A stretch of 64,000 nt of DNA from Exiguobacterium sp. s124 (GTDB taxonomy: Bacteria; Bacillota; Bacilli; Exiguobacteriales; Exiguobacteriaceae). Position numbers and translations under genes: made by a program. The notes beneath the pieces are model-generated. The model ran no database searches. It saw nothing but the letters and a program-made list of their open reading frames with translations, and was not told the DNA's origin. The stretch spans positions 1,426,001-1,490,000 of the forward strand of contig NZ_JACSKH010000001.1 of the NCBI RefSeq assembly GCF_018617485.1. The letters run 5' to 3'. Positions within the stretch are counted from its first letter, which is position 1. Each line of letters begins with the position of its first letter. Of the stretch, positions 1 to 64,000 are shown piece by piece.

Positions 1-681
1 TTTAGAATCGACGAGTAAATCGACGATATGTCCTTTGATTCTTCCACCTGTATCAAGGGCAATCGCATCACCGACACCTTGGATATGGACTTTAGAACCT
101 AATGGAATGACGGCAGGGTCAACAGCGATGATTCGCATCCCGTTATAATAAATCGAATCAGTCACGTCATGACCAGTTGCTGTTAAGACACGACCACCAT
201 ATGCCTTGTTATCAGCGATATCATTTGAATATGCAGTCGATTCGACTGTAATGACTTTTTTACCCGCTGACGTAGACACCGGTGTCGCCGTAGTCTTTTT
301 ATTCGAAGAAGCCGCTGCCTTTTTTGCTGCCGCACGTTCTGCTTCTTTACGCGCTTCTTCAGCTTTTCGTTCTGCTTCAAGTTTAGCAAGTCTTTCCTTT
401 TCTGCTTTCTCTTTCTCTGCAGCAATACGTTCTGCTTCGAGACGCTTCTCTTCAGCGATGCGTTTCTCTTCAGCGATGCGTTTTTCTTCGGCAATTTTCT
501 TTTGACGGGCGATTTCTTTCTGTCGTTCTTCTTCAATCGCTTGTCGTTCTAATTCAATTGGATTTTGTACAATTTTCTGTTCTGTCCCGATTCCGATCTG
601 TGCAGCATCTGCTTGACCAACGAATGTGAACATCCCAATCATTGCGGTTCCAAATAACATCATATATTTAATCAATTTCAT
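1..681 (-). CDS. 3D-domain secreted cell-wall protein (C-terminus cut by window edge)
   Basis: The reading frame starts at an ATG (679-681) behind an AAAGGTGA-type ribosome site and is still open at base 1, so 227 codons are visible. Residues 1-26 form a signal peptide ending AQA/ADA-like before a mature part. Next comes a long charged helix of repeated IAEEKR-type units (about residues 45-125), probably a coiled coil, followed by a Ser/Thr linker. The last ~80 residues carry the start of a 3D domain: VESTAYS, then DPAVIPLGSKVHI, then DTGGRIKG and HIVDLLVDS, with the conserved aspartates. Family knowledge: 3D domains resemble the MltA catalytic barrel and occur in Gram-positive wall-remodelling proteins such as YocH. 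The overall build (signal, coiled coil, 3D) fits a YocH-like surface protein controlled by WalR, and WalR-like boxes lie upstream. Confidence 0.85.
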   Translation of the reverse strand, partial: MKLIKYMMLFGTAMIGMFTFVGQADAAQIGIGTEQKIVQNPIELERQAIEEERQKEIARQKKIAEEKRIAEEKRIAEEKRLEAERIAAEKEKAEKERLAKLEAERKAEEARKEAERAAAKKAAASSNKKTTATPVSTSAGKKVITVESTAYSNDIADNKAYGGRVLTATGHDVTDSIYYNGMRIIAVDPAVIPLGSKVHIQGVGDAIALDTGGRIKGHIVDLLVDSK

Positions 682-857
682 CGTAGTAAGGTCATCACCT
701 TTCTCGTTATGTAACGAACAGATGTTAATTTACCACGACACCTTACATTGGAGTAGCCGTTTCAACGAAGTGAAATATTCCTGACATATGACGTAAAAAG
801 TGGTTACAGATTGTAACAATTGCGAAAAACGTTGCTATTACTAGGTTTCACAAAAAA

Positions 858-910
858 ATTACAGAATCGTTACAATAAATCATGTAACAAACCTGTAATC
901 TTCCTGTCAT
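858..910. promoter_or_regulatory. Cluster of WalR-like boxes upstream of the 3D gene
   Basis: On the minus strand 874-858 reads TGTAAC-N5-TGTAAT, an exact fit to the WalR consensus TGTWAH-N5-TGTWAH. On the plus strand 883-899 reads TGTAAC-N5-TGTAAT and is followed after 5 bp by TGTCAT (905-910). A weaker pair, TGTTAC-N4-TGTAAC, lies at 803-818 on the minus strand. The only gene downstream in the minus direction is the 3D cell-wall protein. The consensus is established knowledge from Bacillus; binding here is inferred. Confidence 0.65.
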
Positions 911-919
911 GTGTTTTAT

Positions 920-1372
920 TTATTCAATTGGCTTTAAATCATGCAATCTGAGCATCCCCCACGGTGCAACATCGACTTGGACCGTGAAAGATTTTTCCCC
1001 TTCCACCCTGTCTACTTCATCTTGAGGGACACGATACGACCCCATTTCTTCTATATAAAGATTGCGGTCATAGTAGTTCGCCCGTACTCCTCCGAAAAAC
1101 GGTTTTGACTCGACTCGGTCGATGACGGCAAATCCATCTTCTCCTTGCTCGAACGAAACGTAAACCGTCCCCGTCTCAACATTTTGACGTCCTTCGAATT
1201 CGTCATATTCCAGATAGATAGAGTCTCCAAAATACGGGTCATACGGTTCATACGAAGTACCTTTGAACGTGTATGTCTCCCCTACCCACGAGATGGCAAA
1301 GACAAGAATGACAAACAGGACGGCAATCATGACTTGGACGGCCGGAATGACCCACGTGGACAATCGTTTCAT
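920..1372 (-). CDS. GDYXXLXY-family membrane-anchored protein
   Basis: A 150-residue protein with one N-terminal membrane segment (about residues 8-30) and an extracytoplasmic domain containing GDSIYLEY, which matches the signature that names the GDYXXLXY family. The start overlaps the stop of the upstream DUF2157 gene by four bases (ATGA), so the two are translationally coupled. Family knowledge: GDYXXLXY proteins are usually encoded next to DUF2157/DUF4401 membrane proteins, as here, and their function is unknown. No terminator is obvious after the stop; the 238-bp gap that follows holds the WalR-like boxes. Confidence 0.75.
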   Translation of the reverse strand: MKRLSTWVIPAVQVMIAVLFVILVFAISWVGETYTFKGTSYEPYDPYFGDSIYLEYDEFEGRQNVETGTVYVSFEQGEDGFAVIDRVESKPFFGGVRANYYDRNLYIEEMGSYRVPQDEVDRVEGEKSFTVQVDVAPWGMLRLHDLKPIE

Positions 1373-2544
1373 GTCGTCACATCCCTTCTCGTACGATTAC
1401 GCCACCATAGTCCGAGTGACAATGCGAAGACGATGAGCGCACCGATCAAGAAGAAGAGAGAGATATCCAGACGGTCCCATACATAAATGAAATAAATCGT
1501 CATCTGGACAACTAGGAAATAGATAAAGGCGAAGATGGTTGGTTGTCTCATCATGTCTTGACGGACGAGGTATGCCAATGCAATCACTTCAATCAATACC
1601 GCCAGAAGTACACCTGAATCCTCGAATAATGCAAATGGAATGACTGCGAGCAAACTCACCCACAATAGATCGTTTCGGCGATGAATCAAATAGACGGCGA
1701 CGAGTGCGATGGATAGGAGGGTCGCTTCTAGTATCGAAGGTGGTCTTTGCGAGAGCCAGCTTTCCGTGACATTCACTAAATAGCCAATGGAAAGCACGGC
1801 TGCGACAAATAAATAGGCAGCTTGCCAAGCAGCCCGCTTACGATAAATCAGAAGTAACGCATGTAAAATGACGAGTGACCAAAGTGGCCATAGTCTTCCT
1901 TCATAGTCCACATATTGACCAAAGATATTGAGAATACCGTAAAAGGTGAGCCATGCGAACGTCCGATCCAATGATTCCTCCACAAAATGGAACCATACCC
2001 ATGTCACGACGAGTGCAAATCCAATCAACGTCAACCCTATACCTTCGAAACTGTTCGTGACGGCCATGAATGCAGTGATAGCGGAGATAATCGAAAAAAT
2101 GACGTGCTCATACATGATTCTGTGCAAAACGGCCATCGTGAAGAGGATCCAAAACAGAAACGTCAATTGCCCGGATAGATTATACGTGGTAAAGATGACC
2201 GCCATGGTCGCTACAAAAAAGACAAATCCTAATACGCGTAATAAAGTGACGTACCTCGGCGTTTTCAAGCGGACCCGCTCGGCAAAGACATAAAATCCAA
2301 CCATAAAAATAAGAAATAACCCAATCTTTAAGAGGTCAGGAATCGCCTGCCAATTGGCTGCAACGAAGCTAAATAGGCTGAGTGCCAGTAAAATCGAGCC
2401 GACAATGACTAAAACAGGCGGCTTGTGATCATGTCGCTCACTAGCCGCCCGTTGTGTATGTTCATAGTCGACTAGTCTTTTACCCGTCGCTTCATCTAAC
2501 AAACCCGCCTCTTGCCATTCACGTACTTTTTTGTCAATGGACAC
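1369..2544 (-). CDS. DUF2157 polytopic membrane protein
   Basis: About 391 residues. The N-terminal ~45 residues are soluble and carry the DUF2157 start (VREWQEAGLLDEATGKRL), followed by around twelve hydrophobic segments to the C-terminus, which ends in a short Arg-rich tail. An ATG nine bases upstream (2553) touches the AAAGGG ribosome site, so the GTG at 2544, spaced nine bases from it, is the better start. It is coupled by ATGA overlap to the GDYXXLXY gene. No biochemical role is established for this family; the pairing suggests a two-component membrane complex. Confidence 0.75.
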   Translation of the reverse strand: MSIDKKVREWQEAGLLDEATGKRLVDYEHTQRAASERHDHKPPVLVIVGSILLALSLFSFVAANWQAIPDLLKIGLFLIFMVGFYVFAERVRLKTPRYVTLLRVLGFVFFVATMAVIFTTYNLSGQLTFLFWILFTMAVLHRIMYEHVIFSIISAITAFMAVTNSFEGIGLTLIGFALVVTWVWFHFVEESLDRTFAWLTFYGILNIFGQYVDYEGRLWPLWSLVILHALLLIYRKRAAWQAAYLFVAAVLSIGYLVNVTESWLSQRPPSILEATLLSIALVAVYLIHRRNDLLWVSLLAVIPFALFEDSGVLLAVLIEVIALAYLVRQDMMRQPTIFAFIYFLVVQMTIYFIYVWDRLDISLFFLIGALIVFALSLGLWWRNRTRRDVTT

Positions 2545-2570
2545 CTGAATCATCCCTTTCAGAAAAAAGG

Positions 2571-2771
2571 TCAGCTGGCGCGTTCAATCAATTCCAAATC
2601 TGATTTTAATAAAACTTGTTTTTCAAACTCGAGCCCAAGTTGTTGAAACTCTTCCATGATCGAAACGTCTCCGATCACAGTATTGGTCAGTACGGCGGTC
2701 ACTTCTGCGACCCATCCTTCACGAGTCGACTTCACGATATCACCTACGAGGAATTCTTCAGACACACCCAT
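2571..2771 (-). CDS. DUF2187 small protein (KOW-like)
   Basis: A 66-residue protein opening with FLVGDIVKSTREGWVAEVTAV and containing a central TVIGDVS...EEFQQLGLE segment, the pattern of DUF2187 proteins of Bacillales (YkvS/YodN type). These are small beta-barrel proteins reminiscent of KOW modules; no function is established. The start ATG follows GGAAGTGA closely. It stands between the NUDIX gene upstream and the DUF2157 gene downstream on the same strand, 26 bp before the latter, so it may be co-transcribed with it. Confidence 0.7.
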   Translation of the reverse strand: MGVSEEFLVGDIVKSTREGWVAEVTAVLTNTVIGDVSIMEEFQQLGLEFEKQVLLKSDLELIERAS

Positions 2772-2811
2772 TCACTTCCAATCTAAATTTGTTTCTATCA
2801 TTATAACGAAA

Positions 2812-3435
2812 TTATGTCGGTTTGAATACGTTTTCTTTTATGCGTTGAATAAATTGTGTCAAAAATTTTCCAGTAAGTCCCCAAATGATATAGTCTTCAT
2901 GTTCGTAGAAAGGTTCTCTCATTTTAATTACCCGTTTTTTGTACGCTTTAGCATTCGCCAATCGATCTAATGGGATATTTTGATCCGGGTTCATCGTCCA
3001 CTCCATCTCTCCATGAAACGGGTCAATCATGAGCAATGTAGAGACCGGTACCGTAAACAAGTGATCGACCTCATCCGTTTCTTTCACACTTGGTAATTCC
3101 GATAAGATTCCGACAAATGGATAAATCAATTGTCGATGGGGTGTGGCGAGCGGCCTCAATTTGCCAATGACTTCAATTTGAGTTGACGCAATCTCGAGCT
3201 CCTCACACGTTTCTCGCACCGCCGCTTCGACAGGTGTCTCTCCTTTTTCAAGTCGACCTCCTGGAAAAGAAATCTCCCCGGGTTGCTGCCGCATCGTATG
3301 GGCACGTACTTCAAAGACGACATGCCATTCCTTCTCTATTTCAACGAGCGGAATTAATACCGCCGCTGTCTGTTCGTAATCTTCTTCCATTGTAAAGCTA
3401 TTTCGAATTTGATTTTCATTGATCCATGGCTGCAC
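2812..3435 (-). CDS. NUDIX hydrolase, probable CoA pyrophosphatase
   Basis: About 207 residues. The Nudix box runs around residues 60-81 (GGRLEKGETP then REtcEELEI), giving the metal-binding REXXEE core. Just before it is VRAHTMRQQPGEISFPGG, which matches the additional signature of CoA pyrophosphatases of the NudL/YeaB group (R-S-x-x-x-R-x-x-x-G-x-x-x-FPGG). Expected reaction: cleavage of CoA or CoA disulfides to phosphopantetheine and 3',5'-ADP. Two in-frame GTG codons are possible (3444 and 3435); 3435 is nine bases from AAGGTGA and is preferred. Confidence 0.8.
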   Translation of the reverse strand: MQPWINENQIRNSFTMEEDYEQTAAVLIPLVEIEKEWHVVFEVRAHTMRQQPGEISFPGGRLEKGETPVEAAVRETCEELEIASTQIEVIGKLRPLATPHRQLIYPFVGILSELPSVKETDEVDHLFTVPVSTLLMIDPFHGEMEWTMNPDQNIPLDRLANAKAYKKRVIKMREPFYEHEDYIIWGLTGKFLTQFIQRIKENVFKPT

Positions 3436-3547
3436 ACCGTTCACTCACCTTCCATCATCGAATATCTTATACCGTTCTATACCCCACTTTTCGTTTAATC
3501 GCTGCCAATGTCGGAAATATCATTATTAATGATAGGAGTTGATCACT

Positions 3548-5086
3548 TTGGACGAACAAGTGGATGTACTAATCGTCGGAGCCGGACCGACCGGCCTGAC
3601 GCTCGGCCTCACCTTAGCCAGATATGGCGTTTCATTTCAAATCATCGACCGAAAGACGACCCCGTCGGATAATTCTCGGGCCATCGGGATACAGCCGCGG
3701 ACAATCGAAGTGTTCTCTCGCTTAGATGTCGCCCAAGAAGTGCTCGAGCGGGCCCGTACGATTGAACGGGGAAATCTCTATTTCTCAGGTCAATGGACGG
3801 CAAAGCTAGAGTTTTCAAAGCTTGTCACTCCGTATCCTTTCGTGACACTACTGCGACAAAATGAAACAGAAGAAATTTTAGAACGCGCCCTACACAAACA
3901 TGGTCACGCAGTGAAGCGCGGCGAATCACTCTCGTCGATCACCCAATATCCATCACGTACGATTGCTCATTTGACTGCTGCAGATGGAACCCAGCGTTCA
4001 GTCGAAGCCAAATATGTCGTCGCCGCTGATGGTGCGAACAGTTCTATCCGTCGAATGCTCGCCCTCCCTTTCAGTGGGAAGTCGTTTAAAGAGGCATGGG
4101 TGTTAGCGGATTTGAAAGCAGATTGGCCCATTTCTCGCGAAGAGGTGCATATTTTCTTCTCGGATCAAGGGGTGCTAGAAGTATTTCCACTCACAGATGA
4201 AACAATCCGGATTACGGGAAACTTACGAACCGATGAATCATTCGTGGAATCGGACCTTCAACAATTTGTTGAACAACGTAGTCACATGCCTGTTCACATC
4301 CACGATGTCGAGTGGTTCTCAATTTTTCGCGTTCATAATCGGATGGTCGATACGTTTATCCATAATCGCATCATTCTAATGGGCGATGCGGCTCATATCA
4401 ATTCTCCGGTCGGTGGACAAGGAATGAACACTGGGATTGCGGATGCATTCAACTTAGGTTGGAAGCTATGGCTCCATTTGAAGACGGGTGCTCCACACCA
4501 AGTCGTCTCGACGTATCGGGATGAACGCGAGCACGTTGCAAAGAATGTCCTACAGACGACGAATATCGCGACCGTGATGCTTCAAACGACCCTTCCGATG
4601 CTGTTACCGTTCCAAGCCATCGGAGCTGACGTCTTCACACGAGTCAATCTCGTTAATCAAAAGATAACGGAACGCATCTCGCAACTTCATCTGTCCTATC
4701 CGAAAGCATTGCGTATGCCATTTCGACGAGTTGCCGAAGGAAAGATTTTTCCTGAGACAGAGATTTTGCGAACCGATGACGGCTTTCGGACGAAGATTTC
4801 GGAGATTGCAGATGGACGCTTCCAAGTGCTCGTGTTCGACGATGGCAAACGTGATTTGACAGCGATTTATGAATTCTTAAATCAGCATCATCCATTCATT
4901 CAAACCATTACATTGTCGAAGACGAGTCGTCCATTTTTCGACCAAGGAAATGAACTTGCCAAGTCACTATTTATGAAACGCGGTATATTAGTCATACGTC
5001 CAGACGGCTATTTATTGCATCTGCAACATCATGTCCGTCTAAAACCTTTACAGGACAAGTTAGCCGTCTGGCTTCCGCAAACATAA
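3548..5086 (+). CDS. FAD-dependent aromatic-ring-type monooxygenase
   Basis: About 512 residues. An N-terminal dinucleotide fold shows VGAGPTGLTLGL (residues ~10-21), a central DG motif (VVAADGANSSIRR) and the second FAD motif GDAAHINSPVGGQGMNTGIADAFNLGWKL near residue 280, all typical of PF01494 class A flavin monooxygenases. The C-terminal ~130 residues resemble the thioredoxin-like tail of phenol hydroxylase-type enzymes. The first in-frame TTG (3539) abuts AGGAG; the TTG at 3548 has proper nine-base spacing, so it is taken as the start. The gene is monocistronic with a hairpin after it. The substrate cannot be told from sequence: aromatic catabolism, pigment or antibiotic inactivation are all possible. 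Confidence 0.8.
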   Translation: MDEQVDVLIVGAGPTGLTLGLTLARYGVSFQIIDRKTTPSDNSRAIGIQPRTIEVFSRLDVAQEVLERARTIERGNLYFSGQWTAKLEFSKLVTPYPFVTLLRQNETEEILERALHKHGHAVKRGESLSSITQYPSRTIAHLTAADGTQRSVEAKYVVAADGANSSIRRMLALPFSGKSFKEAWVLADLKADWPISREEVHIFFSDQGVLEVFPLTDETIRITGNLRTDESFVESDLQQFVEQRSHMPVHIHDVEWFSIFRVHNRMVDTFIHNRIILMGDAAHINSPVGGQGMNTGIADAFNLGWKLWLHLKTGAPHQVVSTYRDEREHVAKNVLQTTNIATVMLQTTLPMLLPFQAIGADVFTRVNLVNQKITERISQLHLSYPKALRMPFRRVAEGKIFPETEILRTDDGFRTKISEIADGRFQVLVFDDGKRDLTAIYEFLNQHHPFIQTITLSKTSRPFFDQGNELAKSLFMKRGILVIRPDGYLLHLQHHVRLKPLQDKLAVWLPQT

Positions 5087-5098
5087 GCGTGTATAAAT

Positions 5099-5129
5099 GG
5101 AGAGCCTCACCACATTGGTGAAGCTCTCC
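5099..5129. terminator. Convergent hairpin between monooxygenase and 83-aa gene
   Basis: An inverted repeat GGAGAGCcTCACCA / TGGTGAaGCTCTCC with a 3-nt loop lies between two convergent genes. The T-tract is weak on both sides, so it is probably a bidirectional terminator of moderate strength. Confidence 0.6.
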
Positions 5130-5136
5130 ATGTCAT

Positions 5137-5388
5137 TTATTCTTCAACATTTACATATAGAATACCTGGTTTTGAAAGCGTCAAATCGTAGAACGCTTCG
5201 AACGCCTCGATATCCTCGAGCTTACGAAAATCAATTTTGTCTGTCTCTTCATTCGGGATGGCGACGATGATGCCTTCTTCTGTCGATTTAATCATACCGG
5301 TTTGACCGTTATGAATTCGAATGTAGAGTACTTGCTCGTCTTCGAGGAGCGAGATTGCCTCTCGTCTCGATTGAATCGGTTTTTTCAT
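5137..5388 (-). CDS. Small hypothetical protein, 83 aa
   Basis: A soluble acidic protein of 83 residues with alternating hydrophobic strands (VLYIRIHNGQTGMIKS, GIIVAIPNEETDKI) and an acidic C-terminus ending YVNVEE. I do not recognise the family. It has its own promoter (TTGAAA at 5441-5436, 18-bp spacer, TATACT at 5417-5412) and an AGAGGGGG-type ribosome site, which argues that it is a real gene. It is divergent from the small membrane protein at 5485. Confidence 0.6.
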   Translation of the reverse strand: MKKPIQSRREAISLLEDEQVLYIRIHNGQTGMIKSTEEGIIVAIPNEETDKIDFRKLEDIEAFEAFYDLTLSKPGILYVNVEE

Positions 5389-5411
5389 AAAATCCCCCTC
5401 TTTTCCATTTT

Positions 5412-5441
5412 AGTATAACGTTCACTTCATATTGCTTTCAA
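5412..5441 (-). promoter_or_regulatory. SigA-type promoter of the 83-aa gene
   Basis: On the minus strand TTGAAA (5441-5436) is separated by 18 bp from TATACT (5417-5412), upstream of the gene starting at 5388. Confidence 0.6.
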
Positions 5442-5484
5442 CTCGCCACACCATTAAACTTGTGTAAAGAAGGGGTTGAATGCG

Positions 5485-5772
5485 TTGGAAACATTATTCA
5501 TCATTGTACTCGCCATCTTGTTCGTCATTTTGGTCACGATTCGTACGATTCGCAACTTAAAATGGGTTCGCTTCGGTGAAGCGTTTGGGAAGCAAGGCGA
5601 GGAACTATTAGGTGATTATCATTACCTGACAGAACAGGGAATCACCTGTCGGATTGAACAAGGACTTCCGACCGGAAAGTTGTTAAAACCGCTCGCAAAA
5701 AATTTAGACGACCGTGTCGCATTGTTCGTCCATCGAGATGATGCTGCAAAAGCTAAAGAACTATTAAAATAA
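5485..5772 (+). CDS. Small membrane-anchored protein, DUF2007-like soluble part
   Basis: About 95 residues. An N-terminal membrane helix (roughly residues 2-20) is followed by a basic stretch and a soluble domain whose end (VALFVHRDDAAKAKELLK) and middle (LTEQGITCRIEQ) resemble DUF2007 'putative signal transducing' domains. Function is unknown. The first TTG (5476) touches AGGGG, so the TTG at 5485, spaced nine bases, is taken as start. Followed immediately by a strong terminator hairpin. Confidence 0.6.
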   Translation: METLFIIVLAILFVILVTIRTIRNLKWVRFGEAFGKQGEELLGDYHYLTEQGITCRIEQGLPTGKLLKPLAKNLDDRVALFVHRDDAAKAKELLK

Positions 5773-5806
5773 GCAGAAGGCCAAATACAATCATTTGGCC
5801 TTCTGC
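5773..5806. terminator. Bidirectional terminator
   Basis: A perfect 13-bp stem GCAGAAGGCCAAA (5773-5785) / TTTGGCCTTCTGC (5794-5806) with an 8-nt loop lies between the convergent genes ending at 5772 and 5807. Confidence 0.8.
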
Positions 5807-6382
5807 TTATTTATGTACTTGTCTTTCAGAACAGTAGTAGGCGATTTGTTTAACAAGCGGCTCCGTCAACATCTCAAGATTGGTTTTGCTGATGACCTGA
5901 TCGACCAACTTGAAAGAGTCGCCACAATTGGCCTTAATCCGTTTAAGCTTCAACTGTTCCGTCTCTGGGAAGATTAAAAACGAATAAACCGGAATCGCTT
6001 GTCCACACTCTTTTTTCAGTCGTGAACGTACTTGTTTGGTCATTCGCTCTAACTCCGTGACAGGATGTGGATAGACGTGTTTCCATCCCATAGACGTCTC
6101 TGTCCGACACTCGCGGTTCGTCAAATGGACAGGGGCTGGAGTTCGATTTAATTGAATCAAAAATACTCCTTTAGGTCCAACGAGCACGTAATGAACGAGA
6201 TCGTCCCCAAACTCGACTTGTTCAATCATCATCCAATCAAAACGACAAGTGTGTCTGATGTTTTCGACGAGACGATCCGTATAGCATGTCGGTGCTTTCA
6301 TCACTTCTTCTTTCGGACGAAACAGCTTTCTTGTCTGTTGTTTAACGGGTTGTTTCTCAGTAGCCGTTAACACTTGTAACAT
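5807..6382 (-). CDS. NERD-like (nuclease-related) domain protein
   Basis: 191 residues. The core HYVLVGPKGVFLIQLN followed by RTPAPVHL resembles the NERD domain pattern (ligand-free strand 'vlvGpkGvfvIevK'), and a later helix-rich part with VYSFLIFPE fits the continuation of that fold. The usual catalytic Lys of the 'IEVK' strand is replaced by IQLN here, so catalytic activity is doubtful. The start follows GGTGGAGTGA. It is 19 bp downstream of gpsB and may belong to the same transcript. Family assignment is by motif only. Confidence 0.5.
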   Translation of the reverse strand: MLQVLTATEKQPVKQQTRKLFRPKEEVMKAPTCYTDRLVENIRHTCRFDWMMIEQVEFGDDLVHYVLVGPKGVFLIQLNRTPAPVHLTNRECRTETSMGWKHVYPHPVTELERMTKQVRSRLKKECGQAIPVYSFLIFPETEQLKLKRIKANCGDSFKLVDQVISKTNLEMLTEPLVKQIAYYCSERQVHK

Positions 6383-6401
6383 TCACTCCACCCCCTATTC
6401 C

Positions 6402-6698
6402 TTATTCGCTTGGTCCCACTTGCTTTCCGAAGACTGCTTTTTCGAGATTTGAAATGCGACGCAACATATCATAATTAGATGCGACAGGCTGCGCTGGCTT
6501 GACTGGTTCCGCTGCAGGTGATGATTCGCGACGCAATGAATCATTTTCCGTTTGGAGACGATCGATCTCTTTTGCCATCTTCTCATAATCGCGAATGACC
6601 ACATCTAAGAATTGATCGACTTCTTCTTGTGAATACCCTCGTAATGCTGTTTTAAATTCTTGTTTATAAATTGCTTCTGCCGTTAGTTCGGTTTGCAT
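6402..6698 (-). CDS. gpsB: Cell-division coordination protein GpsB
   Basis: 98 residues with the DivIVA/GpsB N-terminal lipid-binding-like domain (LTAEAIYKQEFKTALRGYSQEEVDQFLD), a coiled coil (about residues 35-55), a Pro/Ala linker and a C-terminal helix YDMLRRISNLEKAVFG that matches GpsB trimerisation helices. GpsB shuttles between septum and side wall, and binds PBP1-type synthases; ponA lies about 4.6 kb away in the same window. The longer reading frame to 6746 overlaps ypsA; the ATG at 6698 has GGGAG seven bases upstream and gives the family's usual length. Confidence 0.9.
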   Translation of the reverse strand: MQTELTAEAIYKQEFKTALRGYSQEEVDQFLDVVIRDYEKMAKEIDRLQTENDSLRRESSPAAEPVKPAQPVASNYDMLRRISNLEKAVFGKQVGPSE

Positions 6699-6702
6699 CG
6701 TA

Positions 6703-7248
6703 TCACTCCCATTGTTGTTCCCATTGTTTTTCTTCCTCAATGACACGTAAATCTTCCTGATTAATCAAAAAGACTTCCATATTCGGCTTTCGCCGTGCCC
6801 CTTCTACTAGAAAACGGGGACTTCCTTCCGTTTCTTCGTCATACAAGGTAATCAATCCTTCTGCTTTGTCTAAAAAGAATGCAGTTTTTGCGCGTAGTTG
6901 ACTTGGATCCTCATACGGACGTTGCGTCAACGGTTCGAAGAAGTCGGCTTCGAGTTGCAGTTGCACAAATAATTCTTGCTCGAACGGTTTATAGCGTTCG
7001 TCCATATTTAAGAACGGAGGAAATACCGCAATTTTAATCGGATAAGTTTCTCTTAACTCTAACAATACTTGTCCGGCCCATAATTCACAACCGTTCGTTC
7101 CACTAAAGATGAACCATTCAGCGCCAAGTTCGATGACTTCAAGAATTTTTTTACGATAAGCTTCTTGAATGATTTCAATTCCGGGATGATCCGCTTTGAA
7201 AATTCCAAGTTCATGAGGACGATATCCTGTGATGGCTACAACTTTCAT
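6703..7248 (-). CDS. ypsA: YpsA, SLOG-fold UPF0398/DUF1273 protein
   Basis: 181 residues beginning MKVVAITGYRPHELGIF, then FSGTNGCELWAGQVLLEL and VFPPFLNMDERYKP, the typical signature of the DUF1273 (YpsA) group of the SLOG superfamily, which bind nucleotide-like ligands. In Bacillus and Staphylococcus ypsA sits directly before gpsB, as here, and is reported to affect cell division. The stop codon is four bases before the gpsB start and its own start overlaps the mrfB stop (ATGA), so mrfA-mrfB-ypsA-gpsB form one tightly coupled set. Confidence 0.88.
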   Translation of the reverse strand: MKVVAITGYRPHELGIFKADHPGIEIIQEAYRKKILEVIELGAEWFIFSGTNGCELWAGQVLLELRETYPIKIAVFPPFLNMDERYKPFEQELFVQLQLEADFFEPLTQRPYEDPSQLRAKTAFFLDKAEGLITLYDEETEGSPRFLVEGARRKPNMEVFLINQEDLRVIEEEKQWEQQWE

Positions 7249-8408
7249 GATCTCTTCCTTTCTAGACGGGCACGGCGATGTTCTAGCTCGGCCTTTTCTC
7301 GATTGATTGTTTGACGCAACACTGTACGTTTTTGTTCAAGGAGCTCCATCGCTCGTTCCGTATAATCAATCGCGAGTGCCACATCCTTCTGCTTGTGCTC
7401 TGCATATTTGGCGAGTTCAACATAGCCCTCGATCGTATGCAATGATTCGAATAACGGAATTGCTTGCTCCATACGTCCCGTTCGCTTCAATAGCATTGCT
7501 TGCCGCATGACGGCTCGCTTCGAAGGACTCGAAAGCTGTTCAAACGCTTCGAGCGCCCGTTCCTGTTCGCCAAGGTCATGCAACCAATGCGCACGCTCTT
7601 CTCCGAAATCTATTTGTGGAGTCGTGACAAGTTGACTAAGTCTTGTGTAGAGGGAGACAAGACTTAAACAATCTGCATGATGGTGTTCGAGGACCGGCAT
7701 GAGAATCTCCGGGTTCCGTTCTTTGACGTACTGGAAATAATGCATCGGTGCTAAAAATCCAGGAAGGTCATCTGTTCGGCCATGACCGAAATACGTTTCG
7801 ACAGCTTTAAGTGACACCGATTCTAATCTCGGTTTCAACAATCGCCTCGCGGCATGTAATAAATCGACATGACCGACGGAAGGCAACGCTTTGACCCGAG
7901 ATTTGACGAACGTATGTCTCGTCTTGATTTGCGGCCAGTCGAAGGACTTCCCGTTATAGGTGACGAAACGTACCTCGTCTCCGATATCTTGCAAGAAATG
8001 ATAGTAAAAGGCGGTCTCAAACGCAGGGTGCGGCAAGACATATTGAATCATTTCTAAGTGTTCCGCTTGAATTCTCGCAAACCCGATTAAAAAAATCGAT
8101 GTGCCAGATCCACGTAGCCCGGTCGTCTCTGTATCCATGAAAAGCACTTGTTCTGGTTCTAAGTCGACCGCGAAAAACGGATGTTCAGTCTTCCGCATCA
8201 TTCGACTTGCGTCTCCGAAGGCATAGTCGTGATAAATCTCATCTAGTGGATAAGTCTTTCGGATTCGAACACACCACTCCTCTTCGAACGTTAAAATGTC
8301 CCCACCCTGCTCAATCCACTTCTGCTGCTCCACTTCGTCGGGAGACGCCGTGCGTACTGGTTCGACAGGTTCTTTCGTTTTTATTAATCTAGATAATTTT
8401 GCTTTCAT
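7245..8408 (-). CDS. mrfB: MrfB (YprB), RNase H-like exonuclease for mitomycin damage
   Basis: 387 residues. The N-terminal half has an RNase H-like 3'-5' exonuclease fold: FMDTETTGLRGSGTSIFLIG (first catalytic acids), FVTYNGKSFDWPQIKTRH (second), and a later HHHADCLSLVSLY with the third. The C-terminal ~110 residues are TPR-like helices (EQERALEAFEQL, GRMEQAIPLFESL). In B. subtilis the partner helicase MrfA and this nuclease act together to repair mitomycin-C adducts independently of UvrABC. The ATG at 8408 overlaps the mrfA stop by four bases and has AAAGGAT upstream; the longer upstream frame lies inside mrfA. Confidence 0.88.
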   Translation of the reverse strand: MKAKLSRLIKTKEPVEPVRTASPDEVEQQKWIEQGGDILTFEEEWCVRIRKTYPLDEIYHDYAFGDASRMMRKTEHPFFAVDLEPEQVLFMDTETTGLRGSGTSIFLIGFARIQAEHLEMIQYVLPHPAFETAFYYHFLQDIGDEVRFVTYNGKSFDWPQIKTRHTFVKSRVKALPSVGHVDLLHAARRLLKPRLESVSLKAVETYFGHGRTDDLPGFLAPMHYFQYVKERNPEILMPVLEHHHADCLSLVSLYTRLSQLVTTPQIDFGEERAHWLHDLGEQERALEAFEQLSSPSKRAVMRQAMLLKRTGRMEQAIPLFESLHTIEGYVELAKYAEHKQKDVALAIDYTERAMELLEQKRTVLRQTINREKAELEHRRARLERKRS

Positions 8409-10654
8409 AACGATCCTTTCAATGCTTGTAACTGACGAATGACTTGCTGTTTGAAGTCCCCGTATCCGACCATACCGACACAGCGAGGACATCCGCTCTC
8501 ACACGGACAGTCTGATACTGTCCGTTCTGCTGCTTCAAGTACCATATCTGCATCTTTATAAAGCGCCTCACTGAGACCGATGCCACCAGGATAGCGGTCA
8601 TATAAATAGACGGTCGGTTTATTCGTATGAGTCGACTTCATTTGAATGGTCGTAAATAAATCGAGCGTATCACACATGAGATAGAGCGGTGCGAGTCGTC
8701 TGAACAAGTCACTGACCGCCTCAAGTTGATCTTCGAGATCTGCCTCCGAGTATGCATAACGTTCGTCTAATGTGAACCACGTCGCCGTCGTATGCAATTC
8801 TCGCTCTGGGAGATGAATCGGACCTGACCCGATGTTCTCATGTGTTCCAAATTTAATTTTTTTAAAAAGGGTGGCCATCGCAATGACGGATACTTCGCCA
8901 AACGTTTTTGCACCATCCGTCTTGTTTTCTTCGAGCACTTTCAATTCCACAGCCAAATTCGCATCCGTATAGTAGTCGACATCGACACGACGGACGAACG
9001 CCTTTTTCTCTTCGAAGTCTAACTTTTCGACTTGATATTGTTCGGCACCATGCAAATAGATTGCTTCATCATGTAATAAGGTCATCGCACTAAACGTATC
9101 CATTTCACCAATCACTTGATGTTTTGCAGTTTGGTCGACGATGACTACATTCTCTTGGTCGCTTGTTCGAAGAGAGATGTCATGCGCCGGGAATGAATCC
9201 GTCATCCAATAGTATTTATTCGCTCGTTCGTGTAGCACTTGCGCATCGGTCAGGAACTCTAAAATATCCTCTGTGTCGATCGTTCCAAATCGCTCCCCTT
9301 TTTGAAACGGTAATTCGAATGCGGCGCACTTCATATGGTCTACTAAAATAATCAAGTTATTCGGGTCAAGGCGAGCAGCTTCCGGCGAACGATCTAAAAT
9401 CATATCAGGTTGTTCGACGACGAGCTGGTCGAGAGAGGACGAAGACGCAACGAATACGACGAGTGACTCGGAATGACGACGACCTGCACGTCCAGCTTGT
9501 TGCCAAAGTGAGGCGACGGTTCCGGGGTAGCCATTGAGAACGCATGCTTGTAACTGCCCGATATCCACGCCGAGTTCTAACGCATTCGTTGAGACGACTG
9601 CTTTAATTTCACCATTCCGTAACCGTCGTTCAATTTCGCGGCGTTCCGATGGAAGATAACCCCCTCGATACCCGACAATCGACTTCGGTCCAAGCTCTCG
9701 TCGTGTCAGCTCTTGCAAATATGTTAAAAGCACCTCGACGCGGACACGCGATCGTGCGAATACAATCGTTTGAATGTTTGCTTCGACGAGCTTCGATGCG
9801 ATACGTTTCGTCTCGAGTGTTGCACTTCTACGAATTCCAAGTGCTTCATTGACGACAGGGGGATTGTAAAAGACGAGATGCTTCTTCCCTTGAGGTGCCC
9901 CGTTCCGGTCGATTAACACGACTTCCTCTTCCGTCAACAATTCAGCGAGTTCACGTGGATTCGCAATCGTCGCGGAAGTCATGATCCATTTCGGATGACT
10001 TCCATAATAGGCGCAAATCCGCTTCAATCGACGAAATACGTTTGCGACGTGGCTACCAAACACACCACGGTACGTGTGCAACTCATCGACGACGATATAC
10101 TCTAAATTTTCAAATAGACGAATCCATTTCGTGTGGTGCGGTAAAATTCCCGAATGGAGCATATCCGGATTGGTGATGACGATATTTCCCGCATCCCTGA
10201 CTTTTGTTCGCGCGGCGGGAGACGTATCCCCATCATACGTAAAGCATCGCAAATTCCCCTCGAGTGCCTCGACCATCTCCATCAAATCACTATTTTGATC
10301 TTGCGCGAGTGCTTTTGTCGGGTAAAGATAAAGCGCACGTGCTGTTGGTTTTTCAATCATCTTTGAAAGTACCGGTAAGTTATAGCACAGTGTTTTTCCT
10401 GATGCGGTCGGCGTCACTATGACAGTCGAGTGACCGGCTGCCGTTTGTTTCACAGCTTCAGCCTGGTGCGTATACAGCTGTTCGATTCCCCGGCTCTTCA
10501 AGACGTTCGTCAATTGTTTCGGTACTTGCTCTGGAATGGGTGCATATTGTGCCGGACGTGCATCGACTGTATGCCAGTGGCGGACGTTTTTGGCAAAGCT
10601 GGCGTCTTCTTTTAATTCTTGAATCATTTCTTCGACGGAGCGTGATTTTCGCAT
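8405..10654 (-). CDS. mrfA: MrfA (YprA), DEAD/DEAH-box repair helicase with DUF1998
   Basis: 749 residues. Superfamily 2 helicase motifs are clear: TPTASGKT (Walker A, near residue 80), VVDELHTYRG (DEXH), MTSATIANP (III), then the second RecA domain with VSTNALELGVDIGQL and QQAGRAGRR (VI). The C-terminal region is DUF1998-like and carries a four-cysteine zinc cluster, CPCESGCPRC. This is the architecture of MrfA, a 3'-5' helicase for mitomycin-C repair. SD GAAGGTG precedes the ATG. It is coupled to mrfB. Confidence 0.92.
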   Translation of the reverse strand: MRKSRSVEEMIQELKEDASFAKNVRHWHTVDARPAQYAPIPEQVPKQLTNVLKSRGIEQLYTHQAEAVKQTAAGHSTVIVTPTASGKTLCYNLPVLSKMIEKPTARALYLYPTKALAQDQNSDLMEMVEALEGNLRCFTYDGDTSPAARTKVRDAGNIVITNPDMLHSGILPHHTKWIRLFENLEYIVVDELHTYRGVFGSHVANVFRRLKRICAYYGSHPKWIMTSATIANPRELAELLTEEEVVLIDRNGAPQGKKHLVFYNPPVVNEALGIRRSATLETKRIASKLVEANIQTIVFARSRVRVEVLLTYLQELTRRELGPKSIVGYRGGYLPSERREIERRLRNGEIKAVVSTNALELGVDIGQLQACVLNGYPGTVASLWQQAGRAGRRHSESLVVFVASSSSLDQLVVEQPDMILDRSPEAARLDPNNLIILVDHMKCAAFELPFQKGERFGTIDTEDILEFLTDAQVLHERANKYYWMTDSFPAHDISLRTSDQENVVIVDQTAKHQVIGEMDTFSAMTLLHDEAIYLHGAEQYQVEKLDFEEKKAFVRRVDVDYYTDANLAVELKVLEENKTDGAKTFGEVSVIAMATLFKKIKFGTHENIGSGPIHLPERELHTTATWFTLDERYAYSEADLEDQLEAVSDLFRRLAPLYLMCDTLDLFTTIQMKSTHTNKPTVYLYDRYPGGIGLSEALYKDADMVLEAAERTVSDCPCESGCPRCVGMVGYGDFKQQVIRQLQALKGSL

Positions 10655-10671
10655 CAGTTCACCTTCTCTTT

Positions 10672-11232
10672 TTATGAGTTCGAAGGTGCAAGTTCCACTA
10701 CGGTTTGCCGGATCGATTGAATCCGTTCATCTCGTATCACTCTCGATACAGCGGGCATTTTCAAAATGGTCATGTTTTGAAACGTTGTGGCGACATGCGC
10801 ATTCTCTTCTTCAAGGCGGATCAGCGCGTCTGAAAACAGACGTTGTGTCGATCGACCGAATAAGACAATGGTATGTAGCTTCGTACATTTCGAATGAACC
10901 GCTAATAGATGCTTGGCGTAGCGTTGCACCGTTTTATAATAATCTTCGTCTGTCGATAAGGTTTGACGATTGCCACGAAGTAAATTCGGATAGTAGGATT
11001 CCTCACCCGTGAACATCGTTTCGACACCGATTCGTTTTAAGTAAGCATGTCCAATCGCTTCAGCGACGGTTTGATCATGGATGAGACGACCAAGTGGAAT
11101 CGACTCTTTTAACAGCAGATGGGAAAGCTTTAATCCGAGATGTCCACTGAGCGGTACGCCGAAATCGTCGTCTTGCAGTCGATCCATAACAAATAACACT
11201 TTCATCTTGCGCTTTAAAGAGAGTTGAACCAT
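10672..11232 (-). CDS. Conserved-looking protein of unknown function, 186 aa
   Basis: A soluble 186-residue alpha/beta protein. It opens with a hydrophobic strand (KVLFVMD), then GVPLSGHLGLKLSHLL, and later a strand-turn TIVLFGRSTQRLF. The order strand / G-x-P-x-x-G-x-x-G-x-x-L / VLFG vaguely recalls uracil-DNA-glycosylase-fold proteins, but the catalytic GXDPY-type and HPS motifs are not visible, so I do not assign it. It has its own extended -10 promoter (TGTTATAAT) and lies 17 bp upstream of mrfA, so it probably heads the mrfAB-ypsA-gpsB transcript. Confidence 0.55.
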   Translation of the reverse strand: MVQLSLKRKMKVLFVMDRLQDDDFGVPLSGHLGLKLSHLLLKESIPLGRLIHDQTVAEAIGHAYLKRIGVETMFTGEESYYPNLLRGNRQTLSTDEDYYKTVQRYAKHLLAVHSKCTKLHTIVLFGRSTQRLFSDALIRLEEENAHVATTFQNMTILKMPAVSRVIRDERIQSIRQTVVELAPSNS

Positions 11233-11260
11233 GTGTCACCATCCTGTTCCCTTTCTTTTC

Positions 11261-11269
11261 ATTATAACA
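11261..11269 (-). promoter_or_regulatory. Extended -10 promoter for the 186-aa gene/mrfAB operon
   Basis: On the minus strand TGTTATAAT (TATAAT at 11266-11261) lies about 30 bp before the ATG at 11232. No good -35 is visible, as expected for an extended -10 promoter. Confidence 0.55.
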
Positions 11270-11284
11270 AAGTCATACGAAAAA

Positions 11285-11306
11285 CAGGGCGCACAATGTC
11301 GCCCTG
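11285..11306 (-). terminator. Intrinsic terminator of ponA
   Basis: Stem CAGGGCG / CGCCCTG with an 8-nt loop just after the ponA stop, followed on the minus strand by a short T-run. Confidence 0.75.
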
Positions 11307-11312
11307 CCTTTC

Positions 11313-13901
11313 TTAGTTATTTCCGTTATTCGAATTGCCGTTCCCACGTTCCGTGTTTGGCGATTCATCATTGGATTGACCTTCTAACGGAGCACCTGAA
11401 TCGTCTCCATCCGTCGGTTGGTCTGTTCCTTCATCAGTGGCCGGCTCATCCGGATTTTGTTCGTCTGTCGTACCTTCACCGTTTCCATTGTCGGTTTCGT
11501 TACCATTGCCGTTATTATCCTCATTGCCGTTATTTTCATCTGATGGGTTGTCTGCGCTATTTTCTTCTCCAGAAGGATTTTCTTCTTCCTTCGGTTCTTC
11601 TTTCGGTTCAATCGAGTAGCTTGCTTGCGCTGGTGCTGATTGCTGTTCACCCGTCAATGGGTTCGTCGCTTTGGCAACGATGGTGAATGTCGTGTCCCCT
11701 TCAGCCAAGTTTGCAATATCGACACTCGTCTCTCCCGTCGTACCGACGACTTTTTCACCGCCATCCGCCGACTGTTGCGTCACAGTGAACGAGATGTCTG
11801 AGTAGCCGTCTGCTTTTGCACCATCAAAATCGTATGACCATGAGACAGAACCGGCTTGTGAATCTTCATCATAGTTGACGCTTGCGCTCGTTGGAGCGGC
11901 AAGTTTCTCAGGTTGAAGATCTTTTGGTTTTGTCCCCTTGACATATAGTTCCTTGCCGAGAGACAAGACAGAATCTGGACGCTCGAAACGATCAGGTTGC
12001 CCCGTCGCGTTCGTCACCTGTTGCATCATATACTCGAAATAGTATTGGGCGTAGTTCGGTTTATTATTACTTTCTTTATTAACTTTACCTGTCCATACTG
12101 AAATCGAGTAATCGGTTGAATACCCTGTAAACCATTTGAATTGTTCGTTGTTCGTTGTTCCCGTTTTACCAGCTACATCCCATGGGAATGCACCTGGTTC
12201 ATACGTTCCACCTTCGGCACTTACAACATCACGCAACATGTCTGTCAACATGTAGGCCGTATAGTCTTCCATCGCCTGCTTCGCCTTGACTGGCGAGTTG
12301 ATACTAGAACCGTCATTAAATTCAATTTTTTGAATCAAGTGTGGTTTTGTATACATCCCGTCTGCACCGAGTGCAGCATAAGCTGCCGCCATCTGAGTCG
12401 TGCTTGCTTCAGCAGTACCAAGTGCATTTGACTCATTTAATTGATCGCCCGAATATGAAGGTTCGATTCCAACATTTTTTACAAACGACTCAATTGCCTC
12501 TTGACCGTACTCATCCCGCACTTCTTGGAATGCTCGAACTGCAGGCGTGTTCGCTGAAATCTTCAAATATTGACGCATCGTGTTCATACCGCGATAACCG
12601 TCGTAGTAGTTCCTTGGTTTTCCTTCTGGAAATGCTGCATCAAGTAACATTTTTCCTGTTGACCATTGTCCATTTTCAATACCTGGTCCATAGTCAAAGA
12701 ATGGTTTTGCCGTAGATCCAATCTGATATTTTTCATTTGAATAATCAATATAATATTTATCATCTTGCTTCGCCTGTTGACTATCGATGATGGCAACAAT
12801 TTCACCCGTCTTCGTATTCAGCACGGTTGCACCCATACGAAGTTCATCTGATGGAAAGGCACCATTAGGAATGTTTACATTATCAGACTTAATGTCACTA
12901 TTAAACTTTGTGTGAAGTTCTTTATTGATTGACGTGTATACTTTCAAACCTGTGCCATAGATGTCTGATTGTTCAAGACCATAATCTTCCTCAAGCTCTG
13001 CTTGGACACGTGAATAAATCGCACGTGTGAACGCCTCTTCTTCCGTCTCTTCACCTGGTGAGATGACGTCAGCGATGGCAACATCAAGCGCTGCGTTATA
13101 CTGTTCTTCCGAAATGTGACCGTCTCGTTTCATCGCAGACAATACTTGTTCTTGACGGTAACGCGTCAATTCTTGGTCACCGTTGATGGGGTCATATGCG
13201 CTAGGACGTTGCGGAAGACCTGCAAGGATTGCTGCCTCCTGGTAGTTGACCTCAGAGACCGGCTTGTTGAAGTAGCGTTTTGATGCGGTTTGTACACCGT
13301 ATCCACCACTACCATAGTAGTTTTTATTTAAATACATCTCCAAAATCTGTTCTTTCGTATACTCACGTTCAAGTTTGAGCGCGAGCCACTGCTCTTGAAG
13401 CTTACGCTTCAACTTCTTATCCGTTGAAAGAAACGATTGTTTCACCAACTGCTGCGTGATGGTCGATCCACCTTCTGCACCGAAACCGTCAGTCAAGTTG
13501 GCCACGACCGCGCCACCGATTCGACGTAAGTCGATTCCGTTGTGTTCATAAAAACGACGGTCCTCGATTGAAACGACCGCTTGTTGCATCACTTCTGAAA
13601 TATCGTCAATGGAGACGTATTCCCGAATTTGACCGGCTCCTTCGAGCGGTTCGCCTTCAGCCGAGATCAGCTGAATCGGATACGTATCGACGAGTTTTTC
13701 TTCGTCAAGCTCTGGTGCCGTCGCAATTGCATATACGGTATATGCCCCGAATGCGATGACTGCTGCAATAAATAACATGAAACCTAATAAAAAGATGCGT
13801 TTCCACATCGGCTTCTTACTCTTATTCTTTGGTTGTTTCCCAGTTTTTTTGCGTTTATTCGTCGTCGAATCTTGTCGACGTGCGATCCTACTTCGCTCCA
13901 T
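11313..13901 (-). CDS. ponA: Class A penicillin-binding protein PBP1A
   Basis: 862 residues. A basic cytoplasmic tail, one membrane helix (about 35-60), then a glycosyltransferase domain with catalytic Glu113 in EDRRFYEH and GGSTITQQLVKQ, and a transpeptidase domain with S396-TAK, S449-AN and K579-TG. It polymerises and cross-links peptidoglycan at the outer face of the membrane. After the transpeptidase come a fibronectin-type-III-like domain (about 670-765) and a roughly 95-residue disordered tail rich in Asn, Glu, Asp, Gly and Pro. The gene follows recU by 20 bp, the classical recU-ponA pair of Firmicutes, and ends in an intrinsic terminator. Confidence 0.95.
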   Translation of the reverse strand: MERSRIARRQDSTTNKRKKTGKQPKNKSKKPMWKRIFLLGFMLFIAAVIAFGAYTVYAIATAPELDEEKLVDTYPIQLISAEGEPLEGAGQIREYVSIDDISEVMQQAVVSIEDRRFYEHNGIDLRRIGGAVVANLTDGFGAEGGSTITQQLVKQSFLSTDKKLKRKLQEQWLALKLEREYTKEQILEMYLNKNYYGSGGYGVQTASKRYFNKPVSEVNYQEAAILAGLPQRPSAYDPINGDQELTRYRQEQVLSAMKRDGHISEEQYNAALDVAIADVISPGEETEEEAFTRAIYSRVQAELEEDYGLEQSDIYGTGLKVYTSINKELHTKFNSDIKSDNVNIPNGAFPSDELRMGATVLNTKTGEIVAIIDSQQAKQDDKYYIDYSNEKYQIGSTAKPFFDYGPGIENGQWSTGKMLLDAAFPEGKPRNYYDGYRGMNTMRQYLKISANTPAVRAFQEVRDEYGQEAIESFVKNVGIEPSYSGDQLNESNALGTAEASTTQMAAAYAALGADGMYTKPHLIQKIEFNDGSSINSPVKAKQAMEDYTAYMLTDMLRDVVSAEGGTYEPGAFPWDVAGKTGTTNNEQFKWFTGYSTDYSISVWTGKVNKESNNKPNYAQYYFEYMMQQVTNATGQPDRFERPDSVLSLGKELYVKGTKPKDLQPEKLAAPTSASVNYDEDSQAGSVSWSYDFDGAKADGYSDISFTVTQQSADGGEKVVGTTGETSVDIANLAEGDTTFTIVAKATNPLTGEQQSAPAQASYSIEPKEEPKEEENPSGEENSADNPSDENNGNEDNNGNGNETDNGNGEGTTDEQNPDEPATDEGTDQPTDGDDSGAPLEGQSNDESPNTERGNGNSNNGNN

Positions 13902-13921
13902 TCATAGTTCACTCCTTCTAT

Positions 13922-14530
13922 TCAATCGAGCCATTGATCGAGCACCGTCAAATAATCAATCGACGGTAAGGCTCTCGTCGGCACTTCAATCGCTTCCTCT
14001 TCAATAAAGCGAAGTGGAATCGATTTACGTCCCGTCATTCGTTGTTCCCACCACTGAACGAGTTGTTCGGTGGTCAATACATATTGCGTATTATAGCGAC
14101 TAAAGCGGATGATGACAAAACAAATCCCTCCGTGACGTTCGCACTCACGCATATGTTCAATTTGGTGTTCATGGAAATTGCCAAGCGGAAACGACGTCTT
14201 ATTATTCGTTTCTTTCGCTTCAAAGTCAATGTACTTGCCGCGATACACCCCGTTATAGTCGGTCGTGGATGCCTGTTTGAAATAAGCTTCCGTCACTTTG
14301 GCGGCACTCCGCTTCGGATAGTCGACTTTGACGATTTGTAACGGTGTCGGTTTCTTATGAATGACGGCCCGTTGATGAATCCGATAAAATTCATTCGTTT
14401 CATTCAACAACGTCTCCAAATTCATTCCGCGATTCGCATAGGTTGGAGAATTCGATCGTTCCTTCGAAATTCCTTCCCCCTTTTCTATCTTTGTCACTTT
14501 TGCTTTCTTACCGTTTGGATAATGGAACAA
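13922..14530 (-). CDS. recU: Holliday junction resolvase RecU
   Basis: About 202 residues with the RecU hallmarks ANRGMNLETLLNETN, VIHKKPTPLQIVKVDYPKRS, TTDYNGVYRGKYIDFEAKET and SFPLGNFHEHQIEHM, which include the catalytic acidic and lysine residues of this PD-(D/E)XK-like enzyme. It resolves Holliday junctions in recombination and chromosome segregation. The frame extends to an ATG at 14548, but GGGGTGA lies within that extension six bases before a TTG at 14530, which gives the typical family N-terminus (FHYPNGK), so TTG is taken as the start. Confidence 0.92.
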   Translation of the reverse strand: MFHYPNGKKAKVTKIEKGEGISKERSNSPTYANRGMNLETLLNETNEFYRIHQRAVIHKKPTPLQIVKVDYPKRSAAKVTEAYFKQASTTDYNGVYRGKYIDFEAKETNNKTSFPLGNFHEHQIEHMRECERHGGICFVIIRFSRYNTQYVLTTEQLVQWWEQRMTGRKSIPLRFIEEEAIEVPTRALPSIDYLTVLDQWLD

Positions 14531-14904
14531 TGTCGTCACCCCATACATACATATTAACAGGTCGGTCCACTCGTTCCTTCCGTCTCAGGTCTGATTGTCG
14601 ACTTCTGTCGGTCGACACTTATGTGGATTTACCGCAACACATATCGTACCAAACTCCCGTATGTTAAACTAGTATGAAAGCGATTGTGTATCCAAATTGA
14701 AAAGCTCTCGTTATGTATGACCCGATTGTTTTTTTATGATAATAGCACCTATAGTGTTTATCCAAGATGACACATCGATAAACCTAATTGATGTCATTCT
14801 TTAAAAAGTGTGCAATTTCTGTGCAATAGATTGACCGAATCACCATTTGGAAATAAAATAGGATGCTTAAAGACGTTACTGTTAAGCCGTTTTGGAGGGA
14901 TTGG
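14531..14904. other. 374-bp gene-free divergent region between recU and the DUF3800 gene
   Basis: No credible gene is seen. It holds the DUF3800 promoter (14831-14859), a 7-bp inverted repeat TGTCGAC / GTCGACA (14596-14602 and 14611-14617) and an imperfect one around TGACACATC / GATGTCA (14768-14776 and 14790-14796). The recU promoter must be here too, but I cannot point to convincing boxes. The base composition is more AT-rich than in the flanking genes. Confidence 0.6.
14831..14859 (+). promoter_or_regulatory. SigA-type promoter of the DUF3800 gene
   Basis: TTGACC (14831-14836), 17-bp spacer, TAAAAT (14854-14859). Transcription would start near 14866, downstream of the earliest in-frame ATG at 14863, which supports the start at 14905. 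Confidence 0.75.
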
Positions 14905-15756
14905 ATGGAAAGTGGAAAGAAGTATGTCATGTTCGTGGACGAGACTGGTACACCGAAAGGCAATACACAGTTCAATTTGACTGGTGTGTTGATGGAGTAC
15001 AAGTATTCAATCGACGCGGATGAAACCGGATTACCTTGTGAGTTGAAGCGCCGTCTTCATGCGTTTAAGAGAGACGTTTTTAAAACCGAGCAAATTCCGC
15101 TACATTTGAAAGAAATTTTAAAGGCGGAACATCCATACGGTAAAGAAGACGGCATCACAATCGACATGTTGCGTGATTTTTGGGATAAACTACCTGACTT
15201 TTTGCGGGGAATTGATTGTACCATCGTCAGTGTCGAAGTCGATAAGCAAAAACTACATGACTTTTATTCGACGCCAAAAGATCCGTACGTCGTCGCTTTC
15301 GCCCACCTGATGAAGTCCTTCTATGCGTTCTTAGAGGAAACAGAGGCGGTCAGTGCACGCGTCGTCCTCGAATCAAGAGATGATTATCAAAACCTACTCA
15401 TCCAAAAAGCATTTTTCGATATTTTCAATTCTGGTACGGTCCACCTCGATGTCGAAAAGAGTCGTCAAAAAATTAAAGGCTTCATTTTCTCTGAGAAGCA
15501 GAACACGATGTATCAATCTGGATTAGAAATCGCAGACCTCGTCTGCCTCCCACTGTCACGCGTTCGTCGTGGTGTGATTGAAGTAAAACCACGGTTCGTC
15601 CATTATGGGGACGAGAACCGAATCTTCAAAGCAATCAAGGACAAAATTTACATTCGTAAAGAAAGTCCGGACCAAGACTTCCGCAACTGGGGCTTCAAAA
15701 AAGTACCAATCACGAAAAAGCGTCGTGAGTGGAGCGACCATCCTTGGAACCATTAA
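14905..15756 (+). CDS. DUF3800 domain protein
   Basis: 283 residues. The N-terminal YVMFVDETGTPKG matches the DUF3800 opening (F-x-D-E-x-G) and the C-terminal YQSGLEIADLVCLPLSR matches its ending 'Q-x-A-D-h-h-x' motif; between lie an acidic VVLESRDD strand and a conserved-looking Lys-rich part. DUF3800 proteins have an RNase H-like fold and are suspected nucleases, often in accessory or defence regions; no activity is proven for this one. GGAGG lies six bases before the ATG. It is the only plus-strand gene between 5.8 and 29.5 kb, has its own promoter and terminator, and sits where Bacillus genomes have ypoC. Confidence 0.75.
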   Translation: MESGKKYVMFVDETGTPKGNTQFNLTGVLMEYKYSIDADETGLPCELKRRLHAFKRDVFKTEQIPLHLKEILKAEHPYGKEDGITIDMLRDFWDKLPDFLRGIDCTIVSVEVDKQKLHDFYSTPKDPYVVAFAHLMKSFYAFLEETEAVSARVVLESRDDYQNLLIQKAFFDIFNSGTVHLDVEKSRQKIKGFIFSEKQNTMYQSGLEIADLVCLPLSRVRRGVIEVKPRFVHYGDENRIFKAIKDKIYIRKESPDQDFRNWGFKKVPITKKRREWSDHPWNH

Positions 15757-15759
15757 ACC

Positions 15760-15796
15760 AAAAATGCATCGACACAAAACGTGTCGATGCATTTTT
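15760..15796. terminator. Bidirectional terminator between DUF3800 gene and nth
   Basis: A 16-bp stem AAAAATGCATCGACAC (15760-15775) / GTGTCGATGCATTTTT (15781-15796) with an AAAAC loop serves both convergent genes. Confidence 0.85.
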
Positions 15797-16454
15797 ACGT
15801 AGTGACTTTCGTCGATTTCATTCGTTTCTTGCCTTCACGGCACATATGAAGAAGCGGGCACGTCTCACAGGCAGGTCGCTGCGCTTTACAATGATAGCGT
15901 CCAAAGAAGATAAATTGATGGTGGAGCTGCGACCATTCATCGCGTGGGAACTTCTTCATCAACGTATCCTCGACTTGGCGAACGTTATCTTTCCAACGAC
16001 AAATGCCAAGACGTTTTGACACGCGCTCGACGTGAGTATCCACGGCAAAAGCGGGTTCATGGAACGCGACCGACAAGACAACGTTGGCCGTTTTGCGACC
16101 GACGCCTGGAAGGGCCTCTAATGACGCCCGGTCTGACGGCACAATCCCGTCGTGCTCGTTCACGATTTTCTCAGAGAGCGCCTTCACGTTCTTCGCTTTA
16201 TTACGGTATAGGCCAATCCGCTTGATCAATGCCTCGATTTCCGAAACGTCTGCGGCAGCCATCGCTTCAACTGTCGGGAAGGCTTCAAATAGACCTGGTG
16301 TCACTTTATTGACAAGAGCATCTGTCGCTTGCGCGGAAAGCGCCACGGCGACCACTAATTCGAATGGATTTTGATGGGTCAACTCACAATGCGCATCCGG
16401 GAACATTTGCTTCATCGTGTCCGACACTTCTTGTAACTGAAGTTTCGTCAACAT
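15795..16454 (-). CDS. nth: Endonuclease III
   Basis: 219 residues. Helix-hairpin-helix LPGVGRKTANVV with the catalytic Lys, followed by VDTHVERVSKRLG with the catalytic Asp, and a C-terminal [4Fe-4S] cluster with spacing C-x6-C-x2-C-x5-C. It is a bifunctional DNA glycosylase/AP lyase for oxidised pyrimidines. Two starts are possible, GTG at 16457 and ATG at 16454, both overlapping the dnaD stop; the ATG has the better distance from GGAGG. It is translationally coupled to dnaD. Confidence 0.95.
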   Translation of the reverse strand: MLTKLQLQEVSDTMKQMFPDAHCELTHQNPFELVVAVALSAQATDALVNKVTPGLFEAFPTVEAMAAADVSEIEALIKRIGLYRNKAKNVKALSEKIVNEHDGIVPSDRASLEALPGVGRKTANVVLSVAFHEPAFAVDTHVERVSKRLGICRWKDNVRQVEDTLMKKFPRDEWSQLHHQFIFFGRYHCKAQRPACETCPLLHMCREGKKRMKSTKVTT

Positions 16455-17038
16455 CACTTGTTCCTCCGTTGATATTCCACGACATCTTCAAGCGTCTCGA
16501 CTTGATGGCCCTGCCAGACGCGTAAGATTTTGTCCATATATTTAAAGTTTCGAACATTCCGTAGTTTTGCTTCGCGCAAAGCCGCCATGATCAACTCTTC
16601 GCTGAAGTTATCTTCCGTCATCCATCCAACGATTTGTTCAATCTCAAATGGGGTAATTGTCCCGAATTCTCGTTCAAATGTATGAATGATATTTTCATTC
16701 AACGTCTGTTGCGGTGCGATTTTCTCTTCTCCTTGTAACGCTTCAAACAGTGGCAATAGGCTGTATCGCTCGCTATTACTCGAAGCGTCAATGGCAATCA
16801 ATTCTTTTTGCAACAGGCCGAGCAGCACAGATCGTGCCTCATTCTCTGAAATATTCAATCGTTTCCCTAATTCGCTCGGGAGCGGCATGACGATGCCTTC
16901 CCCAGTCATTTCAAGTAGATGGACGATGAGACTGAATTCGACAGGTGACAAGTCGAGTCGTCTAGCATCAGTGAACAGTTTTCGCGGAATGACGACCGGA
17001 CTTTGCTCGAATAATTGAATCAATTGATGTGCATCCAT
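16454..17038 (-). CDS. dnaD: Primosomal protein DnaD
   Basis: 194 residues. An N-terminal winged-helix oligomerisation domain (about 1-100, LSPVEFSLIVHLLEM) and a C-terminal DnaB2/DnaD domain (about 125-190) with FEREFGTITPFEIEQI and the YMDKIL...W end that matches the YxxxIxxxW motif for DNA binding. DnaD acts with DnaA and DnaB in replication initiation and primosome assembly. It is coupled to nth downstream and separated from asnS upstream by a long hairpin. Confidence 0.93.
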   Translation of the reverse strand: MDAHQLIQLFEQSPVVIPRKLFTDARRLDLSPVEFSLIVHLLEMTGEGIVMPLPSELGKRLNISENEARSVLLGLLQKELIAIDASSNSERYSLLPLFEALQGEEKIAPQQTLNENIIHTFEREFGTITPFEIEQIVGWMTEDNFSEELIMAALREAKLRNVRNFKYMDKILRVWQGHQVETLEDVVEYQRRNK

Positions 17039-17061
17039 GTCGCACTTCCTTTCTAAGACAC

Positions 17062-17098
17062 ATTAATCGGGGAGGACATGACGTCTTCCCCGATTAAT
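17062..17098 (-). terminator. Long hairpin between asnS and dnaD
   Basis: A 16-bp stem ATTAATCGGGGAGGAC (17062-17077) / GTCTTCCCCGATTAAT (17083-17098) with a 5-nt loop, directly after the asnS stop. There is no T-run on the minus strand, so it may be a leaky terminator, an RNA-processing site or a stabiliser rather than a strong stop. Confidence 0.55.
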
Positions 17099-17100
17099 CG

Positions 17101-18402
17101 TTAAGGGTGGATTCGGTTTAATAAACGTGGGAACGGGATTGCTTCACGGATGTGCTCGATTCCACTGATCCATGCAACCGTACGCTCCAGTCCGAGCCCG
17201 AAACCAGAGTGTGGGACCGAACCGTATTGACGAAGTTCGAGATACCAATCGTATGCATCGGTTTCGTCAAGACCTTCTTTGATGATTTCTTCTTTTAGAC
17301 GTTCATAGTCGTCTTCACGTTGCGACCCCCCGATGATCTCGCCATACCCTTCTGGTGCAATCAAATCTGCACACAGTACGAGCTCTGGGTTTTCAGGGTC
17401 CACTTTCATATAGAACGGTTTGATTTCTTTTGGCCAGTGTGTGATGAAGACCGGTTGATCGTGCGCGTTCGCGATCGCCGTCTCATGTGGTGCACCGAAA
17501 TCGTCGCCGTATTCGATATCATCGAATCCTTCAGATTTCAAGAATTTGATTGCATCTTCATAACGGACACGTGGGAATGGTGCCTTCACTTGCGCCAACT
17601 TTTCTAGGTCACGTCCAAGGAATTCAAGTTCATTCTTACAGTTCTCAAGGGCTGACTGTGCGATGTATGAAACATATTGCTCTTGAATTTCTAGGTTCAT
17701 ATCGTGATCGAAGAACGCCATCTCTGGCTCGATCATCCAGAACTCGATCAAGTGACGACGCGTTTTTGACTTCTCTGCACGGAAAGTCGGTCCGAACGAG
17801 AATACTTTACCGAGTGCCATCGCAGCGGCTTCCATGTACAATTGGCCCGTCTGGGAGAGGTAAGCAGATTGACCGAAGTAGTCTGTCTCGAACAACTCTG
17901 TCGTACCTTCTGGTGCACTGCTTGTCAGGATTGGTGGATCGATTTTGACGAATCCTTCTTTGTTAAAGAATTCATATGTCGCACGAATAATTTCGTTACG
18001 AACTTTCATAATCGCGTGTTGACGACGTGAACGGAGCCATAAGTGCCGGTTGTCCATCAAGAATTCCGTTCCATGCTCTTTTGGTGTGATTGGATAATCC
18101 ACTGATTCCGCAATCACTTCTAAATCAGTAACTTCTAATTCAAACCCAAGTGGTGTACGTCCACCATCTGATTTGACGTTACCTGTCACCCAGACAGAAG
18201 TTTCTTGTGTCACACCTTTGGCGAGGGTGAACAATTCTTCAGAAACGTCCGCCTTCACAACGACGGCTTGTGCAAATCCGCTACCATCACGTAATTGGAG
18301 GAACGCAATTTTCCCGCTCGAACGTTTGTTGGCAATCCAAGCGCCGACGCGGACTGTTTGTCCTTCATAATCTTTAAACTGGTTAATTGAAATTGTTGTC
18401 AT
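17101..18402 (-). CDS. asnS: Asparaginyl-tRNA synthetase
   Basis: About 433 residues. An N-terminal OB-fold anticodon-binding domain ([23 protein letters not shown]), then a class II catalytic core with motif 2 ([25 protein letters not shown]) and motif 3 ([12 protein letters not shown]). It charges tRNA-Asn. Three ATG codons are close together (18414, 18408, 18402); the last gives the most natural spacing from AAAGGA. It is eight bp downstream of aspB, so aspartate amination and Asn charging genes share a transcript. Confidence 0.95.
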
Positions 18403-18422
18403 ATTCATTTCCATCCTTTCGC

Positions 18423-19610
18423 TTATCGAGTGCGCTTCGTAATGAAGTCTTCTACTCGATCGAGCGCTTCTAATACGCGTTTTAATTCTGTTGCATATGA
18501 TAATCGTACGTAGTCTTCCTGTCCAAATCCAGAACCTGGAACGAGTGCCACGTTCGCCTCTTCAAGTACTGCCTCGCACCAAGCATCGACTGTGTCGTAT
18601 CCGCTCTCGGTCGCGGCAACTTTCGCATTGGCATATAAGTAAAATGCGCCTTGTGGCTTCAAGCAAGTGATTCCTGGAATTTGTTCGAGACGATTATAGA
18701 CGATATCGAGTCGCTCTTCGAACGACTGACGCATCATATCCACATCATCTTGTGGTCCATTGTATGCCTCGACTGCTGCCGCCTGAGCGACAGATGTCGG
18801 GTTTGATGTCGAGTGAGAAGCTAAGTTTGTCATCGCACTAATAATTGTCGCATCACCAACGGCATACCCGATTCGCCATCCTGTCATCGCATGGGACTTC
18901 GAGACCCCATTGATGATCACTGTACGTTCACGCATGTTTGGTAGAGTCGCAATCGATACGAATTCTGCGTCCCCATAAATCAACTTCTCATAAATTTCAT
19001 CGCTCACGACGAGAAGGTTATGTCGAAGAACGACATCGGCGAGTGCCTGTAGCTCTTCTTTCGTGTAAATCATTCCCGTCGGATTTGAAGGGCTGTTCAA
19101 AATGACTGCCTTCGTCCGGTCCGTGATCGCATGTTCGAGTAATTCTGGTGTCAATTTGAATGATGTGTCTTCATTGGTATCGACATATACAGGCTCTCCA
19201 TCCGCAAGTTTAATTTGCTCTGGATAACTGACCCAGTATGGTGTCGGGACGATGACTTCGTCACCCTCATCTAAAATTGCTTGGAATAAAGCGTATAAAG
19301 CATGTTTTGCACCAGAAGCGACCATCACTTCATTACGCTCAAACGTTAACTGACTATCCCGCTTCGTTTTTTCGATGATGGCATCCTTCAACGCGACTGT
19401 CCCGCCCGAAGGTGTATATTTTGTATCGCCATCACGAGCCGCTTGGCATGCAGCATCGATGATTCGTTCTGGTGTATTGAAATCAGGCTCACCTGCCCCG
19501 AGTCCAATCACATCTTTTCCTGATGCCTTTAGTGCTTTTGCTTTAGCCGTAATCGCTAATGTTGTCGATGGCGTGAGTTGCTTTACTCGTTTCGCTAATA
19601 GATGTTCCAT
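18423..19610 (-). CDS. aspB: Aspartate aminotransferase (PLP class I)
   Basis: 395 residues. Class I/II aminotransferase with NSPSNPTG (substrate and PLP contacts), [12 protein letters not shown] (PLP-binding Asp) and the Schiff-base lysine in [12 protein letters not shown]. Closest by motif to the type-1-gamma AspB of Bacillus ([21 protein letters not shown]). It interconverts aspartate and oxaloacetate with glutamate. Two adjacent ATG codons exist; 19610 has better spacing from GGGGG than 19613. The gene follows ypmB and precedes asnS. Confidence 0.93.
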
Positions 19611-19630
19611 CATGATCCCCCTCTAATTCG

Positions 19631-20116
19631 TCACATTTGATCGGTCAATTGGACGCGTCGAATATACTCTCCAGTCTGTAACGTGTAATACGAATACGTA
19701 TAAGATGCATCTGCCTTTGTGACTACTTCAATAAGCGCTCTCTCGTCGAAGCCATACTTACAACTGACTAGTTGTCCGCCTGTCTCCTCGACTGAACGAG
19801 CGCAGACATCATTCGCATTTACTTCACCGATTTCACGCTGCTCAATCTCTAGTTTGTCATTCAATGGCACGAACCAGATAGAGTCGCCGTCCGCTTCCGG
19901 GAAAACAACATATGCCTCTGTCCCATTGAACAGCTCGCCTTGCCCCACTTGTAGGTTTGGCGATTCCTCATTCAATCGTGTCGTTGCTTCCTCGATGAGT
20001 TGCTCTTTTTGATTTTCTGTATGTCCAATCGTGAATCGATACATCACGCTAAAGACAAGGACGACACCAATTAGTGCCGTCAGCAATGAGACGATCCATT
20101 TTGTTTTTCTGGTCAT
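19631..20116 (-). CDS. ypmB: YpmB-type membrane-anchored protein (DUF5590)
   Basis: 161 residues. A basic N-terminus and one membrane helix (about 8-30) are followed by an extracytoplasmic domain with two PepSY-like repeats (TTRLNEESPNLQVGQGELFNGTEAYVVF and a second around VTKADASYTYSYY). It corresponds by place and build to B. subtilis YpmB; the function is unknown. The start overlaps the ypmA stop by four bases. Confidence 0.8.
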   Translation of the reverse strand: MTRKTKWIVSLLTALIGVVLVFSVMYRFTIGHTENQKEQLIEEATTRLNEESPNLQVGQGELFNGTEAYVVFPEADGDSIWFVPLNDKLEIEQREIGEVNANDVCARSVEETGGQLVSCKYGFDERALIEVVTKADASYTYSYYTLQTGEYIRRVQLTDQM

Positions 20117-20298
20117 TCTGTACGATAGATGGTGAAGACCATCTCTTCCTTCTTCGGATCATTCACTTTTTTCTCAAGCGAAAGGCCGAACATCAAATCT
20201 TGACTTTTTAACGTCCGATTCAATAAATCGACAATCTTATAAACATCCGCAGTCGGTTCGATGCGTACACTCGCAAGCGTCTCAATATTCGAATTCAT
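20113..20298 (-). CDS. ypmA: YpmA small protein (DUF4264)
   Basis: 61 residues, soluble, starting MNSNIETLASVRIEPTADVY with a helix YKIVDLLNRTLKSQDLMFGL, as in DUF4264 proteins. It lies between dinG and ypmB exactly as in Bacillus. GGAGGAGG precedes the ATG. Its role is unknown. Confidence 0.8.
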   Translation of the reverse strand: MNSNIETLASVRIEPTADVYKIVDLLNRTLKSQDLMFGLSLEKKVNDPKKEEMVFTIYRTE

Positions 20299-20330
20299 GT
20301 TGACTCCTCCTCCAAAACACTATACGTATC

Positions 20331-20359
20331 ATTATAAAACGATAACATCATGATGCCTA
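20331..20359 (-). promoter_or_regulatory. Promoter of ypmA-ypmB-aspB-asnS
   Basis: On the minus strand a perfect TATAAT (20336-20331) is preceded at 17 bp by TAGGCA, a 4/6 match to the -35 consensus. It sits about 33 bp before the ypmA ATG. Confidence 0.5.
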
Positions 20360-20362
20360 GCG

Positions 20363-23173
20363 TTATCTATCATTTCTTGCAACGGAGTTTTCCTTTTCAT
20401 CTAAGAATAACTCCAACTCTGATAGAGACGTTTCTAGCGTCCCTTCAATCCGGTCCACCTTCGGCAAGCTGTTGATAAACTGTTTCCCGTACCGAGTCGT
20501 CTCCACTCGACGGTCAAATACAAAAATCGCACCATAGTCCACTTTCGATCGAATCAATCGACCGACACCTTGCTTGAATCGAATGACCGCTTGAGGAAGT
20601 GACAGTTCAAAGAATGGGGATTTGCCCATCGATTCAATCTTTTCAGAACGGGCTTGCATAATGGGTTGATCTGGTGGCGCAAACGGTAGACGTACGATGA
20701 CAAGGCAGGTCAACGCCTCACCCGGAATGTCCACACCTTCCCAAAAACTAGCGGTCCCGAAAAGAATAGACTGCTCCATCCGCTTAAACTGCTTCGTTAA
20801 TCGACTACGCGACCCTCCGCTGACACCTTGGGCAAGGAGCGTGTAGGACGGGTCGAGATGATCTTTCACTTGTTCGTAAGTGAGACGTAACAATTCATTC
20901 GATGTGAAGAGAACGAGCATCCGTCCTTTTGTCACGTTCGCGATTTGAACGATTGATTGGGCCGTCTGGTCGACGAATTGCGGTAGCGGGACATCATTGA
21001 TTAACGGGAAGTCTGATGGAACAAACAACTTGGCCTGCTCTTTAAAGTTGAATGGTGATGGTAGCACGACTCGTCTCACCGGTTCTCCTTCTAGTCCAAG
21101 TCGACGCTCCATGAAACTAAACTTACCGGAGACTGTCATCGTCGCCGACGTTAAAATCGTCGGTCTCTTCTTGAATAGACGTTCGTGCAACAGCGGCCCA
21201 ATCTCGACAGGTTGTGTATACACCGAAGTCAATTTTCGGTTCCCTAAATTCAACTCGACCCAGCTGACCGCATCATCGTCTCGTGTCAACATCGTCTCAT
21301 AAATGACACTTTCGAGTTCTCGAACATCGCTAATCAATGTCTTCAAATCACTCAAGAGCGCACGTTGTTTGAATGTCATATGCTCTTTTCGCTCATCGAG
21401 CAGACGGTGTAGGTGCCTGAGCGATGTCCGAAGCGTTCGCAACTTGTCCTCTAATCGATTCGCCACTTCGCGAATTGGTCGGAACGCAGCTCCTTCTCGT
21501 TCGAAACGAACCGTTTGACGAGGTTCTTTTTTCTTTCCTAACGATTGCAACGCAGTCAAAAGGTCCTCGAGCTCTTCTTCAACCCGAGCAAGCGCAGAAT
21601 CAATTTGTTGGCTGAACGCCTCCGCCTCTTCCGTAACAGAAGTCAGATCGGCAAGTTGGATGATTCGTGAATGAAACTTTCCATCCGCTCCATATCCGAA
21701 CCATTTGAACAACCGATCGAATTGGATGGCATCAAACGTCACACCAAAATGATGAGAGGCCACTTCTTCGACTTGATGCGCCTCGTCTAATACGAGTGGC
21801 GTATCAGTCGGTAAGATACCTGCCTGATGTTGTAAATCCGAGAATAACAACGCATGGTTCGTCACAATCAAGTCTGCCTCTTTCGAACGTAGGACTGCTT
21901 TTGTGAAAAAGTCACGACTATACCATGGATCGAATCGACCGAATTCACTTGAAGCATCTGCTTGTATCAGGCGTTTGAACGCGGCAGGACCTTGCGTCGC
22001 AGACCCTGGGAAGGAGAGTTCTTCTAAATCCCCCGTCACCGTTTCAGTCAACCATACAAGCACCATCGCTTTACACATCGAAACTAACAGTCCATCATTC
22101 GATTCGTCGAGAACCATCTCAAATTTTCGCAAATCGATATAGTTCCGTCTTCCTTTTAACAGCGTGAATTCAATTTCCGGAAAAATCTGTTGGAGCACCG
22201 GTAGATCACGGGTCAACAACTGCTCCTGTAATTGAATCGTATGCGTACTGATGACGACCGGCCGTTTCGTCTCGAGTGCATGATGCGCGCTCGGAATCAA
22301 ATACGCCAATGTCTTCCCAGTACCGGTCCCAGCTTCGACTAACAGCGTTTCCTCATCGTCTAACGCTTTATAGACGTGACGCATCATTTCAAATTGACTT
22401 TGTCTCGGCTCAAACTGTTCAAAGATTGACGGGAGCGTCTCTTCAATCGTACGAAGTAGAAACGGTTCGAACGGTTCACGCTCTATTGCCGGTACGAATG
22501 AATCGTCCGGACGACGCAAAGCAATCTTACGATGAATATCAAAACGTGTTTCGTCATCAGGTCGAATCCCAATCTCGACGATGATTTCATCGAGTAACGG
22601 TTCGATATGACTCGTCCACGACTCTGATAAGTCGCGAAGTCGTTTCAACGTCACGACGGGCAACTCACGGAGCCGTTCCAGCATTCGAATAAAGAGCTCG
22701 GCAGTCGCCTCCGCATCACTAAGGGCCCGATGTGCGTCTGTATGTACGAGGTCAAACGTGTCGGATAACGCTTCAAGGGCATGGCTCTCTAATGTCGGAT
22801 AAAGAATGCGCGACATTTCAACCGTGTCAATGGCTCTACCCTGAAATGGAAGGTAACCGGCTTGTTCCAGACTCTCGTTTAAAAAAGTTAAATCAAATGC
22901 GACGTTATGCGCGACAAATACCCGTCCATCTAGCATTTTCCAAATGTCGGGAATCACTTCTTCAAATGTCGGTGCATCACTTACGTCATCATCGCTAATC
23001 GTTGTTAATTGCGTAATAAAAGGTGGGATTGGTCGACCCGGTCGAATCAAGGTGCTATAGCGCTCGATTACTTCACCAGCTTGTACGACGACCGCCGCAA
23101 ACTCAATCAGTTCATCACCGGACTTTACGGAATGACCCGTTGTCTCTATATCCACAATCACATACGTGTCCAT
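20363..23173 (-). CDS. dinG: DinG-family helicase with N-terminal exonuclease domain
   Basis: About 936 residues. An N-terminal DEDDh exonuclease domain (VDIETTG, VAHNVAFDLTFL, HRALSDAEAT; roughly residues 5-165) is joined to an XPD-like superfamily 2 helicase with EAGTGTGKT, VLDEAHQVEEVA, TSATMT and GVGRLIRS. The four cysteines of the iron-sulfur cluster of E. coli DinG are not evident, as in other Firmicutes DinG proteins, which act mainly as 3'-5' exonucleases. Of two ATG codons (23182, 23173) the second is better spaced from the purine-rich ribosome site. Confidence 0.92.
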   Translation of the reverse strand: MDTYVIVDIETTGHSVKSGDELIEFAAVVVQAGEVIERYSTLIRPGRPIPPFITQLTTISDDDVSDAPTFEEVIPDIWKMLDGRVFVAHNVAFDLTFLNESLEQAGYLPFQGRAIDTVEMSRILYPTLESHALEALSDTFDLVHTDAHRALSDAEATAELFIRMLERLRELPVVTLKRLRDLSESWTSHIEPLLDEIIVEIGIRPDDETRFDIHRKIALRRPDDSFVPAIEREPFEPFLLRTIEETLPSIFEQFEPRQSQFEMMRHVYKALDDEETLLVEAGTGTGKTLAYLIPSAHHALETKRPVVISTHTIQLQEQLLTRDLPVLQQIFPEIEFTLLKGRRNYIDLRKFEMVLDESNDGLLVSMCKAMVLVWLTETVTGDLEELSFPGSATQGPAAFKRLIQADASSEFGRFDPWYSRDFFTKAVLRSKEADLIVTNHALLFSDLQHQAGILPTDTPLVLDEAHQVEEVASHHFGVTFDAIQFDRLFKWFGYGADGKFHSRIIQLADLTSVTEEAEAFSQQIDSALARVEEELEDLLTALQSLGKKKEPRQTVRFEREGAAFRPIREVANRLEDKLRTLRTSLRHLHRLLDERKEHMTFKQRALLSDLKTLISDVRELESVIYETMLTRDDDAVSWVELNLGNRKLTSVYTQPVEIGPLLHERLFKKRPTILTSATMTVSGKFSFMERRLGLEGEPVRRVVLPSPFNFKEQAKLFVPSDFPLINDVPLPQFVDQTAQSIVQIANVTKGRMLVLFTSNELLRLTYEQVKDHLDPSYTLLAQGVSGGSRSRLTKQFKRMEQSILFGTASFWEGVDIPGEALTCLVIVRLPFAPPDQPIMQARSEKIESMGKSPFFELSLPQAVIRFKQGVGRLIRSKVDYGAIFVFDRRVETTRYGKQFINSLPKVDRIEGTLETSLSELELFLDEKENSVARNDR

Positions 23174-23248
23174 AACATCCATCCCATCTTAGGCACGCTC
23201 GTGCTTTCTATCTGTCTCATCTTACCATAGAACGAACGACGAAAAAAC

Positions 23249-23272
23249 GGGGATGCCTTTGTCGACATCCCC
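23249..23272 (-). terminator. Terminator of the pan operon
   Basis: Stem GGGGATG (23249-23255) / CATCCCC (23266-23272), followed on the minus strand by CG then TTTTTT. It lies just after the panD stop. Confidence 0.85.
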
Positions 23273-23280
23273 ACAATACT

Positions 23281-23664
23281 TTATAAAATCGTATGGGCAA
23301 TCTCTTCGTAAAGAAGTTGATCGACCTCGTTTTGCTCATTCAATACGGCTACTTTCGGACGATGCGTTTTCGCTTCTTCCGCTGTCATTTGACCGTACGC
23401 CATGATGATGACAACGTCACCGACCTGGAAATGACGTGCAGCGGCACCATTTAAACAAATCACACCCGATCCACGTTCCCCTTTAATGACATACGTCTCG
23501 ATGCGAGCACCGTTATGGTTGTTCGTAATATGAACATGCTCGTTTTCCATGATGCCCACCGCATCCATCAAGTCCTCATCGATTGTGATCGAACCGACGT
23601 AGTGTAAGTTTGCTTCTGTCACTGTAGCTTTATGAAGCTTCGCGTGCATAAATGTACGAATCAT
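23281..23664 (-). CDS. panD: Aspartate 1-decarboxylase
   Basis: 127 residues, the usual length. The self-cleavage site is G24-S25 in YVGSITID, which creates the pyruvoyl group; [21 protein letters not shown] and [10 protein letters not shown] follow as in other PanD enzymes. It makes beta-alanine from aspartate for pantothenate. The frame opens at 23685, but the ATG at 23664 has AAGGG upstream and gives the conserved N-terminus [15 protein letters not shown]. It is five bp downstream of panC. Confidence 0.95.
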
Positions 23665-23669
23665 TGGAT

Positions 23670-24500
23670 TCATCCCTTCTTCCAAATCACATTATCAATC
23701 AATCGGGCTCGTTCGAATTGAACGGCCACCGCTATCAATATTTCATTCGAATCGCTTGAGGCAACACCGAGCGTCGGATAGTCCACGAGTTCGACATAAT
23801 CGATTTGACTGTTTGGAATCCCGTCTAATCGTTCAGTCAATTGTCGTTTTACTTCCTCAATCTTGTGACCTGACTCAAGCGCTTCTCTTGCTACCGTCAA
23901 CGCTTTAAAGATTTGACTCGCTTCTTCTTTTTCAACATCTGACAAATACACGTTTCGAGAAGACTTGGCTAATCCTGTCTCCTCACGAATAATCGGGCAG
24001 CGTCGAATGTCGACCGGAACAAAATAGTCTCGGACGTATCCTTCGATCAGCGCCACTTGTTGGGCATCTTTCAGACCGAAATAAGCACGTGTCGGTTGAA
24101 CAAGGTTAAATAATTTAGAGACGATTGTCAACACACCATCAAAATGGCCGGGACGACTTGCCCCACATAACACGTCCGCGCCTTGGCGAACAGTGACGCG
24201 TGCCATATCAAGCGGATACATCGTCTCCGTTGTCGGATAGAACAGAAGGTCGACACCGGCTTCCCGAGCCAACTTTTCATCTCGTTCAAAATCTCGAGGA
24301 TACCGATCGAGGTCTTCGTTCGGGCCGAACTGAGTCGGATTGACAAAGATACTCATGACAACGAAGTCATTTTCACGTCGTGCGTTCTCAACGAGACTCA
24401 TATGTCCTTCATGCAAATATCCCATCGTGGGAACGAAGCCAACTGTTTGGTTCGTCGGAAGCGTGTGACGCAACTCTTCAACGGTTGATACAATCTTCAT
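23670..24500 (-). CDS. panC: Pantothenate synthetase
   Basis: About 276 residues with [16 protein letters not shown] (HIGH-like ATP site), [20 protein letters not shown], and the KMSKS-like stretch [13 protein letters not shown]. It ligates pantoate and beta-alanine using ATP. Two adjacent ATG codons at 24503 and 24500 overlap the panB stop; the second has better spacing from GGAGG. It is part of the panBCD operon. Confidence 0.95.
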
Positions 24501-25333
24501 CATTTTCCTCCATACAGCGAATCGAGTAACGATTCATCCATCGTGAACGTATGACGTTCAAGCGGGAATTGACCAGTTTTTGTCTCTTCCACATAAGAAC
24601 GGATAGCCTCTGTCGCCACTTCATTCACATCCGCATATGCTTGAACGAATTTAGGTAAGCGGTCTACCCCGTACTTCAATACGTCGTGATAGACGAGTAC
24701 TTGTCCGTCGACTTCCGCCCCGGCACCGATCCCGATGACTGGGATTGTCAACTCTTCTGCGATTCGTTTTGCTAACTGGTGAGGCACACACTCGAGGACG
24801 AGCATCTTCGCACCCGCTCGCTCGGCAGCCAAGCTGTCTTGAAGTAGTGTTTCAGCTGCCTCTAGCGACTTCCCTTGTACCTTGTACCCTTCTAATACAC
24901 CGACCGATTGCGGAGTCAACCCTAGATGGGCGACGCACGGCATCCCCACCTGAGTCAGACGTTCAATCGTCTGTAGGACTTCGCCGGCACCTTCTAGTTT
25001 AATGGCATCCGCATGTCCTTCTTGGAATAGACGGGACGCTGCCTGGAGCGTACGATCAAAATCACCATGGTATGTCGCAAATGGCATATCCACTACGACG
25101 AACGTGTTTTTCGCCCCACGGCGTACAGCTTTCGAGTGGTGAAGCATATCTTCCGTCGTCACTGGGATTGTCGAATCATACCCAAGAACGACCATCCCAA
25201 GGGAATCGCCGACCAGAATCAAATCGACACCTGCCGCTTCTGCCAGCTTCGCTGACGGATAATCATACGCCGTCAACATGACGAGCTTTTCCTGCTCGTT
25301 CATCTTTTTCAATAATGAAGTCATCGTGTGCAT
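24500..25333 (-). CDS. panB: 3-methyl-2-oxobutanoate hydroxymethyltransferase
   Basis: 277 residues. [32 protein letters not shown] at the N-terminus carries the metal-binding [11 protein letters not shown] the second Asp and [15 protein letters not shown] the C-terminal signature. It transfers a hydroxymethyl group from 5,10-methylene-THF to ketoisovalerate, the first pantothenate step. GGAGGAG is eight bases before the ATG. It heads panBCD behind a long leader. Confidence 0.95.
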
Positions 25334-25428
25334 CTGTTTCTCCTCCTAAACGTGGAGACAGGAAAGAATAAACGCCTTCTTACACGAATGGCAAGAAGGC
25401 GCACGAAAAACAAGTTCATGGTTTTCAT
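25321..25428 (-). CDS. Possible leader peptide overlapping the start of panB
   Basis: An ATG at 25428 has AGAAGGA eight bases upstream and opens a 35-codon frame [19 protein letters not shown]... that passes through the terminator-like hairpin (25373-25401) and ends 13 bases inside panB in another frame. It contains a Leu/Val/Ile-rich run ([12 protein letters not shown]). Translation through the hairpin would open it. A regulatory leader peptide is inferred only from layout; it could equally be chance. Confidence 0.3.
25373..25401 (-). terminator. Terminator-like hairpin in the panB leader
   Basis: Stem CGCCTTCTT (minus, 25401-25393) / AAGAAGGCG (25381-25373) with an 11-nt loop, followed by a T-rich TTTATTCTTT. 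It lies between the predicted panB promoter and the panB start, so it could be an attenuator, or the end of the birA transcript if no promoter is used. Confidence 0.65.
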
Positions 25429-25532
25429 GAGTAGTGTCCTTCTGTCCCTGTCAAAATGATCAAGGCAGACAACTGATTGTGACAGTCTGCAAGTGCGGTA
25501 CACTTCAACAAATGATAGCGTCCGACACATTA

Positions 25533-25561
25533 AGTATAGTCGATGGTCTCGCTTTCATCAA
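25533..25561 (-). promoter_or_regulatory. Promoter of panBCD
   Basis: On the minus strand TTGATG (25561-25556), 17-bp spacer, TATACT (25538-25533). The -35 overlaps the birA stop codon. Transcription would start near 25525 and leave a leader of about 190 nt before panB. Confidence 0.65.
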
Positions 25562-26520
25562 TCATTCCACACCGCAATCTCAGCAGAGTAAATCGTTTCA
25601 ATCTTTCCATCTGCCTCAAGAAGCAACGCGCCCTCTTCGGATATCCCTCGCATGACACCAGATCGCGACGCACGAGAAGCGTTCAACGTAATCGTTTCAT
25701 TCAAATAGGCGGCATGACGCATCCAATTTACTCGAATCGAGTCAAACCCCGCTTCGAGGAATCGATCGTATTCGATTTCAAGTTCAGCTAGCAATTCAGC
25801 TAATAGTTCACTTCGACGGTATCGTTTACCGGTCTCTAGGTAAAGGGAGGTGGCCCGATGTGCCAACTCTTGCGGAACTGCCTCGCCATTGACGTTCACG
25901 CCGAACCCTAAGATGACAGCTTGGATACGGTCGCCTTCCGTCTGCATTTCTGTCAAAATACCGCCGATTTTCTTTCCATTCAATAATAAGTCGTTTGGCC
26001 ATTTAATCGTGACATCAAGGTGTCGATGATTAAGCGCTCTCGCGAAGGCGCTCGCTGCCATCAAAGTCAGTTTCGACGCGTCACGAATTGGCAAATCGGG
26101 TCTCAGGATGATACTCGCCGCAATATTGACTTGTTTCGGGTTATACCAATGTCGCCCGAGTTGTCCCCGTCCTGCAGTCTGCTCCTCACTGATGACGAGT
26201 GTCCCTTCTGGTACATGTTGTTGAGCTAGCTCATGGGCGATTCGTTGTGTCGTATCGATTTGTTCATATGCATGCACAGTTTGACCGAATCGGCCTTTTC
26301 GGAATGAGACGAAAGCTGGTTCATCCAACCGATCGCTCTGTTCGATCAGTTGATATCCTTTACGGGGAATGGTATGAATCTCGTACCCGTCTTGTTTAAG
26401 GGTTTCGATATGTTTCCAAATAGCGGTACGTGAAATATTCAATTGGCGCGCCAATTCTTGTCCGCTCCATACTTCCCCATTTTGTAACAGTGTCAGGACA
26501 CGCCCGCGCGTTGAAGCCAT
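25558..26520 (-). CDS. birA: Bifunctional biotin operon repressor / biotin-protein ligase
   Basis: 320 residues. An N-terminal winged helix (residues ~1-60, SGQELARQLNISRTAIWKHIETL), a ligase core with GRGQLGRHWYNP (biotinyl-AMP site), IKWPNDLLLNGKKIGGIL, and a small C-terminal SH3-like domain. It biotinylates carboxylases and represses biotin genes. It overlaps cca by 28 bp; its GAGGAGG ribosome site lies inside cca. Confidence 0.94.
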   Translation of the reverse strand: MASTRGRVLTLLQNGEVWSGQELARQLNISRTAIWKHIETLKQDGYEIHTIPRKGYQLIEQSDRLDEPAFVSFRKGRFGQTVHAYEQIDTTQRIAHELAQQHVPEGTLVISEEQTAGRGQLGRHWYNPKQVNIAASIILRPDLPIRDASKLTLMAASAFARALNHRHLDVTIKWPNDLLLNGKKIGGILTEMQTEGDRIQAVILGFGVNVNGEAVPQELAHRATSLYLETGKRYRRSELLAELLAELEIEYDRFLEAGFDSIRVNWMRHAAYLNETITLNASRASRSGVMRGISEEGALLLEADGKIETIYSAEIAVWND

Positions 26521-27632
26521 CTTCTCGCCTCCTCTTTCAATACAGTCTCATGATTCGGAATGTCTTGTGAAATGACACGTCGTTCGAGATCGAGCAACAG
26601 GTGCTTGATTGCCTCTCCTCTCGCCCCAAGTTCAAGGGCATCCCGGCCATTGAATTTCAGTTCTTGACGAGATTGGATCGGGAGCAATCGTTTCAGTTCT
26701 CGACTGCGGTCCTTTTCACCATTCATTTTAAAATAAGTCGAGAGCGTGTCTTCATCCGTCATGTAGACCGTCATCACATCGAGCCCCGTCTCACAGAGTT
26801 CGGCGAGCGCCCGAGCCTCCCGCTTGATCGCGTTCGATCGTTTCCATGGCAGTAGCCACGTCTCATCTTTCGCATGATATAAGAAGAGAGCCCAGCCACT
26901 GACTGCGTTCACGGGAGTCCGCTCATCTTGTTGCACCCGCTGCATCAATTCGGTCGTCACGTTCGGTAAATGACGATGGATCCCGAGCTCGACCATCTCG
27001 GCTAACGCTTTTCGGTAGGCAGGTCCGGTCAACAGCTTTTCAAACTCGATCGCGATGCGTTCCATCGCAATCTGTTCGAGCTTATGGCTAAGCGCACTCG
27101 CCGCGTCGCGCAATTGCTCATGTAAGGTAAAATCGAGCTGAGACATGAAACGGAGGGCACGCATGATCCGAAGGGCATCCTCACCGAACCGTTCGAAAGG
27201 ACTCCCGACCGTCCGGATGATCCGTTCCTCTAAATCATGCTGACCCCCAAATAAATCCACGACTTGACCATCATGGAACGCCATCGCGTTCATCGTAAAG
27301 TCGCGACGCAACATGTCCTCTTCGAGTGTCACCCCGAGTGCGACATGGTCCGGACGTCTTGAATCTGAATACGACCCTTCCGAACGAAATGTCGTCACTT
27401 CAAACGGGTGATGGTCAATGATGACCGTGACCGTTCCATGCTCGATACCGGTCGGGACCGATTTCGGGAACAGTGCCATCACTTCCTCCGGAAACAGAGA
27501 AGTGGCCAAGTCGATATCGTCGGGCAAACTTCCAAGCACATAGTCCCGAACGGCCCCACCGACGATGTACGCCTCACCGCCATGTTGTTCGATTGTCTCG
27601 ATGATCTGTTTTGCATACTCCCACTCTGTCAT
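26493..27632 (-). CDS. cca: CCA tRNA nucleotidyltransferase
   Basis: 379 residues. Class II nucleotidyltransferase with AYIVGGAVRDYVLGSLPDDIDLATS (metal-binding DID), RRDFTMNAMAFH, and EDALRIMRALRFMSQL in the neck. It adds or repairs the CCA end of tRNAs. No HD phosphohydrolase domain is visible, as in other Firmicutes Cca. Overlaps bshA by four bases upstream and birA by 28 downstream. Confidence 0.94.
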   Translation of the reverse strand: MTEWEYAKQIIETIEQHGGEAYIVGGAVRDYVLGSLPDDIDLATSLFPEEVMALFPKSVPTGIEHGTVTVIIDHHPFEVTTFRSEGSYSDSRRPDHVALGVTLEEDMLRRDFTMNAMAFHDGQVVDLFGGQHDLEERIIRTVGSPFERFGEDALRIMRALRFMSQLDFTLHEQLRDAASALSHKLEQIAMERIAIEFEKLLTGPAYRKALAEMVELGIHRHLPNVTTELMQRVQQDERTPVNAVSGWALFLYHAKDETWLLPWKRSNAIKREARALAELCETGLDVMTVYMTDEDTLSTYFKMNGEKDRSRELKRLLPIQSRQELKFNGRDALELGARGEAIKHLLLDLERRVISQDIPNHETVLKEEARRWLQRAGVS

Positions 27633-28750
27633 GAAGTCACCACCTGTTCATACAAGCGCTCATATTGTGTCACGATGTCTTGCGAAGCGAAACGCTTCGA
27701 TTTTTCGAGTCCATTTTGTCTGAACCGCTCTTGAAGTACCGTGTCTGTCAGTATGCGTTGCATCGCCAGAGCGGCGATTGTCGCCTCACCTCGCGGCACG
27801 ACAAAGCCGTCCTCGCCGTCCGTGATGACTTCCGGTAAGCCGCCTGCGTCACTGACGACCGATGGAACACCCGTCGCCATCGCCTCGAGTGCGACGAGAC
27901 CGAACGCCTCTTTGTCTGACAATAGGACATGAACGTCACTAATGGAGAGGAGTGCGGCGACTTGCTCTTGTTTCCCGGCAAAGATGACGTCGTCTTCAAG
28001 TCCCATCTCTGCCACGAGACGACGCATCGCACCCATGAGAGGTCCATCTCCGACGAGTAACAGTTTTTTATGCGGAACCTCCATCTTGTCGAACGCCTCA
28101 AGGACAAGGTCGACACGTTTGACGGGACGGAAGTTTGAAATGTGGATGACGACTCGGTCATCTGCCGTCAATCCGTAGCGTTCCCGTAATGTCGGGTCGA
28201 TTTGAGGTGTATAGACCGATTCATCGATAAAGTTGTGAATCACTTGAATCGGTAAATCGCCTGCGATCCGCTCCTCTGTCTCCCGTTTCAAACTATGTGA
28301 GACGGCCGTGATGGCATTCGATTGGCGTAAGCCATAAAGAATCGCCGGTTTCAATTCCTCATCCTCACCGAGCACCGTGATGTCGGTCCCATGTAACGTC
28401 GAGACGATCGGTGTCTTCACACCGGCCATCTCCCGACCGAGCGCGGCACATACAGCATGTGGGACCGCGTAATGCGCATGAATGACATCAAGTCCGAACG
28501 ACTGGATGACACTCGCGATTTTCGCCGATAGCGTCATATCGTAAGGCGGATAGCGAAAGACTGAATATTGATTGATCTCGACTTGGTGGAACGTGATATT
28601 CGGATGGTAGGCGTTTAAACGGAACGGCATACTACTCGTGATGAAGTGGACGTCATGTCCGCGGTCTGCAAGCTTCATCCCGAGTTCTGTCGCTAAAATT
28701 CCCGAGCCTCCGACCGATGGATAACAAAGAATCCCAATCCGATACGTCAT
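27629..28750 (-). CDS. bshA: Bacillithiol synthesis glycosyltransferase BshA
   Basis: 373 residues. GT4-type GT-B fold with PSVGGSGILATELGMKLADRGH at the N-terminus and SDKEAFGLVALEAMATGVPSVVSDAGGLPEV (EX7E) at the C-terminus. BshA joins N-acetylglucosamine from UDP-GlcNAc to L-malate in the first step of bacillithiol synthesis. Coupled by four-base overlaps to bshB1 upstream and cca downstream, as in Bacillus. Confidence 0.94.
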   Translation of the reverse strand: MTYRIGILCYPSVGGSGILATELGMKLADRGHDVHFITSSMPFRLNAYHPNITFHQVEINQYSVFRYPPYDMTLSAKIASVIQSFGLDVIHAHYAVPHAVCAALGREMAGVKTPIVSTLHGTDITVLGEDEELKPAILYGLRQSNAITAVSHSLKRETEERIAGDLPIQVIHNFIDESVYTPQIDPTLRERYGLTADDRVVIHISNFRPVKRVDLVLEAFDKMEVPHKKLLLVGDGPLMGAMRRLVAEMGLEDDVIFAGKQEQVAALLSISDVHVLLSDKEAFGLVALEAMATGVPSVVSDAGGLPEVITDGEDGFVVPRGEATIAALAMQRILTDTVLQERFRQNGLEKSKRFASQDIVTQYERLYEQVVTS

Positions 28751-29430
28751 GTGAGATCACCTGCCTGTTTCACGACATACGGTCGCACTCGCTTCAAACC
28801 TTCCGCATAGGAGACGCCAATCAAACTTCCAAAATGTCGTTCACGGGCGACCACCCGTTCTACATAAGCGTCTGTGAGTGGCGTTTTCACCCCGTCAACA
28901 GGCGTAAATTGACTCGCATAACATTGCAGCGCCTGTGTCTTCACTTCAATTGTCTCGCTAATATCGACACATACGTCTGGCTCGACGTGCGCATTGATCA
29001 TGTATTGGTACACACTTTCCGGTCGATATGCCGGAAGCTCCGGTAAATATTTTCGGATACCCGCGTTGAACAGCGCCTCTGTCACCAAGTACGCACAAGC
29101 TGCATGATCTGGATGACGGTCGACCTCATATGGATAAATCAAGTGTGTCGGACGTTCACGACGAATCAACGAAACGATCGCCTCGAGCTGCTCTGCGCTT
29201 CCATCTATCCCCCGGTCTTTAAAGCCGAGATTTATGCGACGGACACCGAGCACAGCATCTGCCGCACTTGCTTCTCGTTGTCGTGTTTCTACATCACCAT
29301 TCGAAGATAGCTCCGCTCTCGTCAAATCGACGTAAACGACCTCAATCTTCTCTTTTGTCCATTGGGCGGTCATCCCTGCAATCCCGATTTCGATATCATC
29401 TGGATGTGCCCCGATGGCTACTACTTTCAT
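28747..29430 (-). CDS. bshB1: Bacillithiol deacetylase BshB1
   Basis: 227 residues. LmbE/PIG-L deacetylase with the zinc motif AIGAHPDDIEIGIAG, and HPDHAACAYLV as the second zinc-binding element; the middle DRGIDGS matches BshB1. It removes acetate from GlcNAc-malate, giving the substrate of BshC (not in this window). It is first in the bshB1-bshA-cca-birA operon. Its own promoter precedes it. Confidence 0.93.
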   Translation of the reverse strand: MKVVAIGAHPDDIEIGIAGMTAQWTKEKIEVVYVDLTRAELSSNGDVETRQREASAADAVLGVRRINLGFKDRGIDGSAEQLEAIVSLIRRERPTHLIYPYEVDRHPDHAACAYLVTEALFNAGIRKYLPELPAYRPESVYQYMINAHVEPDVCVDISETIEVKTQALQCYASQFTPVDGVKTPLTDAYVERVVARERHFGSLIGVSYAEGLKRVRPYVVKQAGDLT

Positions 29431-29452
29431 CTACATCACCTCTTCTTTGAAA

Positions 29453-29481
29453 AGTATAGCCGACTCGTTTCTGAATGTCAT
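29453..29481 (-). promoter_or_regulatory. Promoter of bshB1-bshA-cca-birA
   Basis: On the minus strand ATGACA (29481-29476), 17-bp spacer, TATACT (29458-29453), 23 bp before the bshB1 start. Confidence 0.65.
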
Positions 29482-29542
29482 ATGTTCAGGGTAGTCAATC
29501 GAACTGTTTTTCGAGTAATCTATCTAAGGGGAGGTGAACTTG

Positions 29543-30418
29543 ATGACGGTACAATTACCGATTCGTGTTCGAAATATTATATTCATTTTAATAGGTTCTT
29601 TTATTTTTGCATTCGGCGTTTATCACTTCAACGTCCAAAACAATTTGGCTGAAGGTGGATTCACCGGAATCACCTTGATTCTTCGGGGTCTCTTTGATAT
29701 CTCGCCCTCCATTACGAACTTGGCGTTAAACATCCCGCTCTTTTTCATGAGTTACAAGTTGTTAGGTCGAACGACGTTCATCTATACACTCATCGGGACG
29801 TTCTCATTCTCACTTTGGTATGCACTCATCGCTAAATATTCTACGCTCGTCATCGACCTGACGGATGATATGGTGCTCGCCAGTTTGTTCGCCGGTCTCT
29901 TTATCGGGGTCGGGCTCGGCATCATCTTCAACAATGGCGGGACGACCGGTGGCGTCGACATTATCGCGCGTCTCGTCCAACGATATATCGGTTGGTCAAT
30001 CGGAAAGACGTTTCTCATCTTCGACTTCTTTGTCATCGTCCTTAGTTTGACGTATCTCGATTACCGTGAGGCGATGTATACACTTCTCGCTGTATATATC
30101 GGGGCACGTGTCATTGACTCGATGCAAGAAGGGACGTATGCCGGTAAAGCGGCGATGATCATCAGTGACCACCGGACCGCCATCGCTGATGGGATTCACG
30201 CAACGATGAACCGCGGCACGACAAGGTTGCTTGCCAAAGGTGGCTACTCGAATCGTGACCTTGAAGTATTGTACGTCGTCGTCGGACGAAATGAAGTGAA
30301 CCGTTTGAAGACGATCGTCAAACAGATCGATCCGCATGCATTTGTCACGTTCCACCACGTCTATGAAGTTGGAGGAGAAGGGTTCACGTTCGATGAGAAT
30401 CGGATTCCGTTGAAGTAA
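29543..30418 (+). CDS. YitT-family membrane protein (DUF161 + DUF2179)
   Basis: 291 residues. Five or six membrane helices in the first ~170 residues, with LAEGGFTGITLILRGLFDISPS and FNNGGTTGGVDIIARLV typical of the YitT family, then a soluble C-terminal DUF2179 domain (TTRLLAKGGYSNRDLEVLYVVVGRNEVNRLK). Transport function is suspected but unproven. GTG at 29534 is part of the ribosome site; ATG at 29543 has GGAGG eight bases upstream. In B. subtilis a YitT paralogue (ypjC) lies in this neighbourhood; here the gene runs opposite to its neighbours. Confidence 0.82.
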   Translation: MTVQLPIRVRNIIFILIGSFIFAFGVYHFNVQNNLAEGGFTGITLILRGLFDISPSITNLALNIPLFFMSYKLLGRTTFIYTLIGTFSFSLWYALIAKYSTLVIDLTDDMVLASLFAGLFIGVGLGIIFNNGGTTGGVDIIARLVQRYIGWSIGKTFLIFDFFVIVLSLTYLDYREAMYTLLAVYIGARVIDSMQEGTYAGKAAMIISDHRTAIADGIHATMNRGTTRLLAKGGYSNRDLEVLYVVVGRNEVNRLKTIVKQIDPHAFVTFHHVYEVGGEGFTFDENRIPLK

Positions 30419-30420
30419 AC

Positions 30421-30458
30421 AAAAATCGCCACGTTCATCATATGAACGGGCGATTTTT
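30421..30458. terminator. Bidirectional terminator between the yitT-like and gre genes
   Basis: Outer stem AAAAATCGCC / GGCGATTTTT and inner stem CGTTCAT / ATGAACG form one long hairpin with T-runs on both strands. Confidence 0.85.
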
Positions 30459-30916
30459 TATGCTTCAATGCTAAGCACTTCGAATGCCAGCGTACCTTCG
30501 GGCGATTCGACGTGTACGATTTGACCAACCGTAGCACCAATCAAATTGCGACCGAGTGGCGATGAGCTTGAAATACTCCCTTGTCCTAAGTCCGCCTCGG
30601 CCTCACTTACGATTCGATAGCTCTCCGTCTCCTCGTCGTTTCGTTCCCGAATGACGACCTTGTTTCCGAATGACACGACGTCCGTTTGTTTGGATTCGAC
30701 GATTGTCGCGTCGTCAAGCAGGCGTTCAAGTTCTAAAATATCCGCCTCCATCCGCTCATAGTCACGTACCGCTTCGACATAGGTGACATCTTCTCGGAAA
30801 TCACAAAACTTTCGCGCCGTCCGCATGCGTTCACGTGCAGCCGTCCGGGCATGCTTTAACGTCGCGAGCCTATTTTTCACTTGATCATGACCCATCGCTG
30901 TCAGTTGTGGCTTCAT
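30458..30916 (-). CDS. GreA/GreB-family transcription factor (paralogue)
   Basis: 152 residues. N-terminal antiparallel coiled coil (about 1-70) and C-terminal FKBP-like domain with SPLGRNLIGATVGQIVHVESPEG, typical of GreA/GreB. At the coil tip the usual GDLKENAEY becomes CDFREDVTY: the two acidic residues that hold the catalytic magnesium are kept but the surroundings differ. It therefore looks like a divergent Gre paralogue acting in the RNA polymerase secondary channel. ATG at 30925 sits on the ribosome site, so 30916 is the start. Confidence 0.8.
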   Translation of the reverse strand: MKPQLTAMGHDQVKNRLATLKHARTAARERMRTARKFCDFREDVTYVEAVRDYERMEADILELERLLDDATIVESKQTDVVSFGNKVVIRERNDEETESYRIVSEAEADLGQGSISSSSPLGRNLIGATVGQIVHVESPEGTLAFEVLSIEA

Positions 30917-30946
30917 GGACAACATCTCCCTCTCTCAACAAATCAA

Positions 30947-30972
30947 AAAATCCCGCCGGTTGACGGGATTTT
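30947..30972 (-). terminator. Terminator of the yugP-like gene
   Basis: Stem AAAATCCCG (30947-30955) / CGGGATTTT (30964-30972), T-rich on the minus strand, after the metallopeptidase stop. Confidence 0.75.
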
Positions 30973-30975
30973 GTT

Positions 30976-31659
30976 CTATTCTTCTCGTGGCATGAAGACG
31001 ATGAGTGCCAAACGAATGAGTTCGGCAACGGCAACGAGCGTCGCAGCCACATATGTCCATGCTGCGGCATTCAATACTTTACGTGCACCTGACTCTTCTG
31101 TCGCCGTCACGATTCCGTGTGACGTCAACTGTGCCATCGCCCGTTTCGAAGCATCGAACTCGACCGGTAGCGTAATCAATTGGAATACGACCGCCCCGAG
31201 CATCATGATGACACCGAGTTGTGCCAACCCGAGTGCGCCGAACAAGAAGCCTCCGAGCAATAACGGGAACGACAAGTTCGACGTAATGTTAACGACTGGA
31301 ACGAGACTATGACGAACGCGCATCATCTTGTAGTCAGTCGCATCTTGAATGACGTGACCAATCTCGTGAGCTGCAATCGCAGCCGATGAAATCGTCGACC
31401 CTTGATATACTTCACGAGACAGACGAACGACTTTATTGACCGGGTCATAGTGGTCACTCATGAGTCCATCGACCATTTCGATTCGTACATTGTGAACACC
31501 GTTCTGTTTCATGATGAAGTCAGCGACTTGTGCGCCTGTGACACCGCTTTGAAGCGGTTGTTTTAAGAACTGTTTGTACGTGCTTTTCACTCGCATCTGG
31601 GCCCATAAAGGGATGAGCATAATCAGTGCAAGATAGAAAATATAGCCACCTAATGACAT
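30976..31659 (-). CDS. YugP-type membrane zinc metallopeptidase
   Basis: 227 residues with an N-terminal helix, a zinc-protease motif AAHEIGHVIQDA near residue 115, and three C-terminal membrane helices (VNITSNLSFPLLLGGFLFG onward). This is the PF04298 (YugP) family of predicted neutral zinc peptidases; substrates are unknown. The gene starts 38 bp after ypjA and has its own terminator. Confidence 0.85.
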   Translation of the reverse strand: MSLGGYIFYLALIMLIPLWAQMRVKSTYKQFLKQPLQSGVTGAQVADFIMKQNGVHNVRIEMVDGLMSDHYDPVNKVVRLSREVYQGSTISSAAIAAHEIGHVIQDATDYKMMRVRHSLVPVVNITSNLSFPLLLGGFLFGALGLAQLGVIMMLGAVVFQLITLPVEFDASKRAMAQLTSHGIVTATEESGARKVLNAAAWTYVAATLVAVAELIRLALIVFMPREE

Positions 31660-31697
31660 TTTCTATTTCACCTCTGCGTGTATTTGATAATTTGATT

Positions 31698-32315
31698 TTA
31701 CATTCTTATGAACTTATTTTCAAGCGAAGGGCGTAGGACGAACGCATATCCCATAAAAAAACATAATCCCGTTAACCAAAACGAGCCGTAGCCGATCCAC
31801 ATGATATGTTCTGCGAGTGACGGATAGCGCGGCCATTGACCGAGCACATAATCGACCACATCATTATGAATTACCCAAATGAGCGAGCAGACAAACGATG
31901 TAACTGTCCATTTCATAAACGGTGCATAGATGAGTGCCTGAAGCGCCATTGCTCCGTGGGAGACCATCAACATGACCGCCATTAAGACGGTGAGGGTCGG
32001 TGCATCAGGCGGTAACGTCCCTAAAAACATGATATTCATGATTACGGCCCATACCCCATATTTGATCAACGTAATGAACGCAAGCGTCTCAAACAGTGGA
32101 GAGCGTTTGTTCGCAATCCATAGCCCGAGCACAATCGTAAAGAAGAGGGATGCCGTTGGGCTGTCCGGAACGAATGGCCAATATACATAAGGTGTATCCC
32201 GTAGTTGAGGTTCATACCAAATATAGCCGTAAATCGTACCTCCTAAGTTGATGACAAATAAAAGAGTCAGTACGATTCGATGCATCAAGAAAGGTTTTAA
32301 AAACGTCGGGTTCAT
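31698..32315 (-). CDS. ypjA: YpjA-like membrane protein (DUF1405)
   Basis: About 205 residues with six membrane segments; the start (FLLFVINLGGTIYGYIWYEPQL-like) and WPFVPDSPTASLFF are the DUF1405 signature. It follows qcrC as in Bacillus. Function is unknown. ATG at 32324 overlaps the purine-rich ribosome site; ATG at 32315 is better spaced. Confidence 0.82.
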   Translation of the reverse strand: MNPTFLKPFLMHRIVLTLLFVINLGGTIYGYIWYEPQLRDTPYVYWPFVPDSPTASLFFTIVLGLWIANKRSPLFETLAFITLIKYGVWAVIMNIMFLGTLPPDAPTLTVLMAVMLMVSHGAMALQALIYAPFMKWTVTSFVCSLIWVIHNDVVDYVLGQWPRYPSLAEHIMWIGYGSFWLTGLCFFMGYAFVLRPSLENKFIRM

Positions 32316-32369
32316 TGTCTCCATCCTTTTTTCTTCAGTTTATCGCAATACGAACAAATAAGTAAAAAA

Positions 32370-32395
32370 GTGTAGCCTGGTTTCTCAGGCTACAC
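32370..32395 (-). terminator. Terminator of qcrABC
   Basis: A 10-bp stem GTGTAGCCTG (32370-32379) / CAGGCTACAC (32386-32395), followed by TTTTTT on the minus strand, right after qcrC. Confidence 0.88.
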
Positions 32396-32403
32396 TTTAT
32401 GGC

Positions 32404-33198
32404 TTACTCGTTATTTTCGCCGCCTTCACCATATGAAGCGATGAACTCAGATAATACTTGTAAATCTTCAGGTGAGCCGTCCCACTGACCAGCAGGCATC
32501 GTCCCAATCCCGTTTACAGCAATATCTGCAATCTCTTCAGCCGTGTACGTCGTACCGACCAAGGCAGGAGCAGCTGCTCCACCTTCTAAGTTTTGACCGT
32601 GACAGTTCACACACGATTGAGCCGAATAAATCTCATATCCTGGTGCAGCTGTATCAATTTCAGGACCTTCACCTGGAATTTGAAGTTCACCTTGTGCATG
32701 AACTTGATCCCAGTGTGTCGTTTGAACAGATTCCCAAGTCAAGTAGAAGACTGAAAGAATACCGAGCATCATGAAACTAATGGCGACTGGTCGTTTCGCA
32801 GGGCGACGCTCGAGACCTTGGTCAAGCCAAGGTGCGATGAGAAGTGCCGTGAACGCCAAACCTGGAATAATGACTGTACCGAGTAAGATCCAGTCTCCAG
32901 CTGCGAATTGATATTTGAGTAACTGATACAAGAACAAGAAATACCAGTCCGGTAATGGAATGTATGACGTGTTCGTTGGATCGGCGATATTTTGAAGCGG
33001 TGGTGCCTCGACAATCGTCAAAGCGATGAATCCGATCAAGAAGACCGAACCTACCATCCACTCTTTAAGCAAGAAGTTTGGCCAAAACGCTTCTGTGCGT
33101 CCTGGATATTCTGAATAGTCTTTTGCAATGTTTTGTTTCCGATTCGAGATTCCTACTCGAGAGTCGGTTACAAATTTCATCCCTTTACCGCGATGCAT
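32404..33198 (-). CDS. qcrC: Menaquinol:cytochrome c reductase, cytochrome b/c subunit
   Basis: 264 residues: a fusion of the subunit-IV part of cytochrome b (three helices; IPLPDWYFLFLYQLLKY has the PDWY quinol-site motif) with a C-terminal cytochrome c domain bearing one heme site, C196-VN-C199-H200, and a distal Met in TMPAGQW. It passes electrons from the Rieske protein onward outside the membrane. The start MHRGKGMKFV matches Bacillus QcrC. AGGAGG precedes. Confidence 0.95.
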   Translation of the reverse strand: MHRGKGMKFVTDSRVGISNRKQNIAKDYSEYPGRTEAFWPNFLLKEWMVGSVFLIGFIALTIVEAPPLQNIADPTNTSYIPLPDWYFLFLYQLLKYQFAAGDWILLGTVIIPGLAFTALLIAPWLDQGLERRPAKRPVAISFMMLGILSVFYLTWESVQTTHWDQVHAQGELQIPGEGPEIDTAAPGYEIYSAQSCVNCHGQNLEGGAAAPALVGTTYTAEEIADIAVNGIGTMPAGQWDGSPEDLQVLSEFIASYGEGGENNE

Positions 33199-33231
33199 AT
33201 CGTTTCTCCTCCTTTTTCTCCTCGAATCGGC

Positions 33232-33903
33232 TTATAGCGGTCCAGAAACCCCTTGTTTACGAATCATCAAGAAGTGGGCTCCCAATAGTCCGAACAATGC
33301 CGCCGGTAAGAAGAAGACGTGGATGGCGAAGAATCGTGCGAGTGTGCTCGCCCCGACAATCTCACCACCGGCGAGAAGTGTCTTCGCAATACCACCGATA
33401 ACCGGTACACTTTCAGCAATTTGAAGCGTAACTTTCGTTGCGAACAACGCTTTCATGTCCCAAGGAAGCAAGTATCCTGTAAGTCCAAGCGCCAAGACGA
33501 CGAAGAACAAGAGTACACCGACGACCCAGTTAAGCTCACGTGGCTTCTTATACGATCCCGTGAAGAACACGCGGAGCGTATGTAAGAATAACATGACGAT
33601 GGCAACGGATGCGCCCCAGTGGTGCATCCCACGAACGATTTGTCCGTGTGCAATTTCATTTTGTAAATAGTACACCGACGCGTGCGCGTTGATGATATCT
33701 GGTACATAGTACATCGTCAAGAACATCCCAGAAAGGATTTGAATGACGATCGTAAAGAATGTCAAACCGCCAAAACAATAGACAAATGCAGAGAAGTGAT
33801 GAGCAGGGTTGACGTGTTCCGGTACTTCGTGGTCTGCGATATCGCGCCAGAGCGGTGTGATGTCTACGCGCTCATCGACCCAATCATAAATTTTTTGTAA
33901 CAT
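33232..33903 (-). CDS. qcrB: Menaquinol:cytochrome c reductase, cytochrome b subunit
   Basis: 223 residues with four membrane helices. The paired heme ligands are seen as H in HHWGASVAIVMLFLHTLRVFF and in the FFAIHVFFLPAALFGLLGAHFLMIR helix; GYLLPWDMKA is the conserved b6 loop. Catalyses menaquinol oxidation with QcrA and QcrC. It lies between qcrA and qcrC with gaps of 15 and 33 bp. Confidence 0.95.
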   Translation of the reverse strand: MLQKIYDWVDERVDITPLWRDIADHEVPEHVNPAHHFSAFVYCFGGLTFFTIVIQILSGMFLTMYYVPDIINAHASVYYLQNEIAHGQIVRGMHHWGASVAIVMLFLHTLRVFFTGSYKKPRELNWVVGVLLFFVVLALGLTGYLLPWDMKALFATKVTLQIAESVPVIGGIAKTLLAGGEIVGASTLARFFAIHVFFLPAALFGLLGAHFLMIRKQGVSGPL

Positions 33904-33918
33904 CGACTAGTCCCCCTC

Positions 33919-34422
33919 TCACTTCTGTGAAATTGGGCTACCTAGATATAGGAAGCCATCTTTTTCTTCTTTTTCGTAACGTGCAAGTGGTGCAGTTGGT
34001 GGTGTACCCGGGATGTTCGTTCCATCTTTTTCATAACGTCCTAAGTGACATGGACAGAAGAATTCTTGTGGACGAGTCGGATCACCTGCAAAAGCTACCT
34101 GACAGCCAAGGTGTGTACAAATCGGAGAAAGTGCGATGATTTCGCCACTTTCTGTTTTGTATACCCATGCTGAAAGTGTTTCTTCAAATTCGTACCAAGC
34201 ATCTTGTGTTTGTTTCTTAAAGTCGACACGTTGCGGCTCAGTCGTGATGTCATCAAGACTCATTACTTTTACTTTGTCGCCTGCTCCAGATTTTTTCAAA
34301 ACCGGATCGATCGCAAAGTTGACCATCGGACTGATCAATGTTGCCGCCATAAAGCCACCTACTCCAGTCAGTGTGTACGTTAAGAACTGACGGCGCGTGA
34401 CTTTTGACCCATTTTGAGCCAT
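33919..34422 (-). CDS. qcrA: Menaquinol:cytochrome c reductase, Rieske iron-sulfur subunit
   Basis: 167 residues. An N-terminal twin-arginine motif (TRRQFLTYTLTG) with a membrane anchor is followed by a Rieske domain: C102-T-H104-LG-C107 and C123-P-C125-H126, which bind the [2Fe-2S] cluster and the disulfide. Export by Tat is expected. First gene of qcrABC with its own promoter. Confidence 0.95.
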   Translation of the reverse strand: MAQNGSKVTRRQFLTYTLTGVGGFMAATLISPMVNFAIDPVLKKSGAGDKVKVMSLDDITTEPQRVDFKKQTQDAWYEFEETLSAWVYKTESGEIIALSPICTHLGCQVAFAGDPTRPQEFFCPCHLGRYEKDGTNIPGTPPTAPLARYEKEEKDGFLYLGSPISQK

Positions 34423-34498
34423 TTCGTTCCCCCCTCATTCGTGTGCATAACCCCATAATTCTTTATGCATTCTTCACAAAAATTTCTCACTCAACAAA

Positions 34499-34527
34499 AT
34501 AGTATATCAATAAAACCTCTACGTCAA
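34499..34527 (-). promoter_or_regulatory. Promoter of qcrABC
   Basis: On the minus strand TTGACG (34527-34522), 17-bp spacer, TACTAT (34504-34499). An inverted repeat TGCATAA / TTATGCA (34463-34469 and 34444-34450) lies in the untranslated leader. Confidence 0.65.
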
Positions 34528-34532
34528 CCGCT

Positions 34533-34973
34533 TCATGTCGCCATCCAACGGCTCGAAAGTTCCGTGATAACTTGTGTCGCAAAATTTTGTACCATCGTAT
34601 GCGCCTGATCGCTCGTCATCGCTCCTAGCGCTAACGGCGGCACGAACAAAATTGGCAATTCATACGGCTTGAAACGGACGTCTGATGCAATGAACAAAAC
34701 GTGAGAAAATCCGGATGTTTCCGCTTTTTCCACTACATCTTTCGCTAATTCCACACCAGCTTCCACATCGGTGTAACTGATTGTCGGGCTGAGCATCGTT
34801 CGACCAGATAATTGACGTTCTGTCTCGACCGTAACGGCATGAATGACTTCATAGCTTTCGGCTTTACGAACCATATCCTCACCAAACGCCAATTCTGCGA
34901 GCGGAACGATGAGCGTATCGACGTATTGTCGTTCGGCAATCGAGCGAAGTGCCCCTTGACTATCGAACCTCAT
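34533..34973 (-). CDS. ypiF: YpiF-like protein (DUF2487)
   Basis: 146 residues. Soluble alpha/beta protein with YVDTLIVPLAELAFG, LSPTISYTDVEAGVELAKDVV and FVPPLALGAMTSDQAHTMVQ, as in DUF2487/YpiF of Bacillus, which also sits beside qcrA. Function is unknown. The ATG at 34973 has GGAGG six bases upstream; the upstream ATG at 34991 does not. Confidence 0.8.
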   Translation of the reverse strand: MRFDSQGALRSIAERQYVDTLIVPLAELAFGEDMVRKAESYEVIHAVTVETERQLSGRTMLSPTISYTDVEAGVELAKDVVEKAETSGFSHVLFIASDVRFKPYELPILFVPPLALGAMTSDQAHTMVQNFATQVITELSSRWMAT

Positions 34974-35093
34974 CTTTTCCCTCCTCTCCAACTGATCTCA
35001 TCATGTCTATTGTATCGTACATGACTTCGTTCACGTTTCAAACTTATGAACGAACTGTGAAATAATTGTGTATTCCTACGTTATTAATATACC

Positions 35094-35133
35094 AAAAAAC
35101 AAGCGCCTACCGGAACGGAAGCGCTTGTTTTTT
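35094..35133 (-). terminator. Terminator after ypiB
   Basis: Stem AAAAAACAAGCGC (35094-35106) / GCGCTTGTTTTTT (35121-35133), with a small inner CCG/CGG pair, directly at the ypiB stop. Confidence 0.85.
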
Positions 35134-35667
35134 TCAAAATAATTTAGATGCCCGTACTTGGTGAAGCTGACTCGTCAAATTGCGGAATAAATTTTCGTCT
35201 CGACGATCGAGCGCTTTATCGATTTCAATCAACAGTCGCTCCTCTTCAAATTGGGCAACCGAGGCTTGAATGACCGTCTGGGCAGAGGAAGAAACTTCAT
35301 CCTTCACTTCTACCACCGGCTCAAACGGATTCTGTTCCACGATGTCGACCCAGTTCTCATCAATCATCATGCCCTGGAAGTTTAATTCCACATAGATCGG
35401 CCCATCGTGCAGACGGATGTCATGATAGGCCTTCTCAGGATTCATGGTTACAAGGTCTCCCCGTCGATATCGAAACGGTTCACCGTCAAATCCGTACGCC
35501 GTCATCACAAGACTTCGCGGCGAGACCGAGGCGTTCGTGACGAAATGAACGTTGCCAAGCTTATCGGGATGTCTCAACCAATAGTCAAGAATCCACTTTG
35601 CTTCACGTTTCCGAAGTGTATGATGAGCGACAAATCGCTTCAAAAAATTCCGTTTCCGCTCGACCAT
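35134..35667 (-). CDS. ypiB: YpiB-like protein (UPF0302)
   Basis: 177 residues. The N-terminal helix-rich part KRFVAHHTLRKREAKWILDYWLRHP and NVHFVTNASVSPRSLVMTAYG match UPF0302, followed by a short acidic linker and a C-terminal IDEAL-like helix (IDKALDRRDENLFRNLTSQL). The family is restricted to Bacillales and unassigned in function. It lies 23 bp after ypiA. Confidence 0.83.
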   Translation of the reverse strand: MVERKRNFLKRFVAHHTLRKREAKWILDYWLRHPDKLGNVHFVTNASVSPRSLVMTAYGFDGEPFRYRRGDLVTMNPEKAYHDIRLHDGPIYVELNFQGMMIDENWVDIVEQNPFEPVVEVKDEVSSSAQTVIQASVAQFEEERLLIEIDKALDRRDENLFRNLTSQLHQVRASKLF

Positions 35668-35690
35668 CTGACCTCATTCCCTTCCCTTTA

Positions 35691-36965
35691 TCATTCTACG
35701 TCATCAGACAATTGTTCGAGCTGGTCTTCGAGCACTTGGCGATCTTCAAGGTCGACCACCAATGCAAGCGATTGCTCGACCACAAGTCGCGCGTCTTGTC
35801 TACGACCTTCCTCTATCAACAGTGTAGCCCATTCTGTCACAAATGACACGTCCTCTTTCATCATCGGCTCAATCGAGGCATACAAACTGACTGCTTCTTC
35901 ATACTCTTCAAGCTCATATTTCGCTTTCGCCTTGTACCAAGTCATAAGCGGCGATGTCGCATGATCTTCAAGTGCATCTATTGTTTCGAGGACGTCATCG
36001 ATTTCTCCTGCTTCGAATAAAATCGATAAGATCAATTCTGTCGCTTGTAGCGATTCCGGATTCAAAACGAGTGCTTCCCGAAGCTCTTTAATGGCCCCTT
36101 CACGGTTTCCGAGTTTGAGGAGCAATTTCGCTTTGACGTGACGAAGTTCGTCATTATAGTCGTCGCGCGTGATCCCTTGGTCTACGATTTCAAGCGCTTC
36201 TTCCGTCTGTCCAAGCGCGTCTAATGCTTCGGTGTACGGGAGATAGAGCGACGTAAAGTCCGGGTCCATTGCCTGAAGCTCTTTAAATTGCTTGATAGCG
36301 ACTTCCTCTCGCCCGATCCGGTGAGCTGTCATGGCATGTCCAAAGACAGTATTTAAATCGCGATGTGTTGCTTTTTCATACTCTTCAAGCGCCTCTTCGA
36401 ATGATCCGACCATCGTGAGTGCTTCCGCATAATCCGCTTGGTAATCAATTTCAGCCGGTAATTTCATTTTCGGAAGTCGCGCATAGAGCGGAATGGCTTG
36501 TTCAAACGAACCAGTCGATGCATACAATTCGGCTAACCCGTAAATGAGTAACGGTTCGTCCGGGTTCTTTTCAAGTGCTTGCATCAGTTTTTTCACGGCT
36601 ACTTCATCGAGCCCTTGAGATTGATACAAATCTGCTAACAAGACGAGACTTCTCACTTGCGTCTCGGCGTCATCTGACTTGATCTTCTCTAACACTGCAA
36701 TCGCCTCTTCTTCGCGGTCACTGTCTAAATATGCCTCCGCGAGTGAGAGAGCGACGTTCGGGTCCCCTTCGTAGTCGACGTATAATTTTGATAGGACGTC
36801 GGTCGCACGGTCGGCAAGACCAAGTTCTAAATACAAGTCGGCGATTGCGAGGCGATCGTCATCGGACCCTTCTTTTTCAAGTTCTTCTATATGCGCAAGA
36901 GCATGTTCAGTCTCTCCTGATTCAAGCATCTCGATTATATGTGTTAGTGCTGCTTCATCTAGCAT
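35691..36965 (-). CDS. ypiA: YpiA-like TPR-repeat protein
   Basis: 424 residues made almost wholly of tetratricopeptide repeats (for example DRLAIADLYLELGLADRA and EPLLIYGLAELYASTGSFEQA), very acidic, no signal peptide. TPR arrays act as protein-binding scaffolds; the partner is unknown. By place (aroA-ypiA-ypiB-ypiF-qcrA) it equals B. subtilis YpiA. Confidence 0.85.
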   Translation of the reverse strand: MLDEAALTHIIEMLESGETEHALAHIEELEKEGSDDDRLAIADLYLELGLADRATDVLSKLYVDYEGDPNVALSLAEAYLDSDREEEAIAVLEKIKSDDAETQVRSLVLLADLYQSQGLDEVAVKKLMQALEKNPDEPLLIYGLAELYASTGSFEQAIPLYARLPKMKLPAEIDYQADYAEALTMVGSFEEALEEYEKATHRDLNTVFGHAMTAHRIGREEVAIKQFKELQAMDPDFTSLYLPYTEALDALGQTEEALEIVDQGITRDDYNDELRHVKAKLLLKLGNREGAIKELREALVLNPESLQATELILSILFEAGEIDDVLETIDALEDHATSPLMTWYKAKAKYELEEYEEAVSLYASIEPMMKEDVSFVTEWATLLIEEGRRQDARLVVEQSLALVVDLEDRQVLEDQLEQLSDDVE

Positions 36966-36994
36966 GTTTCGTCCTCCTGGCCTTCGGTTTGTCG

Positions 36995-38245
36995 TTATTC
37001 TATCTCACGCTGAATCCGTTGTAAATCTTGACGGAAGTCGGGATAACTGACATCGGACGCATCGATGCCTTCAATTTGGATGGTATCCTCTGTGACGAGT
37101 GATGCGATTTGTAACATCATCGACAGACGATGGTCACCATATGTTGAGACGTTTCCGCCATGAAGACGACTCGGTTTTACGATAAATCCGTCCTCTCTTC
37201 CAACGATGTCCACGCCTAGTTTACGTAACTCCGAGACGACCACGTCAATCCGATCGGTCTCTTTCACTCTCAGTTCCGCTGCGTCTTTCACGATGGAGGG
37301 TGAATTCGCCTGTGAGGCGACGAGCGCAAATAACGGTAATTCATCGATTTGCGACGGGATCATTTCCCCTTCGACGACCGTACCAGACAGCTCACTCGAC
37401 GTCACGGTAACATCGCCGACCACTTCCTCACCGACAGTTCGTTCATTGGAAATGACAACACTCGCACCCATGCGCTCGAGTGTACGTAAAAATCCGATTC
37501 TTGTCTCATTCAAACAGACGTCCGTCGTCGTGACCGAACTGTTCGGTACGATTGCTGCTCCTGCCCAGAAAAAGGAAGCCGATGAAGGGTCTGCTGGCAC
37601 ATCGACCGTCGCGCCGCTCAGACGAGTCGGTTCAATGCGAATCACACGTATCCCTTCTTCTTCATCAACGGATAGGTTCGCCCCAAAGAGTGGCAACATT
37701 CGCTCTGTATGATCTCTAGACAACATCGGCTCACGCACAATTGTCGTTCCTTCAGCACGTAACCCAGCGAGAAGGACCGCCGATTTCACTTGGGCACTCG
37801 CAACCGGTAACGTATAGTCGATGGATTGTAGCGTTTTCCCTTCGATCACGAGAGGCGCCACATCTCCTGTTACGGCCGCCCCCATTTCACGTAGTGGTGC
37901 TGTGACGCGTCGCATCGGACGTTTCGATAGGGATTCATCGCCCACGAGTTCAAATGAACCATCATATCCAGACAAGAGCCCAAGCAACAAGCGCATCGTC
38001 GTCCCCGAGTTCCCACAGTCAAGTCGTGCCGAGCGAAGAGTTTCTACACCCGTAATGACGAGTTCGTCTTGTCGTTCGGTCACGTGTGCTCCGAGTAATT
38101 GAATGATGTCGAGTGTCGAACGACAATCGGCACCGAGGAGCGGATGCAATACACGCGTCGTCCCAGTCGCCATCATGCCGAATAAAAGCGCACGATGGGT
38201 GATCGATTTATCACTCGGAACACGGATTGTACCGTTTAAACTCAT
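36995..38245 (-). CDS. aroA: 3-phosphoshikimate 1-carboxyvinyltransferase (EPSP synthase)
   Basis: About 416 residues. GTIRVPSDKSITHRALLFG (PEP/shikimate-3-P contacts), LDCGNSGTTMRLLLGLL, SRDHTERML and KETDRIDVVVSELRKLG are all present. The SNGTTMR-type loop reads GNSGTTMRLL. It makes EPSP in the shikimate pathway. The ATG at 38245 overlaps the aroB stop as ATGA; the upstream frame to 38257 lies inside aroB. Confidence 0.95.
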   Translation of the reverse strand: MSLNGTIRVPSDKSITHRALLFGMMATGTTRVLHPLLGADCRSTLDIIQLLGAHVTERQDELVITGVETLRSARLDCGNSGTTMRLLLGLLSGYDGSFELVGDESLSKRPMRRVTAPLREMGAAVTGDVAPLVIEGKTLQSIDYTLPVASAQVKSAVLLAGLRAEGTTIVREPMLSRDHTERMLPLFGANLSVDEEEGIRVIRIEPTRLSGATVDVPADPSSASFFWAGAAIVPNSSVTTTDVCLNETRIGFLRTLERMGASVVISNERTVGEEVVGDVTVTSSELSGTVVEGEMIPSQIDELPLFALVASQANSPSIVKDAAELRVKETDRIDVVVSELRKLGVDIVGREDGFIVKPSRLHGGNVSTYGDHRLSMMLQIASLVTEDTIQIEGIDASDVSYPDFRQDLQRIQREIE

Positions 38246-39297
38246 TGTTCCCACCATCCTTTCATCTGTTCAAATGTATGTTGAATCTGCTCTAGCGGTA
38301 CTGCTTCAACGGCAATCGAGTCACGAAGCAAGACAAATCGGATTTCTCCGTGTCGATTCTTTTTATCACGAGTCATTTTTTCAATGTAATGGTCGAACGG
38401 TTTCCAGTCAATCGGCGTGACGTCGTTCATACGGATCCACTCAAACAACCGTCTCGCCCGCGACTCGTCATTCGATAGTAAAAAGGCAAATACCATCCCA
38501 TGCAAAACCGCTTCACCGTGAGGAATACGATACGCCTCGACAGATTCTAGTGCATGCCCAAACGTATGCCCGAAGTTGAGCCAAGCGCGAATACCTTGTT
38601 CCCGCTCATCTGTCTCGACAATCGCTCGTTTCACTTCAATACCGCGAGCGAGCCATGTGATCCAATCTATCTTTACAAGTCCAGTCAGTGCGAAAAACAA
38701 GTCGTCCTCGAAAGAGGATTCGAGGACGTAACGTGATAAATACGCATGTTTTAGCAGTTCACCGATGCCACTTCGCACTTCCTGTACCGGCAAGGTTTCA
38801 AAACGAGAGACATTATAATAGACGCCCACCGGTTGATAGAAAGAACCAATTGCATTTTTCGCGAGCGGATGATTGACGGCGACTTTACCTCCGACAGCCG
38901 AATCGTGAGCCAAAATCGTCGTCGGGACTTGTATGTAAGGAACACCGCGCATATAGACACTCGCTAAAAATCCAGCTAAATCGCCAACCATCCCGCCACC
39001 GAAAGCAATAATCAGGGTGTGACGGTCACATCCGTGTCTCAACCCTTCCGAGACAAGCTGATCGAGCCGCGATAACGACTTCGACGCATCACCGGCTTCG
39101 ACGACAGACCAAACGACTCGCGAATGAACGTGTTTTAACTTTTCGAGGAACGATTCCCCGTAAAGTAAATCGACATGTTCGTCCGTGATGACCCAGAGCA
39201 TCGAGGCATGTGACCAGTCATTTGTTCCAATCCAACGATCTTCATTGTCGACCACGACGTTGTACGGGGTCGATGCTGTTATCGGAATGGTCACCAT
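38242..39297 (-). CDS. aroB: 3-dehydroquinate synthase
   Basis: 351 residues. NAD-dependent fold with [51 protein letters not shown] and zinc ligands in [11 protein letters not shown] and HGEAV. It converts DAHP to 3-dehydroquinate. It overlaps aroC by seven bases and aroA by four. Confidence 0.95.
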
Positions 39298-40454
39298 ACA
39301 CGCAACTCCTCCCGATATTCATCGACCCGACGTTTGATTCGTTCCATCGTATCGTGACCGAACGTCTCACATACTTCCTTCGCAATTTCGAACGCGATGA
39401 CCGCCTCGACGACGAGTGATGCTGCAGGAACAGCACATGAGTCACTCCGTTCAATTTGAGCGAGGAACGCCTCTTTCGTATCAATATCGACCGATTGGAG
39501 TGGTTTATAGAGCGTCGGAATCGGTTTCATGACCGCTGAACAGAGAATCGGCATTCCCGTTGTCATCCCGCCTTCAAAGCCCCCGAGGTGATTACTGAGT
39601 CGCGTATACCCGTCGTCACCGTAAGCAATCGGGTCCATCACTTCTGATCCAGGTCGATATGCCATGTCAAAACCGTCTCCGAACTCCACACCTTTAAATG
39701 CGTTGACACTCATGACAGCCTGCGCAATTTTCGCATCCAGTTTCCGGTCGTATTGCACGTAGGAACCAAGTCCAGGAACGACACCGTGCACTTCCGTACA
39801 GACGATGCCGCCAATCGAGTCTCCGTTTGACTTCGCTTCATCGATGCGACGCATCATTCGCTCGGCTGCTACCTCGTCAAGCGTTCGGACAGGCGAAGCA
39901 TCGATGATTTCTTTTGCTTCTTGAAGTGATTCGAACGCACGCGTTTCCGCCTTTTCCCCGCCGATTACTTTTACATAACTGAAGAGGGACACCCCGACTT
40001 GTTCGAGCAACTGTTTACAGAAGGCACCTACCGCGACACGTGCAGCCGTCTCCCTTGCACTCGAGCGTTCCAAGACGTCACGTAAATCACGATGGTCATA
40101 TTTCATCCCACCGACCAAGTCGGCATGACCTGGTCTCGGCCGCGAGACACGTCGTTTGACTTCAAGGTCGTCATCGATCGGTTCGGCTTGCATGACGTGC
40201 TTCCAATGGGTATGATCTTTATTCTCAATCCAAAATGTAATCGGAGCACCTGTTGTCTTACCGTGTCGTATACCTGAACGAACATCTACCTGGTCTGATT
40301 CGATTTGCATGCGACGTCCTCGTCCATATCCAGACTGACGCTTTTTCAATTCTATGTTGATTTGATTTAAATCTATAGCTAGACCGGCAGGGGCACCTTC
40401 AATAATGACCGTCAGTCCCGGACCATGTGATTCACCAGCTGTCAAATAGCGCAT
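39291..40454 (-). CDS. aroC: Chorismate synthase
   Basis: 387 residues. [19 protein letters not shown] at the N-terminus, [31 protein letters not shown] and the C-terminal [14 protein letters not shown] are the classical FMN-dependent chorismate synthase signatures. It makes chorismate, the precursor of aromatic amino acids, folate and menaquinone. Called aroF in B. subtilis. Confidence 0.96.
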
Positions 40455-40463
40455 CCGCTCACC

Positions 40464-41243
40464 TCATCCATCTATTTTTTCGTAAAAGAAACTTTGTTTC
40501 ATCGCATACCCGTAACGCTTCGGCTGGAAGATTTGTTCCGTTCCACCGACGAATAAAATCCCTCCTGGGCGAAGTGCACGTTGAAACGAGGTATATACTT
40601 TTTCTTTTGCTTCTTCCGTGAAGTAAATCAATACGTTCCGACAGACAATTAAATCAAAGTTACGTTCATATACGTCTGCCAACAAATTATGTTTTTTGAA
40701 CGTTACCAGTTGTTTGATTTCATCTGAAATGAAATAATCGTCTCCACGACGCGTGAAGTAACGGTTTTTAAACTCATCTGGTAAGTCGATGAGTGCACGT
40801 TCGTGATACTTCCCTTGTTTCGCCTTTTCGATGACAATGTCATCTAAATCAGTGGCCATAATTGAAAATTGAGAAGGCGCTAGATGTTTGGACAATAACA
40901 TGGCGAGAGAATAGGGTTCCTCTCCTGTCGAGCACGCTGCACTCCATACACGAAGTTTGCCTTGACCCGAACGAATCAAGTGAGGCAATATATCCTCCTC
41001 GAGCTGTTGCCATCGAATCGGATTACGGTAAAACTCACTCACGTTGATGGTCATCCGATCAAGGAACTCCTCATATAACTGACGATCTGTGTCCATTGCC
41101 TTTAAATACTCTAGAAAAGACGCATAACCCTTCTTCTCGCGCAAGGCGACCATCCGACGCTTCATTTGCGCCTCTTTATATAAATTCAAGTCAATTCCAG
41201 ACTTGATATAAAACTTTTTTACGAAGATGGCATAATCATTCAT
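40464..41243 (-). CDS. cheR: Chemotaxis protein methyltransferase CheR
   Basis: About 259 residues. An N-terminal helical domain (MNDYAIFVKKFYIKSGIDLNLYK) and a SAM-dependent methyltransferase domain with VWSAACSTGEEPYSLAMLL and DLIVCRNVLIYF. It methylates glutamates of chemoreceptors. The frame stays open to 41420, overlapping the ndk end; ATG 41243 matches the family N-terminus, though a TTG two codons earlier has better spacing from GAGG. The ndk terminator lies upstream, inside the open frame, which also supports the later start. Confidence 0.92.
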   Translation of the reverse strand: MNDYAIFVKKFYIKSGIDLNLYKEAQMKRRMVALREKKGYASFLEYLKAMDTDRQLYEEFLDRMTINVSEFYRNPIRWQQLEEDILPHLIRSGQGKLRVWSAACSTGEEPYSLAMLLSKHLAPSQFSIMATDLDDIVIEKAKQGKYHERALIDLPDEFKNRYFTRRGDDYFISDEIKQLVTFKKHNLLADVYERNFDLIVCRNVLIYFTEEAKEKVYTSFQRALRPGGILFVGGTEQIFQPKRYGYAMKQSFFYEKIDG

Positions 41244-41314
41244 CACCAATTTCAACCTCAATTCTCTCTCATTTCCTCTTTCTACTGACCACTTGGTTTT
41301 GAAGGGAACCAAAA

Positions 41315-41336
41315 AGGGACAGGTTTCCCCGTCCCT
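41315..41336 (-). terminator. Terminator of ndk
   Basis: Stem AGGGACggg / cctGTCCCT with a GAAA-type tetraloop on the minus strand, followed by TTTTT. Confidence 0.8.
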
Positions 41337-41343
41337 CGATTCG

Positions 41344-41763
41344 TCATGAAACGTGTGAGGCAACTCCTGCGAACCAAAGTGCCAATTCGCGTTCCGCGCT
41401 GTCCACACTATCAGAACCATGAATCACGTTTTGTGACATCGTCGATGCAAAATCACCACGAATTGTTCCTGGTTGTGCATCTAGTGGTTTTGTCTTCCCA
41501 ATCATGAGACGAGAGACGGCGACGATGTCTTCCCCTTCCCATTCCATCGCGACGACCGGACCAGAAGTCAAAAACTCTACCAATTCACCAAAGAACGGTT
41601 TTTCTTTATGCTCTGCGTAGTGTGCCTCTGCGACCTCAACTGACGGAGTCACCATTTCGAGACGGTTCAACGTATATCCTTTGTTTTCAAAGCGTGAGAT
41701 GATTTCCCCAATCAATCCACGTTTAACCCCATCCGGTTTAACCATTAAAAATGTCTTTTCCAT
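41344..41763 (-). CDS. ndk: Nucleoside diphosphate kinase
   Basis: 139 residues, normal family length plus a few C-terminal residues. [20 protein letters not shown] at the N-terminus and the phosphohistidine in NVIHGSDS. It equilibrates NTP and dNTP pools. It lies between hepT and cheR as in Bacillus but with its own terminator. Confidence 0.96.
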
Positions 41764-41854
41764 TCCCCAAATCCCCCTAAGTCAATAAATGTGTACGATG
41801 TACGTATTTAGTGTACACGCTCCAGCACTTTTTTGAAAGGGGTTACATGGGCAA

Positions 41855-42817
41855 TTACCATTTGCGCTTCCCGATATATTGTGCGATTTCAATCAACGAT
41901 CGCTTGTCAGGGACATCCGGCAACCCATCAAGTCGATGAATAGCACGTTCGACGTATCGGTCAATTGTACGTTGGCTACGTTCTAACGTCCCATTTCGTT
42001 GCACTTCACGGACGAGTGACTTCGTCATATCCGTGTCTGTCGAGGCGTTCACCTGACGAAGACGTTCATAAAAAGTTGGGTCCTCCGATGAATAGAAAAG
42101 CGGTAATGTTTTATGACCGTGTCTTAAATCTTCTCCGACCGGTTTGCCGAGTTGGAAACTCTTAGCTGTAAAGTCTAGTAAATCATCCGTCATTTGGAAT
42201 GCCATCCCGATGTCATATCCGAATAGACTTAGCTGTTTGACGACTTGAGGAGAAGCTCCTGAAATGACAGCGCCTGCTGCACAACTCGTTTCAATCAGAA
42301 GGGCAGTCTTTCGTGCTATCCGATCTAAATATCGCTTAGGCGACTGACCCCATTCGTATTGATCCTGAATTTGATTGATTTCACCGACACAAATCCGCTC
42401 CATCGTATCCGCCATGATTCGCATCACTTCGGGGGACTCGATTTCGGAGACGAGACGAATCGCCTCTCCGAATAGTGTATTTCCGGTATACATCGCAACG
42501 GTCTCATCATAACGTTCCATGACGGTCGGTTTCCCCCTACGGAGCATCGCATCATCGATGACATCGTCATGAACGAGTGATGCCATGTGAATCAATTCAA
42601 GACTTGAGGCAACTTTCGTCAAACGGATATCCTTCGTCTCACCGAATCCTGCGCTTAATAAAACAAATGCCGGTCGGATGCGTTTACCACCAGCATCAAG
42701 TAGTTGGCGAGATGCCGATTCAATAACAGGGTGGTCCGTCCTGACTCGACTAGATAAAAATTGATCAATTTGATCAATTTCTCGGTTCATATGACGATAA
42801 AGTCGCTTCAAAGACAT
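41855..42817 (-). CDS. hepT: Heptaprenyl diphosphate synthase component II
   Basis: 320 residues. Trans-prenyltransferase with first Asp-rich motif DDVIDDAMLRRGKPT, GKRIRPAFVLLSA, and second Asp-rich motif MTDDLLDF. With HepS (43543-44115) it forms the heterodimer that makes the C35 side chain of menaquinone-7. It is four bases after menG. Confidence 0.94.
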   Translation of the reverse strand: MSLKRLYRHMNREIDQIDQFLSSRVRTDHPVIESASRQLLDAGGKRIRPAFVLLSAGFGETKDIRLTKVASSLELIHMASLVHDDVIDDAMLRRGKPTVMERYDETVAMYTGNTLFGEAIRLVSEIESPEVMRIMADTMERICVGEINQIQDQYEWGQSPKRYLDRIARKTALLIETSCAAGAVISGASPQVVKQLSLFGYDIGMAFQMTDDLLDFTAKSFQLGKPVGEDLRHGHKTLPLFYSSEDPTFYERLRQVNASTDTDMTKSLVREVQRNGTLERSQRTIDRYVERAIHRLDGLPDVPDKRSLIEIAQYIGKRKW

Positions 42818-42820
42818 GTT

Positions 42821-43522
42821 TCACCACTTCTTTCCTAGATGCATGGCACATGCACCTCCGGAGAATGTCTTTACTTCGACTTGTTCGAACCCGGCATCTT
42901 CAAACATACGTTTGAGCGTCAAACGGTCTGGGAACTGGTCGGTCGATTCTTGTAACCATTTGTATTGATCGTATGAACCGGCGAATACTTTACCGAATAA
43001 AGGCATGACTGTCCCAAAATAGAAGCGGTACAATTCTTTGAAAAGCGGTGCCGTCGGTTGACTCGTTTCAAGACAAACGACCGTCCCACCTGGTTTTAAG
43101 ACGCGATACATTTCACGTAAAACCGTCATGTAGTCCGGAACGTTTCGAAGTCCGAAGCCGATTGTAACGTAATCGAACGAATTGTCTCCAAACGGCAACG
43201 CCATCGCATTACCATGAAGTAACTCGATTGTCGGCAACGACTTCACTTTTTCTTCTCCCACTTTAAGCATGTTTTCTGAAAAGTCGAGACCTTTGACGAC
43301 TCCCGTGTTTCCTGCAGCTTCCGCCAATTGAATTGTCCAGTCAGCTGTCCCGCAACAAACGTCTAGACATTTAGCCCCCGGAAAGACGTTCATTTTCTTC
43401 ATCGTTGTCCGTCGCCACCACTTGTGAAGTCGGAAGCTGATAATCGAGTTCATCGTATCGTAGCTCGGAGAAATGGACTGAAATACTTCGTATACTTTTT
43501 GCTCTTTTTCTATCGGTTGCAA
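42821..43522 (-). CDS. menG: Demethylmenaquinone methyltransferase
   Basis: 233 residues. SAM-binding [20 protein letters not shown] and the UbiE/MenG signatures [18 protein letters not shown] and [17 protein letters not shown]. It C-methylates demethylmenaquinone. Flanked by hepS and hepT, the standard hepS-menG-hepT set. Confidence 0.95.
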
Positions 43523-43542
43523 CGTGTAACATCCTTTCCGTT

Positions 43543-44115
43543 CTAAGCGACCGCGTGCGCGAGCAACTTCGTGAGCTGCTCCTTTTGGTCTTGTCTGAGC
43601 GCTGTCGCTTTCTTATCAATCATTCGTTTCCCACTTGTTGTCAAATAAGGTTGTTCGATCAGCTCGGAAAGTGTTTGAATCAATCCGACGTTCGCTTCGA
43701 GCCAAATGTTCATCGAGACGTTTTTCTCGAGCAGTAATGTACACTTCGCCGCATTGACGCGTTGTACAGACTGTCCGAATCGGTCACTATATGACGCTGG
43801 AAAAGCCGTCAAGATTTTATAAAACTGAGCCGAGGCAAAGTCACCTGCGAGCACTTTTAATTGGCGCTCTAGCGACCCTTTCGGACTGCTGTTCACTTGA
43901 TCATGCAATTCGAGCGCTTGATGTGCGAAATAGGTTGCCATCACGAGTTGTCGATGCTCAATCGATTCCAAATCAATCATCTCGACCATCCAACGAAGCA
44001 ACAGCATGTCGACCGTTGGGACAACCTCGTGTTTCGTCAAATAGGGATGATTCATACGTTGTTCGATTTGACGAGCAAGGTCTGTGACAACGAATTCATT
44101 TGTCAACTGTTCCAT
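43543..44115 (-). CDS. hepS: Heptaprenyl diphosphate synthase component I
   Basis: 190 residues. Helical protein with [13 protein letters not shown] and [17 protein letters not shown], matching HepS/HEPPP_synt_1, the regulatory partner of HepT. It lacks Asp-rich catalytic motifs, as expected. The ATG at 44115 has GGGGG five bases upstream; the open frame to 44163 has none. It comes directly after the HU gene, with the folE-mtrB pair of Bacillus missing. Confidence 0.88.
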
Positions 44116-44211
44116 GCTATCCCCCCTCGTCCACTTCATTGTCATTCTGACATAGTATAGCACATTTTTGTCACATTCACGTCATTCGAACTCGCAAACC
44201 CAACAAAAAAA

Positions 44212-44227
44212 GCCGCCATTCGGCGAC
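44212..44227 (-). terminator. Terminator of hbs
   Basis: Stem GTCGCC / GGCGGC (one G-T pair) with a 4-nt loop, followed on the minus strand by seven T residues. Confidence 0.85.
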
Positions 44228-44241
44228 TTATGTATTGCAGA

Positions 44242-44514
44242 TTACTTGACCGCATCTTTGAGCGCTTTACCTGCTTTGAATGCAGGAACTTTGCTCGCTG
44301 GGATTTCGATATCTTCTTTTGTACGTGGGTTGCGACCTTTACGGGCAGCACGCTCACGAACTTCAAAAGTACCAAAACCGATCAATTGAATTTTCTCACC
44401 GTTTTGGAGTGCTTCAGTGATAGATTCGAATGTAGCTTCTACAACTACTGTAGCTTCTTTTTTCGAAACGTTTGCTTTCTCCGCTACTGCTTGGATCAAT
44501 TCAGTTTTGTTCAT
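44242..44514 (-). CDS. hbs: DNA-binding protein HU
   Basis: 90 residues. [21 protein letters not shown], the [22 protein letters not shown]-binding arm and a C-terminal [16 protein letters not shown]. Abundant nucleoid architectural protein. A GTG at 44517 is closer to AGGAGGTGA, but the ATG at 44514 is the conserved start. Strong promoter and terminator make it monocistronic. Confidence 0.97.
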
Positions 44515-44552
44515 CACGATTCACCTCCTCTCACTAGGAGTTTACGGGATTA

Positions 44553-44581
44553 ATCATATCGTACAAACGTTGATATGACAA
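44553..44581 (-). promoter_or_regulatory. Promoter of hbs
   Basis: On the minus strand TTGTCA (44581-44576), 17-bp spacer, TATGAT (44558-44553). Confidence 0.75.
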
Positions 44582-44623
44582 CATTTTTTGCATGATTTCA
44601 CGACATTCACCTTCAAAACAAGC

Positions 44624-45334
44624 TCAGTTGTTTAAAAAAACGACTTCCCCTTGTTCATCTATTGTATAGCCTTGTGAATAAGCAGGGGCGAATGGAGCGT
44701 CTTCATACAGCAAATAACGAATGTCTTCGCCGATTACTGGCGACTCATCCGTATTTTGAAGCGCTTCCTTCACGTCTTCTCGATAGTCCACAAATAATTG
44801 TCCGGTGCCGTCCACATAGATCGGGAGCTCACGGTCCGAGTAAGGACTCGGGATAACCGGTTCCTCTGTGACAAAAAGTTTATCGTAGTCAAGCGTGAAC
44901 TGATTCTTTCCGAGTGACCCATCGAACGGGAACTTCCCTTCTTTCGCTCGAAACGCGGTGATATTTGTTTGAAGTTGCTGTAGCCGTTCCGACACGCGTA
45001 AATCAATCAATTTGACGGTCGGTTCCGTTTCGACATCTACGAGAATGTATTGGAACAACCCACCGCCTTCGAAACTATTTGCAGGAGGGTCGGCTAGATA
45101 TCCTGGTACGAGTCGGGCAAACTCGATTGGATAGCGTTCCATAAGTGGCGTTTCCGCAGGTTTTGTTTTGATTGGTAAGACGCCAGATTGTTCACGATAT
45201 GCATCGACCGCACTTTGCACGGTGTTCAACTGATCCTCATATGGAATATTGTTGCCCCGTTCCGAATCCGGAAACATACATCCTGCCAACAAAGTCGTCA
45301 GCGCCAAGCTGACAGCAATGATACTTTTTTTCAT
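44624..45334 (-). CDS. yphF: YphF-like lipoprotein
   Basis: 236 residues. A signal peptide with lipobox LLAGC (Cys at about 19) and a mature part with two similar segments: QLNTVQSAVDAYREQSGVLPIKT and RLQQLQTNITAFRAKEGKFPFDG, suggesting an internal duplication. It matches YphF by build and by place next to yphE and gpsA. Function unknown; anchored to the outer membrane face. GGGAGG seven bases before the ATG overlaps the yphE stop. Confidence 0.78.
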   Translation of the reverse strand: MKKSIIAVSLALTTLLAGCMFPDSERGNNIPYEDQLNTVQSAVDAYREQSGVLPIKTKPAETPLMERYPIEFARLVPGYLADPPANSFEGGGLFQYILVDVETEPTVKLIDLRVSERLQQLQTNITAFRAKEGKFPFDGSLGKNQFTLDYDKLFVTEEPVIPSPYSDRELPIYVDGTGQLFVDYREDVKEALQNTDESPVIGEDIRYLLYEDAPFAPAYSQGYTIDEQGEVVFLNN

Positions 45335-45337
45335 GGT

Positions 45338-45538
45338 CTATCCTCCCGTCGGTCCTGAGACGACGACAAAAATCATAATAACTGTTCCAAATAAGAAAAT
45401 GATGAACGCAATCAGGCGCACAAGCGTCGCAAACCACCCGGTCAGTTTCGTGTGACTGATGGCGACCATCAAAGCAGCAACGGCAAAAGCACCGATCCCT
45501 GCAAATGAAATCCACATTTTGATGAGTGACGGTGTCAC
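45338..45538 (-). CDS. yphE: YphE-like small membrane protein (DUF2768)
   Basis: 66 residues with two membrane helices and a short GPTGG end, as in DUF2768. An earlier ATG (45586) is in frame, but the GTG at 45538 has AGGGGGA at good distance and gives the normal family N-terminus (TPSLIKMWISFAGIGAF). Between gpsA and yphF, as in Bacillus. Confidence 0.75.
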   Translation of the reverse strand: MTPSLIKMWISFAGIGAFAVAALMVAISHTKLTGWFATLVRLIAFIIFLFGTVIMIFVVVSGPTGG

Positions 45539-45632
45539 GTCTATCCCCCTACTTTCTCTATGTTCTCCAGACTTCAAGTGTAGCAAAAAAAAGCGAGGAA
45601 CTGAACGAAAACGTCAGTTCCTCCCTGAAGTA

Positions 45633-46658
45633 TTATTCTTCAAAATGAAACACTTGTTCCATCTCATGCTTTTGTGGGCGTCTCATGAGTTTTTTCACTT
45701 CATCATGAGGACTCTTGCCTTCGAACAACACGTTATAGAGTGCTTCTGTGATTGGCATCTCGACTCCCGCATCTTTCGCAAGAGAGTGTGCCGCCTCACA
45801 GGCGCGGACACCTTCAACGACCATTCCCATGTTTCCAAGAACGTCTTCAAGCTTTTCACCGCGTCCGATTGCATTTCCGGCCCGCCAGTTTCGGCTATGC
45901 TGTGACGTCGCCGTCACAATCAAGTCACCGATTCCAGTCAATCCCGAGAAAGAGGCTGGATTCGCTCCAAGTTTCACCCCAAGACGGGCGATCTCAACAA
46001 TCCCGCGGGTCATGAGCGCAGCTTTCGCATTGTCCCCATAACCAAGCCCGTCGGTCATGCCTGCCGCAAGGGCAATAATATTTTTAAGCGCCCCACCGTA
46101 CTCGGCACCAACGACATCCGAGTTCAAGTAAACACGGAATTGGTCGTTAGTGAGTAGCTCCTGCACTTCGTCAGCGACATCAAGGTCCTCACAAGCGATC
46201 GTGATGGTCGTCGGTTTACGTACAGCGACTTCTTCTGCGTGAGTCGGACCGGTCAAGACACCGATTGCGCGACGCTTCGATGGATCGATTTCTTCCGCGA
46301 TGATCTCCGAAAGACGCTTATGCGTTTTCGGTTCGATTCCTTTTGCGGCATGAACGATGGTTACCGGTTCCTTCAACAGCGTGTTCAACTGTTTTGAGAC
46401 AGGACGAATCGCCGAGCTTGGAACGACGAGGAAGACGATGCTGCGTCCTTCGAGTGCTTCGTTCAAATCCGTCGTGGCGCGAATCGATTCCGGTAATGGT
46501 GTATCTTTCAAATAAAACGAGTTCGTGTGCGACGAGTTGATTTCATCCACGTGTTCTTCTTCACGTCCATAGAGCAGGACGTCATGACCATTGTCCGCTA
46601 ATACGAGCGAGATGGCCGTTCCCCAACTTCCCGCTCCGATGACAGCTACGTTTGCCAT
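45633..46658 (-). CDS. gpsA: Glycerol-3-phosphate dehydrogenase [NAD(P)+]
   Basis: 341 residues. Rossmann AVIGAGSWGTAISLVLADNG, FLVVPSSAIR, AAKGIEP, catalytic Lys in GGALKNIIALAAGMTDGLGYGDN, and RNWRAG. It makes sn-glycerol-3-phosphate from DHAP for phospholipid synthesis, feeding PlsC at 49430. ATG 46658 has GGGGG eight bases upstream; the TTG at 46673 is inside the ribosome site. Confidence 0.96.
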   Translation of the reverse strand: MANVAVIGAGSWGTAISLVLADNGHDVLLYGREEEHVDEINSSHTNSFYLKDTPLPESIRATTDLNEALEGRSIVFLVVPSSAIRPVSKQLNTLLKEPVTIVHAAKGIEPKTHKRLSEIIAEEIDPSKRRAIGVLTGPTHAEEVAVRKPTTITIACEDLDVADEVQELLTNDQFRVYLNSDVVGAEYGGALKNIIALAAGMTDGLGYGDNAKAALMTRGIVEIARLGVKLGANPASFSGLTGIGDLIVTATSQHSRNWRAGNAIGRGEKLEDVLGNMGMVVEGVRACEAAHSLAKDAGVEMPITEALYNVLFEGKSPHDEVKKLMRRPQKHEMEQVFHFEE

Positions 46659-46676
46659 AACTGATACCCCCAAATA

Positions 46677-47987
46677 TTAGTTTTTCTGACGAGCCACGAT
46701 ATGAATCGGTGTCCCGGTGAAGTCAAATGCTTTGCGAATTTGATTATCTAAATAACGTTTATACGAGAAATGCAACAACTCAGGGTCATTGACGAACAAG
46801 ACGAACGTAGGCGGCTCGATCGCAACTTGAGTCGCGTAGTTGATCTTCAAGCGTTGCCCTTTATCTGTCGGTGTCGGGTTCATCGCGACCGCATCGACGA
46901 TGACATCGTTCAATACGCTCGTCGAGATGCGACGGCGATGTGTTTCTGCCACTTGTTTGATGACAGGCAATAATGTCTGCAACCGTTTCGACGTAAGTGC
47001 TGACAAGAAGACAATCGGTGCATAATCAAGGAACAAGAATTCTTGACGAATCTTCTCTTCCATCTTCTTCATCGTCTTATCATCTTTTTCGACTGCATCC
47101 CACTTGTTGACGACGATGACAATCGCTTTCCCGGCTTCATGCGCGAGACCGGCAACACGTTTATCTTGTTCGATAATCCCTTCCTCACCGTCGAGGACGA
47201 CGAGGACGACGTTCGAACGTTCGATTGCCTTTTGAGCGCGCATGACGCTATATCGTTCCGTCGATTCATATACTTTTCCGCGTTTACGCATACCTGCCGT
47301 ATCGATGATGACGTACTCTTGACCGTCACGTGTGAACGGTGTATCAATCGCGTCACGCGTCGTTCCGGCGATATTCGAGACGATGACACGGTCTTCTCCA
47401 AGAATCGAGTTCGTCAAACTAGACTTCCCGACGTTCGGGCGCCCGATTAACGAGAACTGAATGACATCTTCGTTATATTCAAATTCATCCTTTTCAGGGG
47501 CGAGTTCGAATACTTGATCCAACAAGTCTCCAAGACCCAAACCGTGTGTACCCGAGATTGGGAACGGGTCACCGAATCCGAGTGAATAAAATTCATACAT
47601 GAGATCTCGCATTTCAAAGTTATCCACTTTGTTGACGGCAAGAACGATTGGTTTGTTCGAACGGAACAACAAGTTCGCTACTTCTTCATCAGCTGCCGTG
47701 ATCCCTTCACGACCGTTCACCATAAAGATGATGACATCTGCTTCATCGATGGCGAGTTCAGCCTGATGACGCATTTGAACGAGCAACGGCTCGTCCCCTA
47801 CTTCAATCCCACCTGTGTCAATCAAATGGAACTTACGGTTTAACCACTCTCCTGTGCCGTAAATACGGTCACGTGTGACACCCGGTTTATCATCGACGAT
47901 CGAGACACGATCTCCGATGATGCGGTTAAAAATTGTGGATTTCCCGATATTCGGACGGCCAACGATGGCCACTGCTGGAATTCCCAT
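46677..47987 (-). CDS. der: Ribosome biogenesis GTPase Der (EngA)
   Basis: 436 residues. Two consecutive GTPase domains, with G1 motifs GRPNIGKS and GRPNVGKS, G3 DTGG and DTAG, G4 NKVD and NKWD, and a C-terminal KH-like domain. It acts in 50S subunit assembly and is essential in Bacillus. GAGGTG precedes the ATG. gpsA follows 18 bp later. Confidence 0.97.
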
Positions 47988-48053
47988 AAAAACACCTCAC
48001 TAATCTTTCTATCAAAATTTCATCATTTCAACATTTCGAAACGCAACTCACCT

Positions 48054-48082
48054 ATCATATCACAGGCAAAATTAAGTGACCA
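48054..48082 (-). promoter_or_regulatory. Promoter of der-gpsA
   Basis: On the minus strand TGGTCA (48082-48077), 17-bp spacer, TATGAT (48059-48054) with an upstream TG (extended -10). Confidence 0.6.
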
Positions 48083-48091
48083 TACAAAAAG

Positions 48092-48114
48092 AAGCGGGAG
48101 CATGACTCCCGCTT
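48092..48114 (-). terminator. Terminator of the S1-homologue gene
   Basis: A 9-bp stem AAGCGGGAG / CTCCCGCTT with a 5-nt loop and a following CTTTTTG on the minus strand. Confidence 0.85.
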
Positions 48115-48125
48115 GAACGATCATC

Positions 48126-49274
48126 TTATTTAGAGTCGTCCGAAGAGTCATCACCTGTCAATTCAGAGACAGAGAATCCTCCTTGGTCGCTATATTCGTC
48201 GAGTAATGTTTGATCATCATCTTGACGAGTCGGTTCAGATGATTCGAGTGCACGCATCGACAATGAGATTTTCTTATCATCGAGATGAACGTCTAACACT
48301 TTCACCTTCACTTCTTGACCTTCTGATAACACTTCAGATGGCGTCGCGATGTGACGGTTCGCAATTTGCGAAATATGAAGGAGACCTTCCACTTGCGGTG
48401 CAACCTCAACGAACGCACCGAACGTCACGAGACGTTTGACGGTTCCTTCGATCACATCACCTGGTTGAATCTGCCCTTCAATCGTCTCCCATGGGCCAGG
48501 TTGTGTTTCTTTAATTGAGAGCTTCACTTTTTCATTATCTAAGTCGAGACCAAGGACTTTCACTTTGACGCGGTCGCCTTCAGTCACAACATCACTTGGC
48601 TTCTCGACACGGCTATGCGCCATTTCTGAGATGTGGACGAGTCCATCCACACCACCGATGTCAACGAACGCACCGAAGTCTGTCAAACGTTGAACCGTTC
48701 CTTCGATTACTTGACCGACTTCAAGTGATTCAAGCGTCTCAGATTTCTTCGCGCTCATCTCTGCTTCGACAACTGCTTTATGTGACAAGATGACGCGATT
48801 CTTCTCGCGATCGATCTCGACGACTTTTACGGTAATTGGTTTGTTCAAGTATGACGAGAAGTCTTCTACGAAGTGACTTTCGACAAGAGATGCCGGGATA
48901 AATCCACGGATTCCAATATCGACGACAAGACCACCTTTGACCTTATCTTTCACCATCACTTCAAACACTTCACCCGATTCGAATTTTTCGACGATTCGAT
49001 CCCATGCTGCCTCGGCATCAACGTCTTTTTTCGAAACGACCACTTCTTCGTCCGTGACTTTTTTAACTTTGACACGAATCTCGTCGTTCACTTGGAGTGA
49101 TTCGTTTAAATCGTCTAGATGCATGCTTGATACTTCGCTAATTGGCAAAATCGCTTCGGTCTTATAACCGATATCGATCAGCGCTTGCTTATCCTCGATT
49201 TTGACGACTGTTCCGGTCACAATTTGACCACGATTAATTTCAAAATCAGGCATATCTTTCATTTCTTCGACCAT
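48126..49274 (-). CDS. rpsA: Ribosomal protein S1 homologue (YpfD), four S1 domains
   Basis: 382 residues with four S1 RNA-binding repeats (beginning near residues 15, 100, 188 and 273; [21 protein letters not shown], then [14 protein letters not shown] at the fourth) and an acidic Asp/Ser-rich tail. E. coli S1 has six repeats; the four-repeat form is typical of Bacillales YpfD and may not be a stable ribosomal protein. A short hairpin lies immediately upstream (49310-49325). Confidence 0.92.
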
Positions 49275-49309
49275 TCCAACACTACCCCCTCACGATGAGT
49301 ACAAAAAGG

Positions 49310-49325
49310 AGCGCCATGAGGCGCT
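49310..49325 (-). terminator. Hairpin between plsC and rpsA
   Basis: Stem AGCGCC / GGCGCT with a 4-nt loop, then CC and TTTTT on the minus strand. It can be the plsC terminator or an attenuator in the rpsA leader. Confidence 0.6.
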
Positions 49326-49379
49326 TACACCTAGTATAAATCTCTTATAATTCCGAGAATTTGTCAAGGCGTTATGAAG

Positions 49380-49407
49380 ATTGTACCTCTATTGAAAGAA
49401 GTTTAAA
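49380..49407 (-). promoter_or_regulatory. Possible rpsA promoter upstream of the hairpin
   Basis: On the minus strand TTTAAA (49407-49402), 16-bp spacer, TACAAT (49385-49380). A second -10-like TATACT is at 49338-49333 with no good -35. If the first is used, the hairpin at 49310 lies in the leader. Confidence 0.35.
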
Positions 49408-49429
49408 CCTCAATTCCCGAGCCCCGTGA

Positions 49430-50053
49430 TTACTTCGTGAATGAATGTGTCAAATAAAGGTCGGCAATCGTATCCATGATTAAGTCGGCCGCCTCTTGTG
49501 CGCTCGCCTTGCGTTCTTTCAATGGAGTCAAATCAATCGGCTTCCCAATCACGACACGCAATTTCGTACGGAACTTATATTTACCAATGATGGCAATCGG
49601 TAAAATATGCGCATCCGAACGCATCGCAAAGAAACCAACGCCAGCTTGAGCCTTTCCTAATGTCCCGTCTTTAGAACGTGTACCTTCAGGAAAAATCGAA
49701 ATCACCTCTTCTTCTTTCAGCTTTTGAAGAACGACTCGTAGCGCCTGACGGTCACCTTCCCCTCGTGATACCGGAATCTGTCCCGCTCGGTTCAAAATAT
49801 GCTTCAATACGGGAACACTAAACAATTCCTTTTTAGCAAAGAATCGCAATGGACGCTCTTTCGGAATCGCACATGCAAGAAGGACCGGGTCCCAGTTCGA
49901 CTGGTGGTTCGAACAAACGAGGATTGACCCATCTTTCGGGACATGCTCGCGTCCGATGAACTCTACACGGAACGATATACGTTGGATGATGTTGACGACG
50001 CCTCTCGCCATCCGATACATTCCAAACGGACCGTTGTTCAACGGCTTATTCAT
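49430..50053 (-). CDS. plsC: 1-acyl-sn-glycerol-3-phosphate acyltransferase
   Basis: 207 residues. Acyltransferase motifs CSNHQSNWDPVLLA (HX4D) and ISIFPEGTRSKDG, with an N-terminal hydrophobic stretch. It makes phosphatidic acid at the membrane. Its start overlaps the cmk stop by four bases, giving the cmk-plsC pair seen in many Firmicutes. Confidence 0.92.
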   Translation of the reverse strand: MNKPLNNGPFGMYRMARGVVNIIQRISFRVEFIGREHVPKDGSILVCSNHQSNWDPVLLACAIPKERPLRFFAKKELFSVPVLKHILNRAGQIPVSRGEGDRQALRVVLQKLKEEEVISIFPEGTRSKDGTLGKAQAGVGFFAMRSDAHILPIAIIGKYKFRTKLRVVIGKPIDLTPLKERKASAQEAADLIMDTIADLYLTHSFTK

Positions 50054-50724
50054 GCTTTCACCTCTTCAATTAATCGTTCAATCGCTAAGACGACTCCATC
50101 GATGGACAACGTCGTCGTATCAAGATAATGGGCATCTTCCGCTTGACGGAGAGGAGCGACCTCACGTTCTGAATCTCGTTTGTCGCGAAGGGCGATCTCT
50201 TCTTTCAATTTCTCGTAATCGCTAGGGATTCCTTTTGATACGTTTTCCTCGTGACGGCGGCGTGCTCGCTCTTCGACAGACGCGGTCATGAACACTTTCA
50301 AATCAGCGTTCGGCAACACGTGCGTGCCGATATCGCGTCCATCCATGACGACACCGCCATGTTTCGCTAAATCGCGTTGCAAATCCATCAACGCATCCCG
50401 CACTTCCGGTTGACGTGCGACAAAACTGACATTATTCGTCACTTCACTCGAGCGAATGACGTCAGTCACTTCCTCGTCACCATCAAATACACGTTGTCCT
50501 TGATCCGACGGAACGAGTCGGATTGACATGTTTTCAATCATCTTCGAAAGAGCTGGACCATCTTCAAGATTGATCCCTTCGTTTAAGGCGCGGTATGTGA
50601 CCGCTCGATAAATCGCACCTGTATCAATATAGACATAGCCTAATTGTTTTGCCAGTGATTTGGCGATTGTACTCTTTCCAGCACCAGCTGGTCCATCTAA
50701 AGCAATTTGTAGCGCTTCTTTCAT
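50050..50724 (-). CDS. cmk: Cytidylate kinase
   Basis: 224 residues. P-loop DGPAGAGKSTIAKSLAKQLG, IDTGAIYRAVTYRAL and VMDGRDIGTHVLPNADLKVFMTA. It phosphorylates CMP/dCMP. The ATG has no ribosome site in the nearest ~30 bases; instead GAGAGGAGGA lies upstream of a hairpin whose removal would bring it to seven bases from the ATG (see the hairpin entry). Confidence 0.95.
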   Translation of the reverse strand: MKEALQIALDGPAGAGKSTIAKSLAKQLGYVYIDTGAIYRAVTYRALNEGINLEDGPALSKMIENMSIRLVPSDQGQRVFDGDEEVTDVIRSSEVTNNVSFVARQPEVRDALMDLQRDLAKHGGVVMDGRDIGTHVLPNADLKVFMTASVEERARRRHEENVSKGIPSDYEKLKEEIALRDKRDSEREVAPLRQAEDAHYLDTTTLSIDGVVLAIERLIEEVKA

Positions 50725-50765
50725 ACAAAACGGGTATCGAGTGCGCCCGATACCCTCCTCCTCTC
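50725..50765 (-). promoter_or_regulatory. cmk ribosome-binding site with intervening hairpin
   Basis: In minus-strand order: GAGAGGAGGA (50765-50756), stem GGGTATCG (50755-50748), 8-nt loop, stem CGATACCC (50739-50732), GTTTTGT (50731-50725), then ATG. With the perfect 8-bp hairpin folded, the spacing from the Shine-Dalgarno is seven bases; unfolded it is 31. Confidence 0.6.
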
Positions 50766-50798
50766 GGTTTATAATCCCGAGAACATCATAACAGTTTT

Positions 50799-51464
50799 TT
50801 ATCTTGAAGAAAATACAGACCCTATCCGTTTACGCGCTTCGAGTTGAACGCGGAAGCAGTATCGTAAAATCGTTTCTTGATCACGAGGCGTCAAATCCTC
50901 AAAAGCTAAAGAAAGTTCTTGCTTCACTTCTTGCTTATGTATCCGTACGAGTCGACTCTTCACCCGAAAGAGCTTTGGTGCCCCTTGCTCATCTTCAATT
51001 CGGAAAACGACGATGAGCGATTCATCCACTTCAATCGGGGCACGATTCGCAATGATCTTCATTCCACCAGCTGATACGTCAAGCGACGTCGTTTCGAATG
51101 ACTCGAAGTCCGCCCCGTCAGCCGCGACGACTGTCACGTCAATCATTTCAGGTACACGCAAATATTCACGCCGTTGAATCCGTTTGATTTTTTTCTCATC
51201 CGGCATTTTGAACGCATAGCGAATCGTCATCTGCGCATCGCTGATTCGTTTCACAACTTTCGTATCGAATGCAAATAATTGGTTATCCCCTTTGAAGAAG
51301 TAGACTCGCATATCCTCCTCTTCATGTAAAAAGAACGTTTTGAGCGTCGTCATGTCACTTGGAGATTCGATCCAAACCACTTGGTCCACGATGGCAGCAA
51401 TTTTAGTTTTCCCCTCGTTGCGTCCTTCTACTTCAATTCTTAATTCTTGTCCTTCTTTCAGCAT
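50799..51464 (-). CDS. ypfA: PilZ-domain c-di-GMP receptor (YpfA/DgrA-like)
   Basis: About 221 residues. An N-terminal YcgR-like beta domain (about 1-95) and a C-terminal PilZ domain with RRxxxR (IQRREYLRVPE) and DVSAGGMKI, the two c-di-GMP binding motifs. In B. subtilis this protein (DgrA) slows motility on c-di-GMP binding. Two ATG codons, 51470 and 51464; the second has better spacing from GGGG. Confidence 0.88.
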   Translation of the reverse strand: MLKEGQELRIEVEGRNEGKTKIAAIVDQVVWIESPSDMTTLKTFFLHEEEDMRVYFFKGDNQLFAFDTKVVKRISDAQMTIRYAFKMPDEKKIKRIQRREYLRVPEMIDVTVVAADGADFESFETTSLDVSAGGMKIIANRAPIEVDESLIVVFRIEDEQGAPKLFRVKSRLVRIHKQEVKQELSLAFEDLTPRDQETILRYCFRVQLEARKRIGSVFSSR

Positions 51465-51478
51465 TAGCATGTTCCCCT

Positions 51479-52135
51479 TTATTTAAATTGACGACGATTG
51501 GACAGGTTGGCAGCTCGAACGAGTAATAGAGCCACCATCCATAAAATGACGATATAGAGCACGGCTGGCAACTTATGATCCGGTTCTAAAATTAAAATCA
51601 AATCAAACGTCCCATGGATGACCGTCGCAGAGAAGATCGCCATAAACAGCCACACCCGCTCGCGTACCGAATGTTTGGCTCGTCCCAAACAATAACCCAT
51701 GACGACCGCAAACAATGCATGCCCGCTCACCGGCAAGATGGCCCGCCAAATGGCGATTTCTAATGAATCGTACACCCATAAGTATAAAAAATTCTCCAAC
51801 GTCGCGAAGCCTAATGAGCAGGCGACCGCATAGAGAATCCCGTCGTAGTAATCATCAAAGACTTTATGTATATATATTGTATAATAAATCATAAACCATT
51901 TAAAAAACTCTTCGAGTAAGGCAGTGGTGACATATGCCTGCCAAAACGGCCCAGTCAGCACCCTTTCTTCAACGAACGCATATTGGATAAACATGATCGG
52001 GAAAACGAGAACGGCCCCGGCCACGAAAGAACGAATCACATATCCGAGCGGTTCTGCTTCCAATTCATGGCGAAGATAGAAGTAGGAAAGAAGGGCAAGC
52101 CCTGGTGCAACCGCAGACAAGGCGATTGCGATCAT
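51479..52135 (-). CDS. prsW: PrsW-family intramembrane protease
   Basis: 218 residues with about seven membrane helices. ALLEEFFKWFMIYY carries the paired glutamates EEFFK, and later GHALFAVVMGY and HGTFDLILI carry His residues, the pattern of PrsW/CPBP proteases. PrsW performs site-1 cleavage of the anti-sigma factor RsiW in B. subtilis; the target here is unknown. ATG 52135 has GGAG nine bases upstream; the open frame extends to 52168. Confidence 0.88.
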   Translation of the reverse strand: MIAIALSAVAPGLALLSYFYLRHELEAEPLGYVIRSFVAGAVLVFPIMFIQYAFVEERVLTGPFWQAYVTTALLEEFFKWFMIYYTIYIHKVFDDYYDGILYAVACSLGFATLENFLYLWVYDSLEIAIWRAILPVSGHALFAVVMGYCLGRAKHSVRERVWLFMAIFSATVIHGTFDLILILEPDHKLPAVLYIVILWMVALLLVRAANLSNRRQFK

Positions 52136-52242
52136 GACGCATCTCTCCTTTCTCTCATTAGCATACACCGAATTGTCTGAAAGAAAAAGTGTAGAACGCC
52201 TAGAAAATGGAAATATCCTTAAAAAATATTAGGAGGTCATTT

Positions 52243-53214
52243 ATGAATCATTTATTACTCATTCACACAGGCGGTACGATCGCCATGTCTCAATCTGGCA
52301 CAGGTCACGTCGAACCAAGCGATGTGAACCCGATTGATGCCACACTTCCGAAAGCGACGGACATCGCCAAAATCACGACAAAGCATTTTTCAAATATCCC
52401 ATCTCCACATATGACACCAGTTAAAATGCTTGAACTGGCTCAATTCATTCAACATGAATTGACACAGGACACGTATGACGGGGTCGTGATTACGCACGGA
52501 ACCGATACACTAGAAGAGACGGCATATTTCTTACAGATCACGCTCGGCGCACCAGTCCCGATTGTATTGACAGGAGCAATGCGTTCCTCGAACGAAGTCG
52601 GATCCGACGGAGAATTCAATTTGATCACTGCTCTTCGGGTCGCGAAAAGCGAGGCGGCTCGCGGAAAAGGTGTTCTCGTCGTGTTCAATGGAGAGATTCA
52701 CTCGGCATTCAACGTCACAAAAACACACACATCATCCGTTGATACATTTAAGTCGGTTCATTTTGGAAATGTGGGTATGGTCACAAAGGACCACGTACTC
52801 ATCTATAGTCAACCGGCGACAAGACAGCCCAAAATGATTCCGTCCATCTCAAAACGGGTAGCAGTGTTAAAAGTCGTTGCAGGAATGGAGCCTGATTTGC
52901 TTGAATCTGTGATGACACTCGGATACGACGGACTCGTCCTCGAAGTGTTAGGACAAGGTAATGTCCCTCCGACACTTTTGCCAGCGCTCGAGCGCTTAGT
53001 AGAGGAAATCCCAGTCGTGATTGTCAGTCGTTGCTTTAACGGAATTGTCCAAGACGTATATGGGTATGACGGTGGTGGGAAACAATTAAAAGAGATGGGC
53101 ATCATATTCTCGAACGGGTTAAATTCGCAAAAAGCTCGCTTGCGGTTACTCGTAGAACTCGAATCCGGGTCTTCTCAATCCGTCATGGAACATAGCTTTA
53201 GCTTCCAGCAATAA
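52243..53214 (+). CDS. ansA: L-asparaginase, type I-like
   Basis: 323 residues. LLLIHTGGTIAMSQSG carries the first catalytic Thr, and VITHGTDTLEETAYFL the second Thr-Asp pair; no signal peptide, so cytoplasmic. It hydrolyses asparagine to aspartate. AGGAGG is six bases before the ATG at 52243; the frame is open to 52207 without a ribosome site. Confidence 0.93.
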   Translation: MNHLLLIHTGGTIAMSQSGTGHVEPSDVNPIDATLPKATDIAKITTKHFSNIPSPHMTPVKMLELAQFIQHELTQDTYDGVVITHGTDTLEETAYFLQITLGAPVPIVLTGAMRSSNEVGSDGEFNLITALRVAKSEAARGKGVLVVFNGEIHSAFNVTKTHTSSVDTFKSVHFGNVGMVTKDHVLIYSQPATRQPKMIPSISKRVAVLKVVAGMEPDLLESVMTLGYDGLVLEVLGQGNVPPTLLPALERLVEEIPVVIVSRCFNGIVQDVYGYDGGGKQLKEMGIIFSNGLNSQKARLRLLVELESGSSQSVMEHSFSFQQ

Positions 53215-53265
53215 CCTTGCGCTTCTGCGCCCCCTTCCCTACAATGAGCAAAGAGGTGATTTTCA

Positions 53266-54246
53266 GTGAATAAACAAGCGATAATTGTGGGTGCTGGACC
53301 ATGTGGTCTATCAGCGGCCATCGAGTTAGAGAAGATTGGGGTTTCTTGTACCGTAATTGAACGAGGAAATATCGTGGATGCGATTTATCGCTATCCGACC
53401 CATCAAACGTTCTTTTCATCTGCGAGTCTGTTAGAAATCGGGGATATTCCTTTTATATGTAAAGATCTAAAACCTCGGCGACAAGACGCACTCGTCTACT
53501 ATCGCGAAGTCGTCACTCGTACCGGACTAAACGTCTATCCGTTCGAGACCGTCGAATCGGTTGAAAAAATCGATGACCGTTTCATCGTGACGTCAAGACA
53601 TGAGCGCCGTGGGGAAACCGTCCGCGAGGCGGATTATGTGATATTAGCCACAGGCTATTATGGACGCCCTCGTCTGCTCGACGTGCCTGGTGAAGAGTTG
53701 CCACACGTACACCATTATTTCCATGAGGCCCATCCATACTATCGACAACATGTCACCATCATCGGCGGGAAGAACTCCGCTGTCGATGCGGCAATCGAAC
53801 TCGAGAAGGCCGGCGCATATGTGACGGTGCTTTATCGCGGCGACTCGTATAGTCCTTCCGTGAAGCCGTGGGTTCTTCCTAACTTCGATTCACTCGTCCG
53901 ACATGAGAAAGTTCGAATGGAGTTTGAGGCGACGATTGATCGAATTACCGAAGACGGTGTCTATTACCATCAGCATGGAGAAGAAAAACACGTCTATGCC
54001 GATCACATTTTCGCGATGACCGGATATCAGCCAGACCATCATCTTTTCGAAAATGCTGGAATCACAATCGATGACGAGAGCGGTGTCCCGACATTTGATG
54101 AGGAAACGTTCGAAACGAATGTCGAGCATCTGTTCATCGCCGGCGTCGTCGCTGCCGGGAACGATGCGAATAAGATTTTTATCGAGAACGGTCGATTCCA
54201 CGGGAAAGCCATCGCAGATACGATCACAAACCGTATCAAAGTATAA
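53266..54246 (+). CDS. ypdA: Bacillithiol disulfide reductase YpdA (Bdr)
   Basis: 326 residues. FAD-binding IIVGAGPCGLSAAIELEKIG and NAD(P)H-binding IIGGKNSAVDAAIELEKAGAYV, with the single conserved Cys of YpdA in the first glycine motif (GPCGLS), and no CXXC. YpdA reduces bacillithiol disulfide with NADPH. Starts with GTG behind AGAGGTGA. It may be co-transcribed with ansA (51-bp gap). Confidence 0.92.
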   Translation: MNKQAIIVGAGPCGLSAAIELEKIGVSCTVIERGNIVDAIYRYPTHQTFFSSASLLEIGDIPFICKDLKPRRQDALVYYREVVTRTGLNVYPFETVESVEKIDDRFIVTSRHERRGETVREADYVILATGYYGRPRLLDVPGEELPHVHHYFHEAHPYYRQHVTIIGGKNSAVDAAIELEKAGAYVTVLYRGDSYSPSVKPWVLPNFDSLVRHEKVRMEFEATIDRITEDGVYYHQHGEEKHVYADHIFAMTGYQPDHHLFENAGITIDDESGVPTFDEETFETNVEHLFIAGVVAAGNDANKIFIENGRFHGKAIADTITNRIKV

Positions 54247-54282
54247 AAAAGTTCGGTCAACACGTGTTGACCGAACTTTTTT
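54245..54282. terminator. Perfect 38-bp palindromic terminator
   Basis: A perfect palindrome centred at 54263/54264 (arms AAAAAAGTTCGGTCAACAC and its complement) between the convergent ypdA and gudB genes; T-runs on both strands. Confidence 0.9.
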
Positions 54283-54284
54283 AT

Positions 54285-55553
54285 TTAGACCCAACCACGG
54301 AAGCGTGACGCTTCCGCCATCTTACGAACACCGACCATATAAGCCGCGAGACGCATATCGACCTTGCGGGCTGAAGAAGTATTGTAAACCGTATTGAACG
54401 AATGAACGAGTACTTTTTCAAGTTTTTCCTCGACTTCTTCTTCCGTCCAATAGTAACCTTGGTTGTTTTGTACCCACTCGAAGTACGAAACCGTGACGCC
54501 ACCACTCGATGCCAACACGTCCGGCACGAGAAGAATTCCGCGTTCTGTCAAAATCTTCGTCGCTTCGTTCGTCGTCGGACCGTTCGCCGCCTCCACTACG
54601 ATGGACGCTTTAATGGCATCGGCGTTATCTTCCGTGATTTGATTCTCGATGGCAGCTGGCACGAGAATGTCACAGTCGAGTTCTAACATCTCTTTATTCG
54701 AGATCGTGTTTTTGAAGAGCGTCGAAATCGTACCGAATGAATCGCGACGGTCTAACAAGTAAGGGATGTCCAAACCGTTCTCATCATGGATGGCACCGTA
54801 AGCGTCACTGACCGCGATCACTTTCGCTCCAGCATCATACATAAACTTCGAAAGGAAACTACCCGCGTTTCCGAACCCTTGAACAACGACACGTGCACCT
54901 TTTAGCTCAATACCACGGCGTAGTGCCGCTTCTCGAATCATGATGGCCACACCTTTCGCCGTCGCCGTCTCGCGACCGTGTGAGCCTCCAAGAACAAGTG
55001 GTTTACCTGTGATGAATCCCGGTGAGTTGAATTCATCGATTCGGCTATACTCATCCATCATCCAAGCCATGATCTGCGAGTTCGTGAACACGTCTGGAGC
55101 TGGGATGTCTTTTGTCGGTCCTACGATCTGACTGATCGCCCGCACGTAGCCACGGCTCAATCGTTCGATTTCGCGGAAACTCATCTCACGTGGGTCACAG
55201 ACGATCCCGCCCTTACCGCCACCATAAGGCAAGTCGACAATCCCCGCCTTTAAGCTCATCCATACAGATAGTGCTTTAACTTCTACCTCAGTCACGCTCG
55301 GGTGGAACCGAATTCCCCCTTTTGTCGGTCCGACCGCATCATTATGCTGAGCGCGATAACCCGTAAAGATTTTTGTCGAGCCATCATCCATGCGAACTGG
55401 GATCCGAACGGTCAGCATGCGAAGCGGTTCTTTCAACAACTCGTACATCTCGTCTGGATAGCCGAGCTTATCTAATGCTTCGTGAATTACCTCTTGTGTC
55501 GATTCCAAGATGTTTTTTCGTTTTTGATGACCTTTTTCTTGATCCGTAATCAT
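54285..55553 (-). CDS. gudB: NAD-dependent glutamate dehydrogenase
   Basis: 422 residues. GPTKGGIRFHPSVTEVEVKALSVWMSLKAGIVDLPYGGGKGGI carries the catalytic Lys (shown in parts: VDLPYGGGKGG), DIPAPDVFTN and the NAD fold ARVVVQGFGNAGS. It links glutamate and 2-oxoglutarate/ammonia. The length fits the Bacillus GudB/RocG type. GGGGAGG precedes the ATG. A promoter and an upstream cre site are visible. Confidence 0.93.
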   Translation of the reverse strand: MITDQEKGHQKRKNILESTQEVIHEALDKLGYPDEMYELLKEPLRMLTVRIPVRMDDGSTKIFTGYRAQHNDAVGPTKGGIRFHPSVTEVEVKALSVWMSLKAGIVDLPYGGGKGGIVCDPREMSFREIERLSRGYVRAISQIVGPTKDIPAPDVFTNSQIMAWMMDEYSRIDEFNSPGFITGKPLVLGGSHGRETATAKGVAIMIREAALRRGIELKGARVVVQGFGNAGSFLSKFMYDAGAKVIAVSDAYGAIHDENGLDIPYLLDRRDSFGTISTLFKNTISNKEMLELDCDILVPAAIENQITEDNADAIKASIVVEAANGPTTNEATKILTERGILLVPDVLASSGGVTVSYFEWVQNNQGYYWTEEEVEEKLEKVLVHSFNTVYNTSSARKVDMRLAAYMVGVRKMAEASRFRGWV

Positions 55554-55614
55554 GAAGGTTTCCTCCCCTAAATTGTCAATTCTCCCCCAAGAATTAACCT
55601 CGTATTCGTTTAAA

Positions 55615-55643
55615 AGTATAGCCGATACGCGCTCAATTTGAAA
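55615..55643 (-). promoter_or_regulatory. Promoter of gudB
   Basis: On the minus strand TTTCAA (55643-55638), 17-bp spacer, TATACT (55620-55615). Confidence 0.6.
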
Positions 55644-55660
55644 GGGTTTTACAAAAATAA

Positions 55661-55674
55661 TGAAAGCGTTTTCT
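55661..55674 (-). promoter_or_regulatory. Catabolite-responsive element (cre) upstream of gudB
   Basis: TGAAAGCGTTTTCT on the plus strand fits the CcpA consensus TGWAARCGYTWNCW. Its centre is about 60 bp upstream of the predicted gudB start of transcription, a position typical of CcpA-activated promoters. Confidence 0.65.
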
Positions 55675-55699
55675 TTAAGTGTGGAATGATACAGATGTC

Positions 55700-56626
55700 T
55701 TACTTCGACTCGCGTTCGAGCGCGAGCTCGATAAAGCGGTCTAATAGCTCACCGTAAGAAATCCCGACCGTTTTCGCGCTGTCCGGGAACAAGCTTAACG
55801 GCGTCATTCCTGGCAATGTGTTTGTTTCTAAAATGTACGCTTCTCCTGCTTCGGATACGAGGAAATCAGAACGCGAATATCCTGAACATCCGAGCGCGCG
55901 ATGCGCCATGACAGCCGCCTGTTGCACTTCTGTCGTCAATTCATCCGAAATTTCGGCAGGACAAACGTGAATCGAACCACCTTCTGTATACTTCGACTCG
56001 TAGTCGTAAAATTCATTTTTCGGAATGATCTCAATGACCGGAAGGGCTTGTTCTTTTCCAAAATTTCCGATGACCGGTACAGTCAATTCTTTGCCTTTAA
56101 TGTATTGCTCGACTAAAACCGCTGAATCACATAGAAATGCCTTCTCAATGCCAGCACGCAACATCTTTTCGTCCATTGCGATCGTCAAACCGTTTGACGA
56201 ACCTTCTTGGGCAGGCTTGACGACACATGGGAACTCATTTCCCCACTCGGCTATTTTCTCATCAATCGAATCAACAGATTCAATCAGCACGTCGCGCGCC
56301 ACACGGATGCCCGATGCCGCGAAGATGATCTTCGCTCTTGCCTTGTCCATCGCAAGAGCCGATGCCAATACACCTGAACCTGTGTACGGGATCCCCGCCA
56401 TTTCAAGTAATGATTGAACACGGCCATCTTCGCCGTATTTCCCATGTAACGCACTGACGACGACGTCGACGTTTAACGTCAACAACTCGTTCGCGCGCTC
56501 TGGATGAAAGTCGATTGCCGTGACTTCATGACCACGTTCCGTCAATGCCTCAATCATCCCTTGTCCGCTTGTGAGGGATACCTCACGCTCTCCTGACACT
56601 CCACCATACAATACAGCGACCTTCAT
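55700..56626 (-). CDS. ddl: D-alanine-D-alanine ligase
   Basis: 308 residues. ATP-grasp enzyme with VLYGGVSGEREVSLTSG, HGKYGEDGRVQSLLEMAGIPYTGSG and the C-terminal LETNTLPGMTPLSLFP. It makes the D-Ala-D-Ala dipeptide for peptidoglycan. The C-terminal loop lacks features of D-Ala-D-Lac ligases. It lies upstream of gudB on the same strand with no terminator seen between. Confidence 0.94.
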   Translation of the reverse strand: MKVAVLYGGVSGEREVSLTSGQGMIEALTERGHEVTAIDFHPERANELLTLNVDVVVSALHGKYGEDGRVQSLLEMAGIPYTGSGVLASALAMDKARAKIIFAASGIRVARDVLIESVDSIDEKIAEWGNEFPCVVKPAQEGSSNGLTIAMDEKMLRAGIEKAFLCDSAVLVEQYIKGKELTVPVIGNFGKEQALPVIEIIPKNEFYDYESKYTEGGSIHVCPAEISDELTTEVQQAAVMAHRALGCSGYSRSDFLVSEAGEAYILETNTLPGMTPLSLFPDSAKTVGISYGELLDRFIELALERESK

Positions 56627-56715
56627 TCCAATCTCTCCTTCAACTAACTACTGAAAATTCATGTCTAATCATAACACGGGCATCTTAAAAACAATAGGAA
56701 CAGAAAAGTAAAAAA

Positions 56716-56746
56716 AGCCGTACTTATGCGAATGCATCGTACAGCT
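56716..56746 (-). terminator. Terminator of the mecA-family gene
   Basis: Stem AGCtGTAC / GTACGGCT enclosing the stop codon, followed by a T-run on the minus strand. Confidence 0.75.
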
Positions 56747-57302
56747 CTTTCACAGCATGTTCAGTTTGAATCGTCTTTCCGTATTCCATCATGACGTACG
56801 GACTGACCGTAGTCGTCTTTCCATATTCGGACAAAATGGCGGCGAGTCGTTCTTCCACTTTCTCAGGAAGCACTTCCACGAAGTGAAGATAGTATCGACC
56901 CTCATAATGATAAAGTGCCCCACCTTGTTCGGTTTCATGTATATGTGGAAACAGTCGAATCGAAGCGTTAATCACATCTTCGAGGTCATCGAACTGGTAA
57001 ATCAAATGATGGATGACGTCGATTGTCAGGCGAATCTCAACTTGTTCGAGATCAAGCTCTGCAATGGCTTCACCTTTTTGAACGTCAATGACGAGGCCAT
57101 CTCGCGGAAACATCGTCACATTCAAGTCAACCGCCCCTTGCGGAGAGAATCCGTACTCACTTTCTGCTGTCTCAAGCAATTCTTTCCAGAGCTGTTGACC
57201 GTTTTCCCCCACAATCGTATCGATGGCGATTCCACGTAATGTAAGCTCATTCGCAGTCACATATACACGAAGATGTTCTTTTGTTTGTTTTTCAAATCTC
57301 AA
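56724..57302 (-). CDS. MecA-family adaptor protein (YpbH/MecB-like)
   Basis: 192 residues. An N-terminal domain (MRFEKQTKEHLRVYVTANELTLRGI) of the MecA substrate-binding type and a C-terminal ClpC-binding domain with IYQFDDLEDVINASIRL and YEGRYYLHF. The length is nearer to YpbH (MecB) than to MecA, and the place beside gudB also suits YpbH. It delivers proteins to ClpCP for degradation. Confidence 0.85.
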   Translation of the reverse strand: MRFEKQTKEHLRVYVTANELTLRGIAIDTIVGENGQQLWKELLETAESEYGFSPQGAVDLNVTMFPRDGLVIDVQKGEAIAELDLEQVEIRLTIDVIHHLIYQFDDLEDVINASIRLFPHIHETEQGGALYHYEGRYYLHFVEVLPEKVEERLAAILSEYGKTTTVSPYVMMEYGKTIQTEHAVKELYDAFA

Positions 57303-57362
57303 TCGAAAACCTCCAGTGAATATTCAATCCTACTAATAAGCTACTCCCGTTTTAATCCCGTG

Positions 57363-58226
57363 TCAAATAGTTGATAACCATTTCGTCCACTCTTCTGGTG
57401 TATCGCCAAGAAATGCATCTTCGAACCGACCCCGTTCGAGGCTAACCGCGTATCCACCGGCCCCAATCTTCAGTTCAGGATGCTCTTCTTGGATATAGCC
57501 CATCGCCTCGATTAACTGAGGAATGTGATCCGTCAAAGTGCACGCAAAAATGAGGCAGGATGCATCGATGTCATGCAGCGCCTTGCTCAAGTCTTCTTTC
57601 GGGAATCCAGCTCCTAAAAAGATGACGTCGTATCCATGTTGACGCAAGTAAAGTGTGACAAATAGAAGTCCGATTTCATGCATCTCACCGGGTGCACAGA
57701 CACAAGTGACTCGCGGAAGGAACGGATTCATTGGCATTTGAAGTGACAATGTAGATAGACGAGCCCGTAAAAAAGCTGTCGCGAAATGTTCATGGGCGAT
57801 TGTAATCGACCCTTGCTCCCACTGAGAGCCGATATCCATCAGAAGCGGTCCAATGATGTCTTTCGTCACCTTTTCAAAGCTAAACGTATTAAAAGCACGA
57901 TTGATCAAATCATGTGCGGTTCGCTCATCAAAGGAAAGCAACGCCTGAAGCAAGCCGTCCTTTAGTTCCTCATCGTAAAGCTTGGCAGACGTCGGTTCCG
58001 GTTCAGGTGCCTGATGGAGCTGTTGAATCGCTTGTGAGACGGATAACCCTTCTCTTTGCTTCTCTACCACCCATTTGATTTTTTCGACATCTTGATCTGA
58101 ATACAGGCGGTGACCTGATTCGGTCCGGCTCGGTACGATAAATTGGTACCGACGTTCCCAGGCACGAATGGTCGTTGGATTGACACCGGTCAACGTCGCC
58201 ACGGTCTTAATGGAGTATTTCGGCAT
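57363..58226 (-). CDS. MerR-type regulator with B12-binding domain (CarH/LitR type)
   Basis: 287 residues. N-terminal MerR winged helix (YSIKTVATLTGVNPTTIRAWERRY, 1-70), a linker, a helical B12-cap domain and a Rossmann cobalamin-binding domain. The motif W136-x9-E146-H147 and E181-x-H183-x2-G186 are the hallmarks of CarH photoreceptors, where the Trp and Glu/His pair with the upper axial ligand and His183 equivalent is the cobalt ligand. Family knowledge: AdoCbl-bound tetramer represses in the dark and falls apart in light. The start ATG follows GAGGAGGG. An inverted repeat lies in its promoter. Confidence 0.88.
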   Translation of the reverse strand: MPKYSIKTVATLTGVNPTTIRAWERRYQFIVPSRTESGHRLYSDQDVEKIKWVVEKQREGLSVSQAIQQLHQAPEPEPTSAKLYDEELKDGLLQALLSFDERTAHDLINRAFNTFSFEKVTKDIIGPLLMDIGSQWEQGSITIAHEHFATAFLRARLSTLSLQMPMNPFLPRVTCVCAPGEMHEIGLLFVTLYLRQHGYDVIFLGAGFPKEDLSKALHDIDASCLIFACTLTDHIPQLIEAMGYIQEEHPELKIGAGGYAVSLERGRFEDAFLGDTPEEWTKWLSTI

Positions 58227-58260
58227 CTCCGCCCTCCTCTCCTATTCGTTCTATGACATA

Positions 58261-58294
58261 AGTATATCCTCAATCGAAAAGGTTTACCCCTTTT
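58261..58294 (-). promoter_or_regulatory. Promoter and candidate operator of the CarH-type gene
   Basis: On the minus strand -10 TATACT (58266-58261) is preceded by AAAAGG-GGTAAA-CCTTTT (58294-58277), a perfect 6-bp inverted repeat occupying the -35 zone, which has no recognisable -35 sequence. Confidence 0.45.
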
Positions 58295-58328
58295 ATTGTG
58301 CAATCCAGTATTTTTCAAAAATAAAAAA

Positions 58329-58349
58329 GGCGCGAACATCGTCCGCACC
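58329..58349 (-). terminator. Terminator of the recQ-small membrane protein unit
   Basis: Stem GGTGCGGAC / GTTCGCGCC with G-T pairs and a 3-nt loop, followed by TTTTTT on the minus strand. Confidence 0.75.
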
Positions 58350-58354
58350 TCACC

Positions 58355-58555
58355 TTAAAATATGGCATCTCGCCCGATATATATGAAAATGAGAATAATC
58401 GCTAACATGGCGAAGGTCAATGTCATCGCCAACGGGCGCTTCATCAAGTTATCGTTCAACTTTCTCTTCCGTTCATGTTCTTGCCTCTCCGATCGAGACG
58501 GCAACGTATCCGCCAACTGCTCGCGTAAAGAATCTGCCTGATTCCGATGTCGCAA
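58355..58555 (-). CDS. Small tail-anchored membrane protein, 66 aa
   Basis: 66 residues: a charged, helix-prone N-terminal part (SLREQLADTLPSRSERQEHERKRK) and one C-terminal membrane helix (about 43-61). It starts with TTG, preceded by a perfect AAAGGAGG seven bases upstream, and ends six bp before a terminator, so it is very likely translated. It lies 41 bp after the RecQ-type helicase gene on the same strand. I do not recognise the family. Confidence 0.65.
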   Translation of the reverse strand: MRHRNQADSLREQLADTLPSRSERQEHERKRKLNDNLMKRPLAMTLTFAMLAIILIFIYIGRDAIF

Positions 58556-58596
58556 CGTATGCCCTCCTTTACCTTTTTTATCATTTTACTATGATA

Positions 58597-60024
58597 TTAT
58601 TCAAAGGAAAAGATTTGCGTCAACCGTATTCTCCATTCTGTCACATTTTTTCGGACGATTCGTGTTGTCTCCGGAAACTCAATCGCCCCACATTGGTCAC
58701 AACATTCTTCTTGGTCGATTGCCGACTCCGAAAAATAACGAAGCAAATAATCACGTCGGCACGTACGGATGAGTGCATAATCCATCATCTGTCCGAGTTG
58801 ACGATATCGATCACGTCTTCTTTCTTTTACCCAATCGAGCGCCTCTTGAAGCGAGCGTTCAGACAGCATCTGCTTCAAAAGAAGGAATTTCGGGTCCTCT
58901 TCGTTCATCCGCAATATACGAGATAACTGCGAAACCGACGTGCCGTTCTCGCGTTCAAAATACGCCAAACGGATGTCTTCGTCTTTCGGATATTGACCGT
59001 CAATCAAAAATTGTTGGATGCGCTCGTCTCCGTCTGCATAGAGGAGGACAGCAAACGCCGGCTCTCCATCACGACCTGCTCGTCCAATCTCTTGCATATA
59101 TGCTTCGACCGTTGCAGGTATTTGAAAATGGATGACGGAGCGGACGTTGTCTTTGTTTACCCCCATCCCGAATGCACTCGTACACACCATGACCGACACT
59201 TCGTTCCGTAAAAATTGAGATTGCACAAGTCGTCGGTCTTCTGTCGACATTCCACCGTGATAAAATAACGCGTCATCTAGTTCAAACGCCAATGCTTCCG
59301 CTTCTCGACGGGTCGCCGTATAGACGACAGCCGGTTTTGGAACGTCTCGCACCAATTCTTTTAATCGTTCAAGTTTCTTTTCTTTTTCGAGCCGTTCGAC
59401 CATCAATCGAATTTCCGGTCGATTCGCAGAATGAACGAACTGCTCAGGTGAAAAGAGTGCCAATTTTTCAACGATGTCTTGCTTCACGCTTTCAGGTGCG
59501 GTCGCTGTGACCGCCATGCATTGCGGGCTTCCGATTTGTTTACGCAATTCCCCTAATCGGGCATACTCCGGTCTAAACTCATGACCCCATTGAGAGATAC
59601 AATGCGCCTCGTCAATGACGAGCATTTGAATCTTGACGTTCGAGAGTGCTCGTGTGACATATGGCACTGCCAACTGCTCAGGTGATAAATATAGAAAGCG
59701 ATAGCGTTTCAAGTGATTGATGATCTCTTGCTTTTCTTCTGCTGATTCCATCGACGTCAATCGTGCGACACCTCGTTCTCCACGTTCTCGAATGTGAAGC
59801 ATTTGGTCTTCAATCAAAGAGAGCAGTGGTGAGACGATGACCGTCAATCCTCCGTTCTTGATATATGAGGGGAGTTGAAACGTCAACGACTTTCCTGCCC
59901 CTGTCGGCATGACTGCCAATACATCCTGACCCTCTACAACGGAATGGATGATTTCATGCTGACCTGGGCGGAAAGTATCATACCCGAACACACGCTTCAA
60001 TGTTGATTCATACAAATGTCTCAC
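58597..60024 (-). CDS. RecQ-family ATP-dependent DNA helicase (short, RecS-like)
   Basis: 475 residues. MPTGAGKSLTFQLPS (Walker A), DEAHCISQWGHEFRPEY, TATAPESVKQDI, AFGMGVNKDNVR and IGRAGRDG, then a zinc-binding part with CRRDYLLRYF and CCDQC. No HRDC domain is present, as in B. subtilis RecS (YpbC). Overlaps the upstream ypbB-like gene by 17 bases. Unwinds DNA in recombination and fork repair. Confidence 0.92.
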   Translation of the reverse strand: MRHLYESTLKRVFGYDTFRPGQHEIIHSVVEGQDVLAVMPTGAGKSLTFQLPSYIKNGGLTVIVSPLLSLIEDQMLHIRERGERGVARLTSMESAEEKQEIINHLKRYRFLYLSPEQLAVPYVTRALSNVKIQMLVIDEAHCISQWGHEFRPEYARLGELRKQIGSPQCMAVTATAPESVKQDIVEKLALFSPEQFVHSANRPEIRLMVERLEKEKKLERLKELVRDVPKPAVVYTATRREAEALAFELDDALFYHGGMSTEDRRLVQSQFLRNEVSVMVCTSAFGMGVNKDNVRSVIHFQIPATVEAYMQEIGRAGRDGEPAFAVLLYADGDERIQQFLIDGQYPKDEDIRLAYFERENGTSVSQLSRILRMNEEDPKFLLLKQMLSERSLQEALDWVKERRRDRYRQLGQMMDYALIRTCRRDYLLRYFSESAIDQEECCDQCGAIEFPETTRIVRKNVTEWRIRLTQIFSFE

Positions 60025-61030
60025 CTCGTTTCAGTCTTGCGAACACAAGACGTATTTGAAAGTAACTAACGTTTCCCATCTCTTCAAATATCGGTTTCAA
60101 CGCCCAACTGTTTGGATGTCGAAGCCTCTCGATTGTGACAATCTCTTCGGCCGGGACGAACTGATCGAGGGGAAAGATGTCTAAGTACATCGCCATCTCT
60201 ACCACATGATCTTCAATCGTACTCGTCCGTAGTCTACGTTGTGACTGAACTTGTTGGAACGAATACCCTTTCAAAAAGAGTTCGTATGATTCCCGTGCCG
60301 AATAGGTCATCCGCTCTGTCGACAATCCATACGTAAATCCTCGTAACTTCGCATCTTCCGGTAACGCTATCAACAACTCATTCCATCCGGCCAAAAAATA
60401 GAGTCGAGCCGTCTCGGCATCCACATCGAGTAGGCTAGCAATTTGTTCATAAGTCAGACCGGTTTCAAATGCTCCCGTGAATCGATAGACGACCGCCGTC
60501 GCATATGGATCTCCGATTTTCTCGAGCGCGATCTCGATTTCGTGATGAAACGATTGCATCAGCACTTTCCAATCTCGGTCGAGTTGCAATAATCGCTTTA
60601 CCCACTGTTCTGCAGGTCGATCGGCTTGGACGGGATAAAATGTTCGTTCATGTTCCTTAGACATGAACGTCTGTACGAAAAGGCTAAGCCGTTTCCATGT
60701 CGTCGCGTTAAAATCACGGCGCTCCCCACCTAATCGATTGAACAAATCCTCTACAGCTTCAGGGGATGCCAACATGTCTCCCGCTTCTGTCAGTTTAAAC
60801 TGTTTGCGGTTTAACCATCCCCGCTTCTCAAGTCCTTTCAATAAGGACTCATATGCATACGTTGTTTGCGGAAACTGTCCAAAAACAGGTTCTAGTTCAT
60901 AAAAGAACGCGTCTTGTAACGTTGTCGCCGAACGCTTTCCATTTAAGACATGGAATAGGCTGCGTTCACTTCGTTCTCCGTTTAATCGCTTAATGGCCAG
61001 CAGTAAAACTCCGTCTGCTAAATGAACCAA
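60008..61030 (-). CDS. YpbB-like helix-turn-helix protein
   Basis: 340 residues. A helical protein whose N-terminal half has no clear motif and whose C-terminal third contains a helix-turn-helix-like RESYELFLKGYSFQQVQSQRRLRTSTIEDHVVEM, as in the HTH_40 domain of RQC/WRN-type proteins and YpbB. It is always the neighbour of the RecQ-type gene in Bacillus and probably acts as its partner. Starts with TTG behind AAGGATGTGA. Confidence 0.8.
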   Translation of the reverse strand: MVHLADGVLLLAIKRLNGERSERSLFHVLNGKRSATTLQDAFFYELEPVFGQFPQTTYAYESLLKGLEKRGWLNRKQFKLTEAGDMLASPEAVEDLFNRLGGERRDFNATTWKRLSLFVQTFMSKEHERTFYPVQADRPAEQWVKRLLQLDRDWKVLMQSFHHEIEIALEKIGDPYATAVVYRFTGAFETGLTYEQIASLLDVDAETARLYFLAGWNELLIALPEDAKLRGFTYGLSTERMTYSARESYELFLKGYSFQQVQSQRRLRTSTIEDHVVEMAMYLDIFPLDQFVPAEEIVTIERLRHPNSWALKPIFEEMGNVSYFQIRLVFARLKRGETFV

Positions 61031-61085
61031 GTCGTCACATCCTTAAAAAAATCATTATCCTACCAAAAAGACACTCGTTTCCTCA

Positions 61086-61114
61086 TTGAAATAATTGGGT
61101 ATGTAGACTACAAT
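61086..61114 (+). promoter_or_regulatory. Promoter of fer
   Basis: TTGAAA (61086-61091), 17-bp spacer, TACAAT (61109-61114), about 58 bp before the ferredoxin ATG. Confidence 0.75.
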
Positions 61115-61142
61115 TACTCGTAGACAGTAGATTGATTTCTAA

Positions 61143-61421
<279 letters not shown>

Positions 61422-61427
61422 TCCAAG

Positions 61428-61462
61428 AAAGACATATTGGTCATTTTGACCGATATGTCTTT
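61428..61462 (+). terminator. Terminator of fer
   Basis: Long stem AAAGACATAttGGTCA / TGACCgATATGTCTTT with a short T loop, followed by TTTT. Confidence 0.85.
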
Positions 61463-61522
61463 TTTTCATTTTCACTTCTCCATCGTACTCCAATCATGAC
61501 AGCTCTAGCCAAGTATAACAAA

Positions 61523-61556
61523 AAAGGTTGTTTGGCTTAAGCACCAAACAACCTTT
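61523..61556 (-). terminator. Terminator of the nucleoside transporter operon
   Basis: A 13-bp stem AAAGGTTGTTTGG / CCAAACAACCTTT, loop 8 nt, then T-run on the minus strand, 29 bp after the last permease gene. Confidence 0.85.
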
Positions 61557-61584
61557 CTAAAACGGACATATGTCCTATTCCAGA

Positions 61585-62544
61585 TTAGCGTTTTCCTTTA
61601 ATATATGGAATACCGACTGACTTCGGTGCATCCGCACGACCAACGAGTCCAGCGAGCGCAAGAATCGTGAGCGCATATGGTGCAATCAAGAGGAGAAGCT
61701 GTGGCACGTTATTGATGACCGGCAAGTTGCTTCCGATAATCGAAAGTGCTTGAGCGAATCCGAAGAATAATCCGGCACCGAGTGCGCCGAGCGGATTCCA
61801 CTTCCCGAAGATCATCGCGGCAATCGCCAAGAACCCTTGACCAACAATCGTTGTTCCACTGAAGTTTGTCGTAACCGTAACGGCATATACCGCTCCGGCA
61901 AGGCCACCAAATGCACCAGAGAGCATGACGCCCATGAAACGCATTTTTGTGACGTTGATTCCCATCGTATCAGCCGCCATCGGATGTTCCCCGACTGAGC
62001 GTAGACGAAGTCCGAACGGCGTCTTGAAGATGACGAACCAGACGACGAACGCTAATGCGATGGCAACAAATGACGTATATTGAACGTTAATGAAGAACAT
62101 TTTCAGAACAGGAATATCTGACAAAAATGGTACGTTCTCTTTCGCAATACGATACTCGATAAAGTCAGTTTGACCTTTATTATAAAGCACACGTACAACG
62201 AAAATCGCGAGACCAATCGCAAGCATGTTAATCGCTACTCCAAGAACCGTCTGGTCCGCACGCCATAGGATGGCCGGAACAGCTAAGAAGAGAGAGAATA
62301 ACGCTCCAACTACCATCGCAACGAGTAAGGAAATCCATGGGCTAAACGCACCGGCTCCTAAGTCTGTCAACGTGAGCGTTGTGATGATTCCTGTTGCGGC
62401 ACCGATGATCATAATTCCTTCGAGTGCGATGTTGACGACACCCGAGCGTTCACTGAAAATCCCACCAAGCGCTGCGATAATGAGTGGAGTCGCATAGGCG
62501 AGTGCAACCGGTACGACGATATAGAGGACTTCTAAGAAGCTCAT
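61585..62544 (-). CDS. nupQ: Nucleoside ABC transporter permease (NupQ-like)
   Basis: 319 residues with about nine membrane helices. GIFSERSGVVNIALEGIMIIGA and PFGLRLRSVGEHPMAADTMGINV are typical of the BPD_transp_2 permeases of BMP-type (guanosine/nucleoside) ABC systems. It forms the channel with the neighbouring permease. Four-base overlap with it. Confidence 0.85.
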   Translation of the reverse strand: MSFLEVLYIVVPVALAYATPLIIAALGGIFSERSGVVNIALEGIMIIGAATGIITTLTLTDLGAGAFSPWISLLVAMVVGALFSLFLAVPAILWRADQTVLGVAINMLAIGLAIFVVRVLYNKGQTDFIEYRIAKENVPFLSDIPVLKMFFINVQYTSFVAIALAFVVWFVIFKTPFGLRLRSVGEHPMAADTMGINVTKMRFMGVMLSGAFGGLAGAVYAVTVTTNFSGTTIVGQGFLAIAAMIFGKWNPLGALGAGLFFGFAQALSIIGSNLPVINNVPQLLLLIAPYALTILALAGLVGRADAPKSVGIPYIKGKR

Positions 62545-63605
62545 TTTTTCTCCACTCCTTTCTTACGATTTCCTTTAAGTTTCTCAATAACATAGTTGAT
62601 GGCATAACCAGATGCCACAAAGATAACGATTGCTGCGATGATGACTTTGACGAGTTCAGACGGTACGTTCGCACCAAGTTGCATCGCCAATCCACCGATG
62701 TTCAATCCAGCAAAGAGAATCGCTGCAAGAATGACACCAACCGCTGTGTTTGCACCGAGGAGGGCTACGGCAATCCCGTCAAATCCAACACCTGTGAACG
62801 ATGCCGAGAGCGTCATACTACCGAACGTCCCGAGACCTTCCATCGCGCCGGCGAGACCTGCGAACATCCCTGAGATGACAAACGAAAGGACGATGTTACG
62901 GTCAACGCTCATCCCTGCGTACTGAGAAGCATGTTTGTTGAACCCGACTGCACGTAACTCGTAACCGAGCGTCGTACGTTGAAGAATGTAGTAGTATACA
63001 ATCGCTGCGAGCACCGCAACGAGGACACCCCAGTGAAGACGTGAGTACGTCGTCAACTCTTGTAACCATGGTGACGCAAGCGATGCCGATTCGTTGATTG
63101 AGTCTGTACGTTCGTTCGTCACACCGATGACGCTACGCAAAATCGCGTTCGTCGTGTAAAGCGCGATATAGTTCATCATGATTGATGTGATAACTTCGTG
63201 TACGTAAAACTTCGCTTTTAAGAAACCAGGAACGAAAGCCCAGATTGCGGCTGCGACCATCGCTGCAAGAAGTGCAAGCGGTAAATGGATAAACATCGGT
63301 AAATCGAAGTTGATCCCTACATAAACGGCTGCTACCCATCCAATCAACACTTGGCCTTCTACCCCGATGTTAAATAGCCCGGTCCGGAATGCAAAGGCAA
63401 CCGCAAGACCCGAGAAGATAAGTGGTGCTGCTGCACGTAACGTCTCCCCGATGGCATACGGGCTTCCAAACATCCCTTCAAACAGGGAGATAAAGCCTTG
63501 AACAGGGTCGTACCCACCAATCAACATAACGATGGCTCCGACGAGAAGTCCTAAAATGATGGATAGGAATGGAATGAGAAGTTGGTTTAAACTTAATTTT
63601 TTCAT
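62541..63605 (-). CDS. nupP: Nucleoside ABC transporter permease (NupP-like)
   Basis: 354 residues, about ten membrane helices. [19 protein letters not shown] and [23 protein letters not shown] are the conserved elements of the BPD_transp_2 family, and the long N-terminal helix set fits NupP (YufP). Overlaps nupQ and the ATPase gene by four bases each. Confidence 0.85.
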
Positions 63606-64000
63606 TCTGTGTCGTCCCCTCTCTGACCGCCGGCCATCAAGAAGCCAAGTTCTTGTTCCGTCGTCTCTTTCGGATCACGAATTCCTACGATTTTTCCTTC
63701 ATAAAGAACGGCGATACGGTCGGATACGTGTAAAATCTCATCAAGTTCGAACGAGATGAGCAAGACAGCACGGCCCTTTTCACGTTCTTTAACGAGTTGT
63801 TCGTGAATAAATTCAATCGCACCGACATCTAGACCGCGCGTTGGTTGTGCTGCGATGAGTAAATCAGGCGAGCGGTCGACCTCACGGGCGATAATTGCTT
63901 TCTGCTGGTTACCACCAGAAAGGGCACGCGCTGGCACATCGATGGATGGAGTTCGGACGTCAAACTTCTCAATCAACGCCTTCGCTTTCTCTGCCACGGC
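63602..64000 (-). CDS. nupO: Nucleoside ABC transporter ATP-binding protein, C-terminal part
   Basis: 133 codons, 5' end beyond the window. ABC signature [18 protein letters not shown], Walker [17 protein letters not shown] and a D-loop, then [20 protein letters not shown]. This is the second nucleotide-binding half of a double-ABC protein (YufO/NupO type, similar to RbsA). The GTG at 63997 is internal, not a start. Confidence 0.85.

Follow-up and report, generated by a model that had tools for sequence, protein, structure and literature searches.

A predicted CarH-type photoreceptor standing alone in Exiguobacterium and a candidate operator at the promoter of an Spx/MgsR-family gene

Introduction

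What does a CarH-type B12 photoreceptor regulate when no carotenoid gene lies beside it? In the literature surveyed, CarH is a regulator of carotenoid genes. A window of 64,000 nucleotides from Exiguobacterium sp. s124 (the whole stretch of DNA analysed; positions are those of the window unless a contig or locus is named) carries a carH-like gene that a preliminary description regarded as standing alone, with targets elsewhere or unusual, and for which light control of carotenoids was considered plausible. CarH operators are tandem 11-bp repeats of the form nnnnTnnACAn, or nAnnTnnACAn in Thermus, with three or four repeats in a row over the -35 or the -10 box (PMC9304148, PMC8156234).

Results

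An inherited stand-alone position

The carH-like gene and its neighbours are arranged as follows:

54285-55553, minus strand: gudB-like dehydrogenase gene, part of the conserved synteny block
56724-57302, minus strand: mecA-like gene (PF05389), 60 bp downstream of carH, with no terminator-like site listed in the gap
57363-58226, minus strand: carH-like gene of 287 aa with an ATG start, predicted class I LitR/CarH photoreceptor-repressor (from the open reading frame, Pfam, PDB and fold)
58597-60024, minus strand: recQ-like helicase gene, part of the conserved synteny block

We found carH between recQ and the mecA-like gene in 14 of 14 Exiguobacterium and 9 of 9 Bacillaceae loci, the latter differing in that further genes intervene between recQ and carH. 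The block reads fer-ypbB-recQ-carH-mecA-gudB-ypdA-ansA-prsW in these 14 and 9 loci; gudB was not found in the block of locus L303 (Alkalihalobacillus pseudalcaliphilus), L276 is cut short, and only in Exiguobacterium and in L303 does the block include ddl. In a quick tree the Exiguobacterium and Bacillaceae CarH proteins joined at 100% SH-aLRT and each separate group at 99%, with L303 on a long branch. Phytoene synthase or desaturase matches occur in none of the 23 Bacillales loci within flanks of up to 10 kb, and the flanks of 26 of the 57 loci outside this set, some of them short, contain a phytoene synthase match. The fetched Thermus carH loci adjoin phytoene synthase (e.g. L307), whereas the Exiguobacterium gene does not. 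Taken together, the conserved block and the lack of crt neighbours make the isolated position an inherited trait of the Bacillales CarH clade. The stand-alone CarH proteins of Peribacillus, Bacillus sp. cl95 and Salipaludibacillus (L274-L281) belong to the same synteny block and clade and also have Glu after the Trp of the cofactor motif; they are about 40% identical to the window protein, and in L278, L279 and L280 the top tandem array lies at the carH promoter. The preliminary description was therefore right that the gene stands alone, a position conserved across the Bacillales clade by both synteny and tree, and that the window holds no carotenoid or photolyase gene, as the one PF00494 match and the two PF00875 matches of the genome all lie elsewhere. 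CarH is also found on plasmids, in 163 records; the 30 listed are all from Thermus, and among the other plasmid records Escherichia and further Proteobacteria come first in the tally, which leaves 14 genera unnamed.

The promoter region of carH is conserved in an alignment of 19 genomes and contains these elements:

58261-58266, minus strand: TATACT, putative -10 box of carH, without variation among the 19 aligned genomes
58283-58303, minus strand: upstream element TTGCACAATAAAANNGGNNAA, which contains one TnnACA and likewise does not vary among these 19 genomes
58327-58351, minus strand: intrinsic terminator-like stem upstream of carH

The terminator-like stem, one of a class of sites of which 3 were found and 2.0 were expected in shuffled sequence, suggests that carH may form its own transcription unit. 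As a regulon motif TTGCACAATAAAANNGGNNAA was rejected: among the genomes listed it occurs exactly once per genome, at carH, and the further matches listed have 2-3 mismatches and stay at control level. The carH promoter bears the top tandem array in just 1 of 14 Exiguobacterium loci.

A protein with the features of the CarH family

The protein is composed of three domains:

58023-58217, minus strand: MerR-type DNA-binding domain, residues 4-68, with a RAWERRY helix (PF13411)
57747-57959, minus strand: four-helix B12-binding domain, residues 90-160 (PF02607)
57426-57713, minus strand: Rossmann B12-binding domain, residues 172-267 (PF02310)

All three pass the Pfam cut-offs (MerR_1, E = 4.1e-16; B12-binding_2, 1.3e-14; B12-binding, 1.5e-14). 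In a sequence search of the PDB the protein matches Thermus CarH/LitR best (chains 3whp and 5c8d, E about 1e-37), and an AlphaFold2 model, whose input alignment comprised the window protein and the fetched loci, reached a mean pLDDT of 89.2 and a pTM of 0.69; a fold search with this model ranked full-length Thermus CarH 5c8d first (E 3.9e-19). An orthologue is present in 19 of 19 Exiguobacterium genomes, always with the RAWERRY recognition helix, which conforms to RxWERRY, and the nearest named relatives are Exiguobacterium proteins of 95% and 93% identity. The WERRY helix is absent from all 11 other MerR matches inspected, which come from several genomes and include one of the two others in the genome of the window (G000). 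Among NCBIfam families the CarH equivalog NF052513 fits best, yet it scores 163.2 bits against a cut-off of 400, so that the automatic CarH name does not apply, while the family features themselves are present.

Thermus thermophilus CarH (5c8d, 5c8e, 5c8f) has in common with the window protein the domain order, Wx9EH, the lower His ligand, the WERRY helix and the predicted fold; identity is about 35% (36%), and Thermus His132 is Glu137 here. Myxococcus CarA and Pseudomonas class II LitR resemble it in the MerR domain and in TnnACA- or TGTACA-type sites. They differ in being B12-independent, and CarA lacks the Trp of Wx9EH, while class II LitR lacks the Rossmann domain (PMC9304148, PMC9758184). 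Membership of the window protein in the CarH family is thus well supported: it is CarH by all sequence and fold features that matter for the family, Thermus-specific ones excepted.

A tandem array at an Spx/MgsR-family promoter

Three tandem TnnACA repeats, with up to 1 mismatch, were searched in 8 genomes beside a reversed-pattern control. G000 yielded 26 rows versus 29 in the control, and 6 of these 26 fall in a single 61-bp stretch, C1:992337-992397, about 490 kb from carH, which is the promoter of an Spx/MgsR-family gene; rows also occur at the orthologous promoter in 5 of the 7 other genomes. In G000 the array reads AAGTTGTACAA AATTTATAAAA AAGTTGTACAA AATATGTACAA, where three repeats are complete and one departs by a single mismatch. 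Exact matches to the two-repeat pattern TTGYACAAANNNTGYACAAA number 12 over the 19 genomes, every one of them at the Spx/MgsR-family promoter; in the other 7 genomes this promoter carries the pattern with 1-2 mismatches. When up to 2 mismatches are allowed, the 19 genomes together give 82 matches versus 71 in the control. Since motif totals are not above control, the case rests on conservation and placement and not on abundance.

Regarding conservation, the distance between repeats 3 and 4 is exactly 11 bp in all 19 genomes, and their departures from TGTACA (TGCACA twice, TATACA twice) all fall at the nn of TnnACA. Repeat 1 lies 22 bp from repeat 3 in 14 genomes; in the other 5 the distance is 21 bp. 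Repeat 2 is degenerate. As for placement, repeat 4 takes the -35 position, and between its end and the TATAAT of an extended -10 there are 17 bp in 17 genomes and 18 bp in 2. The four-repeat score at the G000 promoter is 17.0, versus a best of 16.0 among 80 carH-bearing loci; under an earlier version of the scorer the G000 array reached 20.5, where the 95% level of block-shuffled DNA was 15.5. A score of at least 15 was reached by 14 of the 19 orthologous Spx/MgsR-family loci, and by none of the 19 adenosyltransferase, 19 carH and 4 queG loci, none of 30 photolyase loci (of 39 rows), neither of the two photolyase loci of G000, and nowhere in the window. As a positive control, the top array of the three-repeat scorer lay within -250 to +20 of carH in 43 of 80 relatives, with 1.4 expected by area; in three Myxococcus loci it lay ~9.6 kb from carH and ~1.2 kb before a desaturase match. 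CarH and the array co-occur in 19 of 19 genomes, and no genome has one alone.

These results point to the array at the Spx/MgsR-family promoter as a conserved candidate CarH-type operator, and the expectation that the targets would be elsewhere or unusual has a candidate counterpart here, at the same gene in 19 of 19 genomes.

The proposed target is a 128-aa Spx/MgsR-family protein (TIGR01617, 113.8 versus a cut-off of 75.05) whose CxxC reads CTSC. Its NCBIfam Spx subfamily score is 122.2 versus a cut-off of 123, and its best PDB matches are Spx. The gene neighbours genes for an MBL-fold hydrolase and a DUF2626 protein, an order that we take to fit yqgX-yqgY-yqgZ (mgsR) of B. subtilis. In B. 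subtilis, PerR and YodB control a SigmaA promoter of spx, and mgsR depends exclusively on SigmaB (PMC7235348).

Other repeats came up in the searches. The recurring match of an exact triple TnnACA search was an array of TTATCCACA, which from its letters we take to be DnaA boxes at oriC and not a CarH site, and a second conserved two-repeat site, TTGTACAAAGAATTTACAAA, was rejected because it lies within coding sequence in G000. Among 16 further G000 triple sites, 11 overlap an ORF of at least 80 aa and 5 do not (L341, L342, L344, L346, L356). A tandem TnnACA-like stretch at L342:2016-2043, which precedes a gene that by its letters is ribosomal-protein-like and recurs in 5 of 8 genomes, is perhaps an RNA leader. 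At L341:2005-2043, TnnACA-like tandem repeats occur in 4 of 8 genomes between genes that, again from the letters, are YceI-like and divergent aldehyde-dehydrogenase-like. Direct repeats of TGTGAA type with an 11-bp period are found in the window at 35045-35072 (minus strand) in 7 of 8 genomes, upstream of the gene that precedes qcr-like genes; presumably they are a ResD-like box. Finally, in L241 and its near relatives, TTGTACAA followed by GAACAAA-like repeats lies upstream of an ltaS-like gene near the Spx/MgsR-family gene, a site retained in part of the genus only.

A different owner of the array has to be weighed first. The protein could be a working AdoCbl photoreceptor whose real targets were missed, the array belonging to another repressor, of the YodB/PerR redox type or some other dimeric factor; we regard this as unlikely, but as a serious contender. 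TTGTACAA and TGTACA are palindromic, motif totals over the genome equal the control, and the ResD-like site is a case of 11-bp TnnACA-like repeats made by another factor. The B. subtilis spx gene is itself under PerR and YodB at a SigmaA promoter (PMC7235348). However, variation in the repeats is confined to the nn of TnnACA, the repeats lie at 11-bp distance and over the -35 box, and the array scores above the best of 80 carH-bearing loci; moreover, a palindromic owner would need no 11-bp period. We therefore give preference to CarH itself as the candidate owner of the array.

Carotenoid genes

The preliminary description held light control of the carotenoids to be plausible. A crt cluster with phytoene synthase is present in 19 of 19 genomes of the genus; in G000 it lies at about 1.96 Mb of C1, ~475 kb from carH (1.484 Mb). 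The operator search found a CarH-type array with a four-repeat score of at least 15 at 0 of 19 crt loci. In a separate observation, the promoter of the crtM-side operon (L085, upstream of 14354, minus strand, and its orthologues) has a conserved GTTTGT-N13-GGGGAA, with GGGGAA in 19 of 19 genomes, GTTTGT in 18 and GTTTGC in 1, which we assume to be SigB-like from the SigB consensus.

An annotated 'carH' in a crt context is mentioned for strain SH31 in one report (PMC6158405). In the 19 genomes we did not see such a gene at crt, the single PF02310 protein sitting at the recQ locus. In a study on E. antarcticum, Eab7_1666 is tied to B12 synthesis and has a network-predicted link to phytoene synthase, with a mention of CarH (PMC6016940). 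By its annotation and its neighbour RecQ (Eab7_1668), Eab7_1666 is likely the carH orthologue.

That CarH controls the Exiguobacterium carotenoid genes directly, as in Thermus, Myxococcus and B. megaterium, would agree with the crt cluster present throughout the genus, with the phytoene synthase adjoining 26 of 57 relatives outside Bacillales and with the network link of the E. antarcticum orthologue (PMC6016940). We nevertheless consider it improbable, given that crt genes flank 0 of 23 Bacillales carH loci, that 0 of 19 crt loci bear a strong array, and that a SigB-like promoter is conserved before the crtM-side operon. Thus direct light control of carotenoid genes by CarH is not supported by these sequences, the crtM-side operon having a SigB-like promoter in place of an array; an indirect route to carotenoids via the stress response is possible.

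Cofactor residues and B12 supply

The two cofactor motifs lie within the B12-binding domains:

57786-57821, minus strand: Wx9EH motif, codons W136 to H147, with Glu137 in the place of Thermus His132
57669-57686, minus strand: ExHx2G motif, codons E181 to G186, including His183 as presumed lower ligand

The preliminary description gave W136-x9-E146-H147 and E181-x-H183-x2-G186 correctly, and the alignment shows both intact in 19 of 19 orthologues of the genus. An intact Wx9EH is the criterion that separates CarH from CarA (PMC9304148), and the light-response signature of the family is given as GxxW, EH, GxxH and GxxxP (PMC11796333). It is complete in the window protein (GSQW, EH, GEMH, GAGFP); the Gly of GxxH is missing from some orthologues, e.g. 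L262 and L263. In the D/ExHx2G...SxT/V...GG motif, E181MHEIG186, T230 and GG are present and Ser is replaced by Ala228, a position with Ala in 6 of 14 Exiguobacterium loci and Ser in the remaining 8. Given Glu137 and Ala228, the statement that these are exactly the CarH-defining residues goes slightly too far.

With Glu137 after the Trp, the upper His132 of the Thermus bis-His light state is not matched. We compared 80 relatives chosen from 191 that a pattern search had found, a selection that favours intact sequences, and 76 of these 80 retain the W, the EH and the ligand His. In 41 of these 76 the Trp is followed by Glu and in 28 by His, hence the upper His132 is not family-wide; Glu is also found here in three Myxococcus loci (L315, L321, L337). 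Light-responsive relatives without the upper His exist (PMC11796333). For Thermus CarH, which uses His132 for the light state, the H132A variant showed light-driven disassembly in one report and mostly none in a later one (PMC10442372). Judging from sequence, Glu137 argues against a Thermus-type bis-His light state, not against photoreception. In the same syntenic place, the protein of Alkalihalobacillus pseudalcaliphilus (L303:9983-10858) retains neither the Trp nor the Glu of EH nor the His ligand, and is likely a B12-blind descendant.

CarH is the sole PF02310 protein in each of the 19 Exiguobacterium genomes. MetH and methylmalonyl-CoA mutase carry PF02310, so there is no room for PF02310 enzymes such as these. 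A cobalamin adenosyltransferase (PF01923) is present in 19 of 19 genomes, the G000 copy also matching TIGR00636; this alone is weak evidence, because the control B. subtilis has PF01923 and is absent from the PF02310 list. The search for cobalamin riboswitches was positive in 0 of 19 Exiguobacterium genomes and in 8 of 14 control genomes. QueG (TIGR00276), a cobalamin-dependent enzyme, occurs in 19 of 19 genomes; we therefore rejected the idea of CarH as the only cobalamin user, and CarH is not the sole reason for B12 uptake. At L104:8241-8807 the cobalamin adenosyltransferase gene immediately follows genes that by their letters resemble resABCDE.

A loss of light sensing, leaving a B12-independent CarA-like regulator or a dark AdoCbl sensor, is highly improbable: Glu137 for His132, Ala228 for Ser, an NCBIfam score far under the cut-off, the absence of cobalamin riboswitches from the 19 genomes and the vanished ligands of the same-locus relative L303 would fit it, but Wx9EH, ExHx2G and the adenosyltransferase are present in 19 of 19 genomes, Glu follows Trp in Myxococcus loci too, and light-responsive relatives lack the upper His (PMC11796333).

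Discussion

From the domains, cofactor residues, orthology and synteny, and from the array, its conservation and its placement at the promoter, we infer AdoCbl binding, a light response, DNA binding, repression and a downstream regulon for CarH. The Exiguobacterium protein is probably an AdoCbl-dependent, light-released repressor of the gene for an Spx/MgsR-family stress regulator, and not a direct regulator of carotenoid genes. In the dark, adenosylcobalamin would sit with W136, E146 and H147 of the four-helix bundle on one side and H183 of the Rossmann domain on the other, locking the protein as an oligomer whose MerR-type domains would lie head to tail on the tandem 11-bp nAnnTnnACAn repeats. 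Over the -35 box this oligomer would block RNA polymerase; light would break the Co-C bond, the oligomer would loosen and the promoter would open. The main target in Exiguobacterium would be the Spx/MgsR-family promoter (G000:C1:992337-992397 and 18 orthologous promoters), so that light may release a stress subregulon and not the carotenoid genes directly.

Two systems of Bacillales are close to this proposal. CarH/LitR of B. megaterium is likewise a Bacillota AdoCbl photoreceptor, and its operator consists of four repeats, or three and one degenerate, over a promoter box (PMC8156234, PMC9304148, PMC9758184). It differs in controlling carotenoid genes; the comparison with the window protein is based on its published description. 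In B. subtilis, YtvA also leads light to the general stress response through SigB, but it is a LOV flavoprotein acting via the stressosome and not a B12 repressor on DNA; YtvA, and not CarH, is named as the link from light to SigB in the available part of that source (PMC12627116). Our literature search, which covered few subscription papers, found nothing joining CarH with Spx, or MgsR with Exiguobacterium. The new point is thus a candidate operator of CarH type, well conserved on the Spx/MgsR-family promoter throughout the genus.

On balance we lean towards the view that, across Exiguobacterium, a B12 photoreceptor is wired to an RNA-polymerase-binding Spx/MgsR-family regulator, with repression by AdoCbl-CarH in the dark and release of a stress subregulon in the light. 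If this is true, light would reach stress physiology through B12 photochemistry, by a route other than that of LOV/YtvA, and a function would be at hand for the stand-alone carH genes of Bacillales. The short, named promoter would make the link between CarH and stress directly testable. Furthermore, it would give a use for adenosylcobalamin to Exiguobacterium, a genus otherwise devoid of PF02310 proteins.
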